Shown: positions 1 through 64,000 of the stretch, one piece after another
How positions within the stretch are numbered: position 1 is the stretch's first letter
Layout of the letters: each line of letters begins with the position of its first letter
Assembly: GCF_025751435.1 (NCBI RefSeq)
Contig: NZ_JAOWKY010000005.1
Span: 124,001-188,000, forward strand
DNA from: Albidovulum marisflavi
GTDB taxonomy: Bacteria; Pseudomonadota; Alphaproteobacteria; Rhodobacterales; Rhodobacteraceae
DNA length: 64,000 nt
Reading direction: 5' to 3'
Program-made: the position numbers and the translations under genes
Notes under the pieces: generated by a model
Databases searched by the model: none
What the model saw: only the letters and a program-made list of their open reading frames with translations
Told to the model about the DNA's origin: nothing

Positions 1-28
1 CGTTTGCCCCGCCCCGCGCTGTTTGAGG

Positions 29-1000
29 TCAGTTTCCGCGATAGGCGGCGATGGCGGCCTTGCCGTCTTCGCCCGCGCTGGCCAGCCACTCCTCGGTCAT
101 GGTGGCGCCGAATTCCTGCAGCCCGGCCCTGAGTTCGTCCGACGGGCCGCTGACCGTCATGCCGTTTTCCGCCAGCGTCTTGAGGTACTGATCAGTCAGT
201 TCCTTGGCGCGCGCCTCGCCCGCGGCGGCCGCCTTGGCGCCGCAATCCATCAGCGCCGCCTTGCCCGCGTCGTCCAGCGCGTTGTAGGCGTCCTTGTTCA
301 CGAAGATCGTGTTGCGCGGCAGCCAGGCCTGAACGTCATAGAAGTGCGTCAGGCTTTCCCAGACCTTTGAATCCACCCCGGTCGAGCCCGAGGAGATGAA
401 GGCCTCGGCCACGCCGGTCGCCAGCGCCTGGCTCAGTTCGGCGGCTTCGATCTGGACCGGGACCATGCCCGCCAGTTCGGCGATGCGCGCCGTCGCGGCG
501 TTGTAGGCGCGGAATTTCACCCCGGCCATGTCCGCGACCGAATTGACCTCTTTCTTGAAGTAGAAGCCCTGCGGCGGCCACGGCACCGAATAGACATAGA
601 CCAGGTTCTGTTCGTCCAGCGCCGCCGCGACGGCGTCCTTGGCCGCGGCCCAAAGCTTGTCGGACTCGTCGAACGATGTGGCAAGGAATGGGATCGAGTC
701 GACACCGAAAAGCGGATTTTCGTTGGCGTGCGCCGACAGCAGACGTTCGCCGATCGGGGCCTGCCCGGTCTGGACCGCGCGCTTGATGTCGTTGCCCGCA
801 AACAGCGAGCCGCCGGCGTGAACCACGATGTCGATGCCGCCCTGCGTCGCATCCCTTACGCAAGAGGCGAAAGCCAGCCCGTTTTCCGAGTGATAGTTCG
901 TCGCCGGATAGGCCATCGGCATGTCCCAGGTTTCCGCCGAAAGCGCGGTCGCGCCCAGGCAGAGGGCGGCGGTGGCCATGAGCGTCGCGGTGATCTTCAT
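29..1000 (-). CDS. TRAP transporter substrate-binding protein (DctP family)
   Basis: Periplasmic solute receptor of a tripartite ATP-independent (TRAP) transporter, 323 aa. It begins with a clear Sec signal peptide (MKITATLMATAALCLGATA, cleavage about residue 22) and continues with the DctP-family pattern, including a central stretch around GVKFRAYNAATA that matches the ligand-arginine region of the family. The start was placed at 1000 rather than at an upstream in-frame ATG (1063) because AGGAGG lies just before it and the signal peptide starts there. It lies 31 bp downstream of a D-amino-acid-dehydrogenase-like gene, so both are probably one operon. The membrane subunits (DctQ, DctM) are not in the window and may lie to the left. 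The ligand cannot be read from sequence; context suggests an amino acid or related organic acid. Confidence 0.88.
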   Translation of the reverse strand: MKITATLMATAALCLGATALSAETWDMPMAYPATNYHSENGLAFASCVRDATQGGIDIVVHAGGSLFAGNDIKRAVQTGQAPIGERLLSAHANENPLFGVDSIPFLATSFDESDKLWAAAKDAVAAALDEQNLVYVYSVPWPPQGFYFKKEVNSVADMAGVKFRAYNAATARIAELAGMVPVQIEAAELSQALATGVAEAFISSGSTGVDSKVWESLTHFYDVQAWLPRNTIFVNKDAYNALDDAGKAALMDCGAKAAAAGEARAKELTDQYLKTLAENGMTVSGPSDELRAGLQEFGATMTEEWLASAGEDGKAAIAAYRGN

Positions 1001-1031
1001 GTCTTCCTCCTGTTGGTTCTTGTCTTGCGGG

Positions 1032-2282
1032 TCATTGAAAGCGGTCGGGTGCATAGGGTGCAAGGTTTATGTTGGGCGTCTCGCCGCTGATCAGCCCGGC
1101 AAGGATCCGGCCGGTCCGTGGCCCTGCCGTCAGCCCGATGTGGTGATGGCCGAAGCCCGTGAACGCGCCGCGCATCGCCGGCACCTTGCCGATGAAGGGA
1201 AGCGAGTCGGTGGGCGCTGGCCGATGCCCCAGCCATTCGTCCTTGCGGCTCCATTTCAGGTCCGGCATCGCGGCGCGGACCTGGCGTTCCAGAAGCCGCA
1301 GCGGCGCGTCCGAGGCCGGGGCGTCGAGCCCTCCGAATTCGACGATACCGGCAAGGCGCAGACGGCCCTCCATCGGCGTGATGACGAACTTGCCCGAAGC
1401 GACCATGTTGGCGGACCTCGGCGTGATCGAGGGGTCCCAAAGTTCGACATGATAGCCCCGTTCGCTTTCCAGCGGGACGTTCAGGCCCAGTTGGCGGCCG
1501 AGTGTGCCGGACCAGACGCCGGCGGTCAGGACCACGCGATCCGCCGCGATGGTGTCGCCGCCCGCGCGCACGCCTGTGACCTGGCCGTCTTCCGACAGGA
1601 TCGCCGTCGCCTCGGACCGCAGCAGCCGCCCGCCCAGGCGCTCGACATGGGACGCGAGGGCCGAGACATAGCCGCCGGGGTCCTTGATGCGGCCGTGATC
1701 GCCGAAACTGGCGGCAAAGCCGATTTCGGGACCAAAGGCCGGTTCGTAGTCGCGCCATTCCCGACCCTCAAGCTCGCGCCAGCGCAGCCCCATCTCGCGG
1801 CGCAGGCCGAACCCGAAGGCGTCCCCCTGATAATGCGCCCTGTCTCGGTAAAGGAAGTTGTAGTCGCAGGGCACGATGTAGCCCTCGGCCCCGGTGCCTT
1901 CCGCAAGCTGGCGGTGCTGCTCAAGGCTGTCGCCGACGATGGGGGTCAACCCCTGGGCGATGCGGCGGGCATCGGCGGCGTTCGCGTGACGCAGGTAGGG
2001 GAACAGCCAGGGCAGAAGACGCGGCAGGTAGGACCAGCGAAGGAACAGCGGCTGGTTCGGGTCCAGAAGCATCCGCGGGGCCTTTGCGAGCAGTCCGGGC
2101 GCCGTGACCGGAACCACCGAGCAGGATGCCAGGACGCCCCCGTTTCCGTAGCTGGTGCCCCCGGCGGGACCGCGCGGGTCCAGGATCGTGACCTGGTGGC
2201 CCTTGCGCTGCAACCAGATCGCCGTCGCGACGCCGTTGATCCCGGCGCCGATGATCGCGACATGCAGCGGGCTCTGGGTCAT
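1032..2282 (-). CDS. FAD-dependent oxidoreductase, D-amino-acid dehydrogenase (DadA) like
   Basis: 416-aa flavoenzyme of the DAO superfamily. The N-terminus has the FAD dinucleotide-binding motif (IIGAGINGVATAIWL) followed by an acidic residue at the end of strand 2 (ILD), as in DadA. A GTSYGNGG segment near residue 45 and a C-terminal GFGHHHIGLTAGPRTG segment are typical of D-amino-acid dehydrogenases and related deaminating oxidases. Predicted reaction: oxidative deamination of a D-amino acid or secondary amine, with electrons passed to the respiratory chain. It is the first gene of the minus-strand operon with the TRAP receptor and is divergent from a GntR regulator. The exact substrate is unknown. 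Confidence 0.85.
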   Translation of the reverse strand: MTQSPLHVAIIGAGINGVATAIWLQRKGHQVTILDPRGPAGGTSYGNGGVLASCSVVPVTAPGLLAKAPRMLLDPNQPLFLRWSYLPRLLPWLFPYLRHANAADARRIAQGLTPIVGDSLEQHRQLAEGTGAEGYIVPCDYNFLYRDRAHYQGDAFGFGLRREMGLRWRELEGREWRDYEPAFGPEIGFAASFGDHGRIKDPGGYVSALASHVERLGGRLLRSEATAILSEDGQVTGVRAGGDTIAADRVVLTAGVWSGTLGRQLGLNVPLESERGYHVELWDPSITPRSANMVASGKFVITPMEGRLRLAGIVEFGGLDAPASDAPLRLLERQVRAAMPDLKWSRKDEWLGHRPAPTDSLPFIGKVPAMRGAFTGFGHHHIGLTAGPRTGRILAGLISGETPNINLAPYAPDRFQ

Positions 2283-2453
2283 CCGTGCAATCCTGTGGCA
2301 ACACCCGGACGGTCCTTGAATGTTTCATCGGCGGACGGCCGGGCAGTGGATAAGCGTAGGCTGGCTTTGAATGTCGGGCTGTATTCAGGGATGCATCTTG
2401 TGGAGCGGGGTGCCCTGTGTCAACCTGATCCGCGAAGGATGCGAGGGGGCGAA

Positions 2454-3149
2454 ATGGCCGAGGGCCGGGTCGAGGCGCTTTATGCGGCGATCAAGGAAAG
2501 GGCGGTCACATTCCGCATCCGGCCGGGCGAACGCATCAACGAAGGCGCACTGGCGCAGGAGCTCGAGGCAAGCCGGACCCCGCTGCGCGAAGCGTTGAAT
2601 CGGCTGGTCGCCGAACGGCTGGTCGACTTTCATCCCGGCCAGGGCTTTTTCTGCCGCGCGCTTGAGCCGAACGCGATCCATGACCTTTACGAGCTGCGCG
2701 AGGCGCTGGAAGTACTGTCGATCCGCCTGGCCTGCCGCAGGGCGGAGGATGCGACGCTTCGGCAGCTGGCCGACAGCCTTTACGCGCAGGATACCGGCCT
2801 GGCCGGTCGCACCGTCGGCGAGGTGACCGAGGCGGACGAATCCTTTCACCTTGCGATCGCGCGCGCGGGCGAAAACGCGGAGCTTGTCCGCCAGATCGAG
2901 GCGGTGAACGATCGCATCCGGTTCATCCGCTGGGTGGACATGGGCCACAGGGTTGCCGCGACCAAGGCCGAGCACAGGGACATGGCACAGGCGCTGCTGG
3001 CCCGCGCCGAGGATCGCGCAGCCGCCATCATGCAGGCGCACATCGCCAAGCGCATGGATCAGATCGTGGCCGCTGTGAAGGAGGGCTATTCCGCGATCTA
3101 TGTCGACGGGCCGCAGACGGTTTTCGGCCGCGTTCTGGAGGCCGATTGA
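2454..3149 (+). CDS. GntR-family (FCD subfamily) transcriptional regulator
   Basis: 231-aa DNA-binding regulator. Residues about 10-75 are a GntR winged helix (EASRTPLREALNRLV is the recognition region). The remainder is an all-helical FCD ligand-binding domain, with the expected Asp/His metal-site pattern (ELREALE, FHLAIARAGEN, EHRDMAQALL). The ATG at 2454 is chosen because GAGGGGGC precedes it; another in-frame ATG lies 15 bases upstream. Everything further upstream in the same frame overlaps the antisense dehydrogenase and is not coding. It is divergent from the dehydrogenase/TRAP operon and its stop overlaps the next gene, so it probably controls both through the 2283-2453 spacer. The effector is unknown. 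Confidence 0.88.
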   Translation: MAEGRVEALYAAIKERAVTFRIRPGERINEGALAQELEASRTPLREALNRLVAERLVDFHPGQGFFCRALEPNAIHDLYELREALEVLSIRLACRRAEDATLRQLADSLYAQDTGLAGRTVGEVTEADESFHLAIARAGENAELVRQIEAVNDRIRFIRWVDMGHRVAATKAEHRDMAQALLARAEDRAAAIMQAHIAKRMDQIVAAVKEGYSAIYVDGPQTVFGRVLEAD

Positions 3150-3868
3150 TGAAGGTGAGCGGTGGCAAGGCCGTCTACGGTGCCGCGGTCGGCATCCTGA
3201 TGCTTGAGGCACGCTTTCCCCGCATTCCCGGCGACATGGGCAACGCGCTGACCTGGCCCTTTCCGGTGCACTACCGCGTGGTCCGAGACGCCTCGCCCGA
3301 TCGGGTGGTGCGCAAGGGCGCCGAGGGGTTGCTGGACCGGTTCATCGCCGCGGCGCGGGAACTGGTGGCGGATGGCGCGGACGGGATCACGACCAATTGC
3401 GGCTTCCTGTCTCTCTACCAGAAGGAGCTGGCCGAGGCCGTCGGCGTCCCGGTTGCCGCCTCGTCGCTGATGCAGGTGGGCATGGTGAACGCGACGCTTC
3501 CGCCCGGACAGCGCGCGGGCGTCCTGACCATCTCTGCCTCGACGCTGACCCCCTTGCACCTGGAACGGGCGGGTGTGCCCAAGGGGACGCCCATCGGCAC
3601 GACCGAGGGGTTGCGCGAATTCACGCGCGCGATCCTTGACAATGAACCGGCGCTGGACGTCGCGGCGGCGCGGGCCGACAACGTGGACGCGGCGCGGGCG
3701 CTTGCGGCGGCGCATACGGACCTGGGGGCGATCGTTCTGGAATGCACGAACATGCTGCCCTATGCAGCGGACATCCGGCGTGCGACGGGGCTGCCCGTCT
3801 ATTCGATGTACAGCTTCGTCAGCTGGTTCCAGTCCTCGCTGGTCCCGCCGCGTTTTCCCGATCCTTAA
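3149..3868 (+). CDS. Aspartate/glutamate racemase family protein
   Basis: 239-aa enzyme of the Asp/Glu/hydantoin racemase superfamily (which also includes maleate isomerase and arylmalonate decarboxylase). Both catalytic cysteines are present in their usual contexts: TTNCGFL near residue 90 and LECTNMLP near residue 200, the pair that acts as acid and base in cofactor-independent racemisation. The ATG at 3149 overlaps the stop of the GntR gene (TGATG), so the two are translationally coupled; a TTG one codon upstream is also possible. Next to a D-amino-acid-dehydrogenase-like gene, it plausibly interconverts stereoisomers before oxidation. That role is inferred. Confidence 0.8.
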   Translation: MKVSGGKAVYGAAVGILMLEARFPRIPGDMGNALTWPFPVHYRVVRDASPDRVVRKGAEGLLDRFIAAARELVADGADGITTNCGFLSLYQKELAEAVGVPVAASSLMQVGMVNATLPPGQRAGVLTISASTLTPLHLERAGVPKGTPIGTTEGLREFTRAILDNEPALDVAAARADNVDAARALAAAHTDLGAIVLECTNMLPYAADIRRATGLPVYSMYSFVSWFQSSLVPPRFPDP

Positions 3869-3871
3869 GGG

Positions 3872-5410
3872 TCAAAGGTCTTCCTCTATCGGCAGGATGC
3901 CACCAAGGATGGCGATGAAGCGCGCAAAGAAGCCTGCGTCCGGATTTGGAAGGAAGGTCGTGCGGTCCGACCCCTTGCGGCGCAACCAGCGCGGAAGCCC
4001 GGTTTCGCCCACGTCCACGTGATAGGCCGCAGTGTCCGCGATGCGACCCCATTGGTCCGAAAGGTGGCGGGCCAGTGCTGGGCTGTCGATGCGATAGATG
4101 TGTTCGGTGTTCAGCTTCAGCGATCGCGGGTCAAGATTGGGAGACCCGATCAGCACGAAGCGGCGATCCACGATGATCAGCTTCGAATGCATGACGGTGC
4201 GGTCGACCGGAATGCTGGCGCCCGGTTCCAGGATCGCGCCCGCGTCCGCCCGGATCTCGTAGAAATCGACGCCCCGTGCCGCCAGTCTGTCCCGATAGCG
4301 GGAATAGGTTCCATGCACGATGGAATGGTTCGTCGTGGCAAGGGAATTGGTGACGACGGTCACGTCAACGCCTCGCTCCTCGAGCGACTCAAGCAGTTCC
4401 GAGCCCTGATCCTGCGGCACGAAATAGGGTGTGACGATAAGAACCTCGGACTGCGCTGCCCGCAGGCTGGCATACAGCGCCTCTGCGACCGGTTGGGGCG
4501 CGCTGCGCGGATTCATGGACAGTTTCGAGGGCAGATCCATGATGAACTCGGCCTTGCCTGGCCATTCGCGCGCCTTCCCTCTGGCAAGCCTTGCCGTCGC
4601 ACTTTCGGGAAGGGGGCCAAGATCGCCGGGCGCTTCAATTACCGCCTGAAACGCGCCTTCAGAGCCGAGCCGGGGCTTGAGGCGCTGATAGGGCACGGCG
4701 AGCCGATCCCGCCAGTAAAGTTCGAAGCCCGCTGACAGCGGGCCGACAGCGCCGCCGCGAAGCAGGATGTCGAAATCGGCGAAATGCAGGTAGGGGTCCT
4801 GCCCGAAATATTCGTCGCCCACGTTCCGCCCGCCGACGATGGCGGTTCGCCCGTCTACGATCAGCGCCTTGTTGTGCATGCGCCGGTTCACGCGGGTGTG
4901 GTCCAGCACATAGCCAAGAACTGCGGGCGCATGGCGCGAGAACGGATTGAAGGCGCGAATGTCGATGTTCGGGTGGCTCGTCAGGCCGCCGACGCGGTCG
5001 TCCTTCATCGCCATGAAGACATCGTCGATCAGCAGGCGCACGTGCACACCCCGATCGGCCGCGTCCAGAAGCGCCTGCGAAACGGCGCGCCCGGATCGGT
5101 CGGCGCGCATGATGTAGGTCATGACGTCGATGCGGCCTTTGGCCTGGCCGATCAGGTCGAGCCAGGTCGCAAGCGTCTCTTCCCCGGACACGAGCGGATA
5201 TATCTGCGCGGGCTCCGGCCGGGCGACGGGCAGGGCGTAGGCAGGCTGGCCCGGGTTTGCGCCGGGGCGGATCGCGGCGCGATCGGCCGCATCGAAGGGA
5301 ACCGAGGTGCAGGCCGAAACGGCAAGCAGGCAAAGAGCCAGCCATAAGCCGCCCCGGAAGCGTCCGTGCGCGACAAGGGCGCGGACCGTCTGCCCTGAAC
5401 TTCGTTCCAT
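3872..5410 (-). CDS. Phospholipase D / cardiolipin-synthase-like lipoprotein
   Basis: About 512-aa PLD-superfamily phosphodiesterase with two HKD motifs: HNKALIVDGRTAIVGGRN near residue 180 and HSKLIIVDRRFVLIGSPN near residue 415. Each supplies the catalytic His and Lys. The N-terminus has an n-region with arginines, a hydrophobic segment and a lipobox ending in SAC, so it is probably a lipid-anchored periplasmic protein rather than a cytoplasmic enzyme. Cardiolipin synthase (ClsC type) and periplasmic phospholipase are both possible. The start is uncertain: in-frame ATGs exist at 5482, 5470, 5428 and 5410; 5410 gives the most normal lipoprotein n-region. It follows the SRAP gene closely on the same strand. 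Confidence 0.82.
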   Translation of the reverse strand: MERSSGQTVRALVAHGRFRGGLWLALCLLAVSACTSVPFDAADRAAIRPGANPGQPAYALPVARPEPAQIYPLVSGEETLATWLDLIGQAKGRIDVMTYIMRADRSGRAVSQALLDAADRGVHVRLLIDDVFMAMKDDRVGGLTSHPNIDIRAFNPFSRHAPAVLGYVLDHTRVNRRMHNKALIVDGRTAIVGGRNVGDEYFGQDPYLHFADFDILLRGGAVGPLSAGFELYWRDRLAVPYQRLKPRLGSEGAFQAVIEAPGDLGPLPESATARLARGKAREWPGKAEFIMDLPSKLSMNPRSAPQPVAEALYASLRAAQSEVLIVTPYFVPQDQGSELLESLEERGVDVTVVTNSLATTNHSIVHGTYSRYRDRLAARGVDFYEIRADAGAILEPGASIPVDRTVMHSKLIIVDRRFVLIGSPNLDPRSLKLNTEHIYRIDSPALARHLSDQWGRIADTAAYHVDVGETGLPRWLRRKGSDRTTFLPNPDAGFFARFIAILGGILPIEEDL

Positions 5411-5471
5411 CCGCCAGTCATGCCTCATTTCGCCGTGCGAACCAAGCGCAGGCAGGGTCATGCGCGTCATA

Positions 5472-6161
5472 TCAGCGATCATCGCCCACGGGCTCGATCA
5501 CTTCGGGGCCATCAGAATCGCGTGTCAGCGGAGCCACGCGATGGAAACGAAAGCGGCCATCCCAGCCCGTGCCAAGGGTTTCTCGGGCGGTCTTCGTATC
5601 GATTTCCCCGGCGATCCAGAGAGCGATGTCATCTGGGCTCACGATCACTGGCATGCGGTCATGAAGTCCCGCGATCTGGGGAAGTGCCGGGCGCGTCAGG
5701 ATCGTGCAGGTGCGCGTGCCGTCGCGAAGCCGCGATGCGAGGCCCGCAAAGAAAAACACGGGCGCGTTTGTGTCCAGCGAGATGAACCATGGCTTGCGAT
5801 GGCCTTTCGGGCCGGTCCATTCGAAATAGCCAAGCGCCGGAATGACGCAACGTCCCTTGTCCCAGGCGGCCCGGAAGGTCGGCTTTTCCGATGCGCTTTC
5901 GATGCGCGCGTTGAAGGTCGTCTGCTTCCAGTCCTCGACCGCGCCGTCGAACCAGCGCGGGACGAACCACCACCTTGCGGTCGTGAGCACCGGCACGTCC
6001 ATTCCGCCCAGCACCGTGACCTGCTGCGTGGGCTTGATGTTGTAGCCGCCCGCCGCGGGCGGCGCGACGTCATCGACGCGGAATGGGCCGCGCAGAAAAC
6101 CCTCGACGATCTCCTGCATTTGCGCCGCTGTCAGGCTGGGGGCCGAGAAACGTCCACACAT
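5472..6161 (-). CDS. SOS response-associated peptidase (SRAP), YedK/HMCES family
   Basis: 229-aa SRAP protein. The start is fixed by the invariant MCGRF: the initiator Met is removed and Cys2 becomes the N-terminal nucleophile that crosslinks to abasic sites in single-stranded DNA. Other family landmarks are YNIKPTQ (Asn/Pro active-site loop), ALGYFEWTG (catalytic Glu) and GLHDRMPVI (catalytic His). The frame extends upstream to 6284, but that part overlaps the att region and lacks family similarity. It is the last chromosomal gene before the integrated element whose left end lies about 65 bases upstream. Confidence 0.92.
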   Translation of the reverse strand: MCGRFSAPSLTAAQMQEIVEGFLRGPFRVDDVAPPAAGGYNIKPTQQVTVLGGMDVPVLTTARWWFVPRWFDGAVEDWKQTTFNARIESASEKPTFRAAWDKGRCVIPALGYFEWTGPKGHRKPWFISLDTNAPVFFFAGLASRLRDGTRTCTILTRPALPQIAGLHDRMPVIVSPDDIALWIAGEIDTKTARETLGTGWDGRFRFHRVAPLTRDSDGPEVIEPVGDDR

Positions 6162-6226
6162 GGGCGCACCATGGCACGGGATCACGATCCTGACCAAGGG
6201 GCGAGTGCCAACGATTTCGGAGTAAC

Positions 6227-6249
6227 TGGTGCTGCGAGAGGGCATTGAA
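6227..6249. repeat. Left att-like repeat (partial copy of the tRNA-Thr 3' end)
   Basis: The first 14 bases, TGGTGCTGCGAGAG, are identical to the 3' end (CCA side) of tRNA-Thr at 19144-19157, in the same orientation. The next bases match imperfectly (GGCATTGAA here, AGGATTGAA there). The integrase gene starts about 140 bases inside. This is what remains of a tRNA-directed attachment site after integration; the intact tRNA lies at the other end. Confidence 0.75.
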
Positions 6250-6361
6250 TTGCCTTGCCAACCTGTCTCATCCGCAGTCAACATCTCAAAAAACTACTGA
6301 TTTTCAAGAGGAAATCTGTTTCATCCTATTTCACGGCGGTTCATTTTGTGCCATATCTAGT

Positions 6362-6382
6362 GGTGGATTGAGAGGTGGATTG
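6362..6382. promoter_or_regulatory. Left arm-type integrase site: two GGTGGATTG repeats
   Basis: Two copies of GGTGGATTG start at 6362 and 6374, a 12-base period. The same arrangement, with one variant base, occurs at 19069 and 19081 beside the right att site. Paired short repeats just inside both ends of an integrated element are how tyrosine integrase arm sites usually look. Here they also overlap the ribosome-binding region of the integrase, which would allow autoregulation. Confidence 0.5.
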
Positions 6383-6386
6383 GATT

Positions 6387-7571
6387 ATGCGCTACAAACT
6401 CTCTTCAAAACAGATAGAGCGTTCCAAGCCTGGAAAGTACGCAGATGGCGACGGGTTGTGGTTCGTAAAGCGCTCCGATGGAGGCGCTCAATGGGTTTTT
6501 CGGTACACCCTTCACGACCGTCGCCCCGAAATGGGGCTCGGCAAGTATCCCGAGGTTGGGTTGGCTGAAGCTCGTGAGTCGGTTGCTAAATGGCGTGCAG
6601 TTCTTCGGGACGGCCAAGATCCAATCAAGGTTCGAAATCGCCAGAAGCGCGAAGCTGCCCGCGCAGACAACACTCTCAGCACTGTAGCGAGGGAAGCCTT
6701 CGAGGCGCGGAAGGCGGAGTTGAAGGATGACGGGAAAGCCGGCCGATGGTTCTCGCCGCTGGAAATGCATGTCCTGCCGAAACTTGGGACAGTGCCGATC
6801 GAGGAAATCGACCAGAACGACCTTAAGCGCGTCCTCGCGCCGATCTGGCACGACAAGGCCGATGCCGCGAAGAAGGCACTGACCCGCCTAAGCATCGTAA
6901 TGCGCCACGCGGCCGCCATGGGGCTAGAGGTCGATTTGCTCGCGACGGAGAAGACGAGAGCCCTGCTTGGCAAGTCTAGGCATGTGATCCAACACATCCC
7001 GGCTCTGCCATGGAAAGAGGTCCCCGATTTCTACGCGAGCCTGAATGACGGTTCGGTAACGCATCTGGCGCTGCGGCTTCTGGTCCTTTCGGCAGCACGT
7101 TCGAAGCCAGTTCGGTTTTGCCGGATGGAGCAGATCGCGGGCGACGTTTGGACCATTCCGGCCGAGTTGATGAAGGGCCGCAAGGGTCAGGTCTCCGATT
7201 TCAGGGTTCCGCTTTCGCAGGAGGCTCTTGGGGTGATCGAACAGGCGAAGCCTTTTGCCCGTGATGGCTACTTGTTTCCAAGCATCCGTAAGGGCGTGAT
7301 TTCTGATGCGACGTGGTCCCGCCTCATGGAGCGCCGCGGTATGGATGCACGCCCGCATGGTTTCAGGACTAGTTTCAGGACCTGGCTTGCCGAGGCTACA
7401 GACGCGCCTGAGCAGGTTGCCGAGACATGCTTGGCCCACGTTACAGGCACGAAGGTTGCGCGTGCCTACCAGCGATCGGACTTTCTGGAGCAGCGCCGCG
7501 TCCTGATGGAGCGCTGGGCGGACTTTGTGACGGGTGGCGAGGGCAAAGTCGTGCAGATGGTGCGGAAGTGA
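6387..7571 (+). CDS. Tyrosine-type integrase (P4-like)
   Basis: 394-aa site-specific recombinase of the bacteriophage P4 integrase type: N-terminal arm-binding domain with the usual DGDGLWFVK and YPEVGLAEAR motifs (residues about 15-60), core-binding domain, then the catalytic domain. Visible catalytic residues are the Arg of LSAARSK, the HGFR box near residue 325, AHVTGTK, and the nucleophilic Tyr in ARAYQRSD. The start is taken at the ATG at 6387, with GAGGTGG 8 bases upstream; a GTG four codons earlier is possible. It sits immediately inside the left att site, reading into the element, and is translationally coupled to the next gene. Confidence 0.92.
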   Translation: MRYKLSSKQIERSKPGKYADGDGLWFVKRSDGGAQWVFRYTLHDRRPEMGLGKYPEVGLAEARESVAKWRAVLRDGQDPIKVRNRQKREAARADNTLSTVAREAFEARKAELKDDGKAGRWFSPLEMHVLPKLGTVPIEEIDQNDLKRVLAPIWHDKADAAKKALTRLSIVMRHAAAMGLEVDLLATEKTRALLGKSRHVIQHIPALPWKEVPDFYASLNDGSVTHLALRLLVLSAARSKPVRFCRMEQIAGDVWTIPAELMKGRKGQVSDFRVPLSQEALGVIEQAKPFARDGYLFPSIRKGVISDATWSRLMERRGMDARPHGFRTSFRTWLAEATDAPEQVAETCLAHVTGTKVARAYQRSDFLEQRRVLMERWADFVTGGEGKVVQMVRK

Positions 7572-8263
7572 GGCCGGATCTTCAGTCGATCCTTGAGAGG
7601 ATCGGATGGGCAACGGTGAAGGCAAGAGCGCCAGCATACGCCTTGAAACTCGAGGTCCGGCTTCGCGATAGCTCACGGGACAACGCCGCCAAGACGGCAA
7701 AGGTTGAGCGCGAGCGGCTCGAGCGCTTCATCGAAGACGTTCTGCGGGTGAAGGGCTCGGCCGATGCGTTGGCAATCACGTCGAAGAGCTTTGTCGATTT
7801 CGAGCTTTCCTCCTCATCTGAGCGCGATGGCGTGATACCGAACCGCACACAGGATGCAGTAGATCAGCTGCTGGCGCTGGGTCCCGGCCTTGTGGCGTTA
7901 GCAGAGTATTTAGACGAGGCGGCTGCACGCGCTCGCGGTGGCAGACCACGTAAAGACGCAGCGTTTCGTATTGCTGAGGCGGTGGCTGAAATCTACGTGA
8001 TTGGGCGAGGCGAGATGCCTGCCAAGAGTTCGTCTGCTGAGGGGCTGGCTTCTGGCGAGTTTAGCAATGTCTGCCATGAAGTATTCAAAGCTCTCGGCGT
8101 AGATTCTTCACGGCGCACACTGGAGCCACTCCGCGCCGCGATTGATAGGCTAACTGGCGAACGTCTCGACAGGTTGATGGCAATTCGTTCGGGCGCGTTC
8201 TCGCGCGATCTGCCATCGCTCTTTGATTTGGCAGCTAAGGGAAAACTAGACAGAAAATCCTGA
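7568..8263 (+). CDS. Hypothetical protein, helical, coupled to the integrase
   Basis: 231 aa, not recognised. The GTG start at 7568 overlaps the integrase stop (GTGA), so the two are coupled. The same frame runs further back into the integrase gene, but that part is a shadow. The sequence is charged and predicted mostly helical (for example around residues 25-60), with a GGRPRKDAAFRIAEAV segment that looks like a small DNA-binding or regulatory stretch. The position directly after the integrase suggests a role in element maintenance, but nothing in the sequence proves it. Confidence 0.7.
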   Translation: MRPDLQSILERIGWATVKARAPAYALKLEVRLRDSSRDNAAKTAKVERERLERFIEDVLRVKGSADALAITSKSFVDFELSSSSERDGVIPNRTQDAVDQLLALGPGLVALAEYLDEAAARARGGRPRKDAAFRIAEAVAEIYVIGRGEMPAKSSSAEGLASGEFSNVCHEVFKALGVDSSRRTLEPLRAAIDRLTGERLDRLMAIRSGAFSRDLPSLFDLAAKGKLDRKS

Positions 8264-8334
8264 GTTTTCCCTTTCGACCGACCCGTTTTGAGTGTGCCAG
8301 CATGACCTCAGGTGAGCAACCATGAGATGCAGTC

Positions 8335-8592
8335 ATGTCCAAGTTGGAATTCGAATCCCCGATCAAACAGACCAGCCAAAGCCAAGCCTTCGAAGCCACC
8401 CAGGCGGTCGACCCAATGCTGAGCGACATTGAGGGGGCGAACGTTATGGGCTTCTCGAAGTCATCCTTCCGTCGTCGGGTGGCCGATGGGACAATTCCGC
8501 CGCCTGTCAAGATTGGCGGGCTGAGTCGCTGGCCGCTTTCTGAACTTCTGGCGGTAATCAAACGAGCCAAGGACGCTCGCAACGCTGCCTAA
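8335..8592 (+). CDS. AlpA-like / excisionase-type DNA-binding protein
   Basis: 85-aa protein whose second half has the AlpA/MerR-like winged-helix pattern: a helix around VMGFSKSSFRRRV, then DGTIPPPVKIGGLSRW and an amphipathic C-terminal helix. This is the pattern found in phage-satellite AlpA proteins and excisionases, which bind near att and promote excision or repress or activate element genes. It has a normal ATG and stands as a single gene between the integrase unit and the replication-type unit. Confidence 0.78.
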   Translation: MSKLEFESPIKQTSQSQAFEATQAVDPMLSDIEGANVMGFSKSSFRRRVADGTIPPPVKIGGLSRWPLSELLAVIKRAKDARNAA

Positions 8593-8594
8593 CA

Positions 8595-8625
8595 AAAACC
8601 CCCACCAACCGAACCGGGTGGCAGG
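8595..8625. terminator. Possible hairpin after the AlpA-like gene
   Basis: CCCCCACC shortly after the stop codon can pair with GGTGGCAGGGGG about 15 bases later, forming a GC-rich stem with a small bulge. No long T-run follows, so termination is not certain. It separates the AlpA-like gene from the next operon. Confidence 0.35.
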
Positions 8626-8696
8626 GGGTAATTGTGGTTCCTCGCAAGGCCACAGATACCATCCTCCCCCGGATCGCGCAACAAAGGCGATCCACG

Positions 8697-8975
8697 ATGG
8701 AATTCCGAGTAACTACCAAAGATGGCGATCAGCGCCTGAAGGTGACCGGCCGCAGCGCTTGGCTCCTATCCCTCCTGTTGAAGGCTGGCGACGAGGGCTT
8801 GTCCGCGAGACAATTGCCGGCCGGGCTCAGATTGGCCGGGTATGTGCACAATCTTCGGAAGGCCGGCGTCGCGATCCGAACCAGCTACGAAGCGAACGAT
8901 GGCTCCTATGGCGGCGCGCACGGCGTCTACCGGCTGGAGTCGGCCGTTCTGCCGATCGAAGGGGGCGAGGGATGA
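8697..8975 (+). CDS. Small winged-helix-like phage protein
   Basis: 92 aa; ATG at 8697 preceded by AAAGGCGA. The middle (SAWLLSLLLKAGDEGLSARQL to LRKAGVAIRTSYEAN) reads as a winged helix: helix, turn, recognition-like helix, then a hairpin wing followed by GVYRLES. Such small proteins are common in phage early regions, just before replication genes. Its stop overlaps the next start (ATGA). DNA binding is inferred from the pattern only. Confidence 0.65.
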   Translation: MEFRVTTKDGDQRLKVTGRSAWLLSLLLKAGDEGLSARQLPAGLRLAGYVHNLRKAGVAIRTSYEANDGSYGGAHGVYRLESAVLPIEGGEG

Positions 8976-9268
8976 ACGCCTCAGTCCCGATCAAACTCGA
9001 TCACCGCGAGAGCAGCGACACCTACTGCGCCGAAATCATCCGATCCGGCCGCTGGCGGATTATCGAAGGCAACTGCGGGATTCAGTGGGTGCTCCAGCAC
9101 CAGGCTCGCTGTGGAGGCCCGGATACAGCCCGATGGGAGGGGCGGCACTACTGTCAGACCCGCGACGCCCTCGTGCGGCTCTGGTGCCATCTCGCGGGCC
9201 AGGACGGGGCACTTCTGGAAGCGATGCTGCCCGACCGGTTTCCGAAAGGGGGGTGCCATGGCGAATAG
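8972..9268 (+). CDS. Hypothetical phage/satellite protein
   Basis: 98 aa, not recognised. ATG overlaps the previous stop and its own end overlaps the next gene by 11 bases, so it belongs to a tightly packed early operon. It contains several Cys, Trp and His residues in a CGIQWVLQHQARC and WEGRHYCQTRDALVRLW context, which could bind a metal or simply form a compact fold. Function unknown. Confidence 0.65.
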   Translation: MNASVPIKLDHRESSDTYCAEIIRSGRWRIIEGNCGIQWVLQHQARCGGPDTARWEGRHYCQTRDALVRLWCHLAGQDGALLEAMLPDRFPKGGCHGE

Positions 9269-10067
9269 ATCGACACAGGGCAGCAGTGGGGCGAGCACGC
9301 TTTCCAAGCGTCAGGGCTGGACCGGCATTCCCAATCGCATCTTCGCCGATGAGCGGCTTTCGATGGAGGCGATCGGGTTTCTCGGGCTCCTGCTTTCAAT
9401 GGCCGAGGGCTGGGTGTTTCGTGACCGTGACCTTCAACAGCGTGCTCGCCTGGGTGAGAATAGATACCAACGCGTCAAAGCCGAACTAAAGGCCTCTGGG
9501 TATCTCCGCATTGAGCGAGTCAGGGGCGATGAAGGGCGTTTTGGCGGATGGTCTTGGGACGTTTCCGATACTCCCACCGAAACCGGGGTTTCCCGTACTT
9601 CGGTTAAACCGAGTTTCGGAAAATCGGGGGTACATAAGCCTACCAAGACGAAAGAACACCAAAAGGAAGAAACACCCCTAACCCCTCAAGGGGAATGCGT
9701 GAGAGATGGAAAATCTCTTCTCTCAGACAATGAACAAGCTCTGAAACCTTCCGACATCTCAGAACTGTTCCAGAGGCTATGGAAAGAATACCCAAGAAAG
9801 GAAGGCGAAGAACCTGCGCTCAAAGTCTTTCAGCGGGCGATGAAGAGAGGTGCAGACGCAGAGGCAATCATCGCAGGCGCCAGGCGATACGCTGAAACTG
9901 ACCGGGTCGCGAGAGGCGTCTCGATGGGCCTTGCCAAATGGCTCAATAATCAACGTTGGCGAGATCCGGTGCCGGATGAGGACCTGTCGCCTGAACAACG
10001 TCGATGGAAAGCGAGGCTAGCGGCGCTGAAGGAGCGTGAAACCGAGAACTGGGGCGACCCATGCTGA
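9258..10067 (+). CDS. Helix-turn-helix replication-initiator-like protein
   Basis: 269 aa. Residues about 20-95 form a winged helix of the type found in phage replication proteins and RepA-like initiators (IPNRIFADERLSMEAIGFL, then NRYQRVKAELKASGYLRIER). A charged linker (about 110-170) leads to a C-terminal segment with LFQRLWKEYPRKEGEEPALK and a terminal RWRDP, a pattern seen in phage DnaD/DnaT-like and replication-organiser proteins. It is the best candidate for the element's replication initiator. The iteron-like repeats at 12830-12913 are a possible target, although about 2.8 kb away. Confidence 0.6.
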   Translation: MANRSTQGSSGASTLSKRQGWTGIPNRIFADERLSMEAIGFLGLLLSMAEGWVFRDRDLQQRARLGENRYQRVKAELKASGYLRIERVRGDEGRFGGWSWDVSDTPTETGVSRTSVKPSFGKSGVHKPTKTKEHQKEETPLTPQGECVRDGKSLLSDNEQALKPSDISELFQRLWKEYPRKEGEEPALKVFQRAMKRGADAEAIIAGARRYAETDRVARGVSMGLAKWLNNQRWRDPVPDEDLSPEQRRWKARLAALKERETENWGDPC

Positions 10068-10081
10068 ACAGGAGAACAAGC

Positions 10082-10348
10082 ATGACGGCGAACGCAGAAA
10101 CAGACAAACGCTATGGCACCGAGTTCGGATCAGCGGAACGGCGCGCGCTGAACGACGAACGCGCGACCGAACTGCGGGCCCAGATCGCACTCGATGGAGA
10201 TTTCCCGGTGCCAGGCTGGACGCTTGGCGAAGGCGTACCGGACATGATGGCGAACGAGGCGCTGGCTTGGCTCGACGCTGTGCAGCGCGAGACGGACGAA
10301 ATCTGTGCCAGAATGGACGCGCTGATTGCTGAGAGGTCTGGCCAATGA
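10082..10348 (+). CDS. Hypothetical small protein
   Basis: 88 aa; ATG at 10082 with a strong AGGAG 8 bases upstream (the in-frame ATG at 10061 lacks one). Mostly helical and charged; not recognised. Its stop overlaps the start of the large virion-like protein (ATGA), so the two are coupled and may act together, for example as a small chaperone-type partner. That is inference from arrangement only. Confidence 0.6.
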   Translation: MTANAETDKRYGTEFGSAERRALNDERATELRAQIALDGDFPVPGWTLGEGVPDMMANEALAWLDAVQRETDEICARMDALIAERSGQ

Positions 10349-12813
10349 GTTTCTTCGACTGTCTTCAGGATGCGATCGACGAGGGCTCTGCTGACAAAGA
10401 GCGCGGGAAGCTGGCGCAGCGTCTCTGGCGCGACCTTGCCGACAAATACGAGCGCCAAGGGCATCCACGCCATGTGGCCGAAGGGCTTGCCGCGGAGGAT
10501 GTGAAGGCCGCACTCAGGAAGGAGGCGGGCAACAAGCGCCACGTCTACACTGCGACAATGGCCGCGCGGCGCCGGGCCGAGGCGATAGTCGCGCAATCGG
10601 ATCAGATCGGCACCATCGCAACCGACGCGCTCGAATTCGCCGCCAACTCTCCTAACCGCGCGGCATCGGTCATCGGGCAGCAAAGGGCCATCGTGCGTGC
10701 CTGGCATTCTCGGCTTGCTGGCCTCTTGAAGGACCACCACCGCGACCTGCTGGGCCGAACGCGCAATCCGGCGCAGCTTCGCAACGTGGTGCGGGAGCTT
10801 CACGGTGAGAGCACGGGCGACTTGGCCAGCATCGCGATTGCCAACAGCGTGCGCCAGGCCTTCGAGGATTTGCGGCTGATGTTCAACGAGGCGGGCGGGC
10901 TGATCGGTAAGTTGGAAAACTGGGGCTTGCCCCACACCCACAACCAGCGCGCCATTCGCAAAGCAGGATATGACGCCTGGACGGCAGCGGCGCGAGGCCG
11001 CATCGCTTGGGACAAGATGGAAGACCGCCTGACCGGCCGACCGCTGGCCGAGCCCGGAGCCATGCCCCCAATCGAGGTGCAGGACGCCATCCTGCGCGAG
11101 GTTTACGACAATCTGGCTTTCGGCAAGCAGGCGAGTGAGGCGGTCTATGGGCGCTCTGACGGGGAAAGCCTTGCCCTGCGCCGCAGCCACGAGCGCACGC
11201 TGCCCTTCCGGTCGGCTGATGACTGGATCGAGTACAACAAGCGCTTCGGGACCGGCGATCCGTTCGCCACCATCATTTCACACGTTCACAAGATGGCGCG
11301 CGACATCGCGATGATCCGCGAATTTGGGCCGAACCCGGCGCTGGGCATGGACTACCGCGCGCAGCTTGCCGTGGGCCGTGCGCGCGAGATGGGCGACGTG
11401 CAGTTGGCGCGGCGGATCGAGGGCAACGCGGCGCACGCGAAGCGCATGATGGTCATCTTGAACGGTAGCCTCGTGCCGGCCGGGCCGTGGCAAGAGGCTG
11501 TCGCGTCATTCATGTCGACCACCCGACACGTCCTCACCGCGGCCTTTCTCGATCGCGCCGTGATTTCGGCATTCTCGGATACCAACAGCATGCGGATGGC
11601 CGCGGCGTCGATCGGCATGAACCCCGGCAACGTACTGACGCGCCATGTGAAGCTGATGGCCGATGGCATGAGCCGTGAAGAAGCGCTCAGGGCTGGATGG
11701 ATCGCGGACACGCTCGCAGACCCCGGACTGGCGCTCGCGAGGTTCCAGAGCGAGGTTCCCCCTGCCGAACTGGCTGAACGGCTCTCATCCGGCGTCCTGC
11801 GCATCCAGGGGCTATCTGGGTGGACCGACTACGCCCGCATTGCTTTCCAGATGGAGATGAGCGGGCACTTTGCCTCGCAGGCAGGCCGGAAGCTGGCGGA
11901 CGTTGACGAGCCTTTGCGCGGACTTCTGCGGGACAAGGGCATCACAGAAAGTGAATGGGCAGCCTTCACCGATCCCGCCACGCTCTTCACTGCATCGAAC
12001 GGCGCCACCTTCGCGAGTCCCATCTATTGGCGAGAAGCCACGGACATGTCCCGCGCCGAGGCTGACGACTTGTTCCTGCGGCTGCAATCGATTGTAGAGG
12101 AGCAGACCGAGTTTGCCGTGCCGACCAATTCGACTTGGGCGCGCGCCTTTGTCGAGGGCGGAATGCCGCCCGGTTCGATCGGCTATGAACTCGCCAAGTC
12201 TGGCCTGATGTTCAAGAGTTTCACCATGACCTTCACGGTGAACCAGTACCGCCGCATCATGTCGCTGCCGACCTGGCCGAGCCGGGCCAGCTACGCCGCC
12301 AACATGGCTGCCGGCGCCACCATCATGGGCGCCATCGCGTTGCAGATTACCGACCTCGTGAGCGGCCGTGACCCGAGCGACATGACCACGCCCGAGTTCT
12401 GGGCCACCGCTGCCCTCAAGGGCGGTGCCTTCGGTCTTCTGGGCGACGTGGCAGGCTCTGCGGAGCGTCCCTTTGGAGGGCTGCCGGCCTACGCGGCGGG
12501 GCCTGTCCTCTCGGCCGGTCAGGACGCCTGGGGGCTGATCTTCGGGAACGCCCTGAACCTCGCCACGGGCAAGGAGACGCACTTCGCCAAGGACGCTGTT
12601 CGCGCGCTCGATCGCTATGCGCCGGGCTTTGACTTGCCGGTATTGGGTGAAGCGCTCGACCGTATGTTCAGCGACCAGTTGCTGTTGCTACTGGACCCCG
12701 ACGCCGCGGACGCTGTGGCGCGGGCCGCGAAGCGGAAGAAGCGGGATTTCTGGCTGCCGGGCGAGATTACCCCGTCGCGCCTTCCTGACTTCTTCAAGGC
12801 CGTAGGAGGCTGA
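10345..12813 (+). CDS. Large phage polyvalent / internal virion-like protein
   Basis: 822 aa, the largest gene of the element. The N-terminal 500 residues are largely helical. The C-terminal 300 residues carry a pattern I recall from large phage internal-virion and polyvalent proteins: GGMPPGSIGYELAKSG, then a hydrophobic stretch around residues 645-670, a GG-rich GAFGLLGDVAGSAERPFGG segment, a DRMFSDQLLLLLDPDA box and a terminal WLPGEITPSRLPD. Such proteins are often packaged and ejected with DNA. No capsid, portal, terminase or tail gene lies nearby, so it may be loaded into a helper phage's particles. The family call is by recall, not search. Confidence 0.6.
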   Translation: MSFFDCLQDAIDEGSADKERGKLAQRLWRDLADKYERQGHPRHVAEGLAAEDVKAALRKEAGNKRHVYTATMAARRRAEAIVAQSDQIGTIATDALEFAANSPNRAASVIGQQRAIVRAWHSRLAGLLKDHHRDLLGRTRNPAQLRNVVRELHGESTGDLASIAIANSVRQAFEDLRLMFNEAGGLIGKLENWGLPHTHNQRAIRKAGYDAWTAAARGRIAWDKMEDRLTGRPLAEPGAMPPIEVQDAILREVYDNLAFGKQASEAVYGRSDGESLALRRSHERTLPFRSADDWIEYNKRFGTGDPFATIISHVHKMARDIAMIREFGPNPALGMDYRAQLAVGRAREMGDVQLARRIEGNAAHAKRMMVILNGSLVPAGPWQEAVASFMSTTRHVLTAAFLDRAVISAFSDTNSMRMAAASIGMNPGNVLTRHVKLMADGMSREEALRAGWIADTLADPGLALARFQSEVPPAELAERLSSGVLRIQGLSGWTDYARIAFQMEMSGHFASQAGRKLADVDEPLRGLLRDKGITESEWAAFTDPATLFTASNGATFASPIYWREATDMSRAEADDLFLRLQSIVEEQTEFAVPTNSTWARAFVEGGMPPGSIGYELAKSGLMFKSFTMTFTVNQYRRIMSLPTWPSRASYAANMAAGATIMGAIALQITDLVSGRDPSDMTTPEFWATAALKGGAFGLLGDVAGSAERPFGGLPAYAAGPVLSAGQDAWGLIFGNALNLATGKETHFAKDAVRALDRYAPGFDLPVLGEALDRMFSDQLLLLLDPDAADAVARAAKRKKRDFWLPGEITPSRLPDFFKAVGG

Positions 12814-12829
12814 GCAGGATCTGCCCATC

Positions 12830-12913
12830 CAATCCGGTATGCGATTGGCTCAATCCGGTATGTGTTTGAGCCAATCCAACATCGCTTTGGGTCAATCCAG
12901 TATCGTTTTGCGG
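12830..12913. repeat. Four tandem 21-bp iteron-like repeats
   Basis: Four head-to-tail copies with a strict 21-base period start at 12830, 12851, 12872 and 12893. Each begins CAATCC, has TAT or CAT at positions 9-11 and ends TTG-rich. Copies 1 and 2 are the most similar. A two-turn period without spacers is typical of iterons bound by a replication initiator, or of repeated operators. They lie 16 bases after the large protein gene, at the start of a 680-base region with no convincing gene. Confidence 0.65.
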
Positions 12914-13497
12914 GCGTCGGACGGGCGAGCGAGAGGCTGCCGCCCGTGAGAACATCCACCCCTTCCCGCTTTGCCGTCGTCCTTTCTTCGCGCAATTTTC
13001 TTGCTGCATTGGGTTTTCGCGCGATGAGGCGGAACCGGCGGGCGGTTTCGGGCTGACCAACTCGCGCGGGTGAAATCACCTATTGTGTAAGGCTTGGGTA
13101 TATATCGAACGGCCCTCGGGTATATACCTGCACCCGCCAGCCCCCTTCCGGGCGTCTGGGATGGCGTATTACAGATCCGGCGCGGTGTAATGCCGCTGTG
13201 CGGCTCTGAGAGGCCGGATACGACCGCATCGCGGTTCCGGCGTTGTGTCTGCACGGAAGTGCCCGATGCCTGCACAGCCTGCCCCTACGCGCCTATCGCG
13301 CCATGTCACCCGGCCTTTTCGGAAGCTCTGCTCATTTTGCGCTTGTAAGGGCCGCTCACCCGGCGCAGCAGCCGATGCAAGCCGAGTGAACGGGTCGCGC
13401 GTCCTGCGCTGGCCTCGGTGGCGCCTGCTGCGTCGATAGGGCGGGGTCGAACTGCGCTGACAGCCCAAGCAAGAGCAGTGCAGCCGAGCCGCCAGGT
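12914..13497. other. Intergenic stretch without a convincing gene
   Basis: Open frames exist on both strands but have no recognisable domain and biased composition. It holds two GGGTATATA direct repeats (about 13096 and 13121; the second lies in a GGTATATACC palindrome), which could be operators, and the first copy of a 29-base direct repeat (13395-13423). Together with the iterons this is the best candidate for the element's origin and control region. Confidence 0.4.
13395..13423. repeat. 29-bp direct repeat, copy A
   Basis: Matches 15081-15109 at 26 of 29 positions in the same orientation; the shared centre is GTCCTGCGCTGGCC. The two copies enclose the HNH nuclease and coiled-coil genes. 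Confidence 0.6.
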
Positions 13498-14343
13498 CTA
13501 CCCCTTGCGCACCTTGATCGCGTCGCATTCCTCGCCGGGACAACGGCCGATGGAATGGATCGACTGGTGGTACAGCCCCTTCTCGCCGTTCTTGCGCGTA
13601 TTGCAGTCCTTATGCGCACGCTGAAGGTTCGGGATGTAATTGTAGGCCACGGTCATCTCGTCTTTCATGAACGCATGAAAGTGCCATCCCTGGTAGCAGA
13701 TGACTGTGAGCGGCACGCCCGGCGGTTTATCCTGAAACGCCGCCCAGCTGTCCTTGTGGTCGATATCGGTTTCGTCGCCGGGATTAATGGGATTGCGGCA
13801 GATCCCGCAATGCGTCTGCAAGTTGATCGTGTCCTTGGTGGCTTTCCTGAACGACAGCCCCTCTCGTGTTCCCATATATACCGCCCTAGGGCCGTCGACC
13901 GTGTAGAGCGTGTCTGGCAGTTTGGGCTTCCGAGGTGTGCGATCCCGCCCTCTTGCCTCGATAACAGGGTCCATATCATCGGGGATCGGCGTCCCCATTT
14001 CGACCCGATACGCACGGATAAACCGGTCGCAGAGCCTTGATAGTTCTTCCCACTCTTTCATTTGCGAACGAAGGGCGCGCTCGAATCTTGTATCCTCGGG
14101 CGACTTGAGCGTCGGCAGAAGCATCTTGATCTGTTGCTGGTAGGCGTGCGCGTCGCCCCTAAGTGCTGGTCGATATGTCCTAGACCGCTCGGAATACTCT
14201 TGCGCCGTCTGGTGGAGTCTAGCGAAGTGCGCGACGTCGATCGGAGTCTCGTCGCGATCTCGCCTTTTGGGCGAGGCGTCGCGCAGACGAGTCACGAAGG
14301 TGCGGTATTCGTCCTCATCCATGTTCGTGTCGAATTGGGACAT
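13498..14343 (-). CDS. HNH endonuclease family protein
   Basis: 281 aa. The first 170 residues are helical and charged. The C-terminal part is an HNH (beta-beta-alpha-metal) nuclease: CGICRNPI zinc knuckle, then DIDHKDSW with the first catalytic His, and NLQRAHKDCNTRKNGEKG with the Asn, second His and zinc Cys. A late CPGEEC may complete the zinc site. It is encoded opposite to the element's core operon, downstream of a coiled-coil gene on the same strand, and both lie between 29-base direct repeats. It could be a homing-type nuclease or an anti-phage effector; the long N-terminal domain and partner gene favour an effector. Target unknown. Confidence 0.75.
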   Translation of the reverse strand: MSQFDTNMDEDEYRTFVTRLRDASPKRRDRDETPIDVAHFARLHQTAQEYSERSRTYRPALRGDAHAYQQQIKMLLPTLKSPEDTRFERALRSQMKEWEELSRLCDRFIRAYRVEMGTPIPDDMDPVIEARGRDRTPRKPKLPDTLYTVDGPRAVYMGTREGLSFRKATKDTINLQTHCGICRNPINPGDETDIDHKDSWAAFQDKPPGVPLTVICYQGWHFHAFMKDEMTVAYNYIPNLQRAHKDCNTRKNGEKGLYHQSIHSIGRCPGEECDAIKVRKG

Positions 14344-14394
14344 GGGCGTCTCTCCCTTGCTGTGCCGTGCTTCGTTCGCGTATCGGCTCAGAGC

Positions 14395-14901
14395 CTAGCC
14401 GAGCACCCCCCTCAGATCGTTCAGCGCCACCCGCAGGGCGGCGCGCACTGTCGTCGTCTGGAACGGATTGTCGTCGATCATCAACAGGATCGGATCGCTG
14501 TCGAGCAACGCGATGTAATCCCGCGTGATCGCGCCAGCCTCACGCTGCAGATCTGCGCGCTCCTTCGGATCGTCGGCGTTCAACGCCGCATCGAGCGTGT
14601 CAAGCAGGCTTTCGTCGATGTTTTCAAGCACGCTCTGCAGTTTCGTGGCCGTTTCGGCGACCTCGCGCGCGTCCTCCGCGTCCTTGAAATGGGCGACAAT
14701 CTTGGCTTCCAGTGAGTCCACCTGCCGGATCACGTCCTTGCGACACTTGTCCCATGAAAGACGGAGCTTTTGCAGCTCGACGAAGGAGACCCTGCCGGCA
14801 CCTTCCGGCCGCGCTGGTGCGACGCGCTCTTGGCCCGGTTTCGGCACCGGGACGCCGAGATAGGCGGAGACGAAGGCTGATTGCTTTGCGGTCAGAGGCA
14901 T
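14395..14901 (-). CDS. Hypothetical coiled-coil protein upstream of the HNH nuclease
   Basis: 168 aa, not recognised. ATG at 14901 is preceded by GGAGGGAACCG. It opens with MPLTAKQSAFVSAYLG, has a proline/arginine linker, then long charged helices (residues about 55-135) likely to form a coiled coil, and ends with a conserved-looking DDNPFQTTTVRAALRVAL helix. It is 51 bases upstream of the HNH gene on the same strand, so the two are probably co-transcribed. It could sense infection, regulate the nuclease or be unrelated. Confidence 0.6.
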   Translation of the reverse strand: MPLTAKQSAFVSAYLGVPVPKPGQERVAPARPEGAGRVSFVELQKLRLSWDKCRKDVIRQVDSLEAKIVAHFKDAEDAREVAETATKLQSVLENIDESLLDTLDAALNADDPKERADLQREAGAITRDYIALLDSDPILLMIDDNPFQTTTVRAALRVALNDLRGVLG

Positions 14902-14985
14902 CGGTTCCCTCCGGGGCGCATAATTTTCATGAGTATACCAGATCTCTTGAAAGTTGAGCCTACCGGCTGTCGCGGATCCTTTCAA

Positions 14986-15364
14986 CCGGCCTGGTCGCAG
15001 GCAATGAGCGGGCGCGGAAAGAGCTGCTCTTCATGCGCATCGGGGCCATGAAGCGGGAAGGGTTCGAATGGCATCTCCGCTCGCGTGTCCTGCGCTGGCC
15101 ATGGTGGCGGCAATGTGGCGCGCGCCATGGAATCGCCCGGTTCGGATGCCTCAGGACTTCCGCGGAGCGCATTCAATTCAAGAATTGGGTGGAAACATGG
15201 CGGAGAACCGTCGAAATGCGGCAGCAAAACGGCGAAATATTGCTCCTTTTGGGGCGGTGTTTAGAAAGCAATGTCAAGGGCTTGATAGCCAATTCTCGGC
15301 GATCCAGTGTCCCCATCAGCGTCGTGAGTTGTTCCGTTTCCTATCGTACAGATCAAGGTCAGTC
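14986..15364. other. Intergenic stretch holding repeat copy B
   Basis: No convincing gene. Contains the second copy of the 29-base repeat and presumably the promoters of the minus-strand coiled-coil/HNH pair and of the plus-strand small membrane protein. Confidence 0.4.
15081..15109. repeat. 29-bp direct repeat, copy B
   Basis: Partner of 13395-13423 with three mismatches. It lies about 180 bases upstream of the coiled-coil gene start. Confidence 0.6.
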
Positions 15365-15574
15365 ATGTCGTCGCCGACACCCGAACCCCCGCATCGTTTC
15401 AGGCGCGTTCCGTCCTCGAAAGGGGCGAAGCAGGTCTTTCTGACGCTTCTGTTGGCGCCGTTCCTGATTTGCCTGCTTGTCTGTGACATCCTGGGCGACA
15501 ATGCCGTAGGCTGGTGCGTCCGGCTTCGCAGGTGGGTTGCTCGGCAGTTGGGACGCGATGATGCGCCGAAATAG
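15365..15574 (+). CDS. Small single-pass membrane protein
   Basis: 69 aa. A proline/arginine-rich N-terminus is followed by one transmembrane segment (VFLTLLLAPFLICLLVCDIL, residues about 23-42) and a basic tail. Small membrane proteins of this kind occur in prophages as holin-like, exclusion or effector proteins; nothing more specific can be read. The frame continues upstream, but the ATG at 15365 starts the part with protein-like composition. Confidence 0.5.
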   Translation: MSSPTPEPPHRFRRVPSSKGAKQVFLTLLLAPFLICLLVCDILGDNAVGWCVRLRRWVARQLGRDDAPK

Positions 15575-15647
15575 TCGTAGCCAGCACGTGATATTGAAAG
15601 GCGAATTTGAAAGATGCTCCGGGACCGATCATCAGTCCCGGAGCCGG

Positions 15648-16223
15648 TTAGATGGGCGTCAGAGATTGTGCATCACCTGCGACATGGTCATGGCCACGCG
15701 CAGCGTGTCTTCCTCTTTGGGCAACTGTCCCAACATGAACCGGATAATCGGCGTCTTCGCTTGCAGAGACTCCAGCATCCGTAACGCCTTTGTGCCCATC
15801 AACGACTTCCACGATTTGCTGGCCGGGCCGCACGTACTCGTAGCCGCCCCGATCCCTCTGCCGGGCGTCCACGGAAACGTTGACCTCTGTCGCCGCCTTG
15901 CCCTCGCGCAGGAGTAGGTCAATCACCCGCAGCTTGGCGTTCTCGCTCCCCGTCTCAAGAATGTCCCGCGCGACCTCCAGCGCCCGAAGCCGCGCCACGG
16001 CGCGCAGATGGCCAACGTCTCGCGCCATGCTCTCCTGTTCCTCCCGGATCAGGTCCTGCACCACCGTCCGCTTGAGCGCCTTGGCGAAGCCGTTACGGCT
16101 CAGGCCGGCCTTCTCGGCCGCGTTGGCGATCGACAGGTTTTTACGCACCCTGAAGCCTACAGCGGCGCGGACACGGGGTGAGATGCGAGCGGGGCGGGGC
16201 GTGATGGCAGAGAGATTGGTCAT
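15648..16223 (-). CDS. Phage terminase-small-subunit-like or regulator HTH protein
   Basis: About 191 aa in this frame. The first 110 residues look genuine: basic N-terminus, then a helix-turn-helix (LSIANAAEKAGLSRNGFAKAL) and long charged helices (ARLRALEVARDILE), as in phage small-terminase-like or transposase-like DNA-binding proteins. After a GYEYVRPGQQIVEVVDG segment the frame stays open but its composition becomes unlike protein, while a second frame (15659-15799) becomes protein-like. Either two genes overlap or the C-terminus is read after a frameshift. Function uncertain. Confidence 0.5.
   Translation of the reverse strand: MTNLSAITPRPARISPRVRAAVGFRVRKNLSIANAAEKAGLSRNGFAKALKRTVVQDLIREEQESMARDVGHLRAVARLRALEVARDILETGSENAKLRVIDLLLREGKAATEVNVSVDARQRDRGGYEYVRPGQQIVEVVDGHKGVTDAGVSASEDADYPVHVGTVAQRGRHAARGHDHVAGDAQSLTPI
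15659..15799 (-). CDS. Overlapping 46-aa ORF in another frame
   Basis: Starts at an ATG inside the end of the HTH gene, in a different frame, and reads MGTKALRMLESLQAKTPIIR then a helical stretch ending SQVMHNL. It looks more like real protein than the frame it overlaps. It may be a separate small gene translated by coupling, or the true C-terminus of the HTH protein joined by a frameshift or sequencing error. Confidence 0.4.
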   Translation of the reverse strand: MGTKALRMLESLQAKTPIIRFMLGQLPKEEDTLRVAMTMSQVMHNL

Positions 16224-16412
16224 GCACCAAGAATGCCTTATGATGTGTAGGCGAGCGGATGCACGAACGACTGCAGGAATACGTATGCCCAAGCGCCATG
16301 GTGGGCGCTAGGTATTGTCATTGACTGACCTTCGGAGCAATCTAGGCAAAAATCAGCTTCGACTGATGGCTGAGGGAGACGCAAATGACTGCTAACAGCG
16401 CGTTGACATGCC

Positions 16413-17312
16413 GTGAGTAGGTTGGCCCTGACTTGTGACGATGGGCCGGCGCGATCAACCATCTCACCACGGCGAGAACTTGGTGCCTATGAGGCGCTGT
16501 TCATGCAGCAAGGCGCTACTTTCAAGACATTAGCTGAGAAATTCGCCTCGGATGAAACAGCTTTACCGTCAGATTTTGTCTCACCGTTTGAGGCGGATCA
16601 GACCGCCACTGCGGTAATCGAGAGCCTGCATAAGTCGGGCGTTTACCACTTTGGAGTGCGCATCAACAAGGCAGGTGACTATCCAGCGAGACTGCGTGAC
16701 GCCAAGTATCCCGTTGAGCTTCTCTACTACCAAGGCACCTGGGAACTCAGCGAAATGCGGAGTCTTGCCGTAGTCGGAAGCCGTAAGCCGTCCGAGGAAG
16801 GCATTAAGCGGGCCGCGCGCCTTGCGAGAGAACTTGTGGCGCGGAAGTTCGCTGTGGTTTCCGGCCTTGCTGCCGGTGTTGATAAAGCTGCCCACGAAGC
16901 TGCGCTCGAAGCAGGTGGCCGGACGATAGCTGTGATCGGCACGCCACTCGGTGAGAGTTACCCAAAGGAGAATGCAGAACTGCAAACGCGCATAGCGCAA
17001 GAACACTTGCTCGTGTCGCAAGTTCCAGTGCTTCGATATGCTGCACAACCATTTCAGCACAGGAGGTATTATTTCCCGGAGCGGAACGCGACCATGAGCG
17101 CACTGACAGAGGGGACAATCATCGTGGAGGCCGGAGAAACATCCGGAACGCTAACTCAAGCACGCGCCGCCCTTTATCAAGGTCGAAAGCTATTCATTTT
17201 GGATAGCTGCTTTAATAATCCCGCTATCACGTGGCCTGCACGATTTGAAAAAGAAGGCGCCATCCGGGTTCGTGAGCCGGCTGACATTTGGAAGGCATTG
17301 CCATTCGAATGA
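16413..17312 (+). CDS. DprA/Smf-like protein of a DprA-phosphoribosyltransferase pair
   Basis: 299 aa, with a GTG start. The core is the DprA Rossmann-like fold: LAVVGSRKPSEEG near residue 127, VVSGLAAGVDKAAHEAAL near 155, IAVIGTPLGESYP near 178, and FPERNATMSALTEGTIIVEA with GETSGTLTQARAAL near 225-250. These match housekeeping DprA, which binds single-stranded DNA and loads RecA, but the N-terminal 100 residues differ. The gene is visibly richer in A+T than the chromosome and is fused by an ATGA overlap to a phosphoribosyltransferase-like gene. I recall this pairing being reported as an anti-phage system in phage and satellite hotspots, so a defence role is more likely than transformation. 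Confidence 0.82.
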   Translation: MSRLALTCDDGPARSTISPRRELGAYEALFMQQGATFKTLAEKFASDETALPSDFVSPFEADQTATAVIESLHKSGVYHFGVRINKAGDYPARLRDAKYPVELLYYQGTWELSEMRSLAVVGSRKPSEEGIKRAARLARELVARKFAVVSGLAAGVDKAAHEAALEAGGRTIAVIGTPLGESYPKENAELQTRIAQEHLLVSQVPVLRYAAQPFQHRRYYFPERNATMSALTEGTIIVEAGETSGTLTQARAALYQGRKLFILDSCFNNPAITWPARFEKEGAIRVREPADIWKALPFE

Positions 17313-17956
17313 GTTTCACAAAGGTTGACGAATTAATAAGGGCCGATCACAGTGCTCTTATTGAAGAAGATAACTGCATCTTTCTCCGCGAGTACAAGGC
17401 GAGCGCCGGCTTCAAAGGGGAGACCAACAGTCTCATTTGGAACCTGAAGAAGAAACCAAGTGAACGCCTAACTAAAGCGGGTTGGCATCACAAGGGCCGT
17501 TGCATCAAGCAGGTTTCCAAGGAGTTCGCAGACGCTCTAAATCCGAAGTGGTTAGACCATGCGACCTTAGTACCCACTCCAGGTTCGAAGGCGATAGGGC
17601 ACCCTGACTATGATGACCGCATGGAACAGATTTGTCGGGGGATACGGCCTAGCTTAGATGTCCGTTGTCTTGTCAAGCAGATCGCTTCAATGGAAGCCTC
17701 GCACACAGCCGAAGGCGGCAACCGCGCGTCGGTGGAAGAACTTCTAGCAAACTACCAGATTGATGAAGCGCTCTCACTCCCTTTGCCAACGGCAATTGGT
17801 ATTTTTGATGATGTTCTGACCGTCGGAAGGCACTATCGCGCTATGCATACGGTTCTGTCTCAGAGGTTTCCGGGCGTCCCGATCACTGGGATATTCGTCG
17901 CGCGGACCATACATCCCAATCCATTTGAGAACATTGATTTTGCGGCTGATTTTTGA
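17309..17956 (+). CDS. Phosphoribosyltransferase-like protein paired with DprA
   Basis: 215 aa. The PRTase signature is visible as IGIFDDVLTVGRHYRAMH near residue 165, corresponding to the PRPP-binding loop with two acidic residues. A hydrophobic strand precedes it, and ITGIFVART follows as the next strand. The N-terminal 100 residues contain CIFLREYKA and a ComF-like LVPTPGSKAIGHPDYDDR segment. ComF-type PRTases also partner DprA in competence, but here the two are adjacent and overlap by four bases, outside any competence locus, in a low-GC cargo position (one 60-base line at 17281 has only 23 G+C). Most likely the second component of the DprA-PRTase defence module. Confidence 0.78.
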   Translation: MSFTKVDELIRADHSALIEEDNCIFLREYKASAGFKGETNSLIWNLKKKPSERLTKAGWHHKGRCIKQVSKEFADALNPKWLDHATLVPTPGSKAIGHPDYDDRMEQICRGIRPSLDVRCLVKQIASMEASHTAEGGNRASVEELLANYQIDEALSLPLPTAIGIFDDVLTVGRHYRAMHTVLSQRFPGVPITGIFVARTIHPNPFENIDFAADF

Positions 17957-18184
17957 GATTAGATCGCCATCAACTCCCAAGATTGTTTGACGAATGGCCA
18001 CCCATCTGCTTGAATCTCCTGTTGTCCGGTTGTGGTCCAACCAGCAATCTTAAGCAGGCAGCCAACGATGCGCCGATCTCGCTATGAAAAAAATTGAAAA
18101 CCGCGCGTGTAGGGGTCGAGTAGAGATATCGGCGTGCGCGATTTCCCCCCCACCCCCCTGCCGAAGGCTCCCCCCGGTACAGAA
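17957..18184. other. Short non-coding stretch after the DprA-PRTase pair
   Basis: No gene seen. Rich in A+T at first, then C-rich (two runs of seven or more C near 18147-18175) up to the minus-strand terminator. Confidence 0.35.
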
Positions 18185-18212
18185 AGACGCCCCCCTCATC
18201 GCGAAGGGGGCG
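18185..18212 (-). terminator. Intrinsic terminator of the lipoprotein gene
   Basis: Read on the minus strand, CGCCCCC and its complement GGGGGCG form a strong stem with a loop of about ten bases, followed by TCTTTCT. It lies about 28 bases beyond the stop of the 18240-18560 gene. Confidence 0.65.
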
Positions 18213-18239
18213 CCCGTCAGGACTTGGCCTTGCCGCGGT

Positions 18240-18560
18240 TCAGCGCCGGGCGAATTTCGATGTATCGAACGGACAAGCGTTCCCGGTCGCCTTGGCATCG
18301 ACCACCCGGCCCTGGCTGAGTGTCAGGGTGCGCGTGCAGATGAACGTATGCTGCCCGGCGTCTCCGTAGGTTCCTACGGTCTGGTAGGACTTCACCCAGT
18401 CGTATTGCTTCGCGCCAGCGACCGATCGCTCAGCGTCGGGGTAGCCCCATTGGGCGATTGCGTCCTCAAGCGTGGCGCCGTTCCAGGTCGCCAGTGCCGC
18501 CCCGTTGTCACCGGCCGTGCAGGCAGAGAGCAGGAGGCAGAGTGCTGCCAGTCGTTTCAT
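18240..18560 (-). CDS. Prophage-type small lipoprotein
   Basis: 106 aa. Signal peptide with lipobox (MKRLAALCLLLSACTAG; Cys at residue 14) so lipid-anchored. The mature part has WNGATLEDAIAQWGYPD, a pattern found in small envelope lipoproteins where WG.P starts a beta-rich domain, and two Cys that could form a disulphide. ATG at 18560 has AAGGAAAG upstream. Probably co-transcribed with the 18617-18997 gene. It could alter the host surface as a lysogenic-conversion protein; unproven. Confidence 0.65.
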   Translation of the reverse strand: MKRLAALCLLLSACTAGDNGAALATWNGATLEDAIAQWGYPDAERSVAGAKQYDWVKSYQTVGTYGDAGQHTFICTRTLTLSQGRVVDAKATGNACPFDTSKFARR

Positions 18561-18616
18561 GGTCTTTCCTTTCGGGGATGGAGAAAGGCCGGGCGCTGTG
18601 GCCCGGCCCGTGTCGC

Positions 18617-18997
18617 TCAGACGGTGACGGCGTCGGCGCCAAGGGCTTGCTGTGCCTCTGTCGCCAGAAGATCGGCATCCCATCCATCGAAGGCGCCGCC
18701 CAAGTCTGCCATGTGGACCTTGATGTAAAGGTCTCGCAACGATGCGGGCGGCAGGCCGAAGATCCGCCGCTCGATCGCGTCCAGTGCCACGCAGCGCTCA
18801 TCGAGCAAGGCGTCGGGGCAGACTTCCGGCAGGGGTGACGCTCGTAGCGCCTTCCACTCGTTGAACAGCGCCTCAATGGTCGACACCTGCGCCGCTTCCG
18901 AGATTGCGGCAGTAGAGATGCCCGAGACCGCCACCAAGTCCGCCAGTGAAGCCGATGCGAGCATGTCGCGCCGCGTCGTGCTGAGTTCCTTCGTCAT
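18617..18997 (-). CDS. Hypothetical protein at the right end of the element
   Basis: 126 aa; ATG with AAAGGG upstream. The N-terminus STTRRDMLASASLA resembles a twin-arginine motif, but the following region is only weakly hydrophobic, so export is doubtful. The C-terminal half is acidic and helical (LDAIERRIFGLPPASLRDLYIK). Not recognised. It is the last element gene before the right arm sites. Confidence 0.55.
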   Translation of the reverse strand: MTKELSTTRRDMLASASLADLVAVSGISTAAISEAAQVSTIEALFNEWKALRASPLPEVCPDALLDERCVALDAIERRIFGLPPASLRDLYIKVHMADLGGAFDGWDADLLATEAQQALGADAVTV

Positions 18998-19068
18998 TTC
19001 GATACCCTTTCAATGCGCCAGACGGCGCGAATGCCGGTGCGCTTGCGCGCAATCCAGCGTGCCACGTT

Positions 19069-19090
19069 GGTGGATGAAAAGGTGGATTGA
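19069..19090. promoter_or_regulatory. Right arm-type integrase site
   Basis: GGTGGATGA at 19069 and GGTGGATTG at 19081, again 12 bases apart and in the same orientation as the pair at 6362/6374. About 55 bases from the right att core. Confidence 0.5.
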
Positions 19091-19143
19091 AAACCGATCA
19101 TTCTCAGCAATTAGCTGATTTTCATCAGTTTTCTTTGGGGCGA

Positions 19144-19218
<75 letters not shown>

Positions 19219-19308
19219 CCGATTTCGTGGGGCGCGTGTTAGACGCAAACCGCGCGGCGCGCAAGGGCAATCTGGACCCTTTTTGCCATCCGCTGTAGGA
19301 AGGGCGCC

Positions 19309-19476
19309 ATGGACAGGAAACCCCCGAATACATCCGCCGAAAAAGGCGCTGAAACGCGCGAGGCGCGGCTCAAGGCGGCGCTGAAGTCGAACATCGCGCG
19401 GCGCAAGGCGCAGGCGCGCGCACGCGGCGCGAAAGCGGCGGACGCGGACGGCACGGGGCAGAAGAAAGAAAGCTAG
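19309..19476 (+). CDS. Small basic protein upstream of murA
   Basis: 55 aa. It begins [20 protein letters not shown] and is rich in Lys, Arg and Ala ([17 protein letters not shown]), probably one helix that could bind nucleic acid. ATG has GGAAGG just upstream and the stop is 4 bases before murA, so it is co-transcribed with it. Small basic proteins of this kind sit before murA in related genomes as far as I recall. Function unknown. Confidence 0.7.
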
Positions 19477-19480
19477 GTCA

Positions 19481-20749
19481 GTGGACTCGATTCTTGTACG
19501 GGGCAACGGCCCCCTGAAGGGCAGCATACCGATCGCGGGCGCGAAGAACGCCTGTCTGGCGCTGATGCCCGCGACGCTTCTGTCAGACGAACCGCTGACG
19601 CTGACGAACGCGCCGCGGTTGTCGGACATCCGGACGATGACGACGCTGCTGCAGTCGCTGGGGGCAGAGGTCACCTCGATGCAGGATGGCAGGGTTCTGG
19701 CGATGTCGAGCCATGACCTGTCGAACCTGACCGCAGAGTATGACATCGTCCGCAAGATGCGCGCTTCGAACCTTGTGCTGGGGCCGCTGCTGGCGCGGGC
19801 GGGGCGTGCGGTCGTGTCGCTGCCCGGCGGCTGTGCGATCGGCGCGCGGCCGATGGATATCCACATATCCGGCCTTGAGGCGCTTGGCGCGACGATCGAA
19901 CTGAAGGACGGCTACCTTCACGCCGAGGCGCCGGGCGGGCTCAAGGGCGCGGTGATCGAACAGCGCTTCGCCAGCGTCGGTGCCACGGAAAACATCGTGA
20001 TGGCCGCCACCCTTGCCAAGGGCACGACGGTCCTGAAGAACGCCGCGCGCGAACCCGAGATCGTGGACCTGGTCAGGTGCCTGCGCTCGATGGGGGCGCA
20101 GATCGAGGGCGAAGGCACCGGCACCATCACTGTCGAAGGGGTGGACCGCCTGCACGGAGCGACCCACCCGGTCGTCGCCGACCGGATCGAGCTTGGCACC
20201 TACATGATCGCGCCCGCGATTGCCGGGGGCGAGGTCGAACTGATCGGCGGCCGCATCGACCTGCTGCCGGCCTTCTGCGAAAAGCTGGACGCCGCGGGGG
20301 TGTCGATCGCTCAGACCGACAAGGGCCTCAAGGTTTCGCGCAAGAACGGTCGGATCCGTGCGGTCGATGTGAAGACCGAGGTTTTCCCCGGTTTTCCAAC
20401 CGATCTGCAGGCGCAGATGATGGCGCTGATGTGCACCGCCGAGGGGGTGAGCGTCCTGGAGGAGACGATCTTCGAAAACCGTTTCATGCATGCGCCGGAA
20501 CTGATGCGCATGGGCGCGCAGATCGACGTGCATGGCGGCCACGCGACGGTGACCGGTGTCGAGCGCCTGAAGGGTGCGCCGGTGATGGCGACCGACCTTC
20601 GCGCCTCGGTCAGCCTCATCCTTGCAGGCCTCGCCGCAGAAGGCGAAACCGTCGTGAGCCGCGTCTACCATCTTGACCGGGGTTACGAACGCGTCGAGGA
20701 AAAGCTGTCTGCGTGCGGTGCGGACGTGGAGCGGATCAGGGGCGAATGA
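19481..20749 (+). CDS. murA: UDP-N-acetylglucosamine 1-carboxyvinyltransferase
   Basis: 422 aa, full length. MurA transfers enolpyruvate from PEP to UDP-GlcNAc, the first committed step of peptidoglycan synthesis, in the cytoplasm. Visible landmarks are the N-terminal GAKNACLAL with the substrate Lys, and [13 protein letters not shown] with the catalytic Cys near residue 118 (the fosfomycin target, sensitive Cys form). GTG start at 19481. It heads a run of co-oriented core genes and is 3 bases from the next gene. Confidence 0.96.
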
Positions 20750-20752
20750 ACC

Positions 20753-21229
20753 ATGGTTGATGCGACCTTCGAGGACGGGGCGGAGCGGCCGCTGGCGCTG
20801 AGGGCGGAAACGGCCGAGGATCTTGGCGTGATTTCGGCGCTGGTGCAGGACGCGGTCCTGCCGATCACCGAAATCCGTTACGACCGGCGGCGGCGCGAAC
20901 TGGCGCTGTTGCTGAACCGGTTCCGCTGGGAGGACCGCACGGCTGCCGAGGCAAGAAAGCGGGTCTACGAACGGGTGCAATCGGTTTTGATGATCGGCGA
21001 TGTGCAGGGCGTCGCATCGCAGGGAATCGATCGGTCGGATCGCGACACGGTCCTTTCGGTTCTGTCGCTGGCGTGGGAGCCGCTCGAGGATGGCACGGGA
21101 CGTCTGATGATCACCCTGGCAGGCGACGGGGCGATCTCGGTTGCGGCGGAATGCCTGGACGTCACCCTGAAGGACGTGTCGCGGCCCTACGCGGCGCCGT
21201 CGAGAAAAGCGCCTACGCATCCGGACTGA
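20753..21229 (+). CDS. DUF2948 family protein
   Basis: 158 aa, a conserved alphaproteobacterial protein of unknown function. It has the family's opening LRAETAEDLGVISALVQDA and a central RRRELALLLNRFRWE. It is found between murA and hisD in Rhodobacteraceae, as here. Nothing in the sequence reveals an activity. Confidence 0.85.
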   Translation: MVDATFEDGAERPLALRAETAEDLGVISALVQDAVLPITEIRYDRRRRELALLLNRFRWEDRTAAEARKRVYERVQSVLMIGDVQGVASQGIDRSDRDTVLSVLSLAWEPLEDGTGRLMITLAGDGAISVAAECLDVTLKDVSRPYAAPSRKAPTHPD

Positions 21230-21333
21230 CGGTCAGCCGGGCGGATCGGCAACGCCCGTGCGTCTTGGCGTCCGCGGGTGCTTGAGGCGGGACGCCGGCT
21301 TCGGTAAGTGGGCGAAAGACGAGGAGTTCGCCC

Positions 21334-22644
21334 ATGCCCCATTTCCTGAACACCAGCGCGGACGGTTTCGAAGCGGCGTTCGCGGCGCTGCTGTCCATGA
21401 AGCGCGAGGACGCGCCCGACGTGGACGCGGCGGTGGCAAACATCATCGCGGACGTCAGGGCGCGCGGCGATCAGGCAGTGATCGAGCTGACGGCGAAATT
21501 CGACCGGCTGAATCTGACGACCGAGACGCTTGCCTTTTCCGAGGCCGAGATCGAGGCAGAGTGCGCCAAGGTCGGGGCCGAGGACCGGGTGGCGCTGGAA
21601 ATGGCGGCTGAACGCATCCGTGCCTATCACGAACGTCAGATGCCCTCGGACGCGCGGTGGACCGATGCCTTTGGAGCTGAACTGGGCTGGCGATGGGGGC
21701 CGGTGTCGGCGGCGGGGCTTTATGTGCCCGGCGGGCTTGCCTCCTATCCGTCCTCGGTCCTGATGAATGCGATTCCCGCAAAGGTCGCGGGGGTCGAGCG
21801 GCTGGTGATCGCCTGTCCGACACCGGGCGGCGCAGTCAATCCCTTGGTCCTTCTGGCGGCGCGGCTTTCGGGCGTCGACACCGTCTACCGGATCGGCGGG
21901 GCGCAGGCGATCGCGGCGATGGCCTACGGCACCGCCACGATCCGGCCGGTCGACAAGATCACCGGGCCCGGAAACGCCTATGTCGCCGCGGCAAAGCGGC
22001 GCGTATTCGGTCGCGTCGGGATCGACATGATCGCGGGCCCGTCCGAGATCCTTGTGATCGCCGACCGCGACAATGACCCCGACTGGATCGCGCTGGACCT
22101 GCTCAGCCAGGCCGAGCATGACGAAAGCGCGCAGTCGATTTTGGTGACGGATGACGCCGATTTCGGGCAGGCAGTGGCCGCCGCCGTCGACAAGCGGTTG
22201 GAGACGTTGGAGCGGCGTGCGATCGCGGGCGCATCCTGGCGCGACTACGGCGCCGTGATCGTCGTCAGGGACCTGGCCGAGGCTGCGGACCTTTCCAATC
22301 GCGTCGCGCCAGAGCACCTCGAGCTGTGCGTGGCGGACCCCGAGGCGCTTTCGGCGCTGACGATCCATGCCGGCGCGATCTTCCTGGGACACTGGACACC
22401 CGAGGCGATCGGCGACTACGTGGGCGGGCCGAACCACGTTTTGCCGACCGCGCGTTCGGCGCGGTTTTCAAGCGGACTATCGGTGATGGACTTTCTCAAG
22501 CGCACGACCCTGGCCCGGATGACGCCGGCCGCGCTGGCAGCCATCGGCCCCGCCGCCGAGCGGCTGGCGGTGTCCGAGAGCCTCGAGGCGCACGGGCTGT
22601 CCGTGCGCGCCCGGCTCGATCGCCTGAACGAAGGAGGCGCGTAA
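21334..22644 (+). CDS. hisD: Histidinol dehydrogenase
   Basis: 436 aa, full length. It oxidises L-histidinol to histidine in two NAD-dependent steps, using a Zn ion. Family landmarks: GLYVPGGLASYPSSVLMNA near residue 130, KITGPGNAYVAAAKR, AGPSEILVIAD, the QAEHDE metal-ligand box near residue 260 and APEHLEL with the catalytic Glu/His near residue 330. ATG at 21334 has GAGGAG nearby. It overlaps the next gene by one base. Confidence 0.96.
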   Translation: MPHFLNTSADGFEAAFAALLSMKREDAPDVDAAVANIIADVRARGDQAVIELTAKFDRLNLTTETLAFSEAEIEAECAKVGAEDRVALEMAAERIRAYHERQMPSDARWTDAFGAELGWRWGPVSAAGLYVPGGLASYPSSVLMNAIPAKVAGVERLVIACPTPGGAVNPLVLLAARLSGVDTVYRIGGAQAIAAMAYGTATIRPVDKITGPGNAYVAAAKRRVFGRVGIDMIAGPSEILVIADRDNDPDWIALDLLSQAEHDESAQSILVTDDADFGQAVAAAVDKRLETLERRAIAGASWRDYGAVIVVRDLAEAADLSNRVAPEHLELCVADPEALSALTIHAGAIFLGHWTPEAIGDYVGGPNHVLPTARSARFSSGLSVMDFLKRTTLARMTPAALAAIGPAAERLAVSESLEAHGLSVRARLDRLNEGGA

Positions 22645-23123
22645 TGGCCCGCATCTGCCAGATCGACATCGACGACACAGGTCTGCCCGCGCCCACGCCC
22701 GAGGTGGAGCAAGAGCGCAAGGTCGCGGTATTCGACCTGCTTGAGGACAACAGCTTTTCTCTGCCGAACCGTGGCGACGGCCCCGCGCCCGCCGGCCCAT
22801 TCCGGCTGGGCCTGGCGATCCGCGAAAAACGGCTGGTCTTCGATATCCAGTCCGAGGCCGGCGACAAGGTGGGCGAAATCCACCTGTCCCTGGGGCCCTT
22901 CCGCCAGGTGGTGAAGGACTACTTCCAGATCTGCGAAAGCTACTTCGAGGCGGTCAAGCGCCTGCCGCCCAGCCAGATCGAGGCGATCGACATGGCGCGT
23001 CGCGGCATCCACAACGAGGGCGCGCGCATCCTCATCGAGCGGCTCGAGGGCAAGGCGGAACTGGATATCGACACCGCCCGCCGCCTTTTCACCCTTATCT
23101 GCGTCCTGCATTTCGGAGGGTGA
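22644..23123 (+). CDS. UPF0262 family protein
   Basis: 159 aa. It matches the conserved alphaproteobacterial UPF0262 family by its RLGLAIREKRLVFDI strand, SLGPFRQVVKDYFQICESY and the terminal DTARRLFTLICVLHFGG. ATG after AAGGAGG, overlapping the hisD stop; its own stop overlaps the next start (GTGA). Function unknown; genomic position is conserved. Confidence 0.88.
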   Translation: MARICQIDIDDTGLPAPTPEVEQERKVAVFDLLEDNSFSLPNRGDGPAPAGPFRLGLAIREKRLVFDIQSEAGDKVGEIHLSLGPFRQVVKDYFQICESYFEAVKRLPPSQIEAIDMARRGIHNEGARILIERLEGKAELDIDTARRLFTLICVLHFGG

Positions 23124-23593
23124 CCTTGGGCAACGGGCTGCCGCATTCGGTGCTCTTCTGCTGCGACCACAACGCCGTCCGTTCGCCTATGGCGGAAGGG
23201 TTGATGAAGAAGCTCTACGGTCGCAAGACCTACGTCCAGTCCGCGGGCGTCAAGAACGACCTGGAGGTCGACGGCTTCGCGGTCACGGTCTGCAAGGAGA
23301 TCGACGTAGAGCTTTCGCGCCACCGCGCCCGCAGCTTCGAGGAGATGCAGCAGTGGGGTGATGACCTGTCTGGGTTCGACCTTGTGATCGCGTTGTCTCC
23401 GGCAAGCCAACGCCAGGCGCTTGAGCTGACGCGCTATTTCCACCTTGAGGTCGAGTACTGGCCGATCATGGACCCGACCGGCATCGGCGAGACGCGCGAA
23501 ACCAAGCTTGCCGCCTATCGTCAGACGCGCGACCAGATCAAGTCGAAGATGCTTCAGAGGTTCGGCCCTCCGACCGAGGAAAACGCCGCCTGA
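23120..23593 (+). CDS. Low-molecular-weight protein-tyrosine-phosphatase family protein
   Basis: 157 aa. The P-loop CDHNAVRSP near residue 15 is the CX5R catalytic signature of low-molecular-weight phosphatases and arsenate reductases. A later DLVIALSPAS and the acid region near DPTG (residues about 119-122) fit the family. It starts at a GTG overlapping the UPF0262 stop. Phosphatase rather than arsenate reductase is favoured because this position is conserved beside hisD and infA and no ars genes are near. Confidence 0.82.
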   Translation: MTLGNGLPHSVLFCCDHNAVRSPMAEGLMKKLYGRKTYVQSAGVKNDLEVDGFAVTVCKEIDVELSRHRARSFEEMQQWGDDLSGFDLVIALSPASQRQALELTRYFHLEVEYWPIMDPTGIGETRETKLAAYRQTRDQIKSKMLQRFGPPTEENAA

Positions 23594-23988
23594 CGCGCAA
23601 GACAGCGAGTCGAAGGGGGGTGGCAGCCTGATCCCGGCATTACTTGCTGACACCTTGGTGGCAGTGGGAACGCAAGGACGCCAAGCACGGCAGAAGGCGC
23701 AAGGTTGCAGTGTCTTGGGCGGATGACCGGAATTTGGGCGATCCGGCGCGGCGCGCGACCTGCTGCGCCCCGTGAGTCCAGGCCGGCGTAAGAGGCCGGG
23801 ACGAATGGGGCTCTGACGGAAACGCCCCAATGCGGCGCGCGCGCCGATGCGCAAGTCACGACGCGCCGCAACCGAGGATGGGATGCTGTCGCAAACGCGC
23901 TGATTTTCGTCTTGCGTGGTCTTGCGTTGAATTGAGTTTGCGGGCTAGCCACGGGCAAGCCCTGAAAAAACCGCCGAGGATTCCGCCG
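23594..23988. other. 395-base intergenic region, possible structured RNA
   Basis: No gene was found on either strand. It contains several GC-rich inverted repeats (for example GGGGC...GCCCC at about 23808-23834). It could hold a leader or a small RNA, but no known RNA family was recognised. Confidence 0.3.
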
Positions 23989-24387
23989 ATGAGCCGCGAC
24001 ACCATTCAAGCCTACTACGACGCCTTCAACCGCGGCGATACCGACGGGATGATCGCGACGCTGCACGACGACTTTGCCCACCATGTGAACGAAGGGGCCA
24101 CGCGGCTTGGCAAGGAGGCCTTCGCCGAGTTCTGCCGTCACATGAGCGAAACCTACAAAGAATTGCTGACCGACTTGGTGGTCTTCGCCAATGACGAAGG
24201 CACGCGGGGCGCGGCCGAGTTCGTCGTTAACGGCACCTATCTGAAGACCGATCCGGGCCTGCCCGAGGCGAAAGGGCAGAAATACGTTCTGCCGGCGGGC
24301 GGGTTCTTCACGCTGAAGGACGGCAAGATCACGCGCGTCACCACGTATTACAACCTGCAGGACTGGATCCGGCAGGTCAGCCAATGA
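23989..24387 (+). CDS. SnoaL/NTF2-like, ketosteroid-isomerase-related protein
   Basis: 132 aa. It starts with the classic alpha-helix IQAYYDAFNRGDTDGMIATL and ends GGFFTLKDGKITRVTTYYN, the start and end of the NTF2-like cone fold. These small proteins act as isomerases, hydrolases or ligand-binding domains. ATG after CCGAGGA; its stop overlaps the GNAT gene, so they form an operon. Substrate unknown. Confidence 0.82.
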   Translation: MSRDTIQAYYDAFNRGDTDGMIATLHDDFAHHVNEGATRLGKEAFAEFCRHMSETYKELLTDLVVFANDEGTRGAAEFVVNGTYLKTDPGLPEAKGQKYVLPAGGFFTLKDGKITRVTTYYNLQDWIRQVSQ

Positions 24388-24971
24388 CAATCGAAGTCCT
24401 GACGCTGACCGGAGAGGCCTTCGAAGCCGCGTTGGATGATGTCGCCCGGCTCAGGATCGATGTGTTCCGGCACTGGCCCTATCTTTACGACGGCGACATG
24501 GACTATGAGCGCCGCTATCTTTCGCGCTACTGCGGAAGCGGCGGCGCGGTTCTGGTCGGTGCGTTCGACGGCGCAAAGCTGATCGGCGCGTCGACCGGTG
24601 CGCCGATGGACGAGCACTCGGACGACTTCGGCGCCCCGTTCGCCGCGCGCGGCATGGATCTTGAGCACATCTTCTATTGCGCGGAATCGGTTCTGCTGCC
24701 GGAATACCGGGGCAGGGGCCTGGGGCATGCCTTCTTCGATGCGCGCGAGGCGCAGGCGCGCCGCCTGGGGCGCAGGTATGCGGCGTTCTGTTCGGTCATC
24801 CGGCCCGCGGACCACCCCGCACGTCCTGCGGACTACCAGCCGCTGGATGTCTTCTGGCGCAAACGCGGATACGAGCCGCAGCCCGGCCTTGTGGCGGAAT
24901 ACAGCTGGAAGGACCGGGGGCAGCCCACCGAAACCGTGAAGGAGCTGCAGTTCTGGATGCGGGCGCTTTGA
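24384..24971 (+). CDS. GNAT-family N-acetyltransferase
   Basis: 195 aa. An acetyl-CoA-binding motif A is visible as ESVLLPEYRGRGLGHAFFDA near residue 105 (the R/Q-x-x-G-x-G/A loop as RGRGLG). The rest follows the GNAT fold, ending in a large aromatic segment. ATGA overlap with the upstream NTF2-like gene. Acceptor substrate unknown; context with a nitrilase-family gene suggests small-molecule metabolism. Confidence 0.85.
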   Translation: MTIEVLTLTGEAFEAALDDVARLRIDVFRHWPYLYDGDMDYERRYLSRYCGSGGAVLVGAFDGAKLIGASTGAPMDEHSDDFGAPFAARGMDLEHIFYCAESVLLPEYRGRGLGHAFFDAREAQARRLGRRYAAFCSVIRPADHPARPADYQPLDVFWRKRGYEPQPGLVAEYSWKDRGQPTETVKELQFWMRAL

Positions 24972-25053
24972 TCCGCAGGGGCCGTCGGGCCCGTTTCGCC
25001 ACAGCCGCGCCCGGGACCGTCGCGCTTTCGGGGCGGCAGAGAGAGGACAGGAC

Positions 25054-25947
25054 ATGAAGATCGCCGCCGCCGCCTATCCGCTTGATTGGTTCGATGACTG
25101 GTCCGCCTACGAGGCCAAGATCACCCGCTGGGTTGAGCGGGCGGCCGGGCAGGGGGCCGAAATCCTTGTCTTTCCCGAATACGGTGCCATGGAGTTGGCA
25201 AGCCTGGGCGGTCGCGCGGTCGCGGCCGATCAGGAAGGCTGCCTGCACGAGGTGTCGCGCCACAAGGCAAATGTCGACGCGCTTCATTCCCGTCTGGCCG
25301 CGGAACATGGCGTCCACATCCTTGGCGCGTCCGGGCCAGTCTTTGATCCCGCGATCCACCCCGGCCGCCCGGTGAACCGGGCGACGTTCTACGGCCCAGA
25401 TGGCGTTCTGGGGCATCAGGACAAGGCCATGATGACCCGTTGGGAACGCGACGACTGGGACATCGCGCCGGGAACTGACATCAAACTGTTCGCGACACCG
25501 AAGGGCCCAGTGGGCGTGTCGATCTGCTATGACAGCGAATTCCCGCTGCTTGCGCGCAGCCTGGCAGAGGCCGGGGCCGAGATTCTGCTGGTGCCTTCTG
25601 CGACCGAAACGCTTGCCGGATTTACCCGTGTCCGTGTCGGTGCAATGGCGCGCGCCTTGGAAAACCAGATGGTCGCCGTCCATTCTCCGGTCGTGGGCAA
25701 TGCGCCCTGGTGCGCGGGAATGGAGGAAAACACCGGTCGCGCGGCCATCTACGGTCCGCCGGACCGCGGGTTCCCGCCCGAGGGCATTCTGGCCGAGGGT
25801 GGTATGGGCGAGCCGGGCTGGGTCATCGCCGAAGTCTCGCTTGAGGCGATTCGCGAGGTCCGCGCTGACGGCGGTGTTCTTAACCTGAAGCACTGGCCCG
25901 AGCAGACGGGCCCGTCCGGGAATGTCATATTCGTGAATACCCCTTGA
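25054..25947 (+). CDS. Carbon-nitrogen hydrolase (nitrilase superfamily)
   Basis: 297 aa. The Glu-Lys-Cys catalytic triad is visible: Glu in LVFPEYGAM near residue 45, Lys in HQDKAMMTRWE near residue 125, and Cys in GVSICYDSEFPL near residue 160. Such enzymes hydrolyse amides or nitriles. ATG after GAGAGGACAGG. It follows the GNAT gene by 82 bases on the same strand and may share its transcript; the two could act on one substrate, as in fused acetyltransferase-amidase proteins. The specific substrate is unknown. Confidence 0.86.
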   Translation: MKIAAAAYPLDWFDDWSAYEAKITRWVERAAGQGAEILVFPEYGAMELASLGGRAVAADQEGCLHEVSRHKANVDALHSRLAAEHGVHILGASGPVFDPAIHPGRPVNRATFYGPDGVLGHQDKAMMTRWERDDWDIAPGTDIKLFATPKGPVGVSICYDSEFPLLARSLAEAGAEILLVPSATETLAGFTRVRVGAMARALENQMVAVHSPVVGNAPWCAGMEENTGRAAIYGPPDRGFPPEGILAEGGMGEPGWVIAEVSLEAIREVRADGGVLNLKHWPEQTGPSGNVIFVNTP

Positions 25948-25972
25948 CAATGCGCTTGAAAAATCCCGTTTG
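25944..25972 (+). promoter_or_regulatory. Possible sigma-70 promoter of the infA unit
   Basis: A perfect TTGACA at 25944 overlaps the stop of the nitrilase gene. With a 17-base spacer the -10 would fall at CGTTTG (25967), which is weak, so only the -35 is convincing. Confidence 0.35.
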
Positions 25973-25990
25973 CGGGCGCATTTAAGGCGC

Positions 25991-26010
25991 GCCCGCAGAC
26001 TTTGGCGGGC
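25991..26010 (+). other. Hairpin in the infA leader
   Basis: GCCCGC and GCGGGC flank an eight-base loop 20 bases upstream of the infA start. It could be a weak terminator from upstream or a leader structure; no T-run follows. Confidence 0.35.
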
Positions 26011-26030
26011 GGACTGATAATGGAGTGACC

Positions 26031-26249
26031 ATGGCCAAGGAAGAAATGCTCGAATTTCCTGGTGTCGTGAAGGAACTCCTGCCGAATGCGACGTTCAGGG
26101 TCGAGCTGGAAAACGGCCATGAGATCATTGCGCATACGGCGGGGAAGATGCGGAAGAACCGCATCCGTGTTCTGGCCGGCGACCGGGTTCAGGTGGAAAT
26201 GACGCCCTACGATCTGACGAAGGGCCGCATAAACTACCGTTTCAAGTAA
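26031..26249 (+). CDS. infA: Translation initiation factor IF-1
   Basis: 72 aa, full length. The S1/OB fold is evident: [48 protein letters not shown] and the terminal [13 protein letters not shown]-1 binds the ribosomal A site during initiation. ATG with GGAG 7 bases upstream. It heads a tightly packed plus-strand unit, infA-maf-RNase-yacG. Confidence 0.97.
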
Positions 26250-26250
26250 C

Positions 26251-26829
26251 GTGCGGCTGATCCTGGGATCGGCCAGCCCGCGCCGGAAAGAGCTTCTGGC
26301 GCAGATCGGGCTTGTGCCCGACGACATCCGCGCACCCGACATTGACGAAGACCCTATCAAGGGCGAACTTCCGCGCCCCTATTGCGCCCGCATGGCACGA
26401 GAAAAGGCGCTTGCCGTTCCTTGCGGGGAGGGTGAGGTCGTGCTGTGCGCCGACACCACGGTGGCGCTTGGCCGCCGGATCCTCGGCAAGCCCGCGGACG
26501 CGGGCGAGGCTGCGGCGTTTCTCTGGGCGCTTTCGGGCCGCCGCCACCGCGTCATCACCGCAGTCGCCGTCCGTCAGGGCGAACGTCTTTGGGAACGGGC
26601 GGTCGAGACGATCGTCAAGGTCAAGCCGCTTTCGGATATCGAGGTGAATGGCTACCTTGGCACGGGCGAATGGGAGGGCAAGGCCGGGGCTTACGGGATC
26701 CAGGGTCACTTCGGCGCGCTCATCCCCTGGATACAGGGGTCGTTCACCGGCGTCGTTGGCCTGCCCGTGGCCGAAACGGCATCGCTTCTTCAAGCGGCCG
26801 GCATAAAGGTATTCGGAGGCAACGCATGA
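26251..26829 (+). CDS. Maf-like nucleotide pyrophosphatase
   Basis: 192 aa. Opens [15 protein letters not shown], the Maf substrate-binding motif, and has the conserved CADTTVALG near residue 67 with the catalytic Asp, KPADAGEA, and [18 protein letters not shown]. Maf proteins hydrolyse dTTP, UTP and modified nucleotides as house-cleaning enzymes. GTG start at 26251, one base after the infA stop; its stop overlaps the RNase gene. Confidence 0.92.
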
Positions 26830-27878
26830 AGGGTCGTCTGGTCGCTTTGGGCGAATACCGTGGCCGCGAAGCTGCTGCCCTTGTCGTCGATGGACGGCTT
26901 GAGGATGTGCTGATCGCACCCGCGGACGACGCGGCGCCGGCACCCGGCGCGATCCTGCGCGGCACGCTCGACCGGTTCGTGAAGGGGCAAGGGGGCGTCT
27001 TCGTCAAGCTGCCACAGGGGCGCAAGGGCTTCCTGCGCGAAACCCGGGGTCTGACGCCGGGTCAGCCCATTCTGGTGCAGGTTTCGGGCCACGCCGAGCG
27101 GGGCAAGGCGTTGCCGCTGACGACGCGGCTCTTGTTCAAGGGGCGTCTGGCGATCGTGACGCCAGAGGCGCCCGGCTTGAACATTTCCCGCCGCATCCGC
27201 GACGAGGATGCGCGCGCCCACCTTCAGGCCCTGGCCGAAGCGGGCATGGTCGGATCGGACTATGGCCTGATCCTGCGCTCCGCGGCGGAATTCGAGGAAG
27301 ACGATACGGTCGCCGAGGACATCGCCACGCTTCGGGATCTTGCCGAACGGGTCATGGGCGATGACACGGGCGCGCCCGAACTTCTGGTCGACGCGCCACT
27401 CCCGCACGAGGAAGCCTGGCGCGACTGGGCTGAACCCGCACCTGATGACGTGGCCGAAGGGCCGGACGCCTTTGCGCGGCATGGCATCGACGACATGATC
27501 GATCAACTGCTGTCGCCCGAGGTGAAGCTGCACGGCGGCTGGACCATGGTGGTCGAGCCGACGCGCGCGCTTGTCGCCGTGGACGTCAACACCGGCGCCG
27601 ACACCAGCCCCGCCGCCGGGCTCAAGGCCAATATCGCCGCCGCGCGTGATCTTCCGCGTCAGCTGCGGCTGCGCGGCCTTGGCGGTCAGGTGGTGGTCGA
27701 TTTTGCGCCCATGCCGAAGCGGGATCGCGCGGCGGTTGAACAGCAGCTGCGCGCGGCCTTCAAGTTGGAAGCGGCGGAAACCAGCCTTGCCGGCTGGACT
27801 CCCTTGGGAATGTACGAAATCCAGCGCAAGCGTGATCGCCTGCCTGTTGCCGAACTTCTCGGGGGGATCGCCCCTTGA
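26826..27878 (+). CDS. Ribonuclease E/G family protein (short form)
   Basis: 350 aa. It has the catalytic-domain signatures: [15 protein letters not shown] of the S1-like part, ISRRIRDED, and [15 protein letters not shown] near residue 258 with the metal-binding Asp, then VVVDFAPMP with the second Asp. It is shorter than E. coli RNase G and lacks an obvious zinc-link Cys pair and the scaffold region of RNase E, as in the short paralogue next to maf in Rhodobacteraceae. Probably processes RNA 5' ends. ATGA overlap with maf. Confidence 0.9.
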
Positions 27879-28051
27879 CCTGCCCGATCTGCCGCAAGGA
27901 CACCGACCCGAAGTATAGCCCCTTCTGTTCCAAGCGCTGCGCGGACATCGATCTGGGCCGCTGGCTGACCGGCGGCTACGTCATTCCGGGGTCGGCTGAC
28001 GACGAGGACTCCCCGGCACCCGGAACATCTGGCGACGAACCGATCCACTGA
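27875..28051 (+). CDS. yacG: DNA gyrase inhibitor YacG (zinc-binding)
   Basis: 58 aa, too short for many gene finders. It starts at a TTG that overlaps the RNase stop and reads MTCPICRK, then YSPFCSKRCADIDLGRWL: the CxxC...CxxxC zinc site and the family's DLGRWL motif. YacG binds GyrB and inhibits gyrase in E. coli. The acidic tail is typical. Last gene of the infA unit, 82 bases before tRNA-Phe. Confidence 0.88.
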   Translation: MTCPICRKDTDPKYSPFCSKRCADIDLGRWLTGGYVIPGSADDEDSPAPGTSGDEPIH

Positions 28052-28133
28052 CGCGGAATTTCCGCCATTTCCCTCTGGACAGCCACCGCGCACTCGCCTA
28101 AGAACGCGCCACCCGGGCGGCGACGCCCCCGGT

Positions 28134-28209
28134 GCCCAGATAGCTCAGTTGGTAGAGCAGCGGATTGAAAATCCGCGTGTCGCTGGTTCGATTCCGGCTC
28201 TGGGCACCA
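28134..28209 (+). tRNA. tRNA-Phe (GAA anticodon)
   Basis: Starts GCCCAGATAGCTCAG, ends GGGCACCA. Anticodon stem GCGGA/TCCGC with loop TTGAAAA gives anticodon GAA. The T arm (GCTGG-TTCGATT-CCGGC) has one non-canonical T-G pair. An integrase gene remnant begins 62 bases downstream, marking a second tRNA-associated insertion hotspot. Confidence 0.97.
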
Positions 28210-28270
28210 CCTCCACCGCCATCCCATTGATACGCCTCGGTTTATTGCTGAAACCGCGCGGGCGTAGGAC

Positions 28271-28890
28271 ATGGCGTATGACAAATCGATCCCTTTTTCG
28301 TTCCTTAAGGATGGCGTCTTTTACTTTGAGCGCAGAATCCCTCGGGACGTCCAGCATCACTACGACACGCAGAAAATCGCCTACTCGTTGAGAACTCGGT
28401 CTGCGATGGTGGCTGCGTCACGAGCACGCCGAGCAGCAGATCAGCTGGACGAGTACTGGTACCACTTGAGGATCAAGGACACGGCCCTGCCAGGGAAGCA
28501 TAGGCTGCGGATTGCCGCTAGAAACCAATCACACCCGCCGTCGAAGACGTTGAACGAAACCGTGAATCTCTCCGAGGCAGTTGGGATCTATCTGAGGCTG
28601 AAGGGCAAGGGACGCCCCGCGACTTTCAAAAGAGCCGCTGAGCGTTCCTGCGGCTACGTCATTGATATTTGCGGTGACAAGGATCTTCAGGCCTACACGA
28701 AGGCTGATGCAAACCGCTTTCGGGATTCCCTCATCGAGCGTGGTCTGTCTGGCAGCAGTATAACGCGAGTATTCGGCACTGTTCGATCTGTCGTGAACTT
28801 TGGTGCCAGTGAGCTGGGGGTCACGATGGCGAACCCATTTGGGAACGTCTACTTTGATCGGCAAGCTGGTGTTAAGGATCGTGTGCCGCT
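28271..28890 (+). pseudogene. 3'-truncated tyrosine integrase (DUF6538-type N-terminus)
   Basis: About 207 residues of a phage integrase: DUF6538-like start (SFLKDGVFYFERRIPRDV), core-binding helices and GLSGSSITRVFGTVRSVVNF, typical of the SAM-like domain. The catalytic domain with Arg/His/Tyr is missing. Near 28885 the sequence switches to an unrelated gene on the other strand, and the remaining open frame (to 29080) is meaningless. The position just after tRNA-Phe indicates a former integrative element; no matching second att copy was found. Confidence 0.75.
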
Positions 28891-29108
28891 GGGCCCAGAG
28901 ACCGACGGAGTTCGGCAAGGCACCAGCGAAGCGCACCAAGCGGATCTTCGGCCTCGCCGAAAAGTTCGGCGGCAATGCGGCGCCGGGCGACTGGTCGGCC
29001 TTCGGTCAGAAGCCGGGCAAGAACGCACCAAGCCTGGTGTCCACGAACGGGAAGCGCCTTGCCCTCCGCGGACAGGATGACAGGCCTTCCGAGCAATCTG
29101 ATCCGCAT
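28872..29108 (-). pseudogene. 5' fragment of a SARP/AfsR-type transcriptional regulator
   Basis: 78 residues starting MRIRLLGRPVILSAEGKAL and continuing with the winged-helix of SARP/OmpR-type regulators (ALRWCLAELRRSLGP). ATG has GAGGTGAACCG upstream. The protein is cut at the junction with the integrase remnant; the rest of the DNA-binding and BTAD domains are missing. It is divergent from a DUF1127 gene, so the shared spacer and gene pair are probably original chromosome. Confidence 0.65.
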
Positions 29109-29270
29109 CGGTTCACCTCGCTGATGGCCGGTCCATCCGCTCCAGCCTATCGGCAGGCCGTGTGACGGGCCGTTTGAAAGTCTTCCTCCTTGAGGGCGGA
29201 CGATCAAGCGCGAGCGCACACGCGGCCCGGCGAAGATCGAATCGCAACCATCAGCCAAGGAACAAAGACC

Positions 29271-29486
29271 ATGGATACCGCCCTGAAGAAACGTCATGAG
29301 TCGCCTCCGCGTGCATCGCACCGGCTCTCTCGTCTCCTACTGTGGTTCATCGCCGCCGACGTTGCCTATCGCCAGGCCCGGATACTGGCCGAAATGCCGC
29401 CGGAGCGGTTGCGCGATATGGGCATCAGTGCTGAAGAGGCGAAAGCGGTCGCCTGGTGGCCGCCCCTCTTCGGAAAGAAGGCCTAG
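29271..29486 (+). CDS. DUF1127 (YjiS-like) small protein
   Basis: 71 aa. The C-terminal half has the DUF1127 signature: LAEMPPERLRDMGISAEEA, a short amphipathic motif with Arg. Such proteins in Alphaproteobacteria bind RNA or regulate phosphate/stress responses in some species; no specific role can be given. ATG with AAGGAAC upstream. Divergent from the regulator fragment. Confidence 0.75.
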   Translation: MDTALKKRHESPPRASHRLSRLLLWFIAADVAYRQARILAEMPPERLRDMGISAEEAKAVAWWPPLFGKKA

Positions 29487-29598
29487 ACAGTTGCAGGCGG
29501 TCCGCGGCCTTCTTTGGCGAGGCAACGCATCCCCTGCATGCGCTAAGACCTGCGGGTTCGAGGCGCTCCCTCGCCGTAATGCCGGATGGCCGTGTCTT

Positions 29599-29707
29599 GA
29601 CTAGACCAAACTAGTTTTAGTCTTGTGGTAAGTCGTAGGGGCTGGCAGGTCCAGTCATGACCATCGCCAACCCACCCGCCATTTGCGCGCGCCGTCCCGG
29701 TCTAGTC
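29599..29707. repeat. Nine-base inverted repeat flanking the recombinase start
   Basis: GACTAGACC at 29599-29607 and its exact complement GGTCTAGTC at 29699-29707 lie on either side of the start of a truncated recombinase. They may be a recombination or operator site; small size means chance is not excluded. Confidence 0.3.
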
Positions 29708-30073
29708 AGGGGCCGTGTCGCAGGCCAGAAGCAACCGCTCCTGCCCAAACACGTCTGGGCCCATCGGGTGCGCCAGGAGATCTTCGGGAACCACGGCGAC
29801 CTCGCCCATTTCAACCTTGCCATCGACAGCAAACTCCGAGGCTGCGACCTCGCGAAACTGGAGGTCGTAGATGCTAATGCGTCAGTGCGAGTCAACGAGG
29901 GCGCCCGGATTATCCAAAACAAGACTAAGCGGTCCGTTCGGTTCGACATCACCGAAAGCATAATGAGGTGGCTCGCGCGATGGATGGAGGAGCCCTTGAT
30001 GATCGGCTCGGAACATCGCTGGCCTGGCCGGTTTCACGAGCGCCTGCACATCTCGACCCGGCAAACCGATTGA
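29657..30073 (+). pseudogene. 3'-truncated tyrosine recombinase
   Basis: Residues read as the first half of a mobile-element integrase: LLPKHVWAHRVRQEIFG, LAHFNLAIDSKLRGCDLAKL (catalytic Arg in the RGCDL context), IIQNKTKRSVRFDITE, and WPGRFHERLHISTRQ. Full proteins continue with the HxxR and Tyr boxes, which are absent; the frame ends three codons later. Different family from the integrase at 28271, so a second independent element left this fragment. Confidence 0.7.
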
Positions 30074-30160
30074 CATGTCAGCCTTCGGGCAGCTTGGAGC
30101 CGTTCGCGCCCGTTCAGATCCATGCGTTCACGTCAATGCTAGTGTGCGCTTTCCGGCTCG

Positions 30161-30375
30161 CGCAGCTTTACATCAACGCCGTTTTGTCAGCGTTATTGCT
30201 CACGCTACCTTTACATTTTCGACGAACACCTCGCGCCCGAGGCGAAAACGTCAAGGTTTGTTGGGTTTTCGATGTAAAGCAATGTCAAGCTACGGGGGTA
30301 AAAGCTCCCGTTTTGATGCCCGAAACCGGCCCATTCGGCGAGTTACCTTTACGCTAAGTTGACAGACCTTTACGT
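30161..30375. repeat. Cluster of CTTTAC motifs
   Basis: CTTTAC occurs at 30166, 30209, 30347 and 30368 on the plus strand and once inverted (GTAAAG, 30274). The last two lie in a 21-base direct repeat (ACCTTTACG both times). Possible iterons, transposon end or recombinase sites of a lost element. No gene lies here. Confidence 0.4.
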
Positions 30376-30769
30376 TTTCAGGGTGAGAATCGCGCTTTTT
30401 CGGCTTTTTCCAAACGCTGCTCACCGCACCTGTTGCTCACCTGACGCGCCTAGACATGCAGCTGGTTCAACCCTGGTTGGTCTCTTCAGTAGAGCGCTCT
30501 TCGGCTCGGACTATTTCCGAGGACAGCAATTCGGAGAGAGGACGCAAGCTACCGCGTGGCTTTGCTGCACTCGGCACCTAGACCGCCATCTTGCTTCCTC
30601 ATGGATCCGCTCCGCACCATCTTCGGCTTGTCCTAGGCGCATAGGACAGCAGCTCGGACCGGAGGCTGAAACCTGCTCCAGAGGGCGCATTTGAGATGAC
30701 CAGCGCGAGCTGCGGCGAATGAGCGGAGAGCCCCGTTGTCCGTGCTTGCCGCTCAGGGTATGCAGGACC
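30376..30769. other. Non-coding debris
   Basis: No gene recognised. It includes a perfect seven-base inverted repeat with a six-base loop at 30629-30648 (TGTCCTA...TAGGACA). Probably remnant mobile DNA. Confidence 0.35.
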
Positions 30770-30919
30770 GTGACCTTCGTGTTCTACGATCTGGAGACCA
30801 CCGGCACCTCGCCGGCCTTCGATCAGCCGCTTCAGTTCACGGCGATCAAGACGGACGATGACTTCAACGAGATCGAGCGCGTCAACCTCCGCTGCCGTCC
30901 CGCGCGTCTCTTGAAATAA
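30770..30919 (+). pseudogene. N-terminal fragment of exodeoxyribonuclease I
   Basis: About 45 residues match the start of ExoI (SbcB): TFVFYDLETTGTSPAFDQPLQ with the DEDD-family Asp-x-Glu metal site, then TDDDFNEIERVNLRCR. Full ExoI is about 470 aa; here it stops at once, and downstream DNA belongs to the RND gene on the other strand. A dead fragment. Confidence 0.7.
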
Positions 30920-30952
30920 CCAGATCAGACTCCCTTCGTCGCGAACCTTTGG

Positions 30953-33900
30953 TTACCGCGTCAACCTCCGACCGAAGCCGAGCCGGTTTCGAAGCCCCTC
31001 GATGACGCCAAAGAGTGATGGCACGAAGAGTAGCGACAGCAGGGTGGATACCAACAACCCGCCGATCACTGCCGTGGCCATCGGTGAGCGGAATTCTCCA
31101 CCCGCCCCGAGCCCCAGCGCACTCGGCACCATTCCCGCTGTCATGGCGATCGTGGTCATGATGATCGGCCGGGCGCGCTTGTGGCCGGCGTCGATCACCG
31201 CGTCCTTCAGGCTCATGCCGCTGCGCTCGCTCTGGATGGCAAATTCGATGAGCATGATCGCGTTCTTGGTCACGATGCCCATGAGCATCAGGAACCCAAT
31301 GACGACTGGCAGGCTGATGGCCTTGCCGGCGATCACCAATGCTCCGATGGCACCGCCGACCGACAGAGGCAGCGACAGAAGGATCGCGACTGGGATCACG
31401 AAGCTGGAGAACAGGAGAACCAGAACCACGTAGACCATCATGATCCCCGCCGCCATCGCGAGTCCGAAGCTCGTGAACACGTCGCCCATGACCTCGGCGT
31501 CGCCCGAGCGTTGGATCTCGGTGCCCTCCGGCATGTTGCTGGGCGTGGGCAGCGCCTCGACCGCGGCCAACGTCGGCCCCAGGACCGCGCCGTCGGCAAG
31601 ATCGGCCTCGATGGTCGCACGGTTCAGCCGGTCGTAGCGGTCGATCACCGCCGGGCCGTTGCCGATCTCGACATCGGCGAGGACGAAAAGAGGGATCGGC
31701 GCCCCTGTGGCCCTCGGAACTCGGATCGTCTGCAGGCGGGAAAGATCGTTGCGGCTTTCGGCTGCGATGCGGACTATGACCGGAATGCGCAGATCGCCGA
31801 CCGAGAACTTGGCCAGATCCGCCTCGTTGTCGCCGATCGTGGCCACCCGGATCGTGCTAGCGATGCTGCCTGCGGTAACACCGAGATCGGCGGCGATTTG
31901 CGGTTTTGGGATCAATCGGATCTCGGGGCGGGTGAGAGCGGAACTGTCCGAGATGTTGCGCACCATACCAAGCCCGTTCATCTCGTTCGCGATCGCCCGC
32001 GCGGCAGTCGCGGCCTGGTCCTGGGTGTCGCCCAGGACCGCCAAGGTGATGTCGCGCTGACCGTCCGAGGTGAAATTGGCTCGGATATCCGGAACTGCGC
32101 GCAGACGCGGCTCAAGCCGCCGTTCGATCTGCCAGGCGGCGATGTCGCGTTCCTCGCGTGGGCCGTAGTCAACGACAACCAGAGCGTCCGTGACCGCCTT
32201 GTTCCCTCCCCAGACGAATACGCTCTTGACGGCGGGATCCTGGGTAATGGCCTCGGTCAGAGATCGTGCCACATCGCGTGTGTTGTCGAGGGTGCTTCCC
32301 GGCGGCAGTTCAACCGTAATGACCGAACGGCCCTGATCCTCGAGTGGAAGGAATTCTGTAGGAAGGAGCGTGGCCGAGAAGATCGAGCCGGCGAACACCA
32401 CGAGGCCAAGCAGCAGCGTCGCGGCGCGGTGCCTGACGGTCCAGCGCAGAACGGCAAGGTATCGGCGCATCAGCCAGCCGTCGGCCTTTTCCATTTCCAC
32501 GGCGTCGTCCTTCAGGAAATAGGCTGAGAACATCGGGGTCAGAAGGCGCGCCACAATTAGCGAGAAAAAGACCGCAAAGGCGACTGTCAGGCCGAACTGC
32601 GCAAAATACTGCCCCGCGATCCCGCCCATGAAACTGACCGGCGCGAAGACGGCGATGATCGTCAGGCTGATGGCGATGACCGTCAGGCCGATTTCGTCGG
32701 CGGCCTCGATGGAGGCCTCATAGGCGCGCCGTCCCATCGCGATGTGACGTTCGATGTTTTCGATCTCCACGATCGCGTCATCGACGAGGATGCCGGTAAC
32801 CAGAGTAATACCGAGGAGGCTGACGATGTTGAGGGAGAAACCCAGCATGTGCATCGCCATGAATGTGGGGATGATGGAGAGCGGCAAGGCAAGGGCGGTG
32901 ACCACCGTCGCCCGCCAGTTCCGCAGGAACAGAAACACCACCAGGACCGCGAGCGCAGCGCCTTCATAGAGCGTCTCCATCGCGCTTTCGAAGTTGCCCT
33001 GCGTGTAGACCGTGGTGTCGTCGATGAGGGTGACCGCAAGGTTCGGGTAGTCAGCGGAGAGCGTTGCGAGCCTTTCCCGGACAAGTTCGGCCACGCCAGT
33101 GTCGCTGGCACCCCGGGCGCGATAAACGCCGAAAGCCACGACCGGCTGACCGTTGAAGGTGGCGAAGTTCTCCGGATCGTCGGCGCCGTCGACAATCGAG
33201 CCAAGCTGGTCGAGCCGGATCGTGCGCTGCCCCGATATCGCCAACGGCGTAGCTGCCAGCTCTTCGAGTGTCCCTGCACTGGCCAGCGTGCGGATCGAGA
33301 ACTCCTGGCCGCCGAGATCACCGCTGCCGCCGCCAAGATCTATGCTGGTGGCGCGTAGCTGAGATGAGACCTCGCTCGCGGTTATGCCCAGCGACAGGAG
33401 CCGGTCAGGTTCGAGATCGACGAGGATTGCCCGGTCCGCGCCACCGATCCGCGATATGCCGCCTACGCCCGGCAAGCTTTGCAGTTCGCGGGCAATCACC
33501 TCGTCCACGAAAGTCGAGAGTTCTTCGATCGTCTGGGTGCGGTCGGCGACAGCGTAGGTCATGATCGCTTCGCCCGTCACATCGACAATGCGGACGATCG
33601 GCTCGGTCAGGCCGCCGGGCAGTTCGTCTCGGACACCCGTCACGGCGTCCTTGACATCATTCAGCGCCACATTCGTATCCGTCTTGAGCAGGAACTGGAT
33701 CGTGATCGTGACCGCCCCGTCGCCCGTCGTGGAGAGCACGTGATCGACGCCGGAGATGCCGGCGACCGCGTCCTCGATCGGCTTGGTCACCTGCGTTACC
33801 AGCTCCGCAGGCGATGCCCCGGGCTGGCTTGCGGTTACGGTGATGATCGGGACGTCGATGTTTGGAAAGCGCGTCACGGGCAGGGCAATGAAGCTCCAGG

Positions 33901-33976
33901 CCCCGACGACGCAAAGAACAAGGAACAGCGCGATCGAGGGCACTGGGTTCTTGATGGCCCAAGTCGAGAAACTCAC
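30953..33976 (-). CDS. RND efflux pump inner-membrane permease
   Basis: 1007 aa, full length. Twelve-helix RND transporter of the HAE1/AcrB-type superfamily: N-terminal TM1 (IALFLVLCVVGAWSFIALP), first periplasmic porter loop, TM2-6 cluster including GITLVTGILVDDAIVEIENI in TM4 with the two proton-relay Asp residues, second loop, and TM8-12 (GGAIGALVIAGKAISLPVVI and following). It extrudes drugs, metals or lipophilic compounds with its adaptor, whose stop overlaps this start by four bases. No outer-membrane channel gene is adjacent. Substrate unknown. Confidence 0.92.
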   Translation of the reverse strand: MSFSTWAIKNPVPSIALFLVLCVVGAWSFIALPVTRFPNIDVPIITVTASQPGASPAELVTQVTKPIEDAVAGISGVDHVLSTTGDGAVTITIQFLLKTDTNVALNDVKDAVTGVRDELPGGLTEPIVRIVDVTGEAIMTYAVADRTQTIEELSTFVDEVIARELQSLPGVGGISRIGGADRAILVDLEPDRLLSLGITASEVSSQLRATSIDLGGGSGDLGGQEFSIRTLASAGTLEELAATPLAISGQRTIRLDQLGSIVDGADDPENFATFNGQPVVAFGVYRARGASDTGVAELVRERLATLSADYPNLAVTLIDDTTVYTQGNFESAMETLYEGAALAVLVVFLFLRNWRATVVTALALPLSIIPTFMAMHMLGFSLNIVSLLGITLVTGILVDDAIVEIENIERHIAMGRRAYEASIEAADEIGLTVIAISLTIIAVFAPVSFMGGIAGQYFAQFGLTVAFAVFFSLIVARLLTPMFSAYFLKDDAVEMEKADGWLMRRYLAVLRWTVRHRAATLLLGLVVFAGSIFSATLLPTEFLPLEDQGRSVITVELPPGSTLDNTRDVARSLTEAITQDPAVKSVFVWGGNKAVTDALVVVDYGPREERDIAAWQIERRLEPRLRAVPDIRANFTSDGQRDITLAVLGDTQDQAATAARAIANEMNGLGMVRNISDSSALTRPEIRLIPKPQIAADLGVTAGSIASTIRVATIGDNEADLAKFSVGDLRIPVIVRIAAESRNDLSRLQTIRVPRATGAPIPLFVLADVEIGNGPAVIDRYDRLNRATIEADLADGAVLGPTLAAVEALPTPSNMPEGTEIQRSGDAEVMGDVFTSFGLAMAAGIMMVYVVLVLLFSSFVIPVAILLSLPLSVGGAIGALVIAGKAISLPVVIGFLMLMGIVTKNAIMLIEFAIQSERSGMSLKDAVIDAGHKRARPIIMTTIAMTAGMVPSALGLGAGGEFRSPMATAVIGGLLVSTLLSLLFVPSLFGVIEGLRNRLGFGRRLTR

Positions 33977-35151
33977 GGTCCCGCTCCCGTCGCGGCCTCC
34001 ACCGGCCGCACATGATCACCGTCGCGGAAGAAGGCGCCGGCGCGGGCGATGACGGTTTCGCCTGGCGCAAGCCCCGTCATGATCTCTCGATAGGATCTCC
34101 AGATCAGGCCCGGAACCACTTCCCGCCGTTCCACCGTGCCGTCTCGGACCACTTGGACGTAGGGCCCCGCGTTGTCGGTCAGGACGGCCGTCACTGGCAC
34201 GGTCGTCGCTTCGTGCCGATCGGTGACGATGCTGCCGCTGGCAAATACGCCCGAGCGCAGCGCGGCATCGCCCTCCACAGTGATCCGGACTTCTCCGAGC
34301 CGCTTTACCGGGTCGACTGTCGGCGCGACGATGCGAACAAGCCCGATCAGGTCTCCGTCCGCGCCGGACACCTGCACGCTGCCACCCTGCCCAGGCTCAA
34401 GCTCGCCAAGCGAGGTCTCGATCACTTCTGCCGAGAGTTCGATCACGCCGCCGCCGATGATCGTCATGAGCGGTGCCTGCCCGACAGCTGTCAAGGCGCC
34501 GACGTCGGCATTGCGGGTCCCGATGATCCCGCCAACCGGTGCCACGATCTGCGTCCAGGATAGGTTCAGGCGCGCGATGTCGCGCTGCGAGAACGCTTGG
34601 GCACGCTGCGCCTCGGCGATAGTCAGCCCGTCCCGTGCCGAAGCGGCAGCCGCGCGCGCCGCCGCCGCTTGTGCCAAGGCGGCGTCGTAGGTCGCTTGGC
34701 TGACGTTGCCGCCCTCCATAAGCGTGACCATCCGCTCCAGTTCGGACTCCGCCTGCGTCTGGCTGGCTTCAGTCGATGTGATCTGGTTGCGCGCCTGCCG
34801 GATCGCCGACTCGGCACTGGCGACCTGTGCCTCGGCCTGCGAGAGTTGAGCTTCGAACAGGTCGCTGCGCAGGAGGACGAGAACATCACCAGCGTTAACC
34901 CAGTCGCCAACGTCCACATTGACCTTGCGGATTTGCACTCCTGTCAACTGCGGCGTGACCAGGATTTCCTCCCGTGGGACGAGAGTTCCGGTAATAGGAA
35001 CCTCCGCAATGACCTCTCGAATTTCCGTCGGCACCACGGTAACGGTGGGTGTCGCGCTATCGCCGGTGTTCTGGGCGGGCAGGGCGGATGGGGCCAACGC
35101 GGACCATCCTCCGACCACGTAAGGAAGAAGAAACCGCAGCGATCTAGCCAT
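33973..35151 (-). CDS. RND efflux periplasmic adaptor (membrane fusion protein)
   Basis: 392 aa. Signal peptide (FLLPYVVGGWSALAPSALPA), then beta-barrel and lipoyl half-motifs (PQLTGVQIRKVNVDVGDWVN near residue 67 and VAPVGGIIGTRNADVGALT near 200) flanking a long coiled-coil hairpin (residues about 95-190, rich in Ala and Gln). It bridges the inner-membrane permease to an outer-membrane channel. First gene of the minus-strand operon. No regulator is directly adjacent. Confidence 0.9.
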   Translation of the reverse strand: MARSLRFLLPYVVGGWSALAPSALPAQNTGDSATPTVTVVPTEIREVIAEVPITGTLVPREEILVTPQLTGVQIRKVNVDVGDWVNAGDVLVLLRSDLFEAQLSQAEAQVASAESAIRQARNQITSTEASQTQAESELERMVTLMEGGNVSQATYDAALAQAAAARAAAASARDGLTIAEAQRAQAFSQRDIARLNLSWTQIVAPVGGIIGTRNADVGALTAVGQAPLMTIIGGGVIELSAEVIETSLGELEPGQGGSVQVSGADGDLIGLVRIVAPTVDPVKRLGEVRITVEGDAALRSGVFASGSIVTDRHEATTVPVTAVLTDNAGPYVQVVRDGTVERREVVPGLIWRSYREIMTGLAPGETVIARAGAFFRDGDHVRPVEAATGAGP

Positions 35152-35296
35152 CGCGAATCCCTGCCCGTGAACCTATGATCTCTATAAGTCGCCGCGACTC
35201 AGGCGCGCATTGTAGCTTTTCTTCTCAGCTCGGTCGATTGGCCGCCTCGTTTGGTCCAATCAACATCAGTGCTCGCTAGTCCTATGCGCGCAGTTC

Positions 35297-35470
35297 GTGG
35301 CCTTCTTGCGGGAACGATGGTCGGCTCCCGACATCCGGGAGACCGAGTGGATGACGATCGAGAAAGCGCGCAGCGCCATCACTGAGTTGCGTGCTGACTC
35401 AGCTGTGGACCAGCGCCACGTCGACGCGATAGCCGCGTTCATAGATGAGCGCGAAAGCTGGCTGATGTGA
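35297..35470 (+). pseudogene. Probable C-terminal gene remnant
   Basis: An open frame reading FLRERWSAPDIRETEWMTIE, then RHVDAIAAFIDERESWLM before the stop. Composition is protein-like and helical but there is no proper start; the frame runs back without a ribosome-binding site. It looks like the end of a gene cut by rearrangement. Not recognised. Confidence 0.3.
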
Positions 35471-35583
35471 TCACCGTCTCGGTCAGCGGATCGAAGGTGC
35501 TGACGCATGACGGTTGGCGATCAGCGCAGAAGGCCAATATCGCGCAGAAGATAGTCCGAGAGATAACCCGCAAAGTAACGTAG
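35467..35583 (+). CDS. Possible 38-aa ORF coupled to the remnant
   Basis: GTG overlaps the stop of the preceding remnant (GTGA). Translates to SVSGSKVLTHDGWRSAQKAN and a basic tail (KIVREITRKVT). Could be a genuine small gene or also a fragment. Confidence 0.25.
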   Translation: MITVSVSGSKVLTHDGWRSAQKANIAQKIVREITRKVT

Positions 35584-36025
35584 GGCTTTGCGCTGTTTCG
35601 TTTGTCGTTTCTGGCCGCTACGGAACGGGAAGGTGATCGAGGTCATCATTGTCGTTTTCTCCTTGCGACCGATCGATTTGCTGATGTCAGCAGAACGGCC
35701 GAAAGACGGGGTGGTGGAGTTGGCTCATCGAGAGCGCGCCTTCGTGGCGACGGTCACCAACGTTGTGATAGGACCTGCCCTCGCTGGCGGCCCGTCTGCT
35801 CGTCGGTTCGCGATCAACTGATTGCGCCGGGGTGGTCCTGACAAAGCGGAACATCGTTCTTGCCTTTCATCTCGAGTTGGTTGCGTGTCTCTGTCCGTCA
35901 ATGTGACAGGGGCCTGGAACGTCCGCGTCGGAGGGAGTCCCCATTTTTCGCGCTGAAGCTCCCCATTTTTTCAGCAACGAATTGCGAAAACCGATATCGT
36001 TTCCCTAGGGAGATCGGGGTTCGTC
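35584..36025. other. Spacer upstream of the ATPase-LuxR regulator
   Basis: No convincing gene. Near the end are two direct copies of CCCCATTTTT (35939 and 35961, 22-base period), an arrangement fitting an operator or activator site for the regulator gene that follows. Confidence 0.35.
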
Positions 36026-38632
36026 ATGCAGCTTCACGAGCGTGCCGAGGCGCTAAGGTCACTCAAAGAGCGTTTCCAAGCCGCCCTTGACGGGCACGGC
36101 TCATGCATCGTTGTCCAAGGTGAGGCCGGAATTGGGAAGTCTACGTTATTGCACAGCTTTGTCGGATCCTTGCCCGAAGACGCCAGGGTGCTGCGCGGCG
36201 CTTGCGAGGATCTTTCCATCGCTGAACCACTCGGCCCTCTTTGGGACCTGGCGCGCGAGGCAGGCTGGCAGCTCAATGCAGACTTGGGCGGAACTGGCGG
36301 TAGGCTGGCGGCATTCACCGAAGCGCTGGCATCCATCTCGGCTCTGACTGTTCCGACGCTGGTTATCGTCGAGGACCTGCACTGGGCCGACATCGCCACG
36401 ATCGATTTCCTGAAATTCGTGGCGCGCCGTCTGGATGGGCGCCGCCTGATGCTCGTGGTCACCGCGCGTAGCGACGATCCGCGCGGCAGGACGAACATCA
36501 GACAGATGTTGTCCGGTGTCCGCCCGGATCGTGTGAACCGTATCGACCTGAAACCGCTGTCTAGGGATGCTGTTGCAAAGCTCGCTGAAGGCACCGGGCT
36601 GGACGCCAACGCATTGTTCAAAGTTACGAACGGAAATGCCTTCTATGTGAGTGAACTGGTTAAGAGCGGGCTGTCCCAAGTCCCGGCCAGCGTCGAGGAC
36701 GCCGTCCTAGCTAGGCTTGAGGCACTGGGCCGCGGGGCGCGCAACGTTGCGGAAGCTGCCTCGGTCTTGCCCCGGCGGGCCGAAGCGCGCTTCTTGATCT
36801 CGATTGTCGGTGCCGGGGGCGAGGACGCAATCGAGGAGTGCCTGTTGAGCGGCATCCTGGAACCCCAAGGCGACTTTCTGGCCTTTCGCCATGAAATTGC
36901 TCGTTTGGCGGTCGAGTCATCGCTTGTGCCTTCGGTGCGGCGCAAGCTGCATGAAAAATGCCTCGCACTTATGGAAGCTGAAGGTGCAGGTTTCTCAACG
37001 CGGCGTCTGCACCACGCGCGTCAGGTGGGCGACGAGAATACGCTGCGACTTCTCGCGCCCCAGGCAGCAAGAGAGGCACTGGAAATGGGTGCGGTGCGAG
37101 AAGCCTGCGCCTTTTTCGACCTGGCCCTAAAGTATCCGCAACCGATGAGCGATCCTGAACTGGCGGAGTTTCTGGAGCAGGCTGCCTGGGCAAACTACCT
37201 GGTCGGGACGAACAACCGCTCGATATCTCTTCAGTCTTCCGCGCTCGAAATCTATCGGAAGACAGGCGACGCCCTCAAGGAAGGCGACAGTTACCGCAAG
37301 CTGTCGCGCTATCACTGGCTGTCGACCAAGATTCCACAATCAAGAGAATTCGCGGACAGGGCGGTTCGCGCACTGGCCAATCACCGCGGTCCGGAACTGG
37401 CGATGGCCCTGTCGACGCAGTCGCAGCTCTTCATGTTGGACAAGGTCTTTTCTCGGGTCGGTGAGCCTGCCCGAGAGGCGATAGCCCTGGCCCGCGAATT
37501 TGAACGCCCTGATATAGAATCTCACGCCCTGAACAATCTGGGGCAGTCGCTTGCCCTGGCTGACCCTGAAGCCGGTCGGCAGATGCTGCGCGAAAGCATC
37601 GCGATCGCCATGCGCCTGAACGACACTGACAACGTCGCGCGCGGCTATACAAATGCTGCATTCTATGAAATCGACCTTCTGAACTTTCCCGACGCAGAAG
37701 CGTTGGCGCAAAAGGGCATAGACTACAGCAACAACCACGAACTCGACGGCTACAAGCTTTACCTTTCGGGTGCGTTAGCGTGGATCCTGTTGCGACAGGG
37801 CCGCTGGAGCGAGGCAGAGAGCCTTGAGGAAGCAGGTTTCGCAAGCGATGCTCCGCTCGATGAGGAAATCCAGTTCTTCACGTCAGGTCGGAGCTTTACA
37901 GGAGCATGCGCGATCGCTTGGCTCGCGACCCGTAGAGGCAATCCGATACCGGAAGCAGTGACACGCTTCCTTTCTGCATTCATGGTCGGTGCCGATGAAA
38001 TGCAGCGGCTCAACGTGCATGCCTCCATATTGGGTGAACTTGCCTGGCATGAACGCGCTGACCGCGACGACGCGGTCGATGCGCTACGCCGGGTCGTTCA
38101 ACGCGCGGAAAATGTGGCGCTGGCCCCGGAATCCGCAATTTGGCTCAAGCGTCTGGATCCGGGAGCGAAGATAGTATTAACGCCGGAGCTTGGGCTGCCC
38201 TACAAGCGCGAGCTTGAGGGGGACTGGGCCGGCGCTGCGGAAGCCTGGTCGGCGCTCGGCGCTCCATTCGACGAAGCCATGGTTCTAGCTCAGGGGGATG
38301 AAGCCGCCCGGCGAAAGGCGATCGCCATACTGACGCGGCTTGGAGCAACGGCCACTGCGGACCGCGTTCGTGCGGCGATGCGCAGCGAAGGGATGGCGGA
38401 CGTTCCGGCGATGCCGCGATCCTCGACCCGAGAGAACCCCCTTGGGCTTACGAACCGCCAGCTGGACGTTCTGCGCGCCCTGAATGAGGGTTTGTCGAAC
38501 GCCGAAATCGGCATTCGCCTGTTCGTGTCACCAAAGACGGTGGATCACCATGTCTCGGCGATCCTGGCAAAGCTCGATGTATCTACACGTGGGGAAGCGG
38601 CCGCGAAGGCACGCAAGATGGACATCCTGTGA
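36026..38632 (+). CDS. Large ATPase (AAA16-type) LuxR-family regulator
   Basis: 868 aa. N-terminal ATPase with Walker A VVQGEAGIGKSTLLH near residue 29 and Walker B LVIVEDLHWADIA near 113; a long helical TPR-like middle (residues about 330-750, with repeated ESHALNNLGQSLALAD-type helices); and a C-terminal LuxR HTH (LTNRQLDVLRALNEGLSNAE to TVDHHVSAILAKL) at about residues 805-855. These resemble MalT/LAL signal-transduction ATPases that activate transcription upon ligand binding. Ligand and target genes are unknown. It is a single gene in the rearranged region. Confidence 0.9.
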   Translation: MQLHERAEALRSLKERFQAALDGHGSCIVVQGEAGIGKSTLLHSFVGSLPEDARVLRGACEDLSIAEPLGPLWDLAREAGWQLNADLGGTGGRLAAFTEALASISALTVPTLVIVEDLHWADIATIDFLKFVARRLDGRRLMLVVTARSDDPRGRTNIRQMLSGVRPDRVNRIDLKPLSRDAVAKLAEGTGLDANALFKVTNGNAFYVSELVKSGLSQVPASVEDAVLARLEALGRGARNVAEAASVLPRRAEARFLISIVGAGGEDAIEECLLSGILEPQGDFLAFRHEIARLAVESSLVPSVRRKLHEKCLALMEAEGAGFSTRRLHHARQVGDENTLRLLAPQAAREALEMGAVREACAFFDLALKYPQPMSDPELAEFLEQAAWANYLVGTNNRSISLQSSALEIYRKTGDALKEGDSYRKLSRYHWLSTKIPQSREFADRAVRALANHRGPELAMALSTQSQLFMLDKVFSRVGEPAREAIALAREFERPDIESHALNNLGQSLALADPEAGRQMLRESIAIAMRLNDTDNVARGYTNAAFYEIDLLNFPDAEALAQKGIDYSNNHELDGYKLYLSGALAWILLRQGRWSEAESLEEAGFASDAPLDEEIQFFTSGRSFTGACAIAWLATRRGNPIPEAVTRFLSAFMVGADEMQRLNVHASILGELAWHERADRDDAVDALRRVVQRAENVALAPESAIWLKRLDPGAKIVLTPELGLPYKRELEGDWAGAAEAWSALGAPFDEAMVLAQGDEAARRKAIAILTRLGATATADRVRAAMRSEGMADVPAMPRSSTRENPLGLTNRQLDVLRALNEGLSNAEIGIRLFVSPKTVDHHVSAILAKLDVSTRGEAAAKARKMDIL

Positions 38633-39098
38633 TCAGGCGGGAGCTTGTTCGAAAGCGATGAATATGGTCCGGTGGACAGTGCGCAATCGCTCAGAAGGCG
38701 AACTACAGATCGCTGGATAGCGAGCCGTAAGCCGCCGCGCTGAGGAATGGCTCGACGTCTGCATACAAACCGACAAAGCGTCCCATGGTCGAGAAGCCAG
38801 ACTTAAGATGCTCAGTAGTCCGAGACGGACAGATCCCGCTTGAAGTCGAAGTCCTAGATGATCCGAACATCCATGATGGGGATGCGCTCTGGCGCCGCCG
38901 ACATCCTGGCGTTTTGACTTCCCACCCAACTTCCACGGCGGAGCTGTCGAAAGTAGGTAGTTTGTATATAACTGTCGCTTTTTGAGCGACATACAGAGAC
39001 TTCAGATCCTCTCCCTTATTGTGAGGATTGCCGTATCCTTCCGATGACAACGACCAGCACCGAGAGTGCGCAAACCGGGAAAACAGCGGGGAGAGAAA
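38633..39098. other. Intergenic debris with a perfect hairpin
   Basis: Open frames on both strands are not convincing. A seven-base perfect stem with five-base loop at 38973-38991 (TGTCGCT...AGCGACA) lies about 108 bases upstream of a signal-peptide fragment; it could be an operator or weak terminator. Confidence 0.35.
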
Positions 39099-39239
39099 AT
39101 GCAGACGTTGCGCCATAGAAAGAACGTCAAGATATTCCTGGCCGCCGCTATGGCGGTTGCGCCCAGCCTTGGCTTTGCGGCCGGAGCAGAAGCCCGCTGC
39201 CGGGCCGTGAGATCGCGGCAGGGCGACAGCGCCGCGTGA
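39099..39239 (+). pseudogene. Signal-peptide fragment fused out of frame to a dehydrogenase remnant
   Basis: 46 aa. The first 32 residues are a good Sec signal peptide (IFLAAAMAVAPSLGFAAGAE), with GGGGAG before the ATG. The following residues are the next gene's DNA read in the wrong frame, ending at a TGA that overlaps its GTG. The original exported protein has been lost from about 39195 on. Confidence 0.6.
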
Positions 39240-40378
39240 CGCCGCTCTACCACGGGCTCAAGGAAAAAGGCGCGGTCTACACCGAGGTTCATGGGTGGGA
39301 ACGGCCCAAGTACTTTGCCCCCAAGGGCTTTGTGGAAAAACTGCAATACCGCCGCAACAACACCTTCGATCTGGTCGCTGCCGAATGCCGCGCGGTGCGC
39401 GAACGGGGCGGCATCATGGACCTGTCGAGCTTCGCCAAGTTCGATGTTCTTGGCCCGGGCGCACCAGCCCTGCTTGACCGGCTGACCGCCAACAGGCTGC
39501 CGCAGAAGCCGGGCGGCATCTGCCTGACGCATGTCTTGTCCGAAGGGGGGCGGATCGAGGGCGAATGGACCATCACTAGGCTGGCCGACGATCATTTCTA
39601 TCTTCTGTCGGGCGCCGGATCAGAGCGTCAGGCGTTGGATCATCTGCAGTTTGCAGCCGGCGATGATGTAACCATCGTGAACCAGACGGATGAGCTTGGA
39701 ATGATCCTCCTGGCCGGTCCGAGGGCACGCGAGGTTCTCGCGCCGCTGACCGACGCTGATTTGTCGAATGCGGCCTTCCGCTGGCTCTCGGGGCAGGAGA
39801 TTTCCATCGCGGGCGTTTCGGTCCGCGCCCTGCGCGTGAACTACGTGGGCGAACTGGGCTGGGAACTGCACGCGCCGATGGCTGAACTTGCGCGGCTTTA
39901 CGATGCGATCTGGTCCTCGGGCGCGGCGCATGGCATTGCCGATTTCGGCGTCCACGCCGTGAACAGCCTGCGGATGGAGAAGGGCTATCGCGGCTTCGGT
40001 TCGGAACTTACCAACGAGATCACGCTTATCGAGGCCGACTGCGAGCGCTTCTACGCACCCGGCAAGGGCGAATTCCGCGGCCGGGAGGCGACCGAGGCCG
40101 TGCGTCGCAAGGGGATTGCTACCAGGCTTGTCTACGGCGAGGTCGCCGCAACCGACTGCGACATCCACGGCGGAGAGCCCGTGATGCAGGGCGATGCCGT
40201 TGTCGGCGTCTGCACCTCGGGCGCGTATGGCCACGTGACCGGCAAGAGCCTTGCGTTCGCCTACGTCGAACCCGGAAAGGCCCAGGAGCTTGAAATCGTC
40301 GTCCTGGGGGAACGCCGGGCGCTGACGCTGTGCGCCGAACCGGTCTGGGACGCCACGAACGCGAGGCAAAAGGCGTAA
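39236..40378 (+). CDS. 5'-truncated dimethylglycine/sarcosine dehydrogenase (aminomethyltransferase half)
   Basis: 380 aa from a GTG. It matches only the C-terminal half of the roughly 800-aa enzymes: the FAO_M-like segment (AVYTEVHGWERPKYFAP, then GIMDLSSFAKFDVLGPGA), the GCV_T folate-binding fold (LRVNYVGELGWELHAPM, SLRMEKGYRGFGSELTNE) and the C-terminal barrel (GAYGHVTGKSLAFAYV). The FAD domain is missing. Same-frame similarity continues upstream of the GTG to about 39196 (LPGREIAAGQRRV), showing the gene was cut, not short by design. If translated, it might bind tetrahydrofolate but cannot oxidise the substrate. Confidence 0.75.
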   Translation: MTPLYHGLKEKGAVYTEVHGWERPKYFAPKGFVEKLQYRRNNTFDLVAAECRAVRERGGIMDLSSFAKFDVLGPGAPALLDRLTANRLPQKPGGICLTHVLSEGGRIEGEWTITRLADDHFYLLSGAGSERQALDHLQFAAGDDVTIVNQTDELGMILLAGPRAREVLAPLTDADLSNAAFRWLSGQEISIAGVSVRALRVNYVGELGWELHAPMAELARLYDAIWSSGAAHGIADFGVHAVNSLRMEKGYRGFGSELTNEITLIEADCERFYAPGKGEFRGREATEAVRRKGIATRLVYGEVAATDCDIHGGEPVMQGDAVVGVCTSGAYGHVTGKSLAFAYVEPGKAQELEIVVLGERRALTLCAEPVWDATNARQKA

Positions 40379-40516
40379 GCGTGGCGGGACTTTTCCAGCC
40401 CAGAGCCGAAAGCCGGAAATCAAGCCGGGCCTGAGCTTGACCGTCGGGTCAGCCGGCGGGCGAAGAAGCCGAGCCTGCCATGCGGCCAAGGCATTGCCGT
40501 AAACCGCTGGTCGCAG

Positions 40517-40542
40517 GGAACAAGGGGCCAGCCCGATGCGTT
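40517..40542 (+). promoter_or_regulatory. EcfG-type (general stress) promoter of the entericidin gene
   Basis: GGAAC at 40517, 17-base spacer, CGTT at 40539: an exact match to the alphaproteobacterial EcfG consensus GGAAC-N16/17-CGTT, 32 bases before the start codon. Confidence 0.6.
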
Positions 40543-40574
40543 GTCCCTCGTTCTGGATATCAGATGGAGGCAGC

Positions 40575-40715
40575 ATGACCCGCAACGCATTCGTAGTCCT
40601 GGGGACGCTCGGTTTCCTGTTCCTGTCCGCCTGCGAAACCATAGAGGGCGCGGGGCGCGACATCCAGACGGCGGGTGAGGCCGTCACGGATTCCGCGCAG
40701 GACGCGCATTACTGA
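40575..40715 (+). CDS. Entericidin-type small lipoprotein
   Basis: 46 aa. Signal peptide with lipobox (VVLGTLGFLFLSACET; Cys near residue 19), then TIEGAGRDIQTAGEAVTDSA, the short Ala/Gly amphipathic repeat of the EcnA/EcnB family. Entericidins are stress-induced cell-envelope lipoproteins. ATG after GGAGG. The EcfG-like promoter upstream fits stress induction. Just upstream of the flavodoxin-fold gene and probably co-transcribed. Confidence 0.8.
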   Translation: MTRNAFVVLGTLGFLFLSACETIEGAGRDIQTAGEAVTDSAQDAHY

Positions 40716-40734
40716 ACCACGCAGAACTCGGGGA

Positions 40735-41502
40735 ATGAGCCATGCAATCGCGACAGGATACCGATATCAGCCCTCGGGTCAACCGTCGGAGTTCGACGGG
40801 ATCAGGGCGGTCTTCGTGAACACATCCCTCAAGAAAAACGCCAAGGAAAGCCATACCCAACTGTTGTTGGATGTCTCCGCACGGATGATGAGGCGTAACG
40901 GCATCACGGTCGATATGATGCACCTGCTTGATCACCATGTTCCGCCCGGCATCTATCCGGACATGACCCAGCACGGATGGGACCGGGACGACTGGCCCGG
41001 ACTTTGGCGGAAGATCCTTGCCGCGGACATCCTGGTCATCGGCACCCCGATCTGGCTTGGCGAGGAAAGCAGCGTGTGCCGCATCCTGATCGAACGGCTG
41101 TACGCTATGTCCGGCAAGCTCAACGACAAGGGGCAATCCATCTTCTACGGCAAGGTGGGCGGTTGCGTGGTCACGGGAAACGAGGACGGCATCAAGCATG
41201 TCGCCATGACCGTGCTCTACGCGTTCAGTCACCTCGGCATCACGATCCCGCCCCAGGCGGATTGCGGCTGGATCGGCGAGGCTGGCCCCGGTCCGTCCTA
41301 TGGGGATGAAGGGGATGACGGTAGCGGCGTGGGCTTTGACAATGAGTTCACGCAACGCAACACGACGATCATGACCTGGAACCTGATGCATCTGGCAAGG
41401 TTGCTTCGCGCCAACGGCGGGTATTCCAATCGCGGAAACGACCGCAATGCCTGGAGCGAGGGTCATCGCTTCGGCCACGAAAACCCCGAGCGGGTCAGGT
41501 GA
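40735..41502 (+). CDS. Flavodoxin-fold NAD(P)H-dependent FMN reductase family protein
   Basis: 255 aa. IRAVFVNTSLKKNAKESHTQ near residue 25 is the phosphate-binding loop of the NADPH-dependent FMN reductase/flavodoxin fold, and DILVIGTPIWLGEESSVC near 100 and GCVVTGNEDGIKHV near 140 are the other two flavin loops. It would reduce a quinone, azo compound or metal with a flavin. ATG with CGGGGA. 20 bases after the entericidin gene, so likely under the same stress promoter. Confidence 0.82.
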   Translation: MSHAIATGYRYQPSGQPSEFDGIRAVFVNTSLKKNAKESHTQLLLDVSARMMRRNGITVDMMHLLDHHVPPGIYPDMTQHGWDRDDWPGLWRKILAADILVIGTPIWLGEESSVCRILIERLYAMSGKLNDKGQSIFYGKVGGCVVTGNEDGIKHVAMTVLYAFSHLGITIPPQADCGWIGEAGPGPSYGDEGDDGSGVGFDNEFTQRNTTIMTWNLMHLARLLRANGGYSNRGNDRNAWSEGHRFGHENPERVR

Positions 41503-41568
41503 AAGGCCGCCGCGATCGGCATCGCCTTGGCGTCGCCACGCGGTAAAGCCGAAGTTTTTCGTGACGGT

Positions 41569-41593
41569 GAAACGTTTTCGTGCCGCGGACGTT
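41569..41593 (+). promoter_or_regulatory. EcfG-like promoter of the epimerase-like gene
   Basis: GAAAC at 41569, 16-base spacer, CGTT at 41590; one mismatch from the EcfG -35 consensus. It lies about 50 bases before the start codon. Confidence 0.4.
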
Positions 41594-41641
41594 GAGGTTG
41601 AAAGCCGGTGGTCGACCGGATTTGCCCGAAGGAGCAGCGCC

Positions 41642-42592
41642 ATGCCGCAAGACGGTCTTGTCACGGTGTTCGGCGGTACCGGATTTCTGGGCCGCAGGGT
41701 GGTCCGGCATTTGCTTGATGCCGGCCATCGCGTTCGCATCGCGGCCCGCCACCCCAGGCGCCGGAAGGATCTGCTTGCGAACCCGCAAGCCGAAGCCGCC
41801 ACCGCGGACCTGTTCGAGCCCGAAACACTGCGGGTGGCGCTTGAGGGGGCGACAGGAGCCGTGAATGCCACCAGCCTCTACGTCGAGCAGGGCGACATGA
41901 CTTTCGAGGCCGTGCATATCGACGCCGCGGGCCGGCTTGCAAGGCTTGCAGGCGAGGCAGGCGCGCGCCACTTCGTCCAGATGTCCGGAATAGGGGTCGA
42001 TCCAGATGCGGACGATCGCTACATCCGCGCCCGCGCCCATGGCGAAAGTGCGGTCTGCGCCGCCTTTTCCGACGCCACGCTGATCCGGCCTTCGGCGATG
42101 TTCGGTTCCGGCGATGCATTGATTTCCGCCATCCTTCGAACGGCGCGGCACTTTCCCGTCTTTCCGCTGTTCGGGCGCGGCCAGACCCGGATCCAGCCGG
42201 TCCATGTCGAGGATGTGGCCCTTGGCATCGCGACCTTGCTGGACAGCCAGTCCCCCGGGGGCGTCCCCGGCGGCGTCCCCAGGGACGTCCCCGGGGGCGT
42301 CTACGAATTCGCAGGCCCCCGCGTCCTGACTTACCGGCAACTCGTGTCCGAAGTCTTGCAGGCCGCCGAACGTTCGCGCCCGCTGCTTCCGGTCCCGTTT
42401 CCGGTCTGGCAGGCCATCGCGGCCGTGGCCGAATATCTGCCGGGGGCGCCGCTGACCCGCAGCCAGATCGCGCTGGTCAAAACCGACAATGTCGCCCAGG
42501 GAAGCTGTGCCGGTCTGGGCGATCTGGACATAACCCCGACCGACATCACCGAGTTCGTCCGCCGTGAATGCCGCGGCGAAAGCGCGATCTGA
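41642..42592 (+). CDS. NAD(P)-binding NDUFA9/epimerase-like protein
   Basis: 316 aa. TVFGGTGFLGRRVVRHLLDAG is the Rossmann dinucleotide loop of extended SDR/NmrA-like proteins, and the rest matches complex-I NDUFA9-like proteins of Proteobacteria (FVQMSGIGVD, RIQPVHVEDVALGI). The Tyr-Lys catalytic pair is not obvious, so it may bind NADPH without catalysis. ATG after AAGGAG. It contains a 12-base tandem repeat (42253-42300) that encodes PGGV repeats in a surface loop. Confidence 0.8.
   Translation: MPQDGLVTVFGGTGFLGRRVVRHLLDAGHRVRIAARHPRRRKDLLANPQAEAATADLFEPETLRVALEGATGAVNATSLYVEQGDMTFEAVHIDAAGRLARLAGEAGARHFVQMSGIGVDPDADDRYIRARAHGESAVCAAFSDATLIRPSAMFGSGDALISAILRTARHFPVFPLFGRGQTRIQPVHVEDVALGIATLLDSQSPGGVPGGVPRDVPGGVYEFAGPRVLTYRQLVSEVLQAAERSRPLLPVPFPVWQAIAAVAEYLPGAPLTRSQIALVKTDNVAQGSCAGLGDLDITPTDITEFVRRECRGESAI
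42253..42300. repeat. Four 12-bp tandem repeats inside the NDUFA9-like gene
   Basis: Unit CCCCGGGGGCGT repeated four times (two exact, one and two-mismatch copies) in frame, adding Pro-Gly-Gly-Val units. A multiple of three, so copy-number change keeps the frame. Confidence 0.75.
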
Positions 42593-42698
42593 GCGCCGGC
42601 GGCAGGGCTTGGCTCAGGTCGGCGGGGCAGGCGAAAGCCCCAACGCCGCGGCGAACAACATCAGGGCTTGGGTGCCCGAGACAGGAAAGGAACATGCC

Positions 42699-42899
42699 AT
42701 GATCACCAATCATTCAGCCACGGCCGCCATGGTCAGCATGGTCGATGTGCCGCCAAGCGACAGGCCGCCGCAGGAGGCGCCGCCGCCGTACCCGCCCGAG
42801 GAGATCCCGCCGGAGAACGAGCCATCGGAACCGCTTCCGCCCGATGAAACGCCAGAGGACCTGCCGCCGGAAAGCCCGCCCCCGCAGGATCCGGCCTGA
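42699..42899 (+). CDS. Small proline/glutamate-rich protein
   Basis: 66 aa; ATG with GGAAAGGAAC upstream. After a short start (MITNHSATAAMVSMVDVPPS) the rest is Pro, Glu and Asp (EAPPPYPPEEIPPENEPSEP), acidic and probably disordered or extended. No family recognised. It could be a periplasmic spacer or a stress-induced small protein; the surrounding genes have stress-type promoters. Confidence 0.55.
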   Translation: MITNHSATAAMVSMVDVPPSDRPPQEAPPPYPPEEIPPENEPSEPLPPDETPEDLPPESPPPQDPA

Positions 42900-42918
42900 C
42901 GTCGAGGGAGTGCGAAAC

Positions 42919-44241
42919 GTGGAAAAGCTCCGGTCACACCCGAATGTCCCCAGCGTCGATCAGTCCGATCGCAATGTTCCGAGAAACCTTCGTCAATCCG
43001 GTCCGACCCCGGTCCAGATGCTGATCTCGACGCGGGTGCGAAAGTCCCCGTTCTGGCATCTCTCGATCGAGGCCGGGTGCTGGCGGGCGACGGTCTACAA
43101 CCGGATGTACCACCCGCGCGGTTTCGTGAAACCCGAACACGGCGGCGCCATGGCGGAATACCAGGCGCTGGTCGAACGCGTGACGCTTTGGGACGTGGCC
43201 GTCGAACGGCAGATCCGGGTTCGTGGCACCGACGCGGAGGCCTTCGTGAACTACGTGATCACCCGCGACGCGACCGCGCTCGAGGTCCTGCACGGGAAAT
43301 ACGTGATCCTGTGCAACGAAAGCGGCGGCATACTGAACGACCCCGTCCTGCTGCGGCTTTCGCAGGACGAGTTCTGGTTTTCGATCTCGGACTCGGACCT
43401 GATGCTTTGGCTTCAGGGCGTCAATCTGGGCAAGCGCTTCGACGTGGACATCGCCGAGATCGACGTGGCGCCGTTACAGGTGCAGGGGCCGCTTTCGGAG
43501 GCCTTGATGGTCGATCTGTTCGGCGACGCAATCCTGGAACTGCCCTACTACGGCCTGATGGACGCGGAAATCGCGGGCTCTGACGTCGTCATCAGCCAGA
43601 CCGGTTTCAGCGGCGAAAAGGGCTACGAGGTCTATGTCCGGAACGCCTCGCAACACGCCGAGGCCGTCTGGTACGCGATCCGCGGTCGTGGCGCGCGTTA
43701 CGGCCTGCGGGTGATCGCCCCGGCCCATCACCGCCGGATCGCAGCCGGCATCCTGTCCTGGGGGCAGGACATGGACTCCGAAACCTCGCCCTTCCAAGTG
43801 AATCTCAGCTACCAGGTGCCGCGCAAGAAGGAAGCGGACTACATCGGCAAGGAAGCGCTCGAGCGCCAGAGGGAGGAGTTGGAGCATGGCCGCCCGCCCT
43901 TCCAGCTGAAGCTTGTGGGTCTGCGCGCCGGCGGCAAGCCGATCACGGACTACGCCCCGGACTTCTGGCTGATCAACACCCCCGACATGGAAAGGGTTGG
44001 CTACGTCACCTCGGCGTGGTGGTCACCCGAACTGCGCACCAACATCGTCCTTGGGTTCGTGCCCTGGCGGCTGTCCGATGTCGGGAACGAATTCATGATC
44101 GAACTGCCAAGCCGTTATTCCGAAGGCGAGGGGCAGGCGGAACCGGCCAACGCCGTCGTCTGCGAGATGCCGTTTCGTAAGTCCGTCAATCCAAGCGCCC
44201 GTGAACAGGCGCGTTCAAAGGGGCGCGACTTTGCGGACTAG
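42919..44241 (+). CDS. DmdA/GcvT-like aminomethyltransferase family protein
   Basis: About 440 aa from a GTG with GAGGGAG upstream; an ATG at 43018 is an alternative. The domain begins at RKSPFWHLSIEAGCWRATVY and follows the GcvT/DmdA fold: LWDVAVERQIRVRG, YVILCNESGGILNDPVLLRL, GFSGEKGYEVYV and SYQVPRKKEADYIGKEAL. This is the branch containing the DMSP demethylase DmdA and other tetrahydrofolate-dependent demethylases. True DmdA cannot be claimed without alignment. It lies near a broken dimethylglycine dehydrogenase and an MttB homologue, so the substrate may be a methylated amine or sulphonium compound. Confidence 0.72.
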   Translation: MEKLRSHPNVPSVDQSDRNVPRNLRQSGPTPVQMLISTRVRKSPFWHLSIEAGCWRATVYNRMYHPRGFVKPEHGGAMAEYQALVERVTLWDVAVERQIRVRGTDAEAFVNYVITRDATALEVLHGKYVILCNESGGILNDPVLLRLSQDEFWFSISDSDLMLWLQGVNLGKRFDVDIAEIDVAPLQVQGPLSEALMVDLFGDAILELPYYGLMDAEIAGSDVVISQTGFSGEKGYEVYVRNASQHAEAVWYAIRGRGARYGLRVIAPAHHRRIAAGILSWGQDMDSETSPFQVNLSYQVPRKKEADYIGKEALERQREELEHGRPPFQLKLVGLRAGGKPITDYAPDFWLINTPDMERVGYVTSAWWSPELRTNIVLGFVPWRLSDVGNEFMIELPSRYSEGEGQAEPANAVVCEMPFRKSVNPSAREQARSKGRDFAD

Positions 44242-44304
44242 GATCGCCGCGCAAGCAAGCACTTCGTCAGGCGGTGCGACAGGGCGCAGCGATCGTGACG
44301 CGCG

Positions 44305-44329
44305 GGAACAACGGGCGCTTCCACCTGTT
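44305..44329 (+). promoter_or_regulatory. EcfG-like promoter of the PfpI gene
   Basis: GGAAC at 44305, 16-base spacer, TGTT at 44326 (consensus CGTT), about 48 bases before the start codon. Confidence 0.45.
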
Positions 44330-44376
44330 GATCTTCCATGCCGCGCCGCACTGCGCGCAAACGACAGGAGAGTGTC

Positions 44377-44937
44377 ATGCCCAAGATCGACAAGGCCCGC
44401 GTTCTTGTCATCGCGACGGATGGATTTGAGCAATCCGAACTGGAAGTGCCTGTGGACGAGCTCAAGAAGCGGGGCGCAGAGGTCTGGATCGCCAGCCCCG
44501 ACGGCAACGACATCCGCGGCTGGAAGAACGGCGACTGGGGCCAGACCGTCTCGGTCAACGCCTCGATCGGCAATGTGCGCGAGGCGGCTTTCGACGCCCT
44601 GGTCCTGCCTGGCGGGCAGATCAACCCGGACGTCCTGCGCACGAAGCCGGAAGCCGTCCAGCTGGTGCGCGACTTCCATGACGCAGGCAAGGCCATCGCC
44701 GCGATCTGCCACGGCCCCTGGCTTCTGATCGAGGCCGATGTGGTGAAGGTTCGCGACGAGACATCCTATGAATCCATCGCCACCGACATGAAGAATGCCG
44801 GCGCGAACTGGAAAGACGCCGAGGTCGTGGTGGACCAGGCGATCATCACAAGCCGCTCTCCGGCCGACCTGGGGGCGTTCGTCGGCAAGATCGTCGAGGA
44901 GATCGAAGAAGGACCGCACAAGCGCGATGCCGCGTGA
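44377..44937 (+). CDS. PfpI/DJ-1 family protein (YhbO-like)
   Basis: 186 aa. The nucleophile elbow AICHGPWLL near residue 110 has the catalytic Cys followed by His, and DGFEQSELEVPVDEL near residue 16 supplies the conserved Glu. Such proteins act as deglycases/glyoxalases or proteases under stress. ATG with AGGAG. EcfG-like promoter upstream agrees with a stress role. Confidence 0.88.
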   Translation: MPKIDKARVLVIATDGFEQSELEVPVDELKKRGAEVWIASPDGNDIRGWKNGDWGQTVSVNASIGNVREAAFDALVLPGGQINPDVLRTKPEAVQLVRDFHDAGKAIAAICHGPWLLIEADVVKVRDETSYESIATDMKNAGANWKDAEVVVDQAIITSRSPADLGAFVGKIVEEIEEGPHKRDAA

Positions 44938-44957
44938 TCGGCGCGTGAGGCCGGGTC

Positions 44958-45689
44958 CTACCGCCTGAATATCCTGTGGAAAATCGACAGGGGCAGAAGC
45001 TTGCCCAAGGTAAACAGGAGCGAAAACGGGACCGGGAAATCCGTCCTGAACTTGCCGCGCGCCATGAATGCCACGATCTGCTCCGCCGCATCCTCCGGCG
45101 TCATCAGCGATGGCATGTGGAAGGCGTTCTTGTCCGTCAGGCGCGTTTGGATGAAGCCCGGATTGGCAATCTGCACCTTGATGCCGGTCCCGCGGGTGTC
45201 GGCCAGCATCGTCTCGGCCAGGCTCATCAACGCGGCCTTGCTCGCGCCATATCCGATGGCGCCGGGAAGGCCGCGATGGGCGGACAACGAACCGATCAGG
45301 ACGACATGCCCGCTGTCACGCTGGATCATCTTCGGGACCATGCGGCCCAAAAGGCGCATCGCGCCCATGAAGTTCACCTCGCAGATCGCCTCGGCTTCGT
45401 CCGCGTCCCATTCCCTTGTGGACATCGGCTCATACCGCCCTGCGCAGTAGATCACGCCGTCGACGGGACCAGCCGCCTCCACGGCCTTAGACACGGAATT
45501 GCGATCGGTCACGTCCATGGGGATCACCACAGCCCCCGCGATATCGTCCGCCAGCGACCGAAGGCGCGACGCGGTCCTTGCCGAAAGGACGACACTGGCG
45601 CCCGCCCGTGAAAGCGCGGCGGCCAGCTCCCGGCCCAGCCCCTCGCTTGCCCCGACGATCCAGTAGGTCTTTCCGGAAAATCCGGTCAT
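44958..45689 (-). CDS. Short-chain dehydrogenase/reductase, last gene of the singlet-oxygen operon
   Basis: 243 aa. WIVGASEGLGRELAAALS is the NAD(P) loop, VIYCAGRYE the NNAG-type loop, and YGASKAALMSLAE near residue 150 has the catalytic Tyr-x3-Lys. Substrate unknown. It overlaps the DUF3833 gene by four bases. Position matches the last gene of the RpoE-controlled operon of Rhodobacter sphaeroides (RSP_1087 to RSP_1091, as I recall). Confidence 0.85.
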   Translation of the reverse strand: MTGFSGKTYWIVGASEGLGRELAAALSRAGASVVLSARTASRLRSLADDIAGAVVIPMDVTDRNSVSKAVEAAGPVDGVIYCAGRYEPMSTREWDADEAEAICEVNFMGAMRLLGRMVPKMIQRDSGHVVLIGSLSAHRGLPGAIGYGASKAALMSLAETMLADTRGTGIKVQIANPGFIQTRLTDKNAFHMPSLMTPEDAAEQIVAFMARGKFRTDFPVPFSLLFTLGKLLPLSIFHRIFRR

Positions 45690-46234
45690 GGCGCGGGCCG
45701 GATGGTGGCGACAAGTTCGGCCACCTTCACGCCGAACTTGCGCATCTCGGAGCGGTTCATGATCGTCCCGTTCTCCATGAGATAGAGCCAGTCCGAGGCG
45801 TCAAGGACATGGCCACCGGAAGATTCGGGAAGCCTGATGCTGTAGCGCAGATGGGCGACCGCTCCGGCCTGTTCGCCCCGAGCCACGCCCACGATGTCGT
45901 CCGCCTCTCCGGTGAAGGATCCGTCCCCGGAAAAGGAAATCCGCCAAAGCCGCTCTTGCCCGCCGCCGTCGGCATAGCGGAAGCTTTCCTGCAGCGTCCC
46001 GCCGTCCTCATCCCAGGTGCCGGTCATGTCCGCGACGAAGCGCGTGACGACGCGTCCGTTCGGGCCGTAGATCACGCCTTCCGACACCAGAGGCCCCGAC
46101 AGGTGCCTGCGGATGTCCATCTTGGGGGCCGTATCCGCATAGTCGGCGATCTTCTGAGACGAGAAGCTGAAGAACAGCCGCTGTGTGGCGATCAGCGCCG
46201 TGAAGATAAGCAAGAGTATCAGAAGGGTTTTCAT
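45686..46234 (-). CDS. DUF3833 family protein
   Basis: 182 aa. An N-terminal membrane/signal segment (LLILLLIFTALIATQRLFF) is followed by a beta-rich domain with GVIYGPNGRVVTRFVADMTG and ADDIVGVARGEQ, as in the DUF3833 family, which resembles lipocalin-like or lipid-binding folds. Overlaps its neighbours on both sides by four bases. Probably periplasmic, acting with the neighbouring fatty-acid modifying enzymes; activity unknown. Confidence 0.82.
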   Translation of the reverse strand: MKTLLILLLIFTALIATQRLFFSFSSQKIADYADTAPKMDIRRHLSGPLVSEGVIYGPNGRVVTRFVADMTGTWDEDGGTLQESFRYADGGGQERLWRISFSGDGSFTGEADDIVGVARGEQAGAVAHLRYSIRLPESSGGHVLDASDWLYLMENGTIMNRSEMRKFGVKVAELVATIRPAP

Positions 46235-47493
46235 GTCTGGTCTCCGGGCAAGGGGACGATCAGGACGTAGCCGATGACCCCGATCTTGAAGAGGCAGGGA
46301 AGGATGGCATAGGCGAAGGTGAGGGCCTGCAGCGCGGAGCCACCATTGGTCTGGCCCGGCAGGTAGCCGCGCAACTCAAGCAGTGGCAGAGCGATCGCCG
46401 CGGCTCCGGCAAGCGCGAGTTTCGAGACGAGCGCCCAGAGCCCGAATGCCTGACCGGCGGGGAGGCCGGCATCCGAGAGCGAGCGCGAAAACAGCGCTGG
46501 AAGGATGACCATGTCCGCGCCAAGTGCCGCGCCCGAGGCGATGCAGATCACGACGAAGGCCCCGGACTCGCCCGGCCCAAGAGTGGCGGTTCCCGCGAAG
46601 GCCAAGACGGCAAGGCCCATGCCGGACAACAGGACCGGCCGGGCGCCGAACCTGGAAACCAGAGCAGCCCAGGCCGGCGCGGAAAATCCGGCCGCGGCGA
46701 AGAACAGGACGAGAAAGGCGCCAGACAGGTCCGGGGCCTCCAGCCTGTCCTCGACGAAGAACAGGAACAGCGTCGAGGTCAGCGCCACGGGCAGCGCGTT
46801 CAGGAACCCCAGCAGCAGCAGGCCAATCGACCCTGCCTGCCGCAGGGATGTCAGCGACAGCGGTTGAACCGGGCTGCGTTCGTGTTTCCAAAGTCCTCGG
46901 GTCGCGGCCCAGGCCAGCAGGCAGAAGACGCCCAGCCCGAGCCCGAACAGGCGATAAGCGATATCCTCGCCATATGCGATGCCCAGCAGGCCCGGTGTGA
47001 CGGCGGCCAGAACGACCCCGAACACGATCCCCGCCTCTCGGAAACCGGCGATTCCGAAATGCGCACTGCCCTGTGCGGGCCCGGCCAGCGCCACGCCTTG
47101 TCCGTAAACAAGGATCGTCGCAGTGCTGAAGGCCGTGAACAGGATGGCAAGGGCGATGATCAGCCAAAGCACCCGGTCGAACCAGGGCTCGGTTGCGAAA
47201 AGCATCACGAAGCCAAGGGCCAGCCCGCCCGAGGCCGCGGCGGCAAAGGCTCCCCGCTGTCGCGGAAGACGGTCGATCATGCGCCCGATCAGCGGGTCCT
47301 GAATAAAGTCGAACACGCGCATGGCGATCAGGACCAGGCCCAGTGCCGAAAGCGAGATGCCCAGTTCCCCGACGGCGAAACGGGGCAGGTGGATGTAGAG
47401 CGGTAGGCCAGCGGACGCCAACATTGCCGCGAAAACGCTGACCTGCAGCAGCGTCCCGTGGCCAATTGGCCCGGTTGAACACCGCGTCGTCAT
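46231..47493 (-). CDS. MFS transporter (GPH-like)
   Basis: 420 aa with about 12 hydrophobic helices. The first helix pair and the LIAMRVFDFIQDPLIGRMID loop between TM2 and TM3 match the melibiose-type GPH family. Third gene of the RpoE-type operon. Substrate unknown; in Rhodobacter this gene is co-regulated with singlet-oxygen genes. Four-base overlaps with both neighbours. Confidence 0.83.
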   Translation of the reverse strand: MTTRCSTGPIGHGTLLQVSVFAAMLASAGLPLYIHLPRFAVGELGISLSALGLVLIAMRVFDFIQDPLIGRMIDRLPRQRGAFAAAASGGLALGFVMLFATEPWFDRVLWLIIALAILFTAFSTATILVYGQGVALAGPAQGSAHFGIAGFREAGIVFGVVLAAVTPGLLGIAYGEDIAYRLFGLGLGVFCLLAWAATRGLWKHERSPVQPLSLTSLRQAGSIGLLLLGFLNALPVALTSTLFLFFVEDRLEAPDLSGAFLVLFFAAAGFSAPAWAALVSRFGARPVLLSGMGLAVLAFAGTATLGPGESGAFVVICIASGAALGADMVILPALFSRSLSDAGLPAGQAFGLWALVSKLALAGAAAIALPLLELRGYLPGQTNGGSALQALTFAYAILPCLFKIGVIGYVLIVPLPGDQT

Positions 47494-48248
47494 CCGCTCA
47501 CATCCTTGACCGGCGGCGTCGGGCGCGGATGATAGGGCGCCCGCTTCAGCACGAGCCTGAGCGCCTGCCAGTGGATCAGGGCGATCGTGCGAACCGAGCC
47601 AAGGGGGCGGCGAAGCATCACGCCCAGGATGGACCGGTTGCCCAGCCGGCGACGGGGACCGGAAAGCGTGGCACGAAGACCCTCATCCCCGTCCCGAAAG
47701 TCGATCGATATCGCCAGCCGGTCCTGGCCCAGCACGAAACCGAACCGGTAACTTCCCGAAACGGTCTGGAACGGCGAGACATGGAAGATCTTGTCCGCCT
47801 CGATCCGGTCGTCCGGACGGATGGCGGCAAATCCCGGCTTGGAGCAGAAGTAGCAGTGCCGGTCTCCGAAGGTGTTGTTGACCTCGGCGATGACCGCGAT
47901 CAGGTCTCCGTCCCTCTCGACCATCCAGAAGCTGACGGGATTGAACACCTTGCCCAGAAAGCGCGGCTGCGTCAGCAGCAACAGCGTGTCGCGCGCATCC
48001 AGCGCGCAACCGCGTGCCGCAAGGACCTCCCGCGCCCAGGCCGCGCCGCGCCCCCGGCCGCGGCTGCCGCCATGGTCGCGGTCGTGAACGGCGAACAGGT
48101 TGAAACGGTTGCGCGAAAACAGCGAAGGTCCGGACGCCGAGTCCGCGTCCATCAGGACATAGTCGACGCCATAGCGGAACGCGTTGGCGATGCGGCCCTT
48201 GCGGGCGTGGGTCGTATGTCCCGCGATATGTTCGGGCCAACGCGTCAT
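47490..48248 (-). CDS. DUF1365 family protein (fatty-acid modification, singlet-oxygen operon)
   Basis: 252 aa. Family landmarks: FRYGVDYVLMDAD, the LLTQPRFLGKVFNPVSFW segment with NPVSFW near residue 105, EVNNTFGDRHCYF and KIFHVSPFQ. In R. sphaeroides the corresponding gene (RSP_1090 as I recall) is needed for methylated furan fatty acid production and for ChrR turnover. The ATG at 48248 overlaps the upstream stop; the open frame beyond it is antisense to nothing useful and was dropped. Confidence 0.86.
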   Translation of the reverse strand: MTRWPEHIAGHTTHARKGRIANAFRYGVDYVLMDADSASGPSLFSRNRFNLFAVHDRDHGGSRGRGRGAAWAREVLAARGCALDARDTLLLLTQPRFLGKVFNPVSFWMVERDGDLIAVIAEVNNTFGDRHCYFCSKPGFAAIRPDDRIEADKIFHVSPFQTVSGSYRFGFVLGQDRLAISIDFRDGDEGLRATLSGPRRRLGNRSILGVMLRRPLGSVRTIALIHWQALRLVLKRAPYHPRPTPPVKDVSG

Positions 48249-49525
48249 GCTGGCTGAAGGCTCAGAGCGTCGGCAATGCGAACGGCGCTTTGGAACCCGT
48301 CTTCGTGAAAGCCGTAGCGCGTGTAGGCACCCGCGAACCAGGTCCGGTTGCGCCCCTGGATCCCGCCAAGTTCCCTTTGCGCGGCGAATGCCGCCGCGTC
48401 GAACACGGGATGCCGAAACACCTTTTCGTCGTAGACGAGGTGATCGGGGATATCGTCCGACGGATTGAGCGAGACGAAAAGCGGATCGCGTTCGGGGATG
48501 TTCTGCAGACGGTTCATCCAGTAGGTCACACCGATCTGCGTGCGGTTCTGGCGCGTGTCGCCCCTGTAAACCCAACTGGACCAGCAGCTTTTGCGTCGCG
48601 GCATCTGGGCCGGATCGCAGTGCAGGACGACACGGTTGTCCTGATAACGCAGGCGGGAAAGCACGTTGATTTCGCCCTCGGTCGGCTGCGTGATCAGCCG
48701 CAGCGCCTGATCGGAATGGCAGGCAAAGATCACCTCGTCGAAACTTTCCGGCTCGGCGCCTGCGACGTGAACCTGTGCCGAGCGATCATCGCGCGTGACA
48801 CCCTTGACCTGCGCGCCCAGCCGCAGGTCGCAGCCGACCGTGCGCAGTCGCGCCTCGAGCCTGCGGACGTATTCGGCGCTTCCGCCTTGCACCGTCCACC
48901 ACTGGTGCTGGCCACTCGCGCTCAGCAGCGCGTGATTGCGGAAGAACTGGACAAGCGTGCGCGCCGGAAAGTATCCGATCTGATCGGTGGGGGTGGACCA
49001 GATCGCGCCGCAGATCGGCATCAGGTAGTAGTTCCGGAACCAGTTCCCCAGGCGCAGCCGGTCCACGAGGTCGCCGATGGTCATGACGTCATCGGAAACG
49101 GCGGCTTCGGCCCGGGCGTTGAAGTGCAGGATGTCGCGAAGCATGCGCAGATAGGACGGTCGCAGCGCGTTGCGCTTCTGTGCGGTGATCGCCGCGAAAT
49201 CCGCAAGCCCATATTCGACCCGGCCGTTGTCGATCGTCGCGCCGAAACTCATGCAGCTTTTTGCGACGGGAACGTCAAGGTCCGCGAACATCCGCGTCAG
49301 GTTCGGATAGTTCGCGTAGTTGAAGACGATGAAGCCCGTATCGACCGGCTGGTCGTTGTTCTTTCCGGCTATGATGGTTCTGGCATGGCCGCCCAACCGG
49401 GGTTCGGCTTCGAACAGGGTGACGTGGTAACGCCGGGACAGCAGATAGGCCGAGGCAAGGCCAGATATTCCGCCACCGATCACGGCGATACGCTTGCGGT
49501 CCAAGGGCAAGGCATCAAACGACAT
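48245..49525 (-). CDS. FAD-dependent amine-oxidase-like desaturase, first gene of the singlet-oxygen operon
   Basis: 426 aa. IAVIGGGISGLASAYLLS is the FAD loop; HARTII and the DTGFIVFNYANYPNL segment match the NAD(P)/FAD-binding family next to DUF1365 proteins. In R. sphaeroides the orthologue (RSP_1091 as I recall) takes part in furan fatty acid synthesis during singlet-oxygen stress, probably desaturating a methylated fatty acyl chain. ATG with AAAGGAG upstream. An RpoE-type promoter (49547-49576) reads toward it. Confidence 0.85.
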   Translation of the reverse strand: MSFDALPLDRKRIAVIGGGISGLASAYLLSRRYHVTLFEAEPRLGGHARTIIAGKNNDQPVDTGFIVFNYANYPNLTRMFADLDVPVAKSCMSFGATIDNGRVEYGLADFAAITAQKRNALRPSYLRMLRDILHFNARAEAAVSDDVMTIGDLVDRLRLGNWFRNYYLMPICGAIWSTPTDQIGYFPARTLVQFFRNHALLSASGQHQWWTVQGGSAEYVRRLEARLRTVGCDLRLGAQVKGVTRDDRSAQVHVAGAEPESFDEVIFACHSDQALRLITQPTEGEINVLSRLRYQDNRVVLHCDPAQMPRRKSCWSSWVYRGDTRQNRTQIGVTYWMNRLQNIPERDPLFVSLNPSDDIPDHLVYDEKVFRHPVFDAAAFAAQRELGGIQGRNRTWFAGAYTRYGFHEDGFQSAVRIADALSLQPA

Positions 49526-49546
49526 TCAGGTCACTCCTTTTTGACC

Positions 49547-49576
49547 TTGATACGGCTCCGTCGTCCGCCCGGATCA
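49547..49576 (-). promoter_or_regulatory. RpoE-type promoter of the FAD-DUF1365-MFS-DUF3833-SDR operon
   Basis: On the minus strand: TGATCC (49571-49576), 18-base spacer, TATCAA (49547-49552), about 20 bases before the start codon. The -35 equals the R. sphaeroides RpoE -35 consensus as I recall it. Confidence 0.65.
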
Positions 49577-49583
49577 TTTTTTT

Positions 49584-49613
49584 TGATCCGCACAAAGGCC
49601 ATGCGCGTATTGA
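49584..49613 (+). promoter_or_regulatory. RpoE-type promoter of rpoE-chrR
   Basis: TGATCC (49584-49589), 18-base spacer, TATTGA (49608-49613). It is divergent from the minus-strand promoter; the two -35 elements are only seven bases apart across a T-run. It implies autoregulation. Confidence 0.6.
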
Positions 49614-49717
49614 TCCGCATGTTGAACCTCGTGCGTTTGCCTGCGACAGTCACGACAGTTCCGCCCTTTCAGGGTGGACTGGATGGCGTGTTCGTCGCCG
49701 ACAGGGTGCAGGACGGT

Positions 49718-50284
49718 ATGACAGAAGCTGGAGGTGCAGAGATCAGCCCGCAGACGGCGTGGATGATCGCCGTGCGCGACCGGCGTGACCGAGCGGCCTT
49801 TGCAAGGCTGTTCGACTACTATGCCCCAAGGCTGAAATCCGTGACGCTCAGATCCGGCACGCCCGCCGCCGAGGCGGAGGACATCGTGCAGGACGTCATG
49901 CTGGCTGTCTGGCACAAGGCATCGCAGTACGATCCGGCGCGCGCCGACGTGTCCGGCTGGATCTACAGGATCGCGCGCAATCGCCAGATCGACCTTGCCC
50001 GCCGCAAGGCGAGGCCGGAGCCCGAGGACCTGATGCTGGACGCAAGCCATGCGCCGGAAGCCGATCAGATCGTGGCGATGGCGCAAGAGGCTGGCGAACT
50101 TCGGCGCGCGCTCGGGCAACTGGCGCCAGAGCAGAAGAGGCTCATCGAGAAAGCCTATCTTGGTGACATGTCCCATGTGGAGATCAGGGAGGACACCGGG
50201 CTGCCGCTGGGGACGATAAAGTCCCGGATCAGGCTGGGGCTGGAACGACTGAGGTATGAACTGAAAGAGCTGCGCAAGACATGA
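49718..50284 (+). CDS. rpoE: ECF sigma factor of the RpoE/ChrR singlet-oxygen type
   Basis: 188 aa. Region 2 (FARLFDYYAPRLKSVTL, AEDIVQDVMLAVWHKA and SGWIYRIARNRQIDLAR) is near residues 28-95; region 4 (ALGQLAPEQKRLIEKAYLG and EIREDTGLPLGTIKSRIRLGL) is near 125-180. ECF11 type. It pairs with the zinc anti-sigma ChrR, whose start overlaps its stop. Activates genes against singlet oxygen. The ATG at 49718 is used; longer in-frame starts exist. Confidence 0.9.
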   Translation: MTEAGGAEISPQTAWMIAVRDRRDRAAFARLFDYYAPRLKSVTLRSGTPAAEAEDIVQDVMLAVWHKASQYDPARADVSGWIYRIARNRQIDLARRKARPEPEDLMLDASHAPEADQIVAMAQEAGELRRALGQLAPEQKRLIEKAYLGDMSHVEIREDTGLPLGTIKSRIRLGLERLRYELKELRKT

Positions 50285-50916
50285 CGGATATCAGCCATCA
50301 CGTTCCGGACTGGATGATCCGCGACTATGTCGGCGGCGCGCTGTCCTACGCGTTCGATCTTGTCGTCGCCACGCATGTGTCCATGTGCGACGAGTGCCGG
50401 GCGCGTCTTGGCGCGCACGAGGCTCTGGCGGGCGCCGCGCTTGACGCGTCAGGACCTGCCGAGGTGTCCGACGGGCTGCGTGATGCGGTTCTTGCCCGGC
50501 TTGACGACAGGCCCCGGCAAAGGCCGCGGCCCGCCGCCTTCGGCGTGTTTCCGGCGCCGCTGGCCGAGGCGCTGCATGGACGGCCGCCGCGGTGGCGGTC
50601 GCTGGGCTTGGGCGTTCGCCAATGCATCCTGCATGAAGACCGGACCGGCAGCGCGCGCCTGCTGTTCATCCCGCCCGAACAGGCGGTGCCCGAGCATGGG
50701 CATCGCGGACTTGAGCTGACATTGGTGCTGCAGGGCAGCTTCCACGATGAAACCGACCAGTTCGAGGTGGGCGATCTCGAGGTCGCAGACAGCGATCTGA
50801 CGCATGTGCCGGTTGCGGGCAAGGGCGCGCCCTGCATCTGCCTGGCGGCAACGAACGCGCCGCTTCGCTTCAAGGGGTTTCTTCCGCGTCTGACGCAGCG
50901 GCTGTTCCGCATCTGA
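50281..50916 (+). CDS. chrR: Zinc-binding cupin anti-sigma factor ChrR
   Basis: 211 aa. The N-terminal anti-sigma domain has the zinc site HVSMCDEC (His-x3-Cys-x2-Cys) near residues 32-39, with His7 upstream as the fourth ligand candidate. The C-terminal cupin has PEHGHRGLELTLVLQGSFHDE, supplying the His and Glu ligands. ChrR holds RpoE inactive until singlet oxygen triggers its proteolysis. ATGA overlap with rpoE. Confidence 0.92.
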   Translation: MTDISHHVPDWMIRDYVGGALSYAFDLVVATHVSMCDECRARLGAHEALAGAALDASGPAEVSDGLRDAVLARLDDRPRQRPRPAAFGVFPAPLAEALHGRPPRWRSLGLGVRQCILHEDRTGSARLLFIPPEQAVPEHGHRGLELTLVLQGSFHDETDQFEVGDLEVADSDLTHVPVAGKGAPCICLAATNAPLRFKGFLPRLTQRLFRI

Positions 50917-50955
50917 CACCGATCGCTTTTCGGCGGACGAATAGAGGGGGCGGAC

Positions 50956-51618
50956 ATGCGAAATGCCTTGGTGATCGGCGCATCGGGCGGAATCGGGGCG
51001 GCCGTGGCGGCGGCCCTGACATCCCGCAGCGTCGACGTCGTCCCGCTGTCCCGGCGTGCCGACGGCATGGACCTTACGGAGGCCGCATCGGTCGAACGCG
51101 TGATGGCGGGCCTGAGCGGCCCGTTCGACCTGATCCTGATCGCGACCGGCGTACTTGCCAGCGCGGGGTGCCGGCCCGAAAAGTCGCTGGCCGAGATCGA
51201 TGCCGGCGCGATGGCCCGCGTCATGGCGATCAACGCAATCGGCCCGGCCCTGATCCTGCGTCACGTGCCCCGCCTGCTTCCGCGGCGGGGGCGCTCGGTC
51301 GTCGCGGTGCTGACAGCGCGCCTGGGGTCGATCGGGGACAATGCATTGGGCGGGTGGTATTCCTACCGCGCCTCGAAGGCTGCGGCGAACCAGATCGTGC
51401 GCACGAGCGCGATCGAGATCGGTCGACGGCACAAGGATGCCATCGTCGTGGCGCTTCATCCCGGCACAGTCGCGACGACCTTCACCAAGGACTATCCGGG
51501 GCACCGCAAGGTCGCGCCAGAACTGGCGGCGGCAAACCTTCTTGGCGTCATCGAGGGGCTGACGGCTGAGGACAACGGCGGTTTCCGCGACTGGGAAGGC
51601 AACGCCGTTCAGTGGTGA
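50956..51618 (+). CDS. Short-chain dehydrogenase (C-factor-like)
   Basis: 220 aa. Dinucleotide loop ALVIGASGGIGAAVAAAL, and YSYRASKAAANQIVRT near residue 137 with Tyr-x3-Lys; LHPGTVATTFTKDY fits the C-signal-factor branch of SDRs. ATG with GAGGGGGCGG. 39 bases after chrR in the same direction, so it may be on the rpoE transcript. Substrate unknown. Confidence 0.86.
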   Translation: MRNALVIGASGGIGAAVAAALTSRSVDVVPLSRRADGMDLTEAASVERVMAGLSGPFDLILIATGVLASAGCRPEKSLAEIDAGAMARVMAINAIGPALILRHVPRLLPRRGRSVVAVLTARLGSIGDNALGGWYSYRASKAAANQIVRTSAIEIGRRHKDAIVVALHPGTVATTFTKDYPGHRKVAPELAAANLLGVIEGLTAEDNGGFRDWEGNAVQW

Positions 51619-51863
51619 CGCTTGTTGGAGGCCAGGCGCGCCTCTGCAATCCGCTTTCGCGCGTGACCGGGTCTTCGCGGAGTGACCTTGCAGGGATCAG
51701 GACGCACAAGACATGTGCATGGCGCCGGATCGTGCGGAAATCATCTGAATCCTTGCGTCGGGATCGCCGCGGCCGCCGCCAGCGCTGAAAACAGCAACTG
51801 GTGTCCGGACGCGGGACCTGTTTGAATACGCGCGGAACACGGGATTTGGCCGGTGGGGGCTTC

Positions 51864-53006
51864 ATGGTACGTCTGACATTTGGTCTTTGCGCGGCGCTGA
51901 TCGCGGCGCCAGCCGCCACACTTGCCCAAGGCGCAGGTGGCGGGCAGCCTCAGCCCGTCACTGTCGTCACCTTGGATACGCAGTCCGTGACACTCAAGTC
52001 GCCCTTGCCCGGCCGCGTCGCCGCCTCGGGCGTTGCCGAGGTGCGCCCGCAGGTCAACGGCATCATCACCGAGCGCCTGTTCGAGGAAGGGGGCGAGGTG
52101 CAGAAGGGCGATCCGCTCTACCAGATCGACCCGGCAAGCTACGAGGCCACGGTCGCCGCCGCCGAGGCGGCCCTTGCGCAGGCCGAGGCCTCGCTTCGCG
52201 CCGCCGAAAGCGAAGCCACGCGGCAAGAGACACTGCTTGGCCGGTCCGTGGTAAGCCAGCAGAACCTGGATGACGCCATCGCCGCGCGCGACGTGGCCGA
52301 TGCCGCCGTCAAGGTCGCCCGCGCCAACCTGATGTCGGCGCAGATTGACCTTGATCGGACGACCATAAGGGCGCCGCTTTCGGGCGTCGTCGGACTTAGC
52401 GAAACCACCCAGGGCGCACTGGTGACCGCCGGCCAGGCGACGGCGCTCACGGTTATCCGCGATCTTGATCCGGTTTACGTGGACGTGACGCAGTCGGCGG
52501 CAGAACTTCTGCGCTGGCGCCGCTCTGACGCATCCGTCAACGGCGCGGACCAGACCGTCACGCTGCGTCTTGCCGACGGGTCGCAATACGAAGAAACCGG
52601 CCGACTTGAGGCCGCCGAGCCCCATGTCAACGAACTGACAGGCGTCGTCGTGCTGCGGCTCGAATTCCCCAACCCCGATCACCTGTTGCTTCCGGGCATG
52701 TATGTACAGGTCGAGATGCCCCAAGGGGTCGTGGAAAACGTCGTGCTTGCCCCGCAGGAAGGGGTCAGCCGCGACCGGCGCGGTCTTCCCACGGCGATGG
52801 TGGTGAACGCCGATAACCTCGTCGAGCGCCGGCAGCTGACCGTGTTGAGGGATCAGGGGGCAAGCTGGATCGTCACCGAGGGCCTAGGCTCGGGTGACCG
52901 ATTGATCGTTGAGGGTCTGCAGAAGATCGCGCCGGGCGCGACGGTCGTCCCGGAAGAACGCGGGTCCAGCACACCGCCGGAAGCAGCCGCCGAAACCTCC
53001 AACTGA
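51864..53006 (+). CDS. RND efflux periplasmic adaptor (AcrA-like)
   Basis: 380 aa. Signal peptide (LTFGLCAALIAAPAATLAQ), lipoyl halves at EVRPQVNGIITERLFEEGGE near residue 62 and IRAPLSGVVGLSETTQGALV near 170, and an Ala-rich coiled-coil hairpin between them (about 95-160). ATG with GGGGG upstream. 14 bases before the AcrB-like permease; together they form a hydrophobe/drug export pump. A separate system from the pair at 31-35 kb. Confidence 0.92.
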   Translation: MVRLTFGLCAALIAAPAATLAQGAGGGQPQPVTVVTLDTQSVTLKSPLPGRVAASGVAEVRPQVNGIITERLFEEGGEVQKGDPLYQIDPASYEATVAAAEAALAQAEASLRAAESEATRQETLLGRSVVSQQNLDDAIAARDVADAAVKVARANLMSAQIDLDRTTIRAPLSGVVGLSETTQGALVTAGQATALTVIRDLDPVYVDVTQSAAELLRWRRSDASVNGADQTVTLRLADGSQYEETGRLEAAEPHVNELTGVVVLRLEFPNPDHLLLPGMYVQVEMPQGVVENVVLAPQEGVSRDRRGLPTAMVVNADNLVERRQLTVLRDQGASWIVTEGLGSGDRLIVEGLQKIAPGATVVPEERGSSTPPEAAAETSN

Positions 53007-53020
53007 CCGGAGCCTGACGA

Positions 53021-56000
53021 ATGGCACGCTTTTTCATCGACAGGCCGGTCTTCGCCTGGGTGATCTCGATCCTGATCATGGGGGTCGGGCTTCTGTCGAT
53101 CCTGACCTTGCCCATCGCGCAATACCCGCAGATCGCGCCCCCCTCTGTCCGCATCTCTGCCTCCTATCCCGGTGCGTCGGCGGAAACGGTGGCGAATACC
53201 GTGACCCAGATCGTCGAGCAGCAGATGACGGGTCTGGATGGTCTGCGCTACATCTCGTCCAGTTCGACGTCCGATGGCTCCGCTTCGGTGAACCTGACTT
53301 TCGAGACGGGCACCGACGCCGACATCGCCCAGGTCCAGGTTCAGAACAAGCTGGCGCAGGCCACGCCGCTTCTGCCGGAAACCGTGCAGCGCCAGGGGTT
53401 GCGGGTTCAGAAGTCAAGCTCCAGCTTCCTGATGGTCATCGCGCTGATCTCGGAAGACGGAAGGCTGGACCAGTTTGACCTGTCCGACTACCTGAACTCG
53501 AACCTGGTGGATGAGTTCAGCCGGATCGAGGGCGTTGGCGGGGTTCAGGTCTTCGGCTCGCAATACGCTATGCGCATCTGGCTGGAGCCTTCGAAGCTGG
53601 CGGCGTTTCAGCTTTCGCCCGGCGATGTGGTCAATGCGGTCTCGGCGCAGAACGCGCAGATTTCAGCCGGTGCATTCGGAACGCTTCCGACTGTCGAAGG
53701 GCAGCAGCTGAACGCGACGATCACCGCGCAATCGCTCTTGTCCACGCCCGAGGACTTCGAGAACATCGTGCTTCGCGCCGAAACCAACGGGGGCCTTGTG
53801 CTTCTGAAGGACGTCGCGCGCGTCGAGGTCGGGGCGCAGGACTATTCGACCATCGCCAGGTTCAACGGCAAGCCGTCGTCGGGCATGGCGGTCCAGCTTG
53901 CCCCCGGCGCGAACGCACTCGATACGGCGCAACGGGTAAAGGACCGCATTGCGCAGTTTTCGGAATTCTTCCCCGATGGCGTCCGCTACGTCATCCCCTA
54001 TGACACGACGCCCTTCATCGAGATTTCGATCAAGGAGGTCGTCAAGACGCTGTTCGAGGCGATCGTGCTCGTCTTCCTGGTGATGCTGCTGTTCTTGCAG
54101 AACGTGCGGGCGACGCTGATCCCGACGCTGGCGGTGCCGATCGTGATCCTCGGGACGTTTGCGATCCTTGGCATCGCGGGCTTCACGATCAACGTCCTGA
54201 CCATGCTTGCCATGGTGCTGGCGATCGGGCTTCTGGTCGATGATGCGATCGTTGTCGTCGAGAACGTCGAACGCATCATGGAGGAAGAGGGCCTTTCCCC
54301 GCGCGAGGCCACGCGCAAGTCCATGGACCAGATCACCGGCGCGCTGGTGGGCATCGCGCTGGTGCTGTCGGCCGTTTTCGTCCCGATGGCATTCTTCGGC
54401 GGCTCCACGGGGGTCATCTATCGGCAGTTCGCGATCACGATCGTTTCGGCCATGACACTTTCGGTCGTCGTTGCGCTTACCCTGACACCGGCGCTTTGCG
54501 CCACGATCCTGCGCGCCAAGGACGCCCACCACACGAACCGCGGCATCCTGGGGCTGTTCAACCGCGGCTTCGAAAAGGTGCTGGATGGATACAGCTGGAC
54601 CGTGGGCCGCGTGATCGTGCGGCCGATTCGCGTGGGACTGGTCTACCTGATGATCGGCGGCGGGATCTGGTGGCTGTTCACCACCACGCCGACCGGGTTC
54701 CTGCCCAACGAGGATCAGGGCATCCTCATCACGCTCATCCAGGGGCCGACAGGTGCGACTGCAGAGCGGACGCTGAAGGTCGTTCAGCAGGTCGAAACCT
54801 ATTTCAACACCGCCGAAAAGGAAAACATGGATTCCATGTTCGGCATCGCAGGCTTTTCCTTCGCCGGCAGGGGCCAGAACATGGGGCTTGCCTTCATCCG
54901 CCTGAAGGATTGGGAAGAGCGTCCGGATCCCGCGCAAAGCGCCCAGGCCGTCGCGGGGCGGGCGTTCGGGGCCTTCATGGGCATCCGAGACGCCATGGTG
55001 TTCCCGATCGTTCCGCCCGCGGTGATCGAGCTTGGGAACATCTCGGGCTTCGATTTCTACCTTCAGGCCCAGGGCGGGCAGGATCACGAAGCCCTTCTTG
55101 AAGCGCGAAACACGCTTCTGGGAATGGCTGCGCAAAGCCCGCTGATCGGCTCGGCGCGTCCTTCCGGGCTTGAGGATGCGGCGCAGTTCAACCTGGATAT
55201 CGACTGGCGCGCAGCGGGCGCGATGGGGGTGTCGCCGACCGATATCGGCAACCTGCTTTCGGTCGCCTGGGCGGGTCGCTACGTCAACGACTTCAACGAT
55301 AACGGCCGGATCAAGCGCGTGTACGTGCAGGGCGAACCCTCGTCCCGCGCGACGCCTTCGGACCTTCAGAAGTGGCGCGTTCGGAACAGTTCGGGCGACC
55401 TTGTTCCATTTTCGAACTTCACGTCCGAACGCTGGCAATACGGTCCGCAGGGCCTGTCCCGCTACGGCGGCGTTCCGGCGATGCAGATCCAGGGCTCGCC
55501 GGCCCCGGGCGTCAGCACCGGAGAGGCGATGGCCGAGATCGAGCGGCTGGCGGCCCAGCTTCCCGGCGGATATTCCGTCGCATGGACCGGCCTGTCGCTT
55601 GAAGAACGCGAAGCCGGGGGGCAGGCGCCGCTGCTATACGCACTATCGCTTGCCGCGGTCTTCCTTTGCCTTGCCGCGCTTTATGAAAGCTGGACGATCC
55701 CGTTCGCGGTGATGCTGGCCATGCCGGTGGGCGTGATCGGCACGCTTGCCGCGGCCCGCTACGGCGGTTTCGACAACGGCGTCTTCTTCCAGGTGGGCCT
55801 GCTGACGGTCATCGGTCTGACGGGCAAGAACGCGATCTTGATCGTCGAATTCGCCCGGGACCGCGTCGCGGCGGGCGAAGAACTGTTCAAGGCCGTGCGC
55901 GAGGCCGCCCGTTTGCGTTTCCGGCCCATCATCATGACCTCGATGGCGTTCACGCTGGGCGTGCTGCCACTGGCCCTGTCGACGGGGGCGGGGTCGGGCG

Positions 56001-56122
56001 GGCGGTCTGCGGTCGGCGCGGCCGTTCTGGGGGGCACGCTCAGCGCGACGATCCTGGGCGTCATCTTCGTGCCGTTGTTCTTCATCGTCGTTCAGCGGGC
56101 ATTCGGCCGGCGCGTCCGGTGA
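53021..56122 (+). CDS. RND efflux permease, AcrB/HAE1 family
   Basis: 1033 aa, full length. MARFFIDRPVFAWVISILIM start, porter-domain loop (SSSTSDGSASVNLTFETGTD), TM4 box LAMVLAIGLLVDDAIVVVEN with the proton-relay Asp pair, a second large periplasmic loop, and the TM10-12 region ending in VIFVPLFFIVVQRAFGR. HAE1-type multidrug exporter acting with the adaptor directly upstream. Outer-membrane channel not in the window. Confidence 0.94.
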   Translation: MARFFIDRPVFAWVISILIMGVGLLSILTLPIAQYPQIAPPSVRISASYPGASAETVANTVTQIVEQQMTGLDGLRYISSSSTSDGSASVNLTFETGTDADIAQVQVQNKLAQATPLLPETVQRQGLRVQKSSSSFLMVIALISEDGRLDQFDLSDYLNSNLVDEFSRIEGVGGVQVFGSQYAMRIWLEPSKLAAFQLSPGDVVNAVSAQNAQISAGAFGTLPTVEGQQLNATITAQSLLSTPEDFENIVLRAETNGGLVLLKDVARVEVGAQDYSTIARFNGKPSSGMAVQLAPGANALDTAQRVKDRIAQFSEFFPDGVRYVIPYDTTPFIEISIKEVVKTLFEAIVLVFLVMLLFLQNVRATLIPTLAVPIVILGTFAILGIAGFTINVLTMLAMVLAIGLLVDDAIVVVENVERIMEEEGLSPREATRKSMDQITGALVGIALVLSAVFVPMAFFGGSTGVIYRQFAITIVSAMTLSVVVALTLTPALCATILRAKDAHHTNRGILGLFNRGFEKVLDGYSWTVGRVIVRPIRVGLVYLMIGGGIWWLFTTTPTGFLPNEDQGILITLIQGPTGATAERTLKVVQQVETYFNTAEKENMDSMFGIAGFSFAGRGQNMGLAFIRLKDWEERPDPAQSAQAVAGRAFGAFMGIRDAMVFPIVPPAVIELGNISGFDFYLQAQGGQDHEALLEARNTLLGMAAQSPLIGSARPSGLEDAAQFNLDIDWRAAGAMGVSPTDIGNLLSVAWAGRYVNDFNDNGRIKRVYVQGEPSSRATPSDLQKWRVRNSSGDLVPFSNFTSERWQYGPQGLSRYGGVPAMQIQGSPAPGVSTGEAMAEIERLAAQLPGGYSVAWTGLSLEEREAGGQAPLLYALSLAAVFLCLAALYESWTIPFAVMLAMPVGVIGTLAAARYGGFDNGVFFQVGLLTVIGLTGKNAILIVEFARDRVAAGEELFKAVREAARLRFRPIIMTSMAFTLGVLPLALSTGAGSGGRSAVGAAVLGGTLSATILGVIFVPLFFIVVQRAFGRRVR

Positions 56123-56280
56123 AACCGCCCTTGGACGGATGAACCGGGCGACTTGCGGTCCCCAGCCGCCGGCATAATAGGCGAAACCTGACGCTTTTCG
56201 GGGATTCGCGCCAATTGGCAGATATACTTCTGCCTCAAGTCCCGTTACAGACGCGGCTTCCCCGCCGCGCGGACACCTGT

Positions 56281-58350
56281 ATGGCCGTGACGGCCCTGTT
56301 GGATTTGGATGCCATGATCTCTCTCCTCTCCGAAGCCCTTGCCGAACGCGGCTTCGACACCCTTACCCCCGTGCAGGAGGCCGTGACCGAGCCCGATCTG
56401 ACTGATGCCGATCTGCTGGTTTCGGCGCAGACGGGGTCCGGCAAGACGGTCGGCTTCGGGCTTGCGATCGCGCCCACGCTTCTGCGCGAGGATGATCGCT
56501 TCGGCCCGGCCGCGACGCCCCTGGCGCTGGTTGTGGCCCCGACGCGCGAACTTGCCTTCCAGGTCATGCAGGAACTGCGTTGGCTTTATGCACGGACGGG
56601 GGCCGTCGTGTCCTCCTGCGTGGGCGGCATGGACATCCGCGCCGAGCGCCGCGCGCTGGAGCGGGGGGCGCATATCGTGGTGGGCACGCCTGGCCGGCTT
56701 TGCGACCATGTCCGGCGCGGCGCGCTGGATCTGGGCGACATCCGCGCCGTCGTCCTGGATGAAGCCGACGAGATGCTGGATCTGGGCTTCCGCGAGGATC
56801 TGGAGTTCCTTCTGGGCGCCGCCCCCGAAGACCGCCGGACGCTTCTGTTTTCGGCCACGGTTTCCCCGATGATCGCCAAGCTGGCCGAGCAGTTTCAGCG
56901 CGACGCGCGGCGCATATCGACGATCAACAAGTCTGAACAGCACTCAGACATCAGCTACAAGGCGCTCCGCGTGGCGGCAGCGGATGCGAACCACGCGATC
57001 TTCAATCTGCTGCGCTACCATGACGATCAAAGCGCCATCGTGTTTGCCAACACCCGCGCGACCGTCAATCAGCTGAGCGCACGCCTCTCCAACCGCGGGC
57101 TTGCTGTTGTCACGCTGTCCGGGGAACTCAGCCAGTCCGAGCGCAGCCATGCCCTTCAGGCGATGCGCGACGGGCGCGCACGGGTTTGCGTAGCGACCGA
57201 TGTCGCTGCGCGCGGGATCGACCTGCCCAATCTGAACCTCGTGATCCACGCCGATCTGCCGACCAACACGGAAAGCCTGCTGCACCGTTCGGGCCGCACG
57301 GGCCGGGCGGGACGCAAGGGGATCTCGGTGCTGATCGTTCCGCCCAGGACGGTCAAGCAGGCCGAACGGCTTTTGAAATGGGCGAAGGTCACGGCGGAAT
57401 GGACCGTGCCGCCCTCGGCCGAGGACATCATTCAGCGTGACGAGGAACGGTTGCTGAACGACCAGTCCTGGAGCGAACCCGTCACCGAAGAGCAGGCGGA
57501 AGTCGCGGCGCGGCTGCTTGCCCGCCACGGGGCGGAGGCCGTCGCGGCTGCCCTTTATCGCATGCACCAATCGCGTCACGCGGCACCGGAAGAGCTGTCG
57601 CCACCCGACATGCCTGCGGCGCGCGAACACAAGGACTTTGGCCCTAGCCGCTGGTTCGCGCTTTCGGTCGGGCGCAACGACCGCGCGGAACCGCGCTGGC
57701 TTCTGCCGCTGTTGCGCCGCAGCGCGGATCTTGAAAAAGCCGCGATCGGCGCGATCCGGGTGCAGGAATCCGAGACATTCGTCGAGATCGCCGAGGCAAG
57801 CGTGGGCCAATTAATGGCGGCACTTGGTCCCGACGGCGAGATTCAGGACGGGATCCGGGTCCGGCCGCTTGACGGCCTGCCGGAGTTCTCGCGCCCCGCG
57901 CGCGCCCCGCGTCCCGAGGGCGCCAAGCCCTGGCGCACGCGCGACGAAGGCGAGGCGCCCCGGCCCTGGAAGGCAAAGCCCGGTTCGCCGAAACCCAATT
58001 CGCCGAAACCCGGTTCGCCTAAGCCCGGGGCGGGAGCCGCCGGGCGTTCCGAACGCCCCGATGCCGGCAAGTATGAACGGAAACCGCGCCGCGACCAGTC
58101 CTCATCGCCTGGCTGGAGCGCCGCAGACGCCCCGTCCGAGCAGACGTACAGCCAGGATGCACCGGGCGCGCGCAAGCCCAAGTACCAGCCCAAGGAGGGC
58201 AAGAAGCCCGGCGCCAAGCCTGCGCCCAAGCACAAGTCCGCGCCAAAGCCGGATTCGAAGTGGGCCTCGAAAGGCGGGCCGCGCAAGCAGGGCAAGCCCT
58301 CGGCTCCGCGCGCTGCCGGGCAGGGCACGCCCCACCGCCGCAAGACCTAA
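56281..58350 (+). CDS. DEAD-box RNA helicase with DbpA-like and basic disordered C-terminus
   Basis: About 689 aa. Helicase motifs: SAQTGSGKT (I), PTRELA (Ia), TPGR (Ib), DEAD (II), SATV (III) and HRSGRTGRAGRKG (VI) are all present within residues 35-350. A DbpA-type RNA-binding domain follows (about 450-530), then a Lys/Pro/Gly/Ser-rich tail with repeats of SPKP (about 560-690). CsdA/DeaD-like proteins with such tails act in ribosome assembly and cold stress. The start is uncertain: TTG at 56215, ATG at 56281 or ATG at 56314. Confidence 0.88.
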   Translation: MAVTALLDLDAMISLLSEALAERGFDTLTPVQEAVTEPDLTDADLLVSAQTGSGKTVGFGLAIAPTLLREDDRFGPAATPLALVVAPTRELAFQVMQELRWLYARTGAVVSSCVGGMDIRAERRALERGAHIVVGTPGRLCDHVRRGALDLGDIRAVVLDEADEMLDLGFREDLEFLLGAAPEDRRTLLFSATVSPMIAKLAEQFQRDARRISTINKSEQHSDISYKALRVAAADANHAIFNLLRYHDDQSAIVFANTRATVNQLSARLSNRGLAVVTLSGELSQSERSHALQAMRDGRARVCVATDVAARGIDLPNLNLVIHADLPTNTESLLHRSGRTGRAGRKGISVLIVPPRTVKQAERLLKWAKVTAEWTVPPSAEDIIQRDEERLLNDQSWSEPVTEEQAEVAARLLARHGAEAVAAALYRMHQSRHAAPEELSPPDMPAAREHKDFGPSRWFALSVGRNDRAEPRWLLPLLRRSADLEKAAIGAIRVQESETFVEIAEASVGQLMAALGPDGEIQDGIRVRPLDGLPEFSRPARAPRPEGAKPWRTRDEGEAPRPWKAKPGSPKPNSPKPGSPKPGAGAAGRSERPDAGKYERKPRRDQSSSPGWSAADAPSEQTYSQDAPGARKPKYQPKEGKKPGAKPAPKHKSAPKPDSKWASKGGPRKQGKPSAPRAAGQGTPHRRKT

Positions 58351-58389
58351 GAGCTGAGATCCGGAAAACCGCCGGGCGCGTACGAGACC

Positions 58390-58421
58390 GCTGGGGCTGG
58401 CGCTTGCGCCAGTCCCGCAGC
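58390..58421. terminator. Convergent terminator hairpin
   Basis: GCTGGGGCTGGCGC and its near-complement across a TT loop form a long stem (CTGGCGC/GCGCCAG core), followed by CTTTG. It separates the convergent helicase and chimeric genes. Confidence 0.5.
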
Positions 58422-58465
58422 CTTTGTCCGATCCGCGCAAAAGGGCGGGCGGCGGCGGTGGCCGG

Positions 58466-58930
58466 TCAGCCCAGAGTGTTGCGGTGGGTGACGGTTGACT
58501 TGCCGAAGAAGCTGCGGAACACCTTGGAGAAGTGCGAGGTCGACCGGCAGCCGCAGGCCATGGCGATCTCGGTGATCGACTGTTCGGTCTGAAGCAGCAT
58601 GTTGCGCGCGCGGTAGGTCCAGCTTGACGGGATCGAAGAAATCAGTTCGCGCACAAGCCCCCTGTCCAGATGCACCCGCTCGCCGCGCACGTCGGCGCCT
58701 GCCTTGCGCCAGTCTTCAAGCGCGATGTCGTCGCGGAAGACCACGCCCACTTCGTCAAGGATCAACATCGAGGCATCGTCGATGCGCGCGATCTGTTCAG
58801 GGGTCATGGGCTCGCACTCGGGAAGCGCACGCTTGAGTGCGGGCAGCATCTCGAAATCGGGGGCAGCGCGCATCGCCCTGCGTGCGCCCCGCCCGCCAGA
58901 CCGTGCTTGCCGTGTCGGATTCTCTGTCAT
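58466..58930 (-). CDS. Chimeric ORF: MttB N-terminus fused to AraC HTH C-terminus
   Basis: 154 aa. Residues 1-108 match the start of MttB-family trimethylamine/glycine-betaine methyltransferases (MTPEQIARIDDASMLILDEV, VFRDDIALEDWRKAGADV, SSIPSSWTYRARN). From there on it is the last helix-turn-helix of a GlxA/GbdR-type AraC regulator (MLLQTEQSITEIAMACGC, then STSHFSKVFRSFFGK). The switch is in frame at about 58600-58612, where both families share RARN, so a deletion through microhomology is likely. It could be non-functional or act as a truncated DNA-binding protein. Confidence 0.75.
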   Translation of the reverse strand: MTENPTRQARSGGRGARRAMRAAPDFEMLPALKRALPECEPMTPEQIARIDDASMLILDEVGVVFRDDIALEDWRKAGADVRGERVHLDRGLVRELISSIPSSWTYRARNMLLQTEQSITEIAMACGCRSTSHFSKVFRSFFGKSTVTHRNTLG

Positions 58931-59207
58931 CTTGCCGTTCCACGAGACTATTCGCCCGCAATAGGCGTTCCAAAGGCAGTTACCGACAGTCGTCCGGGCG
59001 AAGCAAACCAGCATTTTTGCGACATGGGCATGGCCAGCATAGGGGGCGCCCAGTCCGCAATGGCACAGTGGCATGCCCAAAAGGACATGCAGACCGGGCG
59101 GAACCACGAATTTCAGGGCGTGGGAACGTGCAATCTCACCCTCGTGTCGGTCCGATTCCGGGGTGCCGCACGCGGTTCGGACCGTATGTCGATCGGCGGC
59201 GCGAAGA

Positions 59208-60104
59208 TCACAGCAGGTTGGTTGAGCGGATGTCGGACGCCGCGAAGTCGATCAGGGCACGGATCTTGCGCGGAAGCGTCCGTCCCTCAAGATAGGCGGC
59301 GCTGACCGGGCTCGGGCTGCCCGTGTATCCGTCAAGCAGGGTTGACAGCCGTCCCGCCGCAAGATCGTCGCGGATCGCGAACTTCGGGGCAAAGGCAATG
59401 CCCTTTCCTGCGGCTGCAAGGGCGCAGGCCGCGCGCACGGAGTTGACCAGGAGCCGCCCTTCGACGGTCACGACCGTCTCGGCCCCGTCCTTCCACAGCG
59501 GCCATCGGCGCGGGTCGCGGCGATTGGTGTCCACGATGAATGCATGCCCGGCAAGGTCCGCAGGGGTCCTTGGCGTGCCCGACCGTGCCAGGTACTGAGG
59601 ACTCGCCACCAGGAAGGTCTGCACTTCGCCCAGCTTGCGGGTCTTGATCGACAGCATCTCGGACCTGCCGACACGGAAGGCCAGATCTATGCCTTCGGCA
59701 GCCAGATCCACGAAGCGGTCATCCAGCCTCAGGTCCAACGTCAGATCCGGATGCTGTTGCGCGAAACGTCCCAGCATTCCGACGACGTAGGTTTCTCCGA
59801 AGGTCACGGGCGCGGATATCCGGATCACGCCGGTGAAACCGCGCGATCCCTCGGACGCGCCCGTCAGCAGATCGTCCAGCTCGTCCAGCAGGGCCGGGGC
59901 TCGTGCCAGCAGATCCTCGCCCGCGGGGGTCAGGCCGACCTTTCGCGTCGTGCGCTGAAACAGGCGGACACCAAGACGCTGCTCAAGCTCTGCGACGTAT
60001 TTCGAGGTCAGGCGGTTCGAGATGCCAAGCTGGTCGGCGGCCGCGGTGAATGAACCGGCCTGCGCCGTCGCGACAAAGGCCCTCAGTTGTTCGACAGTGT
60101 CCAT
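59208..60104 (-). CDS. LysR-family transcriptional regulator
   Basis: 298 aa. N-terminal winged helix (LRAFVATAQAGSFTAAADQL and ISNRLTSKYVAELEQRLGVR) followed by the two-lobe LysR effector domain (GFTGVIRISAPVTFGETYVV; ALAAAGKGIAFAPKFAIRDD). It is divergent from the NADP-oxidoreductase - DoxX - dioxygenase genes and probably regulates them from the 60105-60234 spacer. Effector unknown; this branch often responds to aromatic or quinone-type compounds. Confidence 0.9.
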   Translation of the reverse strand: MDTVEQLRAFVATAQAGSFTAAADQLGISNRLTSKYVAELEQRLGVRLFQRTTRKVGLTPAGEDLLARAPALLDELDDLLTGASEGSRGFTGVIRISAPVTFGETYVVGMLGRFAQQHPDLTLDLRLDDRFVDLAAEGIDLAFRVGRSEMLSIKTRKLGEVQTFLVASPQYLARSGTPRTPADLAGHAFIVDTNRRDPRRWPLWKDGAETVVTVEGRLLVNSVRAACALAAAGKGIAFAPKFAIRDDLAAGRLSTLLDGYTGSPSPVSAAYLEGRTLPRKIRALIDFAASDIRSTNLL

Positions 60105-60234
60105 TGGCCGGATCCTTTGAGAACAAAATGTGGGAAGTCATTCCGGATAATCTTCATTTTATGCGCTGTCCGCAACGCCTAGGTTCAGGGCAGTTCAATG
60201 ATCGCCCCAAGGGGCCATGGAAAAGGACATCGAA

Positions 60235-60810
60235 ATGAAGATCGCAATCATCGGGACTGGGAATGTCGGCTCGGGTCTGGCTGGTGTTCTGACGCGCAGT
60301 GGGCATGACGTCACGTTGGCGGCCCGGGACGCCAACCTCGCCGAGGCCACCGGTGGCGCAGACGTCGTAATCCTGGCAACACCCTTCGGTGCCGCGGCCG
60401 ATCTGGCTGCGCGCGTTGACTTTTCGGGCAAGGTGCTGGTCGATGTGTCGAACCCGGTCACCGACGACTTCTCGGGACTGCAGGTCGGTCATCTGAGCTC
60501 GGCGGCCGAAGAGATTGCCAAGCTCGCGCCCGGCGCTTCGGTCGTGAAGGCCTTCAACACGATCTTCGCGCAGCATTATGGGACGGGTCTGAAGATCGGC
60601 GATCGCGCGTTGCAAACCTTCGTCGCCTCGGATGATGGGGCCGCCCGAGACATCGTCAAGACGCTTGCCTCGGACATCGGCCTGGAACCCGTGGATGCTG
60701 GCCCGCTCAAGAACGCGCGCTACCTGGAGCCGCTCGGCTTTCTCAATATCCAGTTCGGCTACGTGTTGGGCAAAGGCACCGCGATTGCCCCGCAACTGCT
60801 TGCCGCTTGA
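60235..60810 (+). CDS. NADPH-dependent F420 reductase-like oxidoreductase
   Basis: 191 aa. KIAIIGTGNVGSGLAGVL is the Rossmann loop, and SVVKAFNTIFAQHY and KNARYLEPLGFLNIQF complete the F420-dependent NADP oxidoreductase-like fold. In bacteria without F420 these proteins act as NADPH oxidoreductases of unclear substrate. ATG at 60235 has AAGGAC upstream; an ATG six codons earlier is possible. First gene of the unit divergent from LysR. Confidence 0.85.
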   Translation: MKIAIIGTGNVGSGLAGVLTRSGHDVTLAARDANLAEATGGADVVILATPFGAAADLAARVDFSGKVLVDVSNPVTDDFSGLQVGHLSSAAEEIAKLAPGASVVKAFNTIFAQHYGTGLKIGDRALQTFVASDDGAARDIVKTLASDIGLEPVDAGPLKNARYLEPLGFLNIQFGYVLGKGTAIAPQLLAA

Positions 60811-60834
60811 CCCCGCCAATACAGGAGAAAAACC

Positions 60835-61257
60835 ATGACGCAGAACACCTCATCCGACTACGCCGCCTTTGTGCTTCGTGCGGCGAGCGGCGCACTCTTC
60901 ATCGCCCATGGGCTGATGAAGGTCCTTGTCTTCACCGTCCCCGGCACAGTCGGCTTCTTCGAAAGCCTCGGGCTTCCGGGGGGACTTGCCTACCTTATCA
61001 TCCTGGCCGAACTGGCCGGCGGCGCGGCCCTTGTTCTGGGCGTGGCGACCAGGGTTGTCTCTCTTGCCTTGGTTGCTGTCCTTCTGGGTGCGGCATGGGC
61101 CCATTCCGGCAATGGCTGGGCTTTTTCGAATGCCGGGGGGGGATGGGAGTTTCCGCTGTTCTGGGCGGTCGTCCAGGCCGCGGTCGCCCTGATGGGGCGG
61201 GGCGCCTTCGCGCTGCGCCTGCCGGCCGTCGACAGGCTGCTTGGCCAATACGCCTGA
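60835..61257 (+). CDS. DoxX family membrane protein
   Basis: 140 aa, four hydrophobic helices. LRAASGALFIAHGLMKVLVF opens the DoxX fold, and LVLGVATRVVSLALVAVLLG and LPAVDRLLGQY close it. DoxX-family proteins are inner-membrane redox or stress-related proteins. ATG with CAGGAG. 24 bases after the oxidoreductase gene. Confidence 0.88.
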   Translation: MTQNTSSDYAAFVLRAASGALFIAHGLMKVLVFTVPGTVGFFESLGLPGGLAYLIILAELAGGAALVLGVATRVVSLALVAVLLGAAWAHSGNGWAFSNAGGGWEFPLFWAVVQAAVALMGRGAFALRLPAVDRLLGQYA

Positions 61258-61308
61258 CTTGCCGGGCCGCCGGAAAGGCGGCCCATTCTCTGAAACCGGA
61301 GCAACAAG

Positions 61309-62133
61309 ATGAGCACGCTGCAAGGCCTTGAGAGCCTCCGCGACCGCCTTTCCCCGACCGCGCGCATGCCGGTGGTCTTCCTTGGCCACGGCAGCCCGAT
61401 GAACGCGATCGAGGACACGCAATTCAGCCGCGCCTGGTCGGAACTGGGCCGGGCGCTGCCCCGCCCCAGGGCGATCCTGGTGGTGTCGGCACATTGGATG
61501 TCGCGGGGCACGACCCTGGTGGATGTGACTGCCGCACCAAGGACCATACACGATTTCTACGGGTTCCCAGACGCGTTGTATGCAGAGCGCTACGCCGCAC
61601 CGGGCGATCCGAAGCTGGCGCGCGAGGTCGTGTCGCTTCTGGCCAGCCACCAGGGGGCCGAAGATGACCGCTGGGGACTGGATCATGGTGCATGGACCAT
61701 TCTCAAGTTCCTGTACCCCGAAGCCGATGTGCCTGTCTTCCAGATATCCATCGACATGACCAAAGATCTGGACTGGCATCTGGAAATCGGCCGGGTCCTT
61801 TCCGATTTGCGAGATCGCGGTGTCCTGATCCTTGGGTCCGGAAACGTCGTTCACAATCTGCGCGTCATGCGGCCCGGCGGCGCGCCGCAAGACTTCGCGC
61901 TTGAGTTCGACGCCCTTTTCGCGGAGCGCCTGACCGACCGGGATTTTGGCGCGCTCTCTGACCGGGCGAAGCTGGGCACGCTGCTTCAGATGGCGCACCC
62001 AAGCGTCGATCACTACCTGCCGGCGCTGACGATCGCAGGGGCCTCGGTCAGCCGGGACCTGCTGACCTTCATGACCGGGTCGATCGAACTCGGGTCCGTA
62101 TCGATGCGGTCCTTCGTCTTTCATGCCGGGTGA
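61309..62133 (+). CDS. DODA-type extradiol ring-cleavage dioxygenase (YgiD-like)
   Basis: 274 aa. Class III extradiol dioxygenase landmarks: VFLGHGSPMNAI with a metal-binding His near residue 25, VVSAHWMSRG near 64, and LDHGAWTILKFLYP near 124. They bind Zn or Fe and cleave catechol-type rings (4,5-DOPA dioxygenase family). ATG with GGAGCAAC. Third gene of the LysR-controlled unit. Confidence 0.9.
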   Translation: MSTLQGLESLRDRLSPTARMPVVFLGHGSPMNAIEDTQFSRAWSELGRALPRPRAILVVSAHWMSRGTTLVDVTAAPRTIHDFYGFPDALYAERYAAPGDPKLAREVVSLLASHQGAEDDRWGLDHGAWTILKFLYPEADVPVFQISIDMTKDLDWHLEIGRVLSDLRDRGVLILGSGNVVHNLRVMRPGGAPQDFALEFDALFAERLTDRDFGALSDRAKLGTLLQMAHPSVDHYLPALTIAGASVSRDLLTFMTGSIELGSVSMRSFVFHAG

Positions 62134-62185
62134 TCGCCGCCGTCAGTTCGTGCAGCCCGCGACGGAAACGTCATAATCAGAACTT

Positions 62186-62196
62186 ATCAAGTTGAT
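62186..62196. promoter_or_regulatory. LysR-type operator upstream of the MttB gene
   Basis: ATCAAGTTGAT is a perfect 11-base palindrome centred on one base, in the spacer before the MttB start. It fits the T-N11-A style of a LysR box; a LysR-type gene begins to be read from the right window edge. Confidence 0.4.
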
Positions 62197-62263
62197 GAAA
62201 CTTTTCCAGCGTTACAGAAGGGTGGGGCAGGTCTAGCTTCGGTCGCATTTCATGGGGGTGAAC

Positions 62264-63835
62264 ATGCTCGAAGCCGATCTCGCACTATCCGAAGCCAAGC
62301 CTCAACGCGGAGGTCGGGGCGCGCGGCGCGAACGCAGGGCCCATTCGGCGCAGGATCAGGGACGTCCCTACATCGTGCGCGGCATCCCCACCTACGACAT
62401 CCTGTCCGAGGAAAGCCTGGTCCGGATCGAGCAGACGGCCGAGCGCATCCTTGCCGAGATCGGGATCGAACTTCGCGAGGATGCCGAAGCCCTTCGGCTT
62501 TACCGCGAGGCGGGCGCCAAGGTCACGGACATCTCGGCGGATGTCTGGAACCTGAAGTTCGAGCCGGGCATGCTGCGGGAAATCCTCAGGACCGCGCCGG
62601 CCGAGTTCACGCAGCACGCGCGCAACCCCGCCAACTCGGTCCGCATCGGCGGCAAGAACGTGGTCTTTGCGCCCTCCTACGGATCACCTTTCGTGATGGA
62701 CCTGGACCGGGGCCGCCGCTACGGCACGATCGAGGATTTCCGCAACTTCGTGAAGCTTTCCCAATCCTCGCCCTGGCTGCACCATTCTGGCGGCACGGTC
62801 TGCGAACCGACCGACGTGCCGGTGAACAAGCGCCATCTGGACATGGTGTATTCCCACATCCGCTACTCCGATCGGGCCTTCCTGGGATCGATCACCGCAG
62901 CCGAACGCGCGGCGGACAGCGTCGAAATGTGCCGTATCCTGTTCGGGGCCGACTTCGTCGACCAGAACTGCGTGGTCATGGGCAACTTCAACACCACGTC
63001 TCCGCTGGTGCTGGACGGTGTCACGACGGCGGGCATCCGTACCTACGCCGCGGCCAACCAGGGGTCCATCCATCTGCCCTTCCTTCTGGGGGGCGCGGTG
63101 GCGCCGCTGACAATCGCCGGGATGGTGGCGCAGGGTCTGGCCGAATCCATGGCGTCCTGCGCGCTGACCCAGCTTGTGCGCCCTGGCGCGCCGGCGGTTC
63201 TGGCCAGCTTCTTCTCCTCGATGTCGCTCAGGACCGGCTCCCCCACCTTCGGCACGCCCGAACCTGCGATCGGCTCGCTCGTGATGGGTCAGCTGGCGCG
63301 GCGGCTGAACCTTCCGCTTCGCTGTGCGGGGAATTTCAGCACCTCGAAGCTGCCCGACGGGCAGGCGATGCAGCAGTCGATGATGTCGATGATGTCTGCC
63401 ATTCAGGGCGGCGCGAACTACGTTCTGCATTCGGCGGGGTTTCTCGACGGGCTCCTGTCGATGTCCTACGAGAAGCTGGTGATGGACACCGACATGTGCG
63501 GCGCGCTCCATGCCTATATGGATGGCATGGAGGTCAACGATGACACCCTTGGCTTCGACGCTCTGGCCGAGCTTGGGCCGGGCCAGCACCTGTTCTCGAC
63601 CGCCCATACGCTGCGCCACTACGAGACCGCCTATTGGGACAGCGCGCTGAACGACGACCAGCCCTGGGAAACCTGGGACGAACAGGGCGGCATCGACTAT
63701 GCGTGGCGCGCCAACGCGCGGTGGAAGAAGCTGCTGGCGGAATATCAGGCCCCGGCCCTGGATCAGGCTACCGACGAAGCCCTTCTGGACTTCATCGATC
63801 GCCGCAAGAGTTCGATGCCGGACATGTGGTACTGA
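62264..63835 (+). CDS. MttB-family (trimethylamine / glycine betaine) methyltransferase
   Basis: 523 aa. Matches the MttB superfamily: IEQTAERILAEIGIELREDA, PSYGSPFVMDLDRGRR, TTSPLVLDGVTTAGIRTYA and NYVLHSAGFLDGLLSMSYEK. No in-frame amber codon is needed for full length, so it is the pyrrolysine-free branch, which demethylates glycine betaine or related quaternary amines with a corrinoid protein. ATG at 62264 with GGGGGTGAAC upstream, rather than the ATG four codons earlier. A paralogous 5' fragment of the same family lies at 58466-58930. Confidence 0.88.
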   Translation: MLEADLALSEAKPQRGGRGARRERRAHSAQDQGRPYIVRGIPTYDILSEESLVRIEQTAERILAEIGIELREDAEALRLYREAGAKVTDISADVWNLKFEPGMLREILRTAPAEFTQHARNPANSVRIGGKNVVFAPSYGSPFVMDLDRGRRYGTIEDFRNFVKLSQSSPWLHHSGGTVCEPTDVPVNKRHLDMVYSHIRYSDRAFLGSITAAERAADSVEMCRILFGADFVDQNCVVMGNFNTTSPLVLDGVTTAGIRTYAAANQGSIHLPFLLGGAVAPLTIAGMVAQGLAESMASCALTQLVRPGAPAVLASFFSSMSLRTGSPTFGTPEPAIGSLVMGQLARRLNLPLRCAGNFSTSKLPDGQAMQQSMMSMMSAIQGGANYVLHSAGFLDGLLSMSYEKLVMDTDMCGALHAYMDGMEVNDDTLGFDALAELGPGQHLFSTAHTLRHYETAYWDSALNDDQPWETWDEQGGIDYAWRANARWKKLLAEYQAPALDQATDEALLDFIDRRKSSMPDMWY

Positions 63836-63873
63836 ACGTTGCGGATTGGCCGGGGCACAGCTTTGGTCCCGGC

Positions 63874-64000
63874 CTATTTCCCGGCGGCGGGGACCGTTGC
63901 CTGCGCATCCTTGCGCTGGTCCAGCAGCCAGTCGCGCACGCTGGCGGCCGCGTGTGACAATGGCCTGTCCTTGGGCCAGACAACGTAGAAATCCTTGGCG
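63874..64000 (-). CDS. C-terminal end of a LysR-family regulator (partial)
   Basis: About 42 residues, read from the right edge to a TAG at 63874: KDFYVVWPKDRPLSHAAASV then RDWLLDQRKD. This is the last strand and helix of LysR regulators of the GcvA branch. The rest of the gene lies outside the window. Convergent with the MttB gene and likely its regulator. Confidence 0.7.
   Translation of the reverse strand, partial: AKDFYVVWPKDRPLSHAAASVRDWLLDQRKDAQATVPAAGK

What the first reader, a model, noticed from the sequence alone, without database searches (positions are those of the whole stretch)
16413..17956. DprA + phosphoribosyltransferase two-gene module in a satellite-like element
The ATGA-overlapping pair, lower GC than the chromosome, and position in element cargo all fit the DprA-PPRT anti-phage system that I recall from phage/satellite hotspots in enterobacteria. 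Its presence here would widen the host range. The chemistry is not understood and is a good target for study.
Basis: partly seen in the sequence, partly recalled or inferred. Interest (0 to 1): 0.7.

Follow-up and report, generated by a model that had tools for sequence, protein, structure and literature searches.

The report
Compact ShosTA phage-defence gene pair
A mobile element in an alphaproteobacterium carries a compact form of a known two-gene toxin-antitoxin module (ShosTA), other versions of which protect bacteria from phages; it is a new example of a known kind, with a smaller toxin than the versions studied so far.

Summary
The pair is real: 16413-17312 (GTG, 299 aa, DprA-like) and 17309-17956 (215 aa, phosphoribosyltransferase), sharing ATGA. 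PADLOC calls them ShosA (4.8e-97) and ShosT (4.5e-45). ShosA falls in one clade (25 rows, 100/99) apart from 30 chromosomal DprAs, and the genome keeps its own DprA elsewhere. The pair sits in a 12.9-kb integrase-bearing element at the 3' end of tRNA-Thr. So it is a mobile ShosTA/DprA-PRTase module, not competence genes.
Three corrections. (1) The family is already widespread. (2) Chemistry is partly worked out for E. coli ShosTA. (3) Solved ShosT is a ~430-aa HAD+PRTase protein (PDB 8zvb-d); this one is PRTase only, a compact type of which 86 distinct full-length copies were gathered, 84 with ShosA directly upstream. My searches (listings) found no test of the compact type in print.
New detail: in 9 of 9 distinct close relatives, window included, an 11-codon leader with a strong Shine-Dalgarno overlaps the weak ShosA start, suggesting chained translation of antitoxin and toxin. 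Mechanism here is inferred, not shown.

The parts
6227..6249 (.). left attachment-like repeat
   Evidence: 21 of 23 nt identical to 19144-19166; first 14 nt identical
6375..7571 (+). tyrosine integrase of the element
   Evidence: Pfam Arm-DNA-bind_3, Phage_int_M, Phage_integrase all over cut-off
10345..12813 (+). phage virion protein homologue (phrog_684) carried by the element
   Evidence: E 1.2e-134; matches in 112 of 50,697 phage records, 36 covering at least 80%
16373..16378 (+). AGGGAG Shine-Dalgarno of the leader
   Evidence: AGGGAG in 8 of 9 distinct close relatives (window included), AGGAGG in the ninth
16385..16420 (+). 11-codon leader reading frame overlapping the ShosA start
   Evidence: same spacing (28 nt), length (11 codons) and stop position in 9 of 9 distinct loci with ShosA 75% or more identical, window included; peptide not conserved
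16413..17312 (+). shosA: DprA-like antitoxin/sensor, 299 aa, GTG start
   Evidence: PADLOC PDLC03961 4.8e-97; Pfam DNA_processg_A 1.7e-58; tree; model pLDDT 88.8
17309..17956 (+). shosT: compact phosphoribosyltransferase, likely toxin, 215 aa
   Evidence: PADLOC PDLC03962 4.5e-45; model pLDDT 89.9, nearest folds ComF and solved ShosT; D167 D168 G173 invariant in 23 rows
19144..19166 (.). right attachment-like repeat, 3' end of tRNA-Thr
   Evidence: similarity to same-genus loci ends at 19142-19144 in 7 of 8, at 19121 in one
19144..19218 (-). tRNA-Thr (GGT), integration site
   Evidence: ARAGORN

Best explanation
A compact ShosTA (DprA-PRTase) toxin-antitoxin module carried as cargo by a tRNA-Thr-integrated phage-derived element. 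Shown: gene identity, pairing, mobile context, retained PRPP-site acidic pair. Inferred: ShosT is a PRPP-dependent toxin that disturbs nucleotide pools or DNA; ShosA, a DprA-type fold (DNA-binding by homology) that ends after the Rossmann domain, binds and restrains ShosT or repairs its damage; phage replication or recombination intermediates or a phage protein upset this balance and the infected cell stops supporting phage. Also inferred: a leader frame, then ShosA, then ShosT are translated as a chain, which keeps toxin made only with antitoxin. The confidence is for identity as a ShosTA-type immune module; the role of ShosA is the weaker step (see the third rival, which is a variant of this explanation).
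For: PADLOC hits for both genes. Pairing: 84 of 86 distinct full-length compact ShosTs have ShosA directly upstream on the same strand; L112 has it adjacent but on the opposite strand, tail to tail, and L116 begins at the contig edge; of the 86, 77 were found through ShosT (75 paired so) and 9 through ShosA (9 paired). DDxx[TS]xG in 84 of 86; 46 of the 86 come from viral contigs found by a search that used this motif as one of two patterns; in the 31 found by other ShosT searches it is 31 of 31. ShosA clade 25 rows 100/99, apart from 30 chromosomal DprAs; 31 rows 99/90 in a wider tree. Of 56 viral-contig loci found with the family profile, 52 have ShosA directly upstream. Patchy: 3 of 292 genomes of the order hold the compact form, 7 of 385 of the class, 16 of 394 of the family by ShosA, own genome included each time. 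Nearest solved folds include ShosT and ShosA. Related pairs are experimentally TA or anti-phage: PMC9122126 passages, PMC4670107 passages, PMC12593503 passage.
Against: No functional data for this pair, and none found for the compact type. [quoted passage not shown] PADLOC ShosA is unspecific: the genome's own DprA also scores 4.6e-57. Foldseek TM-scores of ShosT to solved ShosT are only 0.43-0.46, and the best match is ComF (0.48).
Confidence: 0.82

Rival explanations
1. An addiction (stabilisation) module of the element, whose phage effect, if any, is incidental.
For: Placement on a small integrating element and overlapping genes; shosTA was first described as toxin-antitoxin (Kimelman 2012, as cited in PMC9122126).
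Against: [quoted passage not shown] stabilisation and defence are not exclusive.
Confidence: 0.1
2. Displaced competence genes (DprA + ComF) still serving DNA uptake.
For: Both folds are those of competence proteins; the best Foldseek match of ShosT is H. pylori ComF.
Against: Tree separation, failed dprA equivalog cut-off, a chromosomal DprA and a ComF/GntX-like gene elsewhere, carriage by phages.
Confidence: 0.03
3. Variant of the best explanation: ShosA is not an antitoxin but the sensor/activator; DNA-bound ShosA switches on a compact ShosT that is harmless by itself.
For: The isolated PRTase domain of RqlH was not toxic (PMC4670107); Rousset et al. suggest that DprA senses phage DNA and activates the PRTase (PMC9122126); the compact ShosT has no second Pfam domain.
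Against: In rqlHI and shosTA the DprA-like partner counteracts toxicity.
Confidence: 0.25

Closest known systems
ShosTA of E. coli / P2-like phages (PADLOC PDLC02997 + PDLC03012; PDB 8zva-8zvd, 9vzo, 9w2p, 9w2q)
   Same: DprA-like protein with a PRTase partner in one operon on a phage-related element; PADLOC families PDLC03961 and PDLC03962 match both
   Different: Its ShosT is 424-432 aa with an N-terminal HAD-like part; here 215 aa, PRTase only. ShosA 33% identical over 64% of the query
Compact ShosTA of E. coli and Enterobacter plasmids, Burkholderia phage Mana, rhizobial plasmids, Rhodobacteraceae-type genomes
   Same: Same two-gene architecture; ShosA 55-88% identical in 21 others, ShosT 32-79% in 22 others
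   Different: The 11-codon leader was found only in the loci with ShosA 75% or more identical
RqlHI / PsyrTA
   Same: DprA-like antitoxin against a genotoxic PRTase domain (RqlHI: PMC4670107)
   Different: Toxin RqlH is a RecQ-family helicase with a C-terminal PRTase; P0001 scores 91.6 bits on PsyrA against 322.9 on ShosA, and P0002 has no PsyrT hit. That RqlHI and PsyrTA are the same kind is recalled
DprA-PPRT of Rousset et al. 2022 (P2 hotspot)
   Same: DprA plus PRTase, protects against T7 and lambda
   Different: The cloned genes' accessions are in a supplement not read; the P2-like phage pair that I could examine (P2_4C9) is the long form

Membership tests
ShosTA (PADLOC sense) | ShosA profile match | tested here: met
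   PDLC03961 4.8e-97; not specific alone, own DprA 4.6e-57
ShosTA (PADLOC sense) | ShosT profile match next to it | tested here: met
   PDLC03962 4.5e-45
ShosTA (PADLOC sense) | both genes adjacent in one operon | tested here: met
   ATGA overlap; 84 of 86 full-length relatives paired in that order
Canonical long ShosT (solved structures) | HAD-like domain plus PRTase, about 430 aa | tested here: not met
   215 aa, no Pfam match; long forms show HAD matches; P0002 has no PDB match by sequence at E up to 1
Canonical long ShosT (solved structures) | PDLC03012 profile match | tested here: not met
   not among hits of P0002 at E up to 1; P2_4C9 973 bits
ShosTA function | toxin neutralised by ShosA; phage defence | not testable with these tools
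   needs expression and phage assays
Type I phosphoribosyltransferase | PRPP-site acidic pair followed by T/S and G (motif recalled) | tested here: met
   DDVLTVG in the window; DDxx[TS]xG in 84 of 86, and in 31 of 31 found without using that motif or ShosA
Chromosomal DprA (TIGR00732) | equivalog cut-off 191.15 bits | tested here: not met
   165.6 bits; own DprA 218.5
Chromosomal ComF | groups with ComF | tested here: inconclusive
   no PRTase tree built; score gap on a compact-ShosT profile (153 bits or more against 17.3 for the own ComF/GntX-like protein), partly by construction

The most novel reading that the evidence does not exclude
The compact pair is the minimal DprA-PRTase immune unit, of which HAD-PRTase (ShosT) and RecQ-PRTase (RqlH/PsyrT) toxins are elaborated forms; with no second toxin domain, ShosA itself supplies the DNA-targeting part of the toxin, and in this clade a conserved 11-codon leader sets the antitoxin-to-toxin ratio so that a phage-caused drop in translation initiation releases the effect.
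Probability: 0.15. Interest if true: 0.65.

Novelty: new member of a known kind. Interest (0 to 1): 0.36.

Why it matters
It shows that the name ShosTA covers two toxin architectures, and that biochemistry reported for the long form (described in a review as both PRTase and pyrophosphatase) cannot simply be carried over to the compact form. A natural PRTase-only toxin with its DprA partner is the simplest material for asking what a PRTase does to DNA or nucleotides in immunity, and whether the extra HAD or helicase domain is needed for toxicity. The leader frame gives a testable idea of how the two proteins are kept in ratio.

Tried and rejected
Competence origin: rejected by tree, cut-offs and a separate chromosomal DprA. 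Separate origins of compact and long ShosA: not supported; an AU test did not reject one clade of 38 rows (p 0.509), and long branches make either answer weak. Programmed +1 frameshift from the leader into ShosA: considered because the frames differ by one base; I favour re-initiation since the ShosA start is a valid start codon in 9 of 9 and ShosA codons 3-12 show third-position variation (0.64 against 0.42 and 0.28) while the leader does not (0.45, 0.58, 0.41); frameshifting is not excluded. L011/L172, one distinct locus, has the leader start in frame with ShosA. RNA structure at the leader: none beyond chance (z -0.70). Promoter and terminator scans of 16200-18300: no excess over shuffles. 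A helper for the element was not sought. The motif count used too strict a pattern (73 of 105) and was replaced. I first took L112 for a reversed gene order; one search shows its ShosA on the opposite strand.

Rows dropped before counts: leave out L002, a copy of the window; one search also drops L015's second DprA for its very long branch and did not take L106's partial ShosA. One search found a DprA-domain match in 38 of 40 genomes; 30 loci were kept. One search counts 86 of 94 distinct rows (113 rows from 110 loci); the 8 dropped have frames under 190 aa (L019, L147 twice, L162, L177 twice, L184 twice).

Full report
OBSERVATION. The window holds a 299-codon frame with a GTG start at 16413-17312 and a 215-codon frame at 17309-17956, sharing ATGA. 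The pair has 53.3% G+C; 96 windows of the same length outside the element average 64.3% (sd 2.3, minimum 59.0%).

ELEMENT. A tRNA-Thr lies at 19144-19218 on the minus strand. Its 3' end is repeated with 2 mismatches in 23 nt at 6227-6249, just before an integrase gene at 6375-7571. In 8 same-genus genomes fetched (of 21 searched, 19 with a murA match), tRNA-Thr and murA lie together as in the window; similarity ends at window position 19142-19144 in 7 and at 19121 in one, L099. None of the 8 shows the window's left flank within the 8.4-9.4 kb (3.5 kb in L092) fetched beyond the tRNA, so the left junction rests on the repeat and integrase alone. Other cargo scanned: a winged-helix gene, a replication-initiator-like gene (phrog_270, 5.5e-29), an 822-aa homologue of a phage virion protein (phrog_684, 1.2e-134). 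A weak PtuB match (0.01) of the gene at 13498-14343 is the only other PADLOC hit among 7 element proteins tried. I call the element phage-derived; 'satellite' fits but is not shown.

HOST. Four genomes that the tool puts in its family (G289, G814, G869, G870) carry ShosA loci identical over the stretch compared to named records L005, L006, L007, L009, titled Rhodobacteraceae bacterium (two), Silicimonas and Limimaricola. Hence Rhodobacteraceae-type, by inference.

IDENTITY. PADLOC: ShosA PDLC03961 4.8e-97 and ShosT PDLC03962 4.5e-45. The ShosA profile alone is not diagnostic: the genome's own chromosomal DprA scores 4.6e-57 on it. Three further tests separate them. The own DprA (contig 2, L001) passes the NCBIfam dprA cut-off, the window protein does not. 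A maximum-likelihood tree of 61 rows puts 25 ShosA rows on one side of a branch (100/99; 99% of bootstraps) with the own DprA among same-class chromosomal DprAs (98/96). And the window protein ends after the Rossmann domain, while the own DprA runs to 404 aa as an open frame. For the PRTase, no tree was built; on a profile of 23 compact ShosTs, 35 frames (the window three times, most others rows of the profile) score 153 bits or more, then the list drops to 28.3, the own ComF/GntX-like protein being at 17.3 (its name, below those models' cut-offs). Members not in the profile still score high, the lowest being L107 at 153.4.

DISTRIBUTION. Own genome included: 3 of 292 genomes of the order have a PADLOC ShosT hit below 1e-30 in compact form (a fourth, G023, is the long form; all 292 ring at 1e-3 because other PRTases match); 7 of 385 of the class by ShosT; 16 of 394 of the family by ShosA. 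By name: 13 loci in one genome collection, among them Loktanella, Ruegeria, Limimaricola, Paracoccus, Roseovarius, Brevundimonas, Pseudomonas, a [Flexibacter] strain (Bacteroidota by recall) and a Chloroflexota MAG; 5 of 50,697 phage records; 14 of 72,556 plasmids, 9 covering most of the protein; 37 of 5,426 E. coli genomes with at least 80% of the pair of L020 (683 with any match); 56 viral contigs. So the family is broad and mobile; the host is not a new kind of host.

PAIRING AND ACTIVE SITE. Of 86 distinct full-length compact ShosTs, 84 have ShosA directly upstream on the same strand; L112 has it adjacent on the opposite strand, L116 begins at the contig end. By source: 13 of 13, 18 of 18 (other ShosT searches, window included), 44 of 46 (viral contigs), 9 of 9 (found through ShosA, so favoured). 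DDxx[TS]xG is present in 84 of 86, but the viral search used it as a pattern; in the 31 from other ShosT searches it is 31 of 31, and 8 of 9 in those found through ShosA. P-x-P-SK: 78 of 86; the D-[DN]-R motif: 68 of 86. In 23 aligned rows D21, C23, Y29, N40, N45, K47, K62, P89, P91, S93, K94, D102, R104, H132, D167, D168, G173, G194, F196 are invariant. In 22 ShosA rows R124, R224, N225 and K259 are among the invariant residues; that R124 and the FPxRN stretch correspond to DNA-contacting residues of DprA is recalled, not from a call.

STRUCTURE. AlphaFold2 model of ShosT: mean pLDDT 89.9. Foldseek: H. pylori ComF 7p0h 1.3e-4, then ShosT 8zvd, 8zvc, 8zvb 3.9e-4 to 1.3e-3, TM-scores 0.43-0.48. 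ShosA model: mean pLDDT 88.8; nearest S. pneumoniae DprA (TM 0.70), with E. coli ShosA 8zva fourth (0.67).

TWO SHOST ARCHITECTURES. The solved ShosT chains are 432-447 aa; a 414-aa PRTase of a rhizobial plasmid aligns nearly end to end with them (6e-62), and such long forms give weak to moderate HAD matches N-terminally (L026: HAD_2 over its cut-off, L024 and L025 below; HAD-IA over cut-off for L026). The P2-like phage P2_4C9 pair scores 764.6 and 973.2 bits on PADLOC's other ShosA/ShosT models, that is, it is canonical ShosTA; the Pf phage's ShosT is annotated HAD/PRTase. The window ShosT has 215 aa, no Pfam match and no PDB match by sequence. Profile comparison of compact and long ShosT aligns only 44 columns around the PRPP site (probability 56%), so by sequence they share little more than the PRTase core; PADLOC's PDLC03962 nevertheless matches both. 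At HAD motif I three long forms read SLRD and P2_4C9 reads SIAD where DxD is usual (motif recalled), which suggests an inactive or altered HAD site; this is inference. Compact and long ShosA form separate groups (31 rows 99/90; 5 rows 98/93), but a single origin is not rejected.

LEADER. In all 9 distinct loci with ShosA at least 75% identical (window, L003-L010; L028, L169-L171 are copies) an AGGGAG or AGGAGG lies before an ATG that opens an 11-codon frame 28 nt before the ShosA start; its stop codon begins 5 nt after the first base of that start. ShosA's own start is GTG, TTG or once ATG, without a Shine-Dalgarno match in the stretch tested. Columns further upstream vary at 0.42-0.72, Shine-Dalgarno and next columns at 0-0.22. 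A looser pattern appears in 5% of shuffled single upstream regions, so one case means little, nine with equal geometry more, though the loci are related. The peptide itself is not conserved. Less similar loci: L011 has the start in frame; L102, L103 and L118 have other lengths; L115 has an in-frame start; L101, L112, L184, L012, L114, L113, L119, L104, L117, L120, L176 and L025 show none; L105 and L125 lack the upstream stretch. Loci under 60% identity were not pattern-tested.

MECHANISM. Shown elsewhere: a DprA+PRTase pair of the P2 hotspot protects against T7 and lambda (PMC9122126, passages); [quoted passage not shown] for ShosTA a review states PRTase and pyrophosphatase activity, disturbed purine metabolism, DNA duplications, filamentation and death, ShosA binding DNA and likely favouring recombination, and T7 Gp0.7 as trigger (PMC12593503, passage; the source paper, Nat Commun 16:3141, is not held). 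For the window pair all of this is inferred by homology. I commit to: PRPP-dependent toxin restrained or repaired by ShosA, unleashed on infection. Whether ShosA is antitoxin or co-effector in the compact form is open.

IN PRINT. Searches for DprA-PPRT, ShosTA (14, 19), ShosT (15), DprA with phosphoribosyltransferase (20, 31, 126), PsyrTA (29) and ShosA (64): the listings, and the passages read in 8 papers, showed nothing on a compact, HAD-less ShosT or on the leader. Most subscription papers are not in that library, and the listed papers were not read whole.

VERDICT. Observation confirmed; identity upheld; novelty modest: a new member of a known kind, in a compact architecture whose function is untested as far as I could see, with a small conserved leader as the new detail.

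Noticed in passing
L024 3085-6857, L025 3085-6877; L022: Rhizobial plasmids carry a compact ShosTA and, convergent with it and 19 (L024) or 33 nt (L025) away, a second, long-type ShosTA (HAD+PRTase). In L022 the second module's PRTase is split over two frames and its DprA lies beyond an IS66 insertion.
   Followed up: partly
L031 717-2013 (G068), L030 (G258): A third form in the same family as the host: DprA core of 228 aa overlapping a 227-aa PRTase (L031), sister to compact ShosA in the tree, next to a methylase-like gene (my reading of the translation).
   Followed up: partly
L112 8001-9532: A viral contig with compact ShosT and ShosA adjacent but on opposite strands, tail to tail, unlike the 84 same-strand pairs; could be an inversion or an assembly fault.
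   Followed up: no
L024, L025, L026, L109 long ShosT, about residues 8-14: HAD motif I reads SLRD or SIAD instead of the usual DxD, so the HAD part of long ShosT may be inactive or altered.
   Followed up: no
L108: In an E. coli chromosome the compact pair sits beside a broken zorC and a frameshifted TOTE-type primase gene, a defence-like neighbourhood.
   Followed up: no
window 18617-18997, 18240-18683: Two small uncharacterised minus-strand frames lie between the pair and the tRNA end; the first has no PADLOC hit, the second was not scanned against a family library.
   Followed up: no
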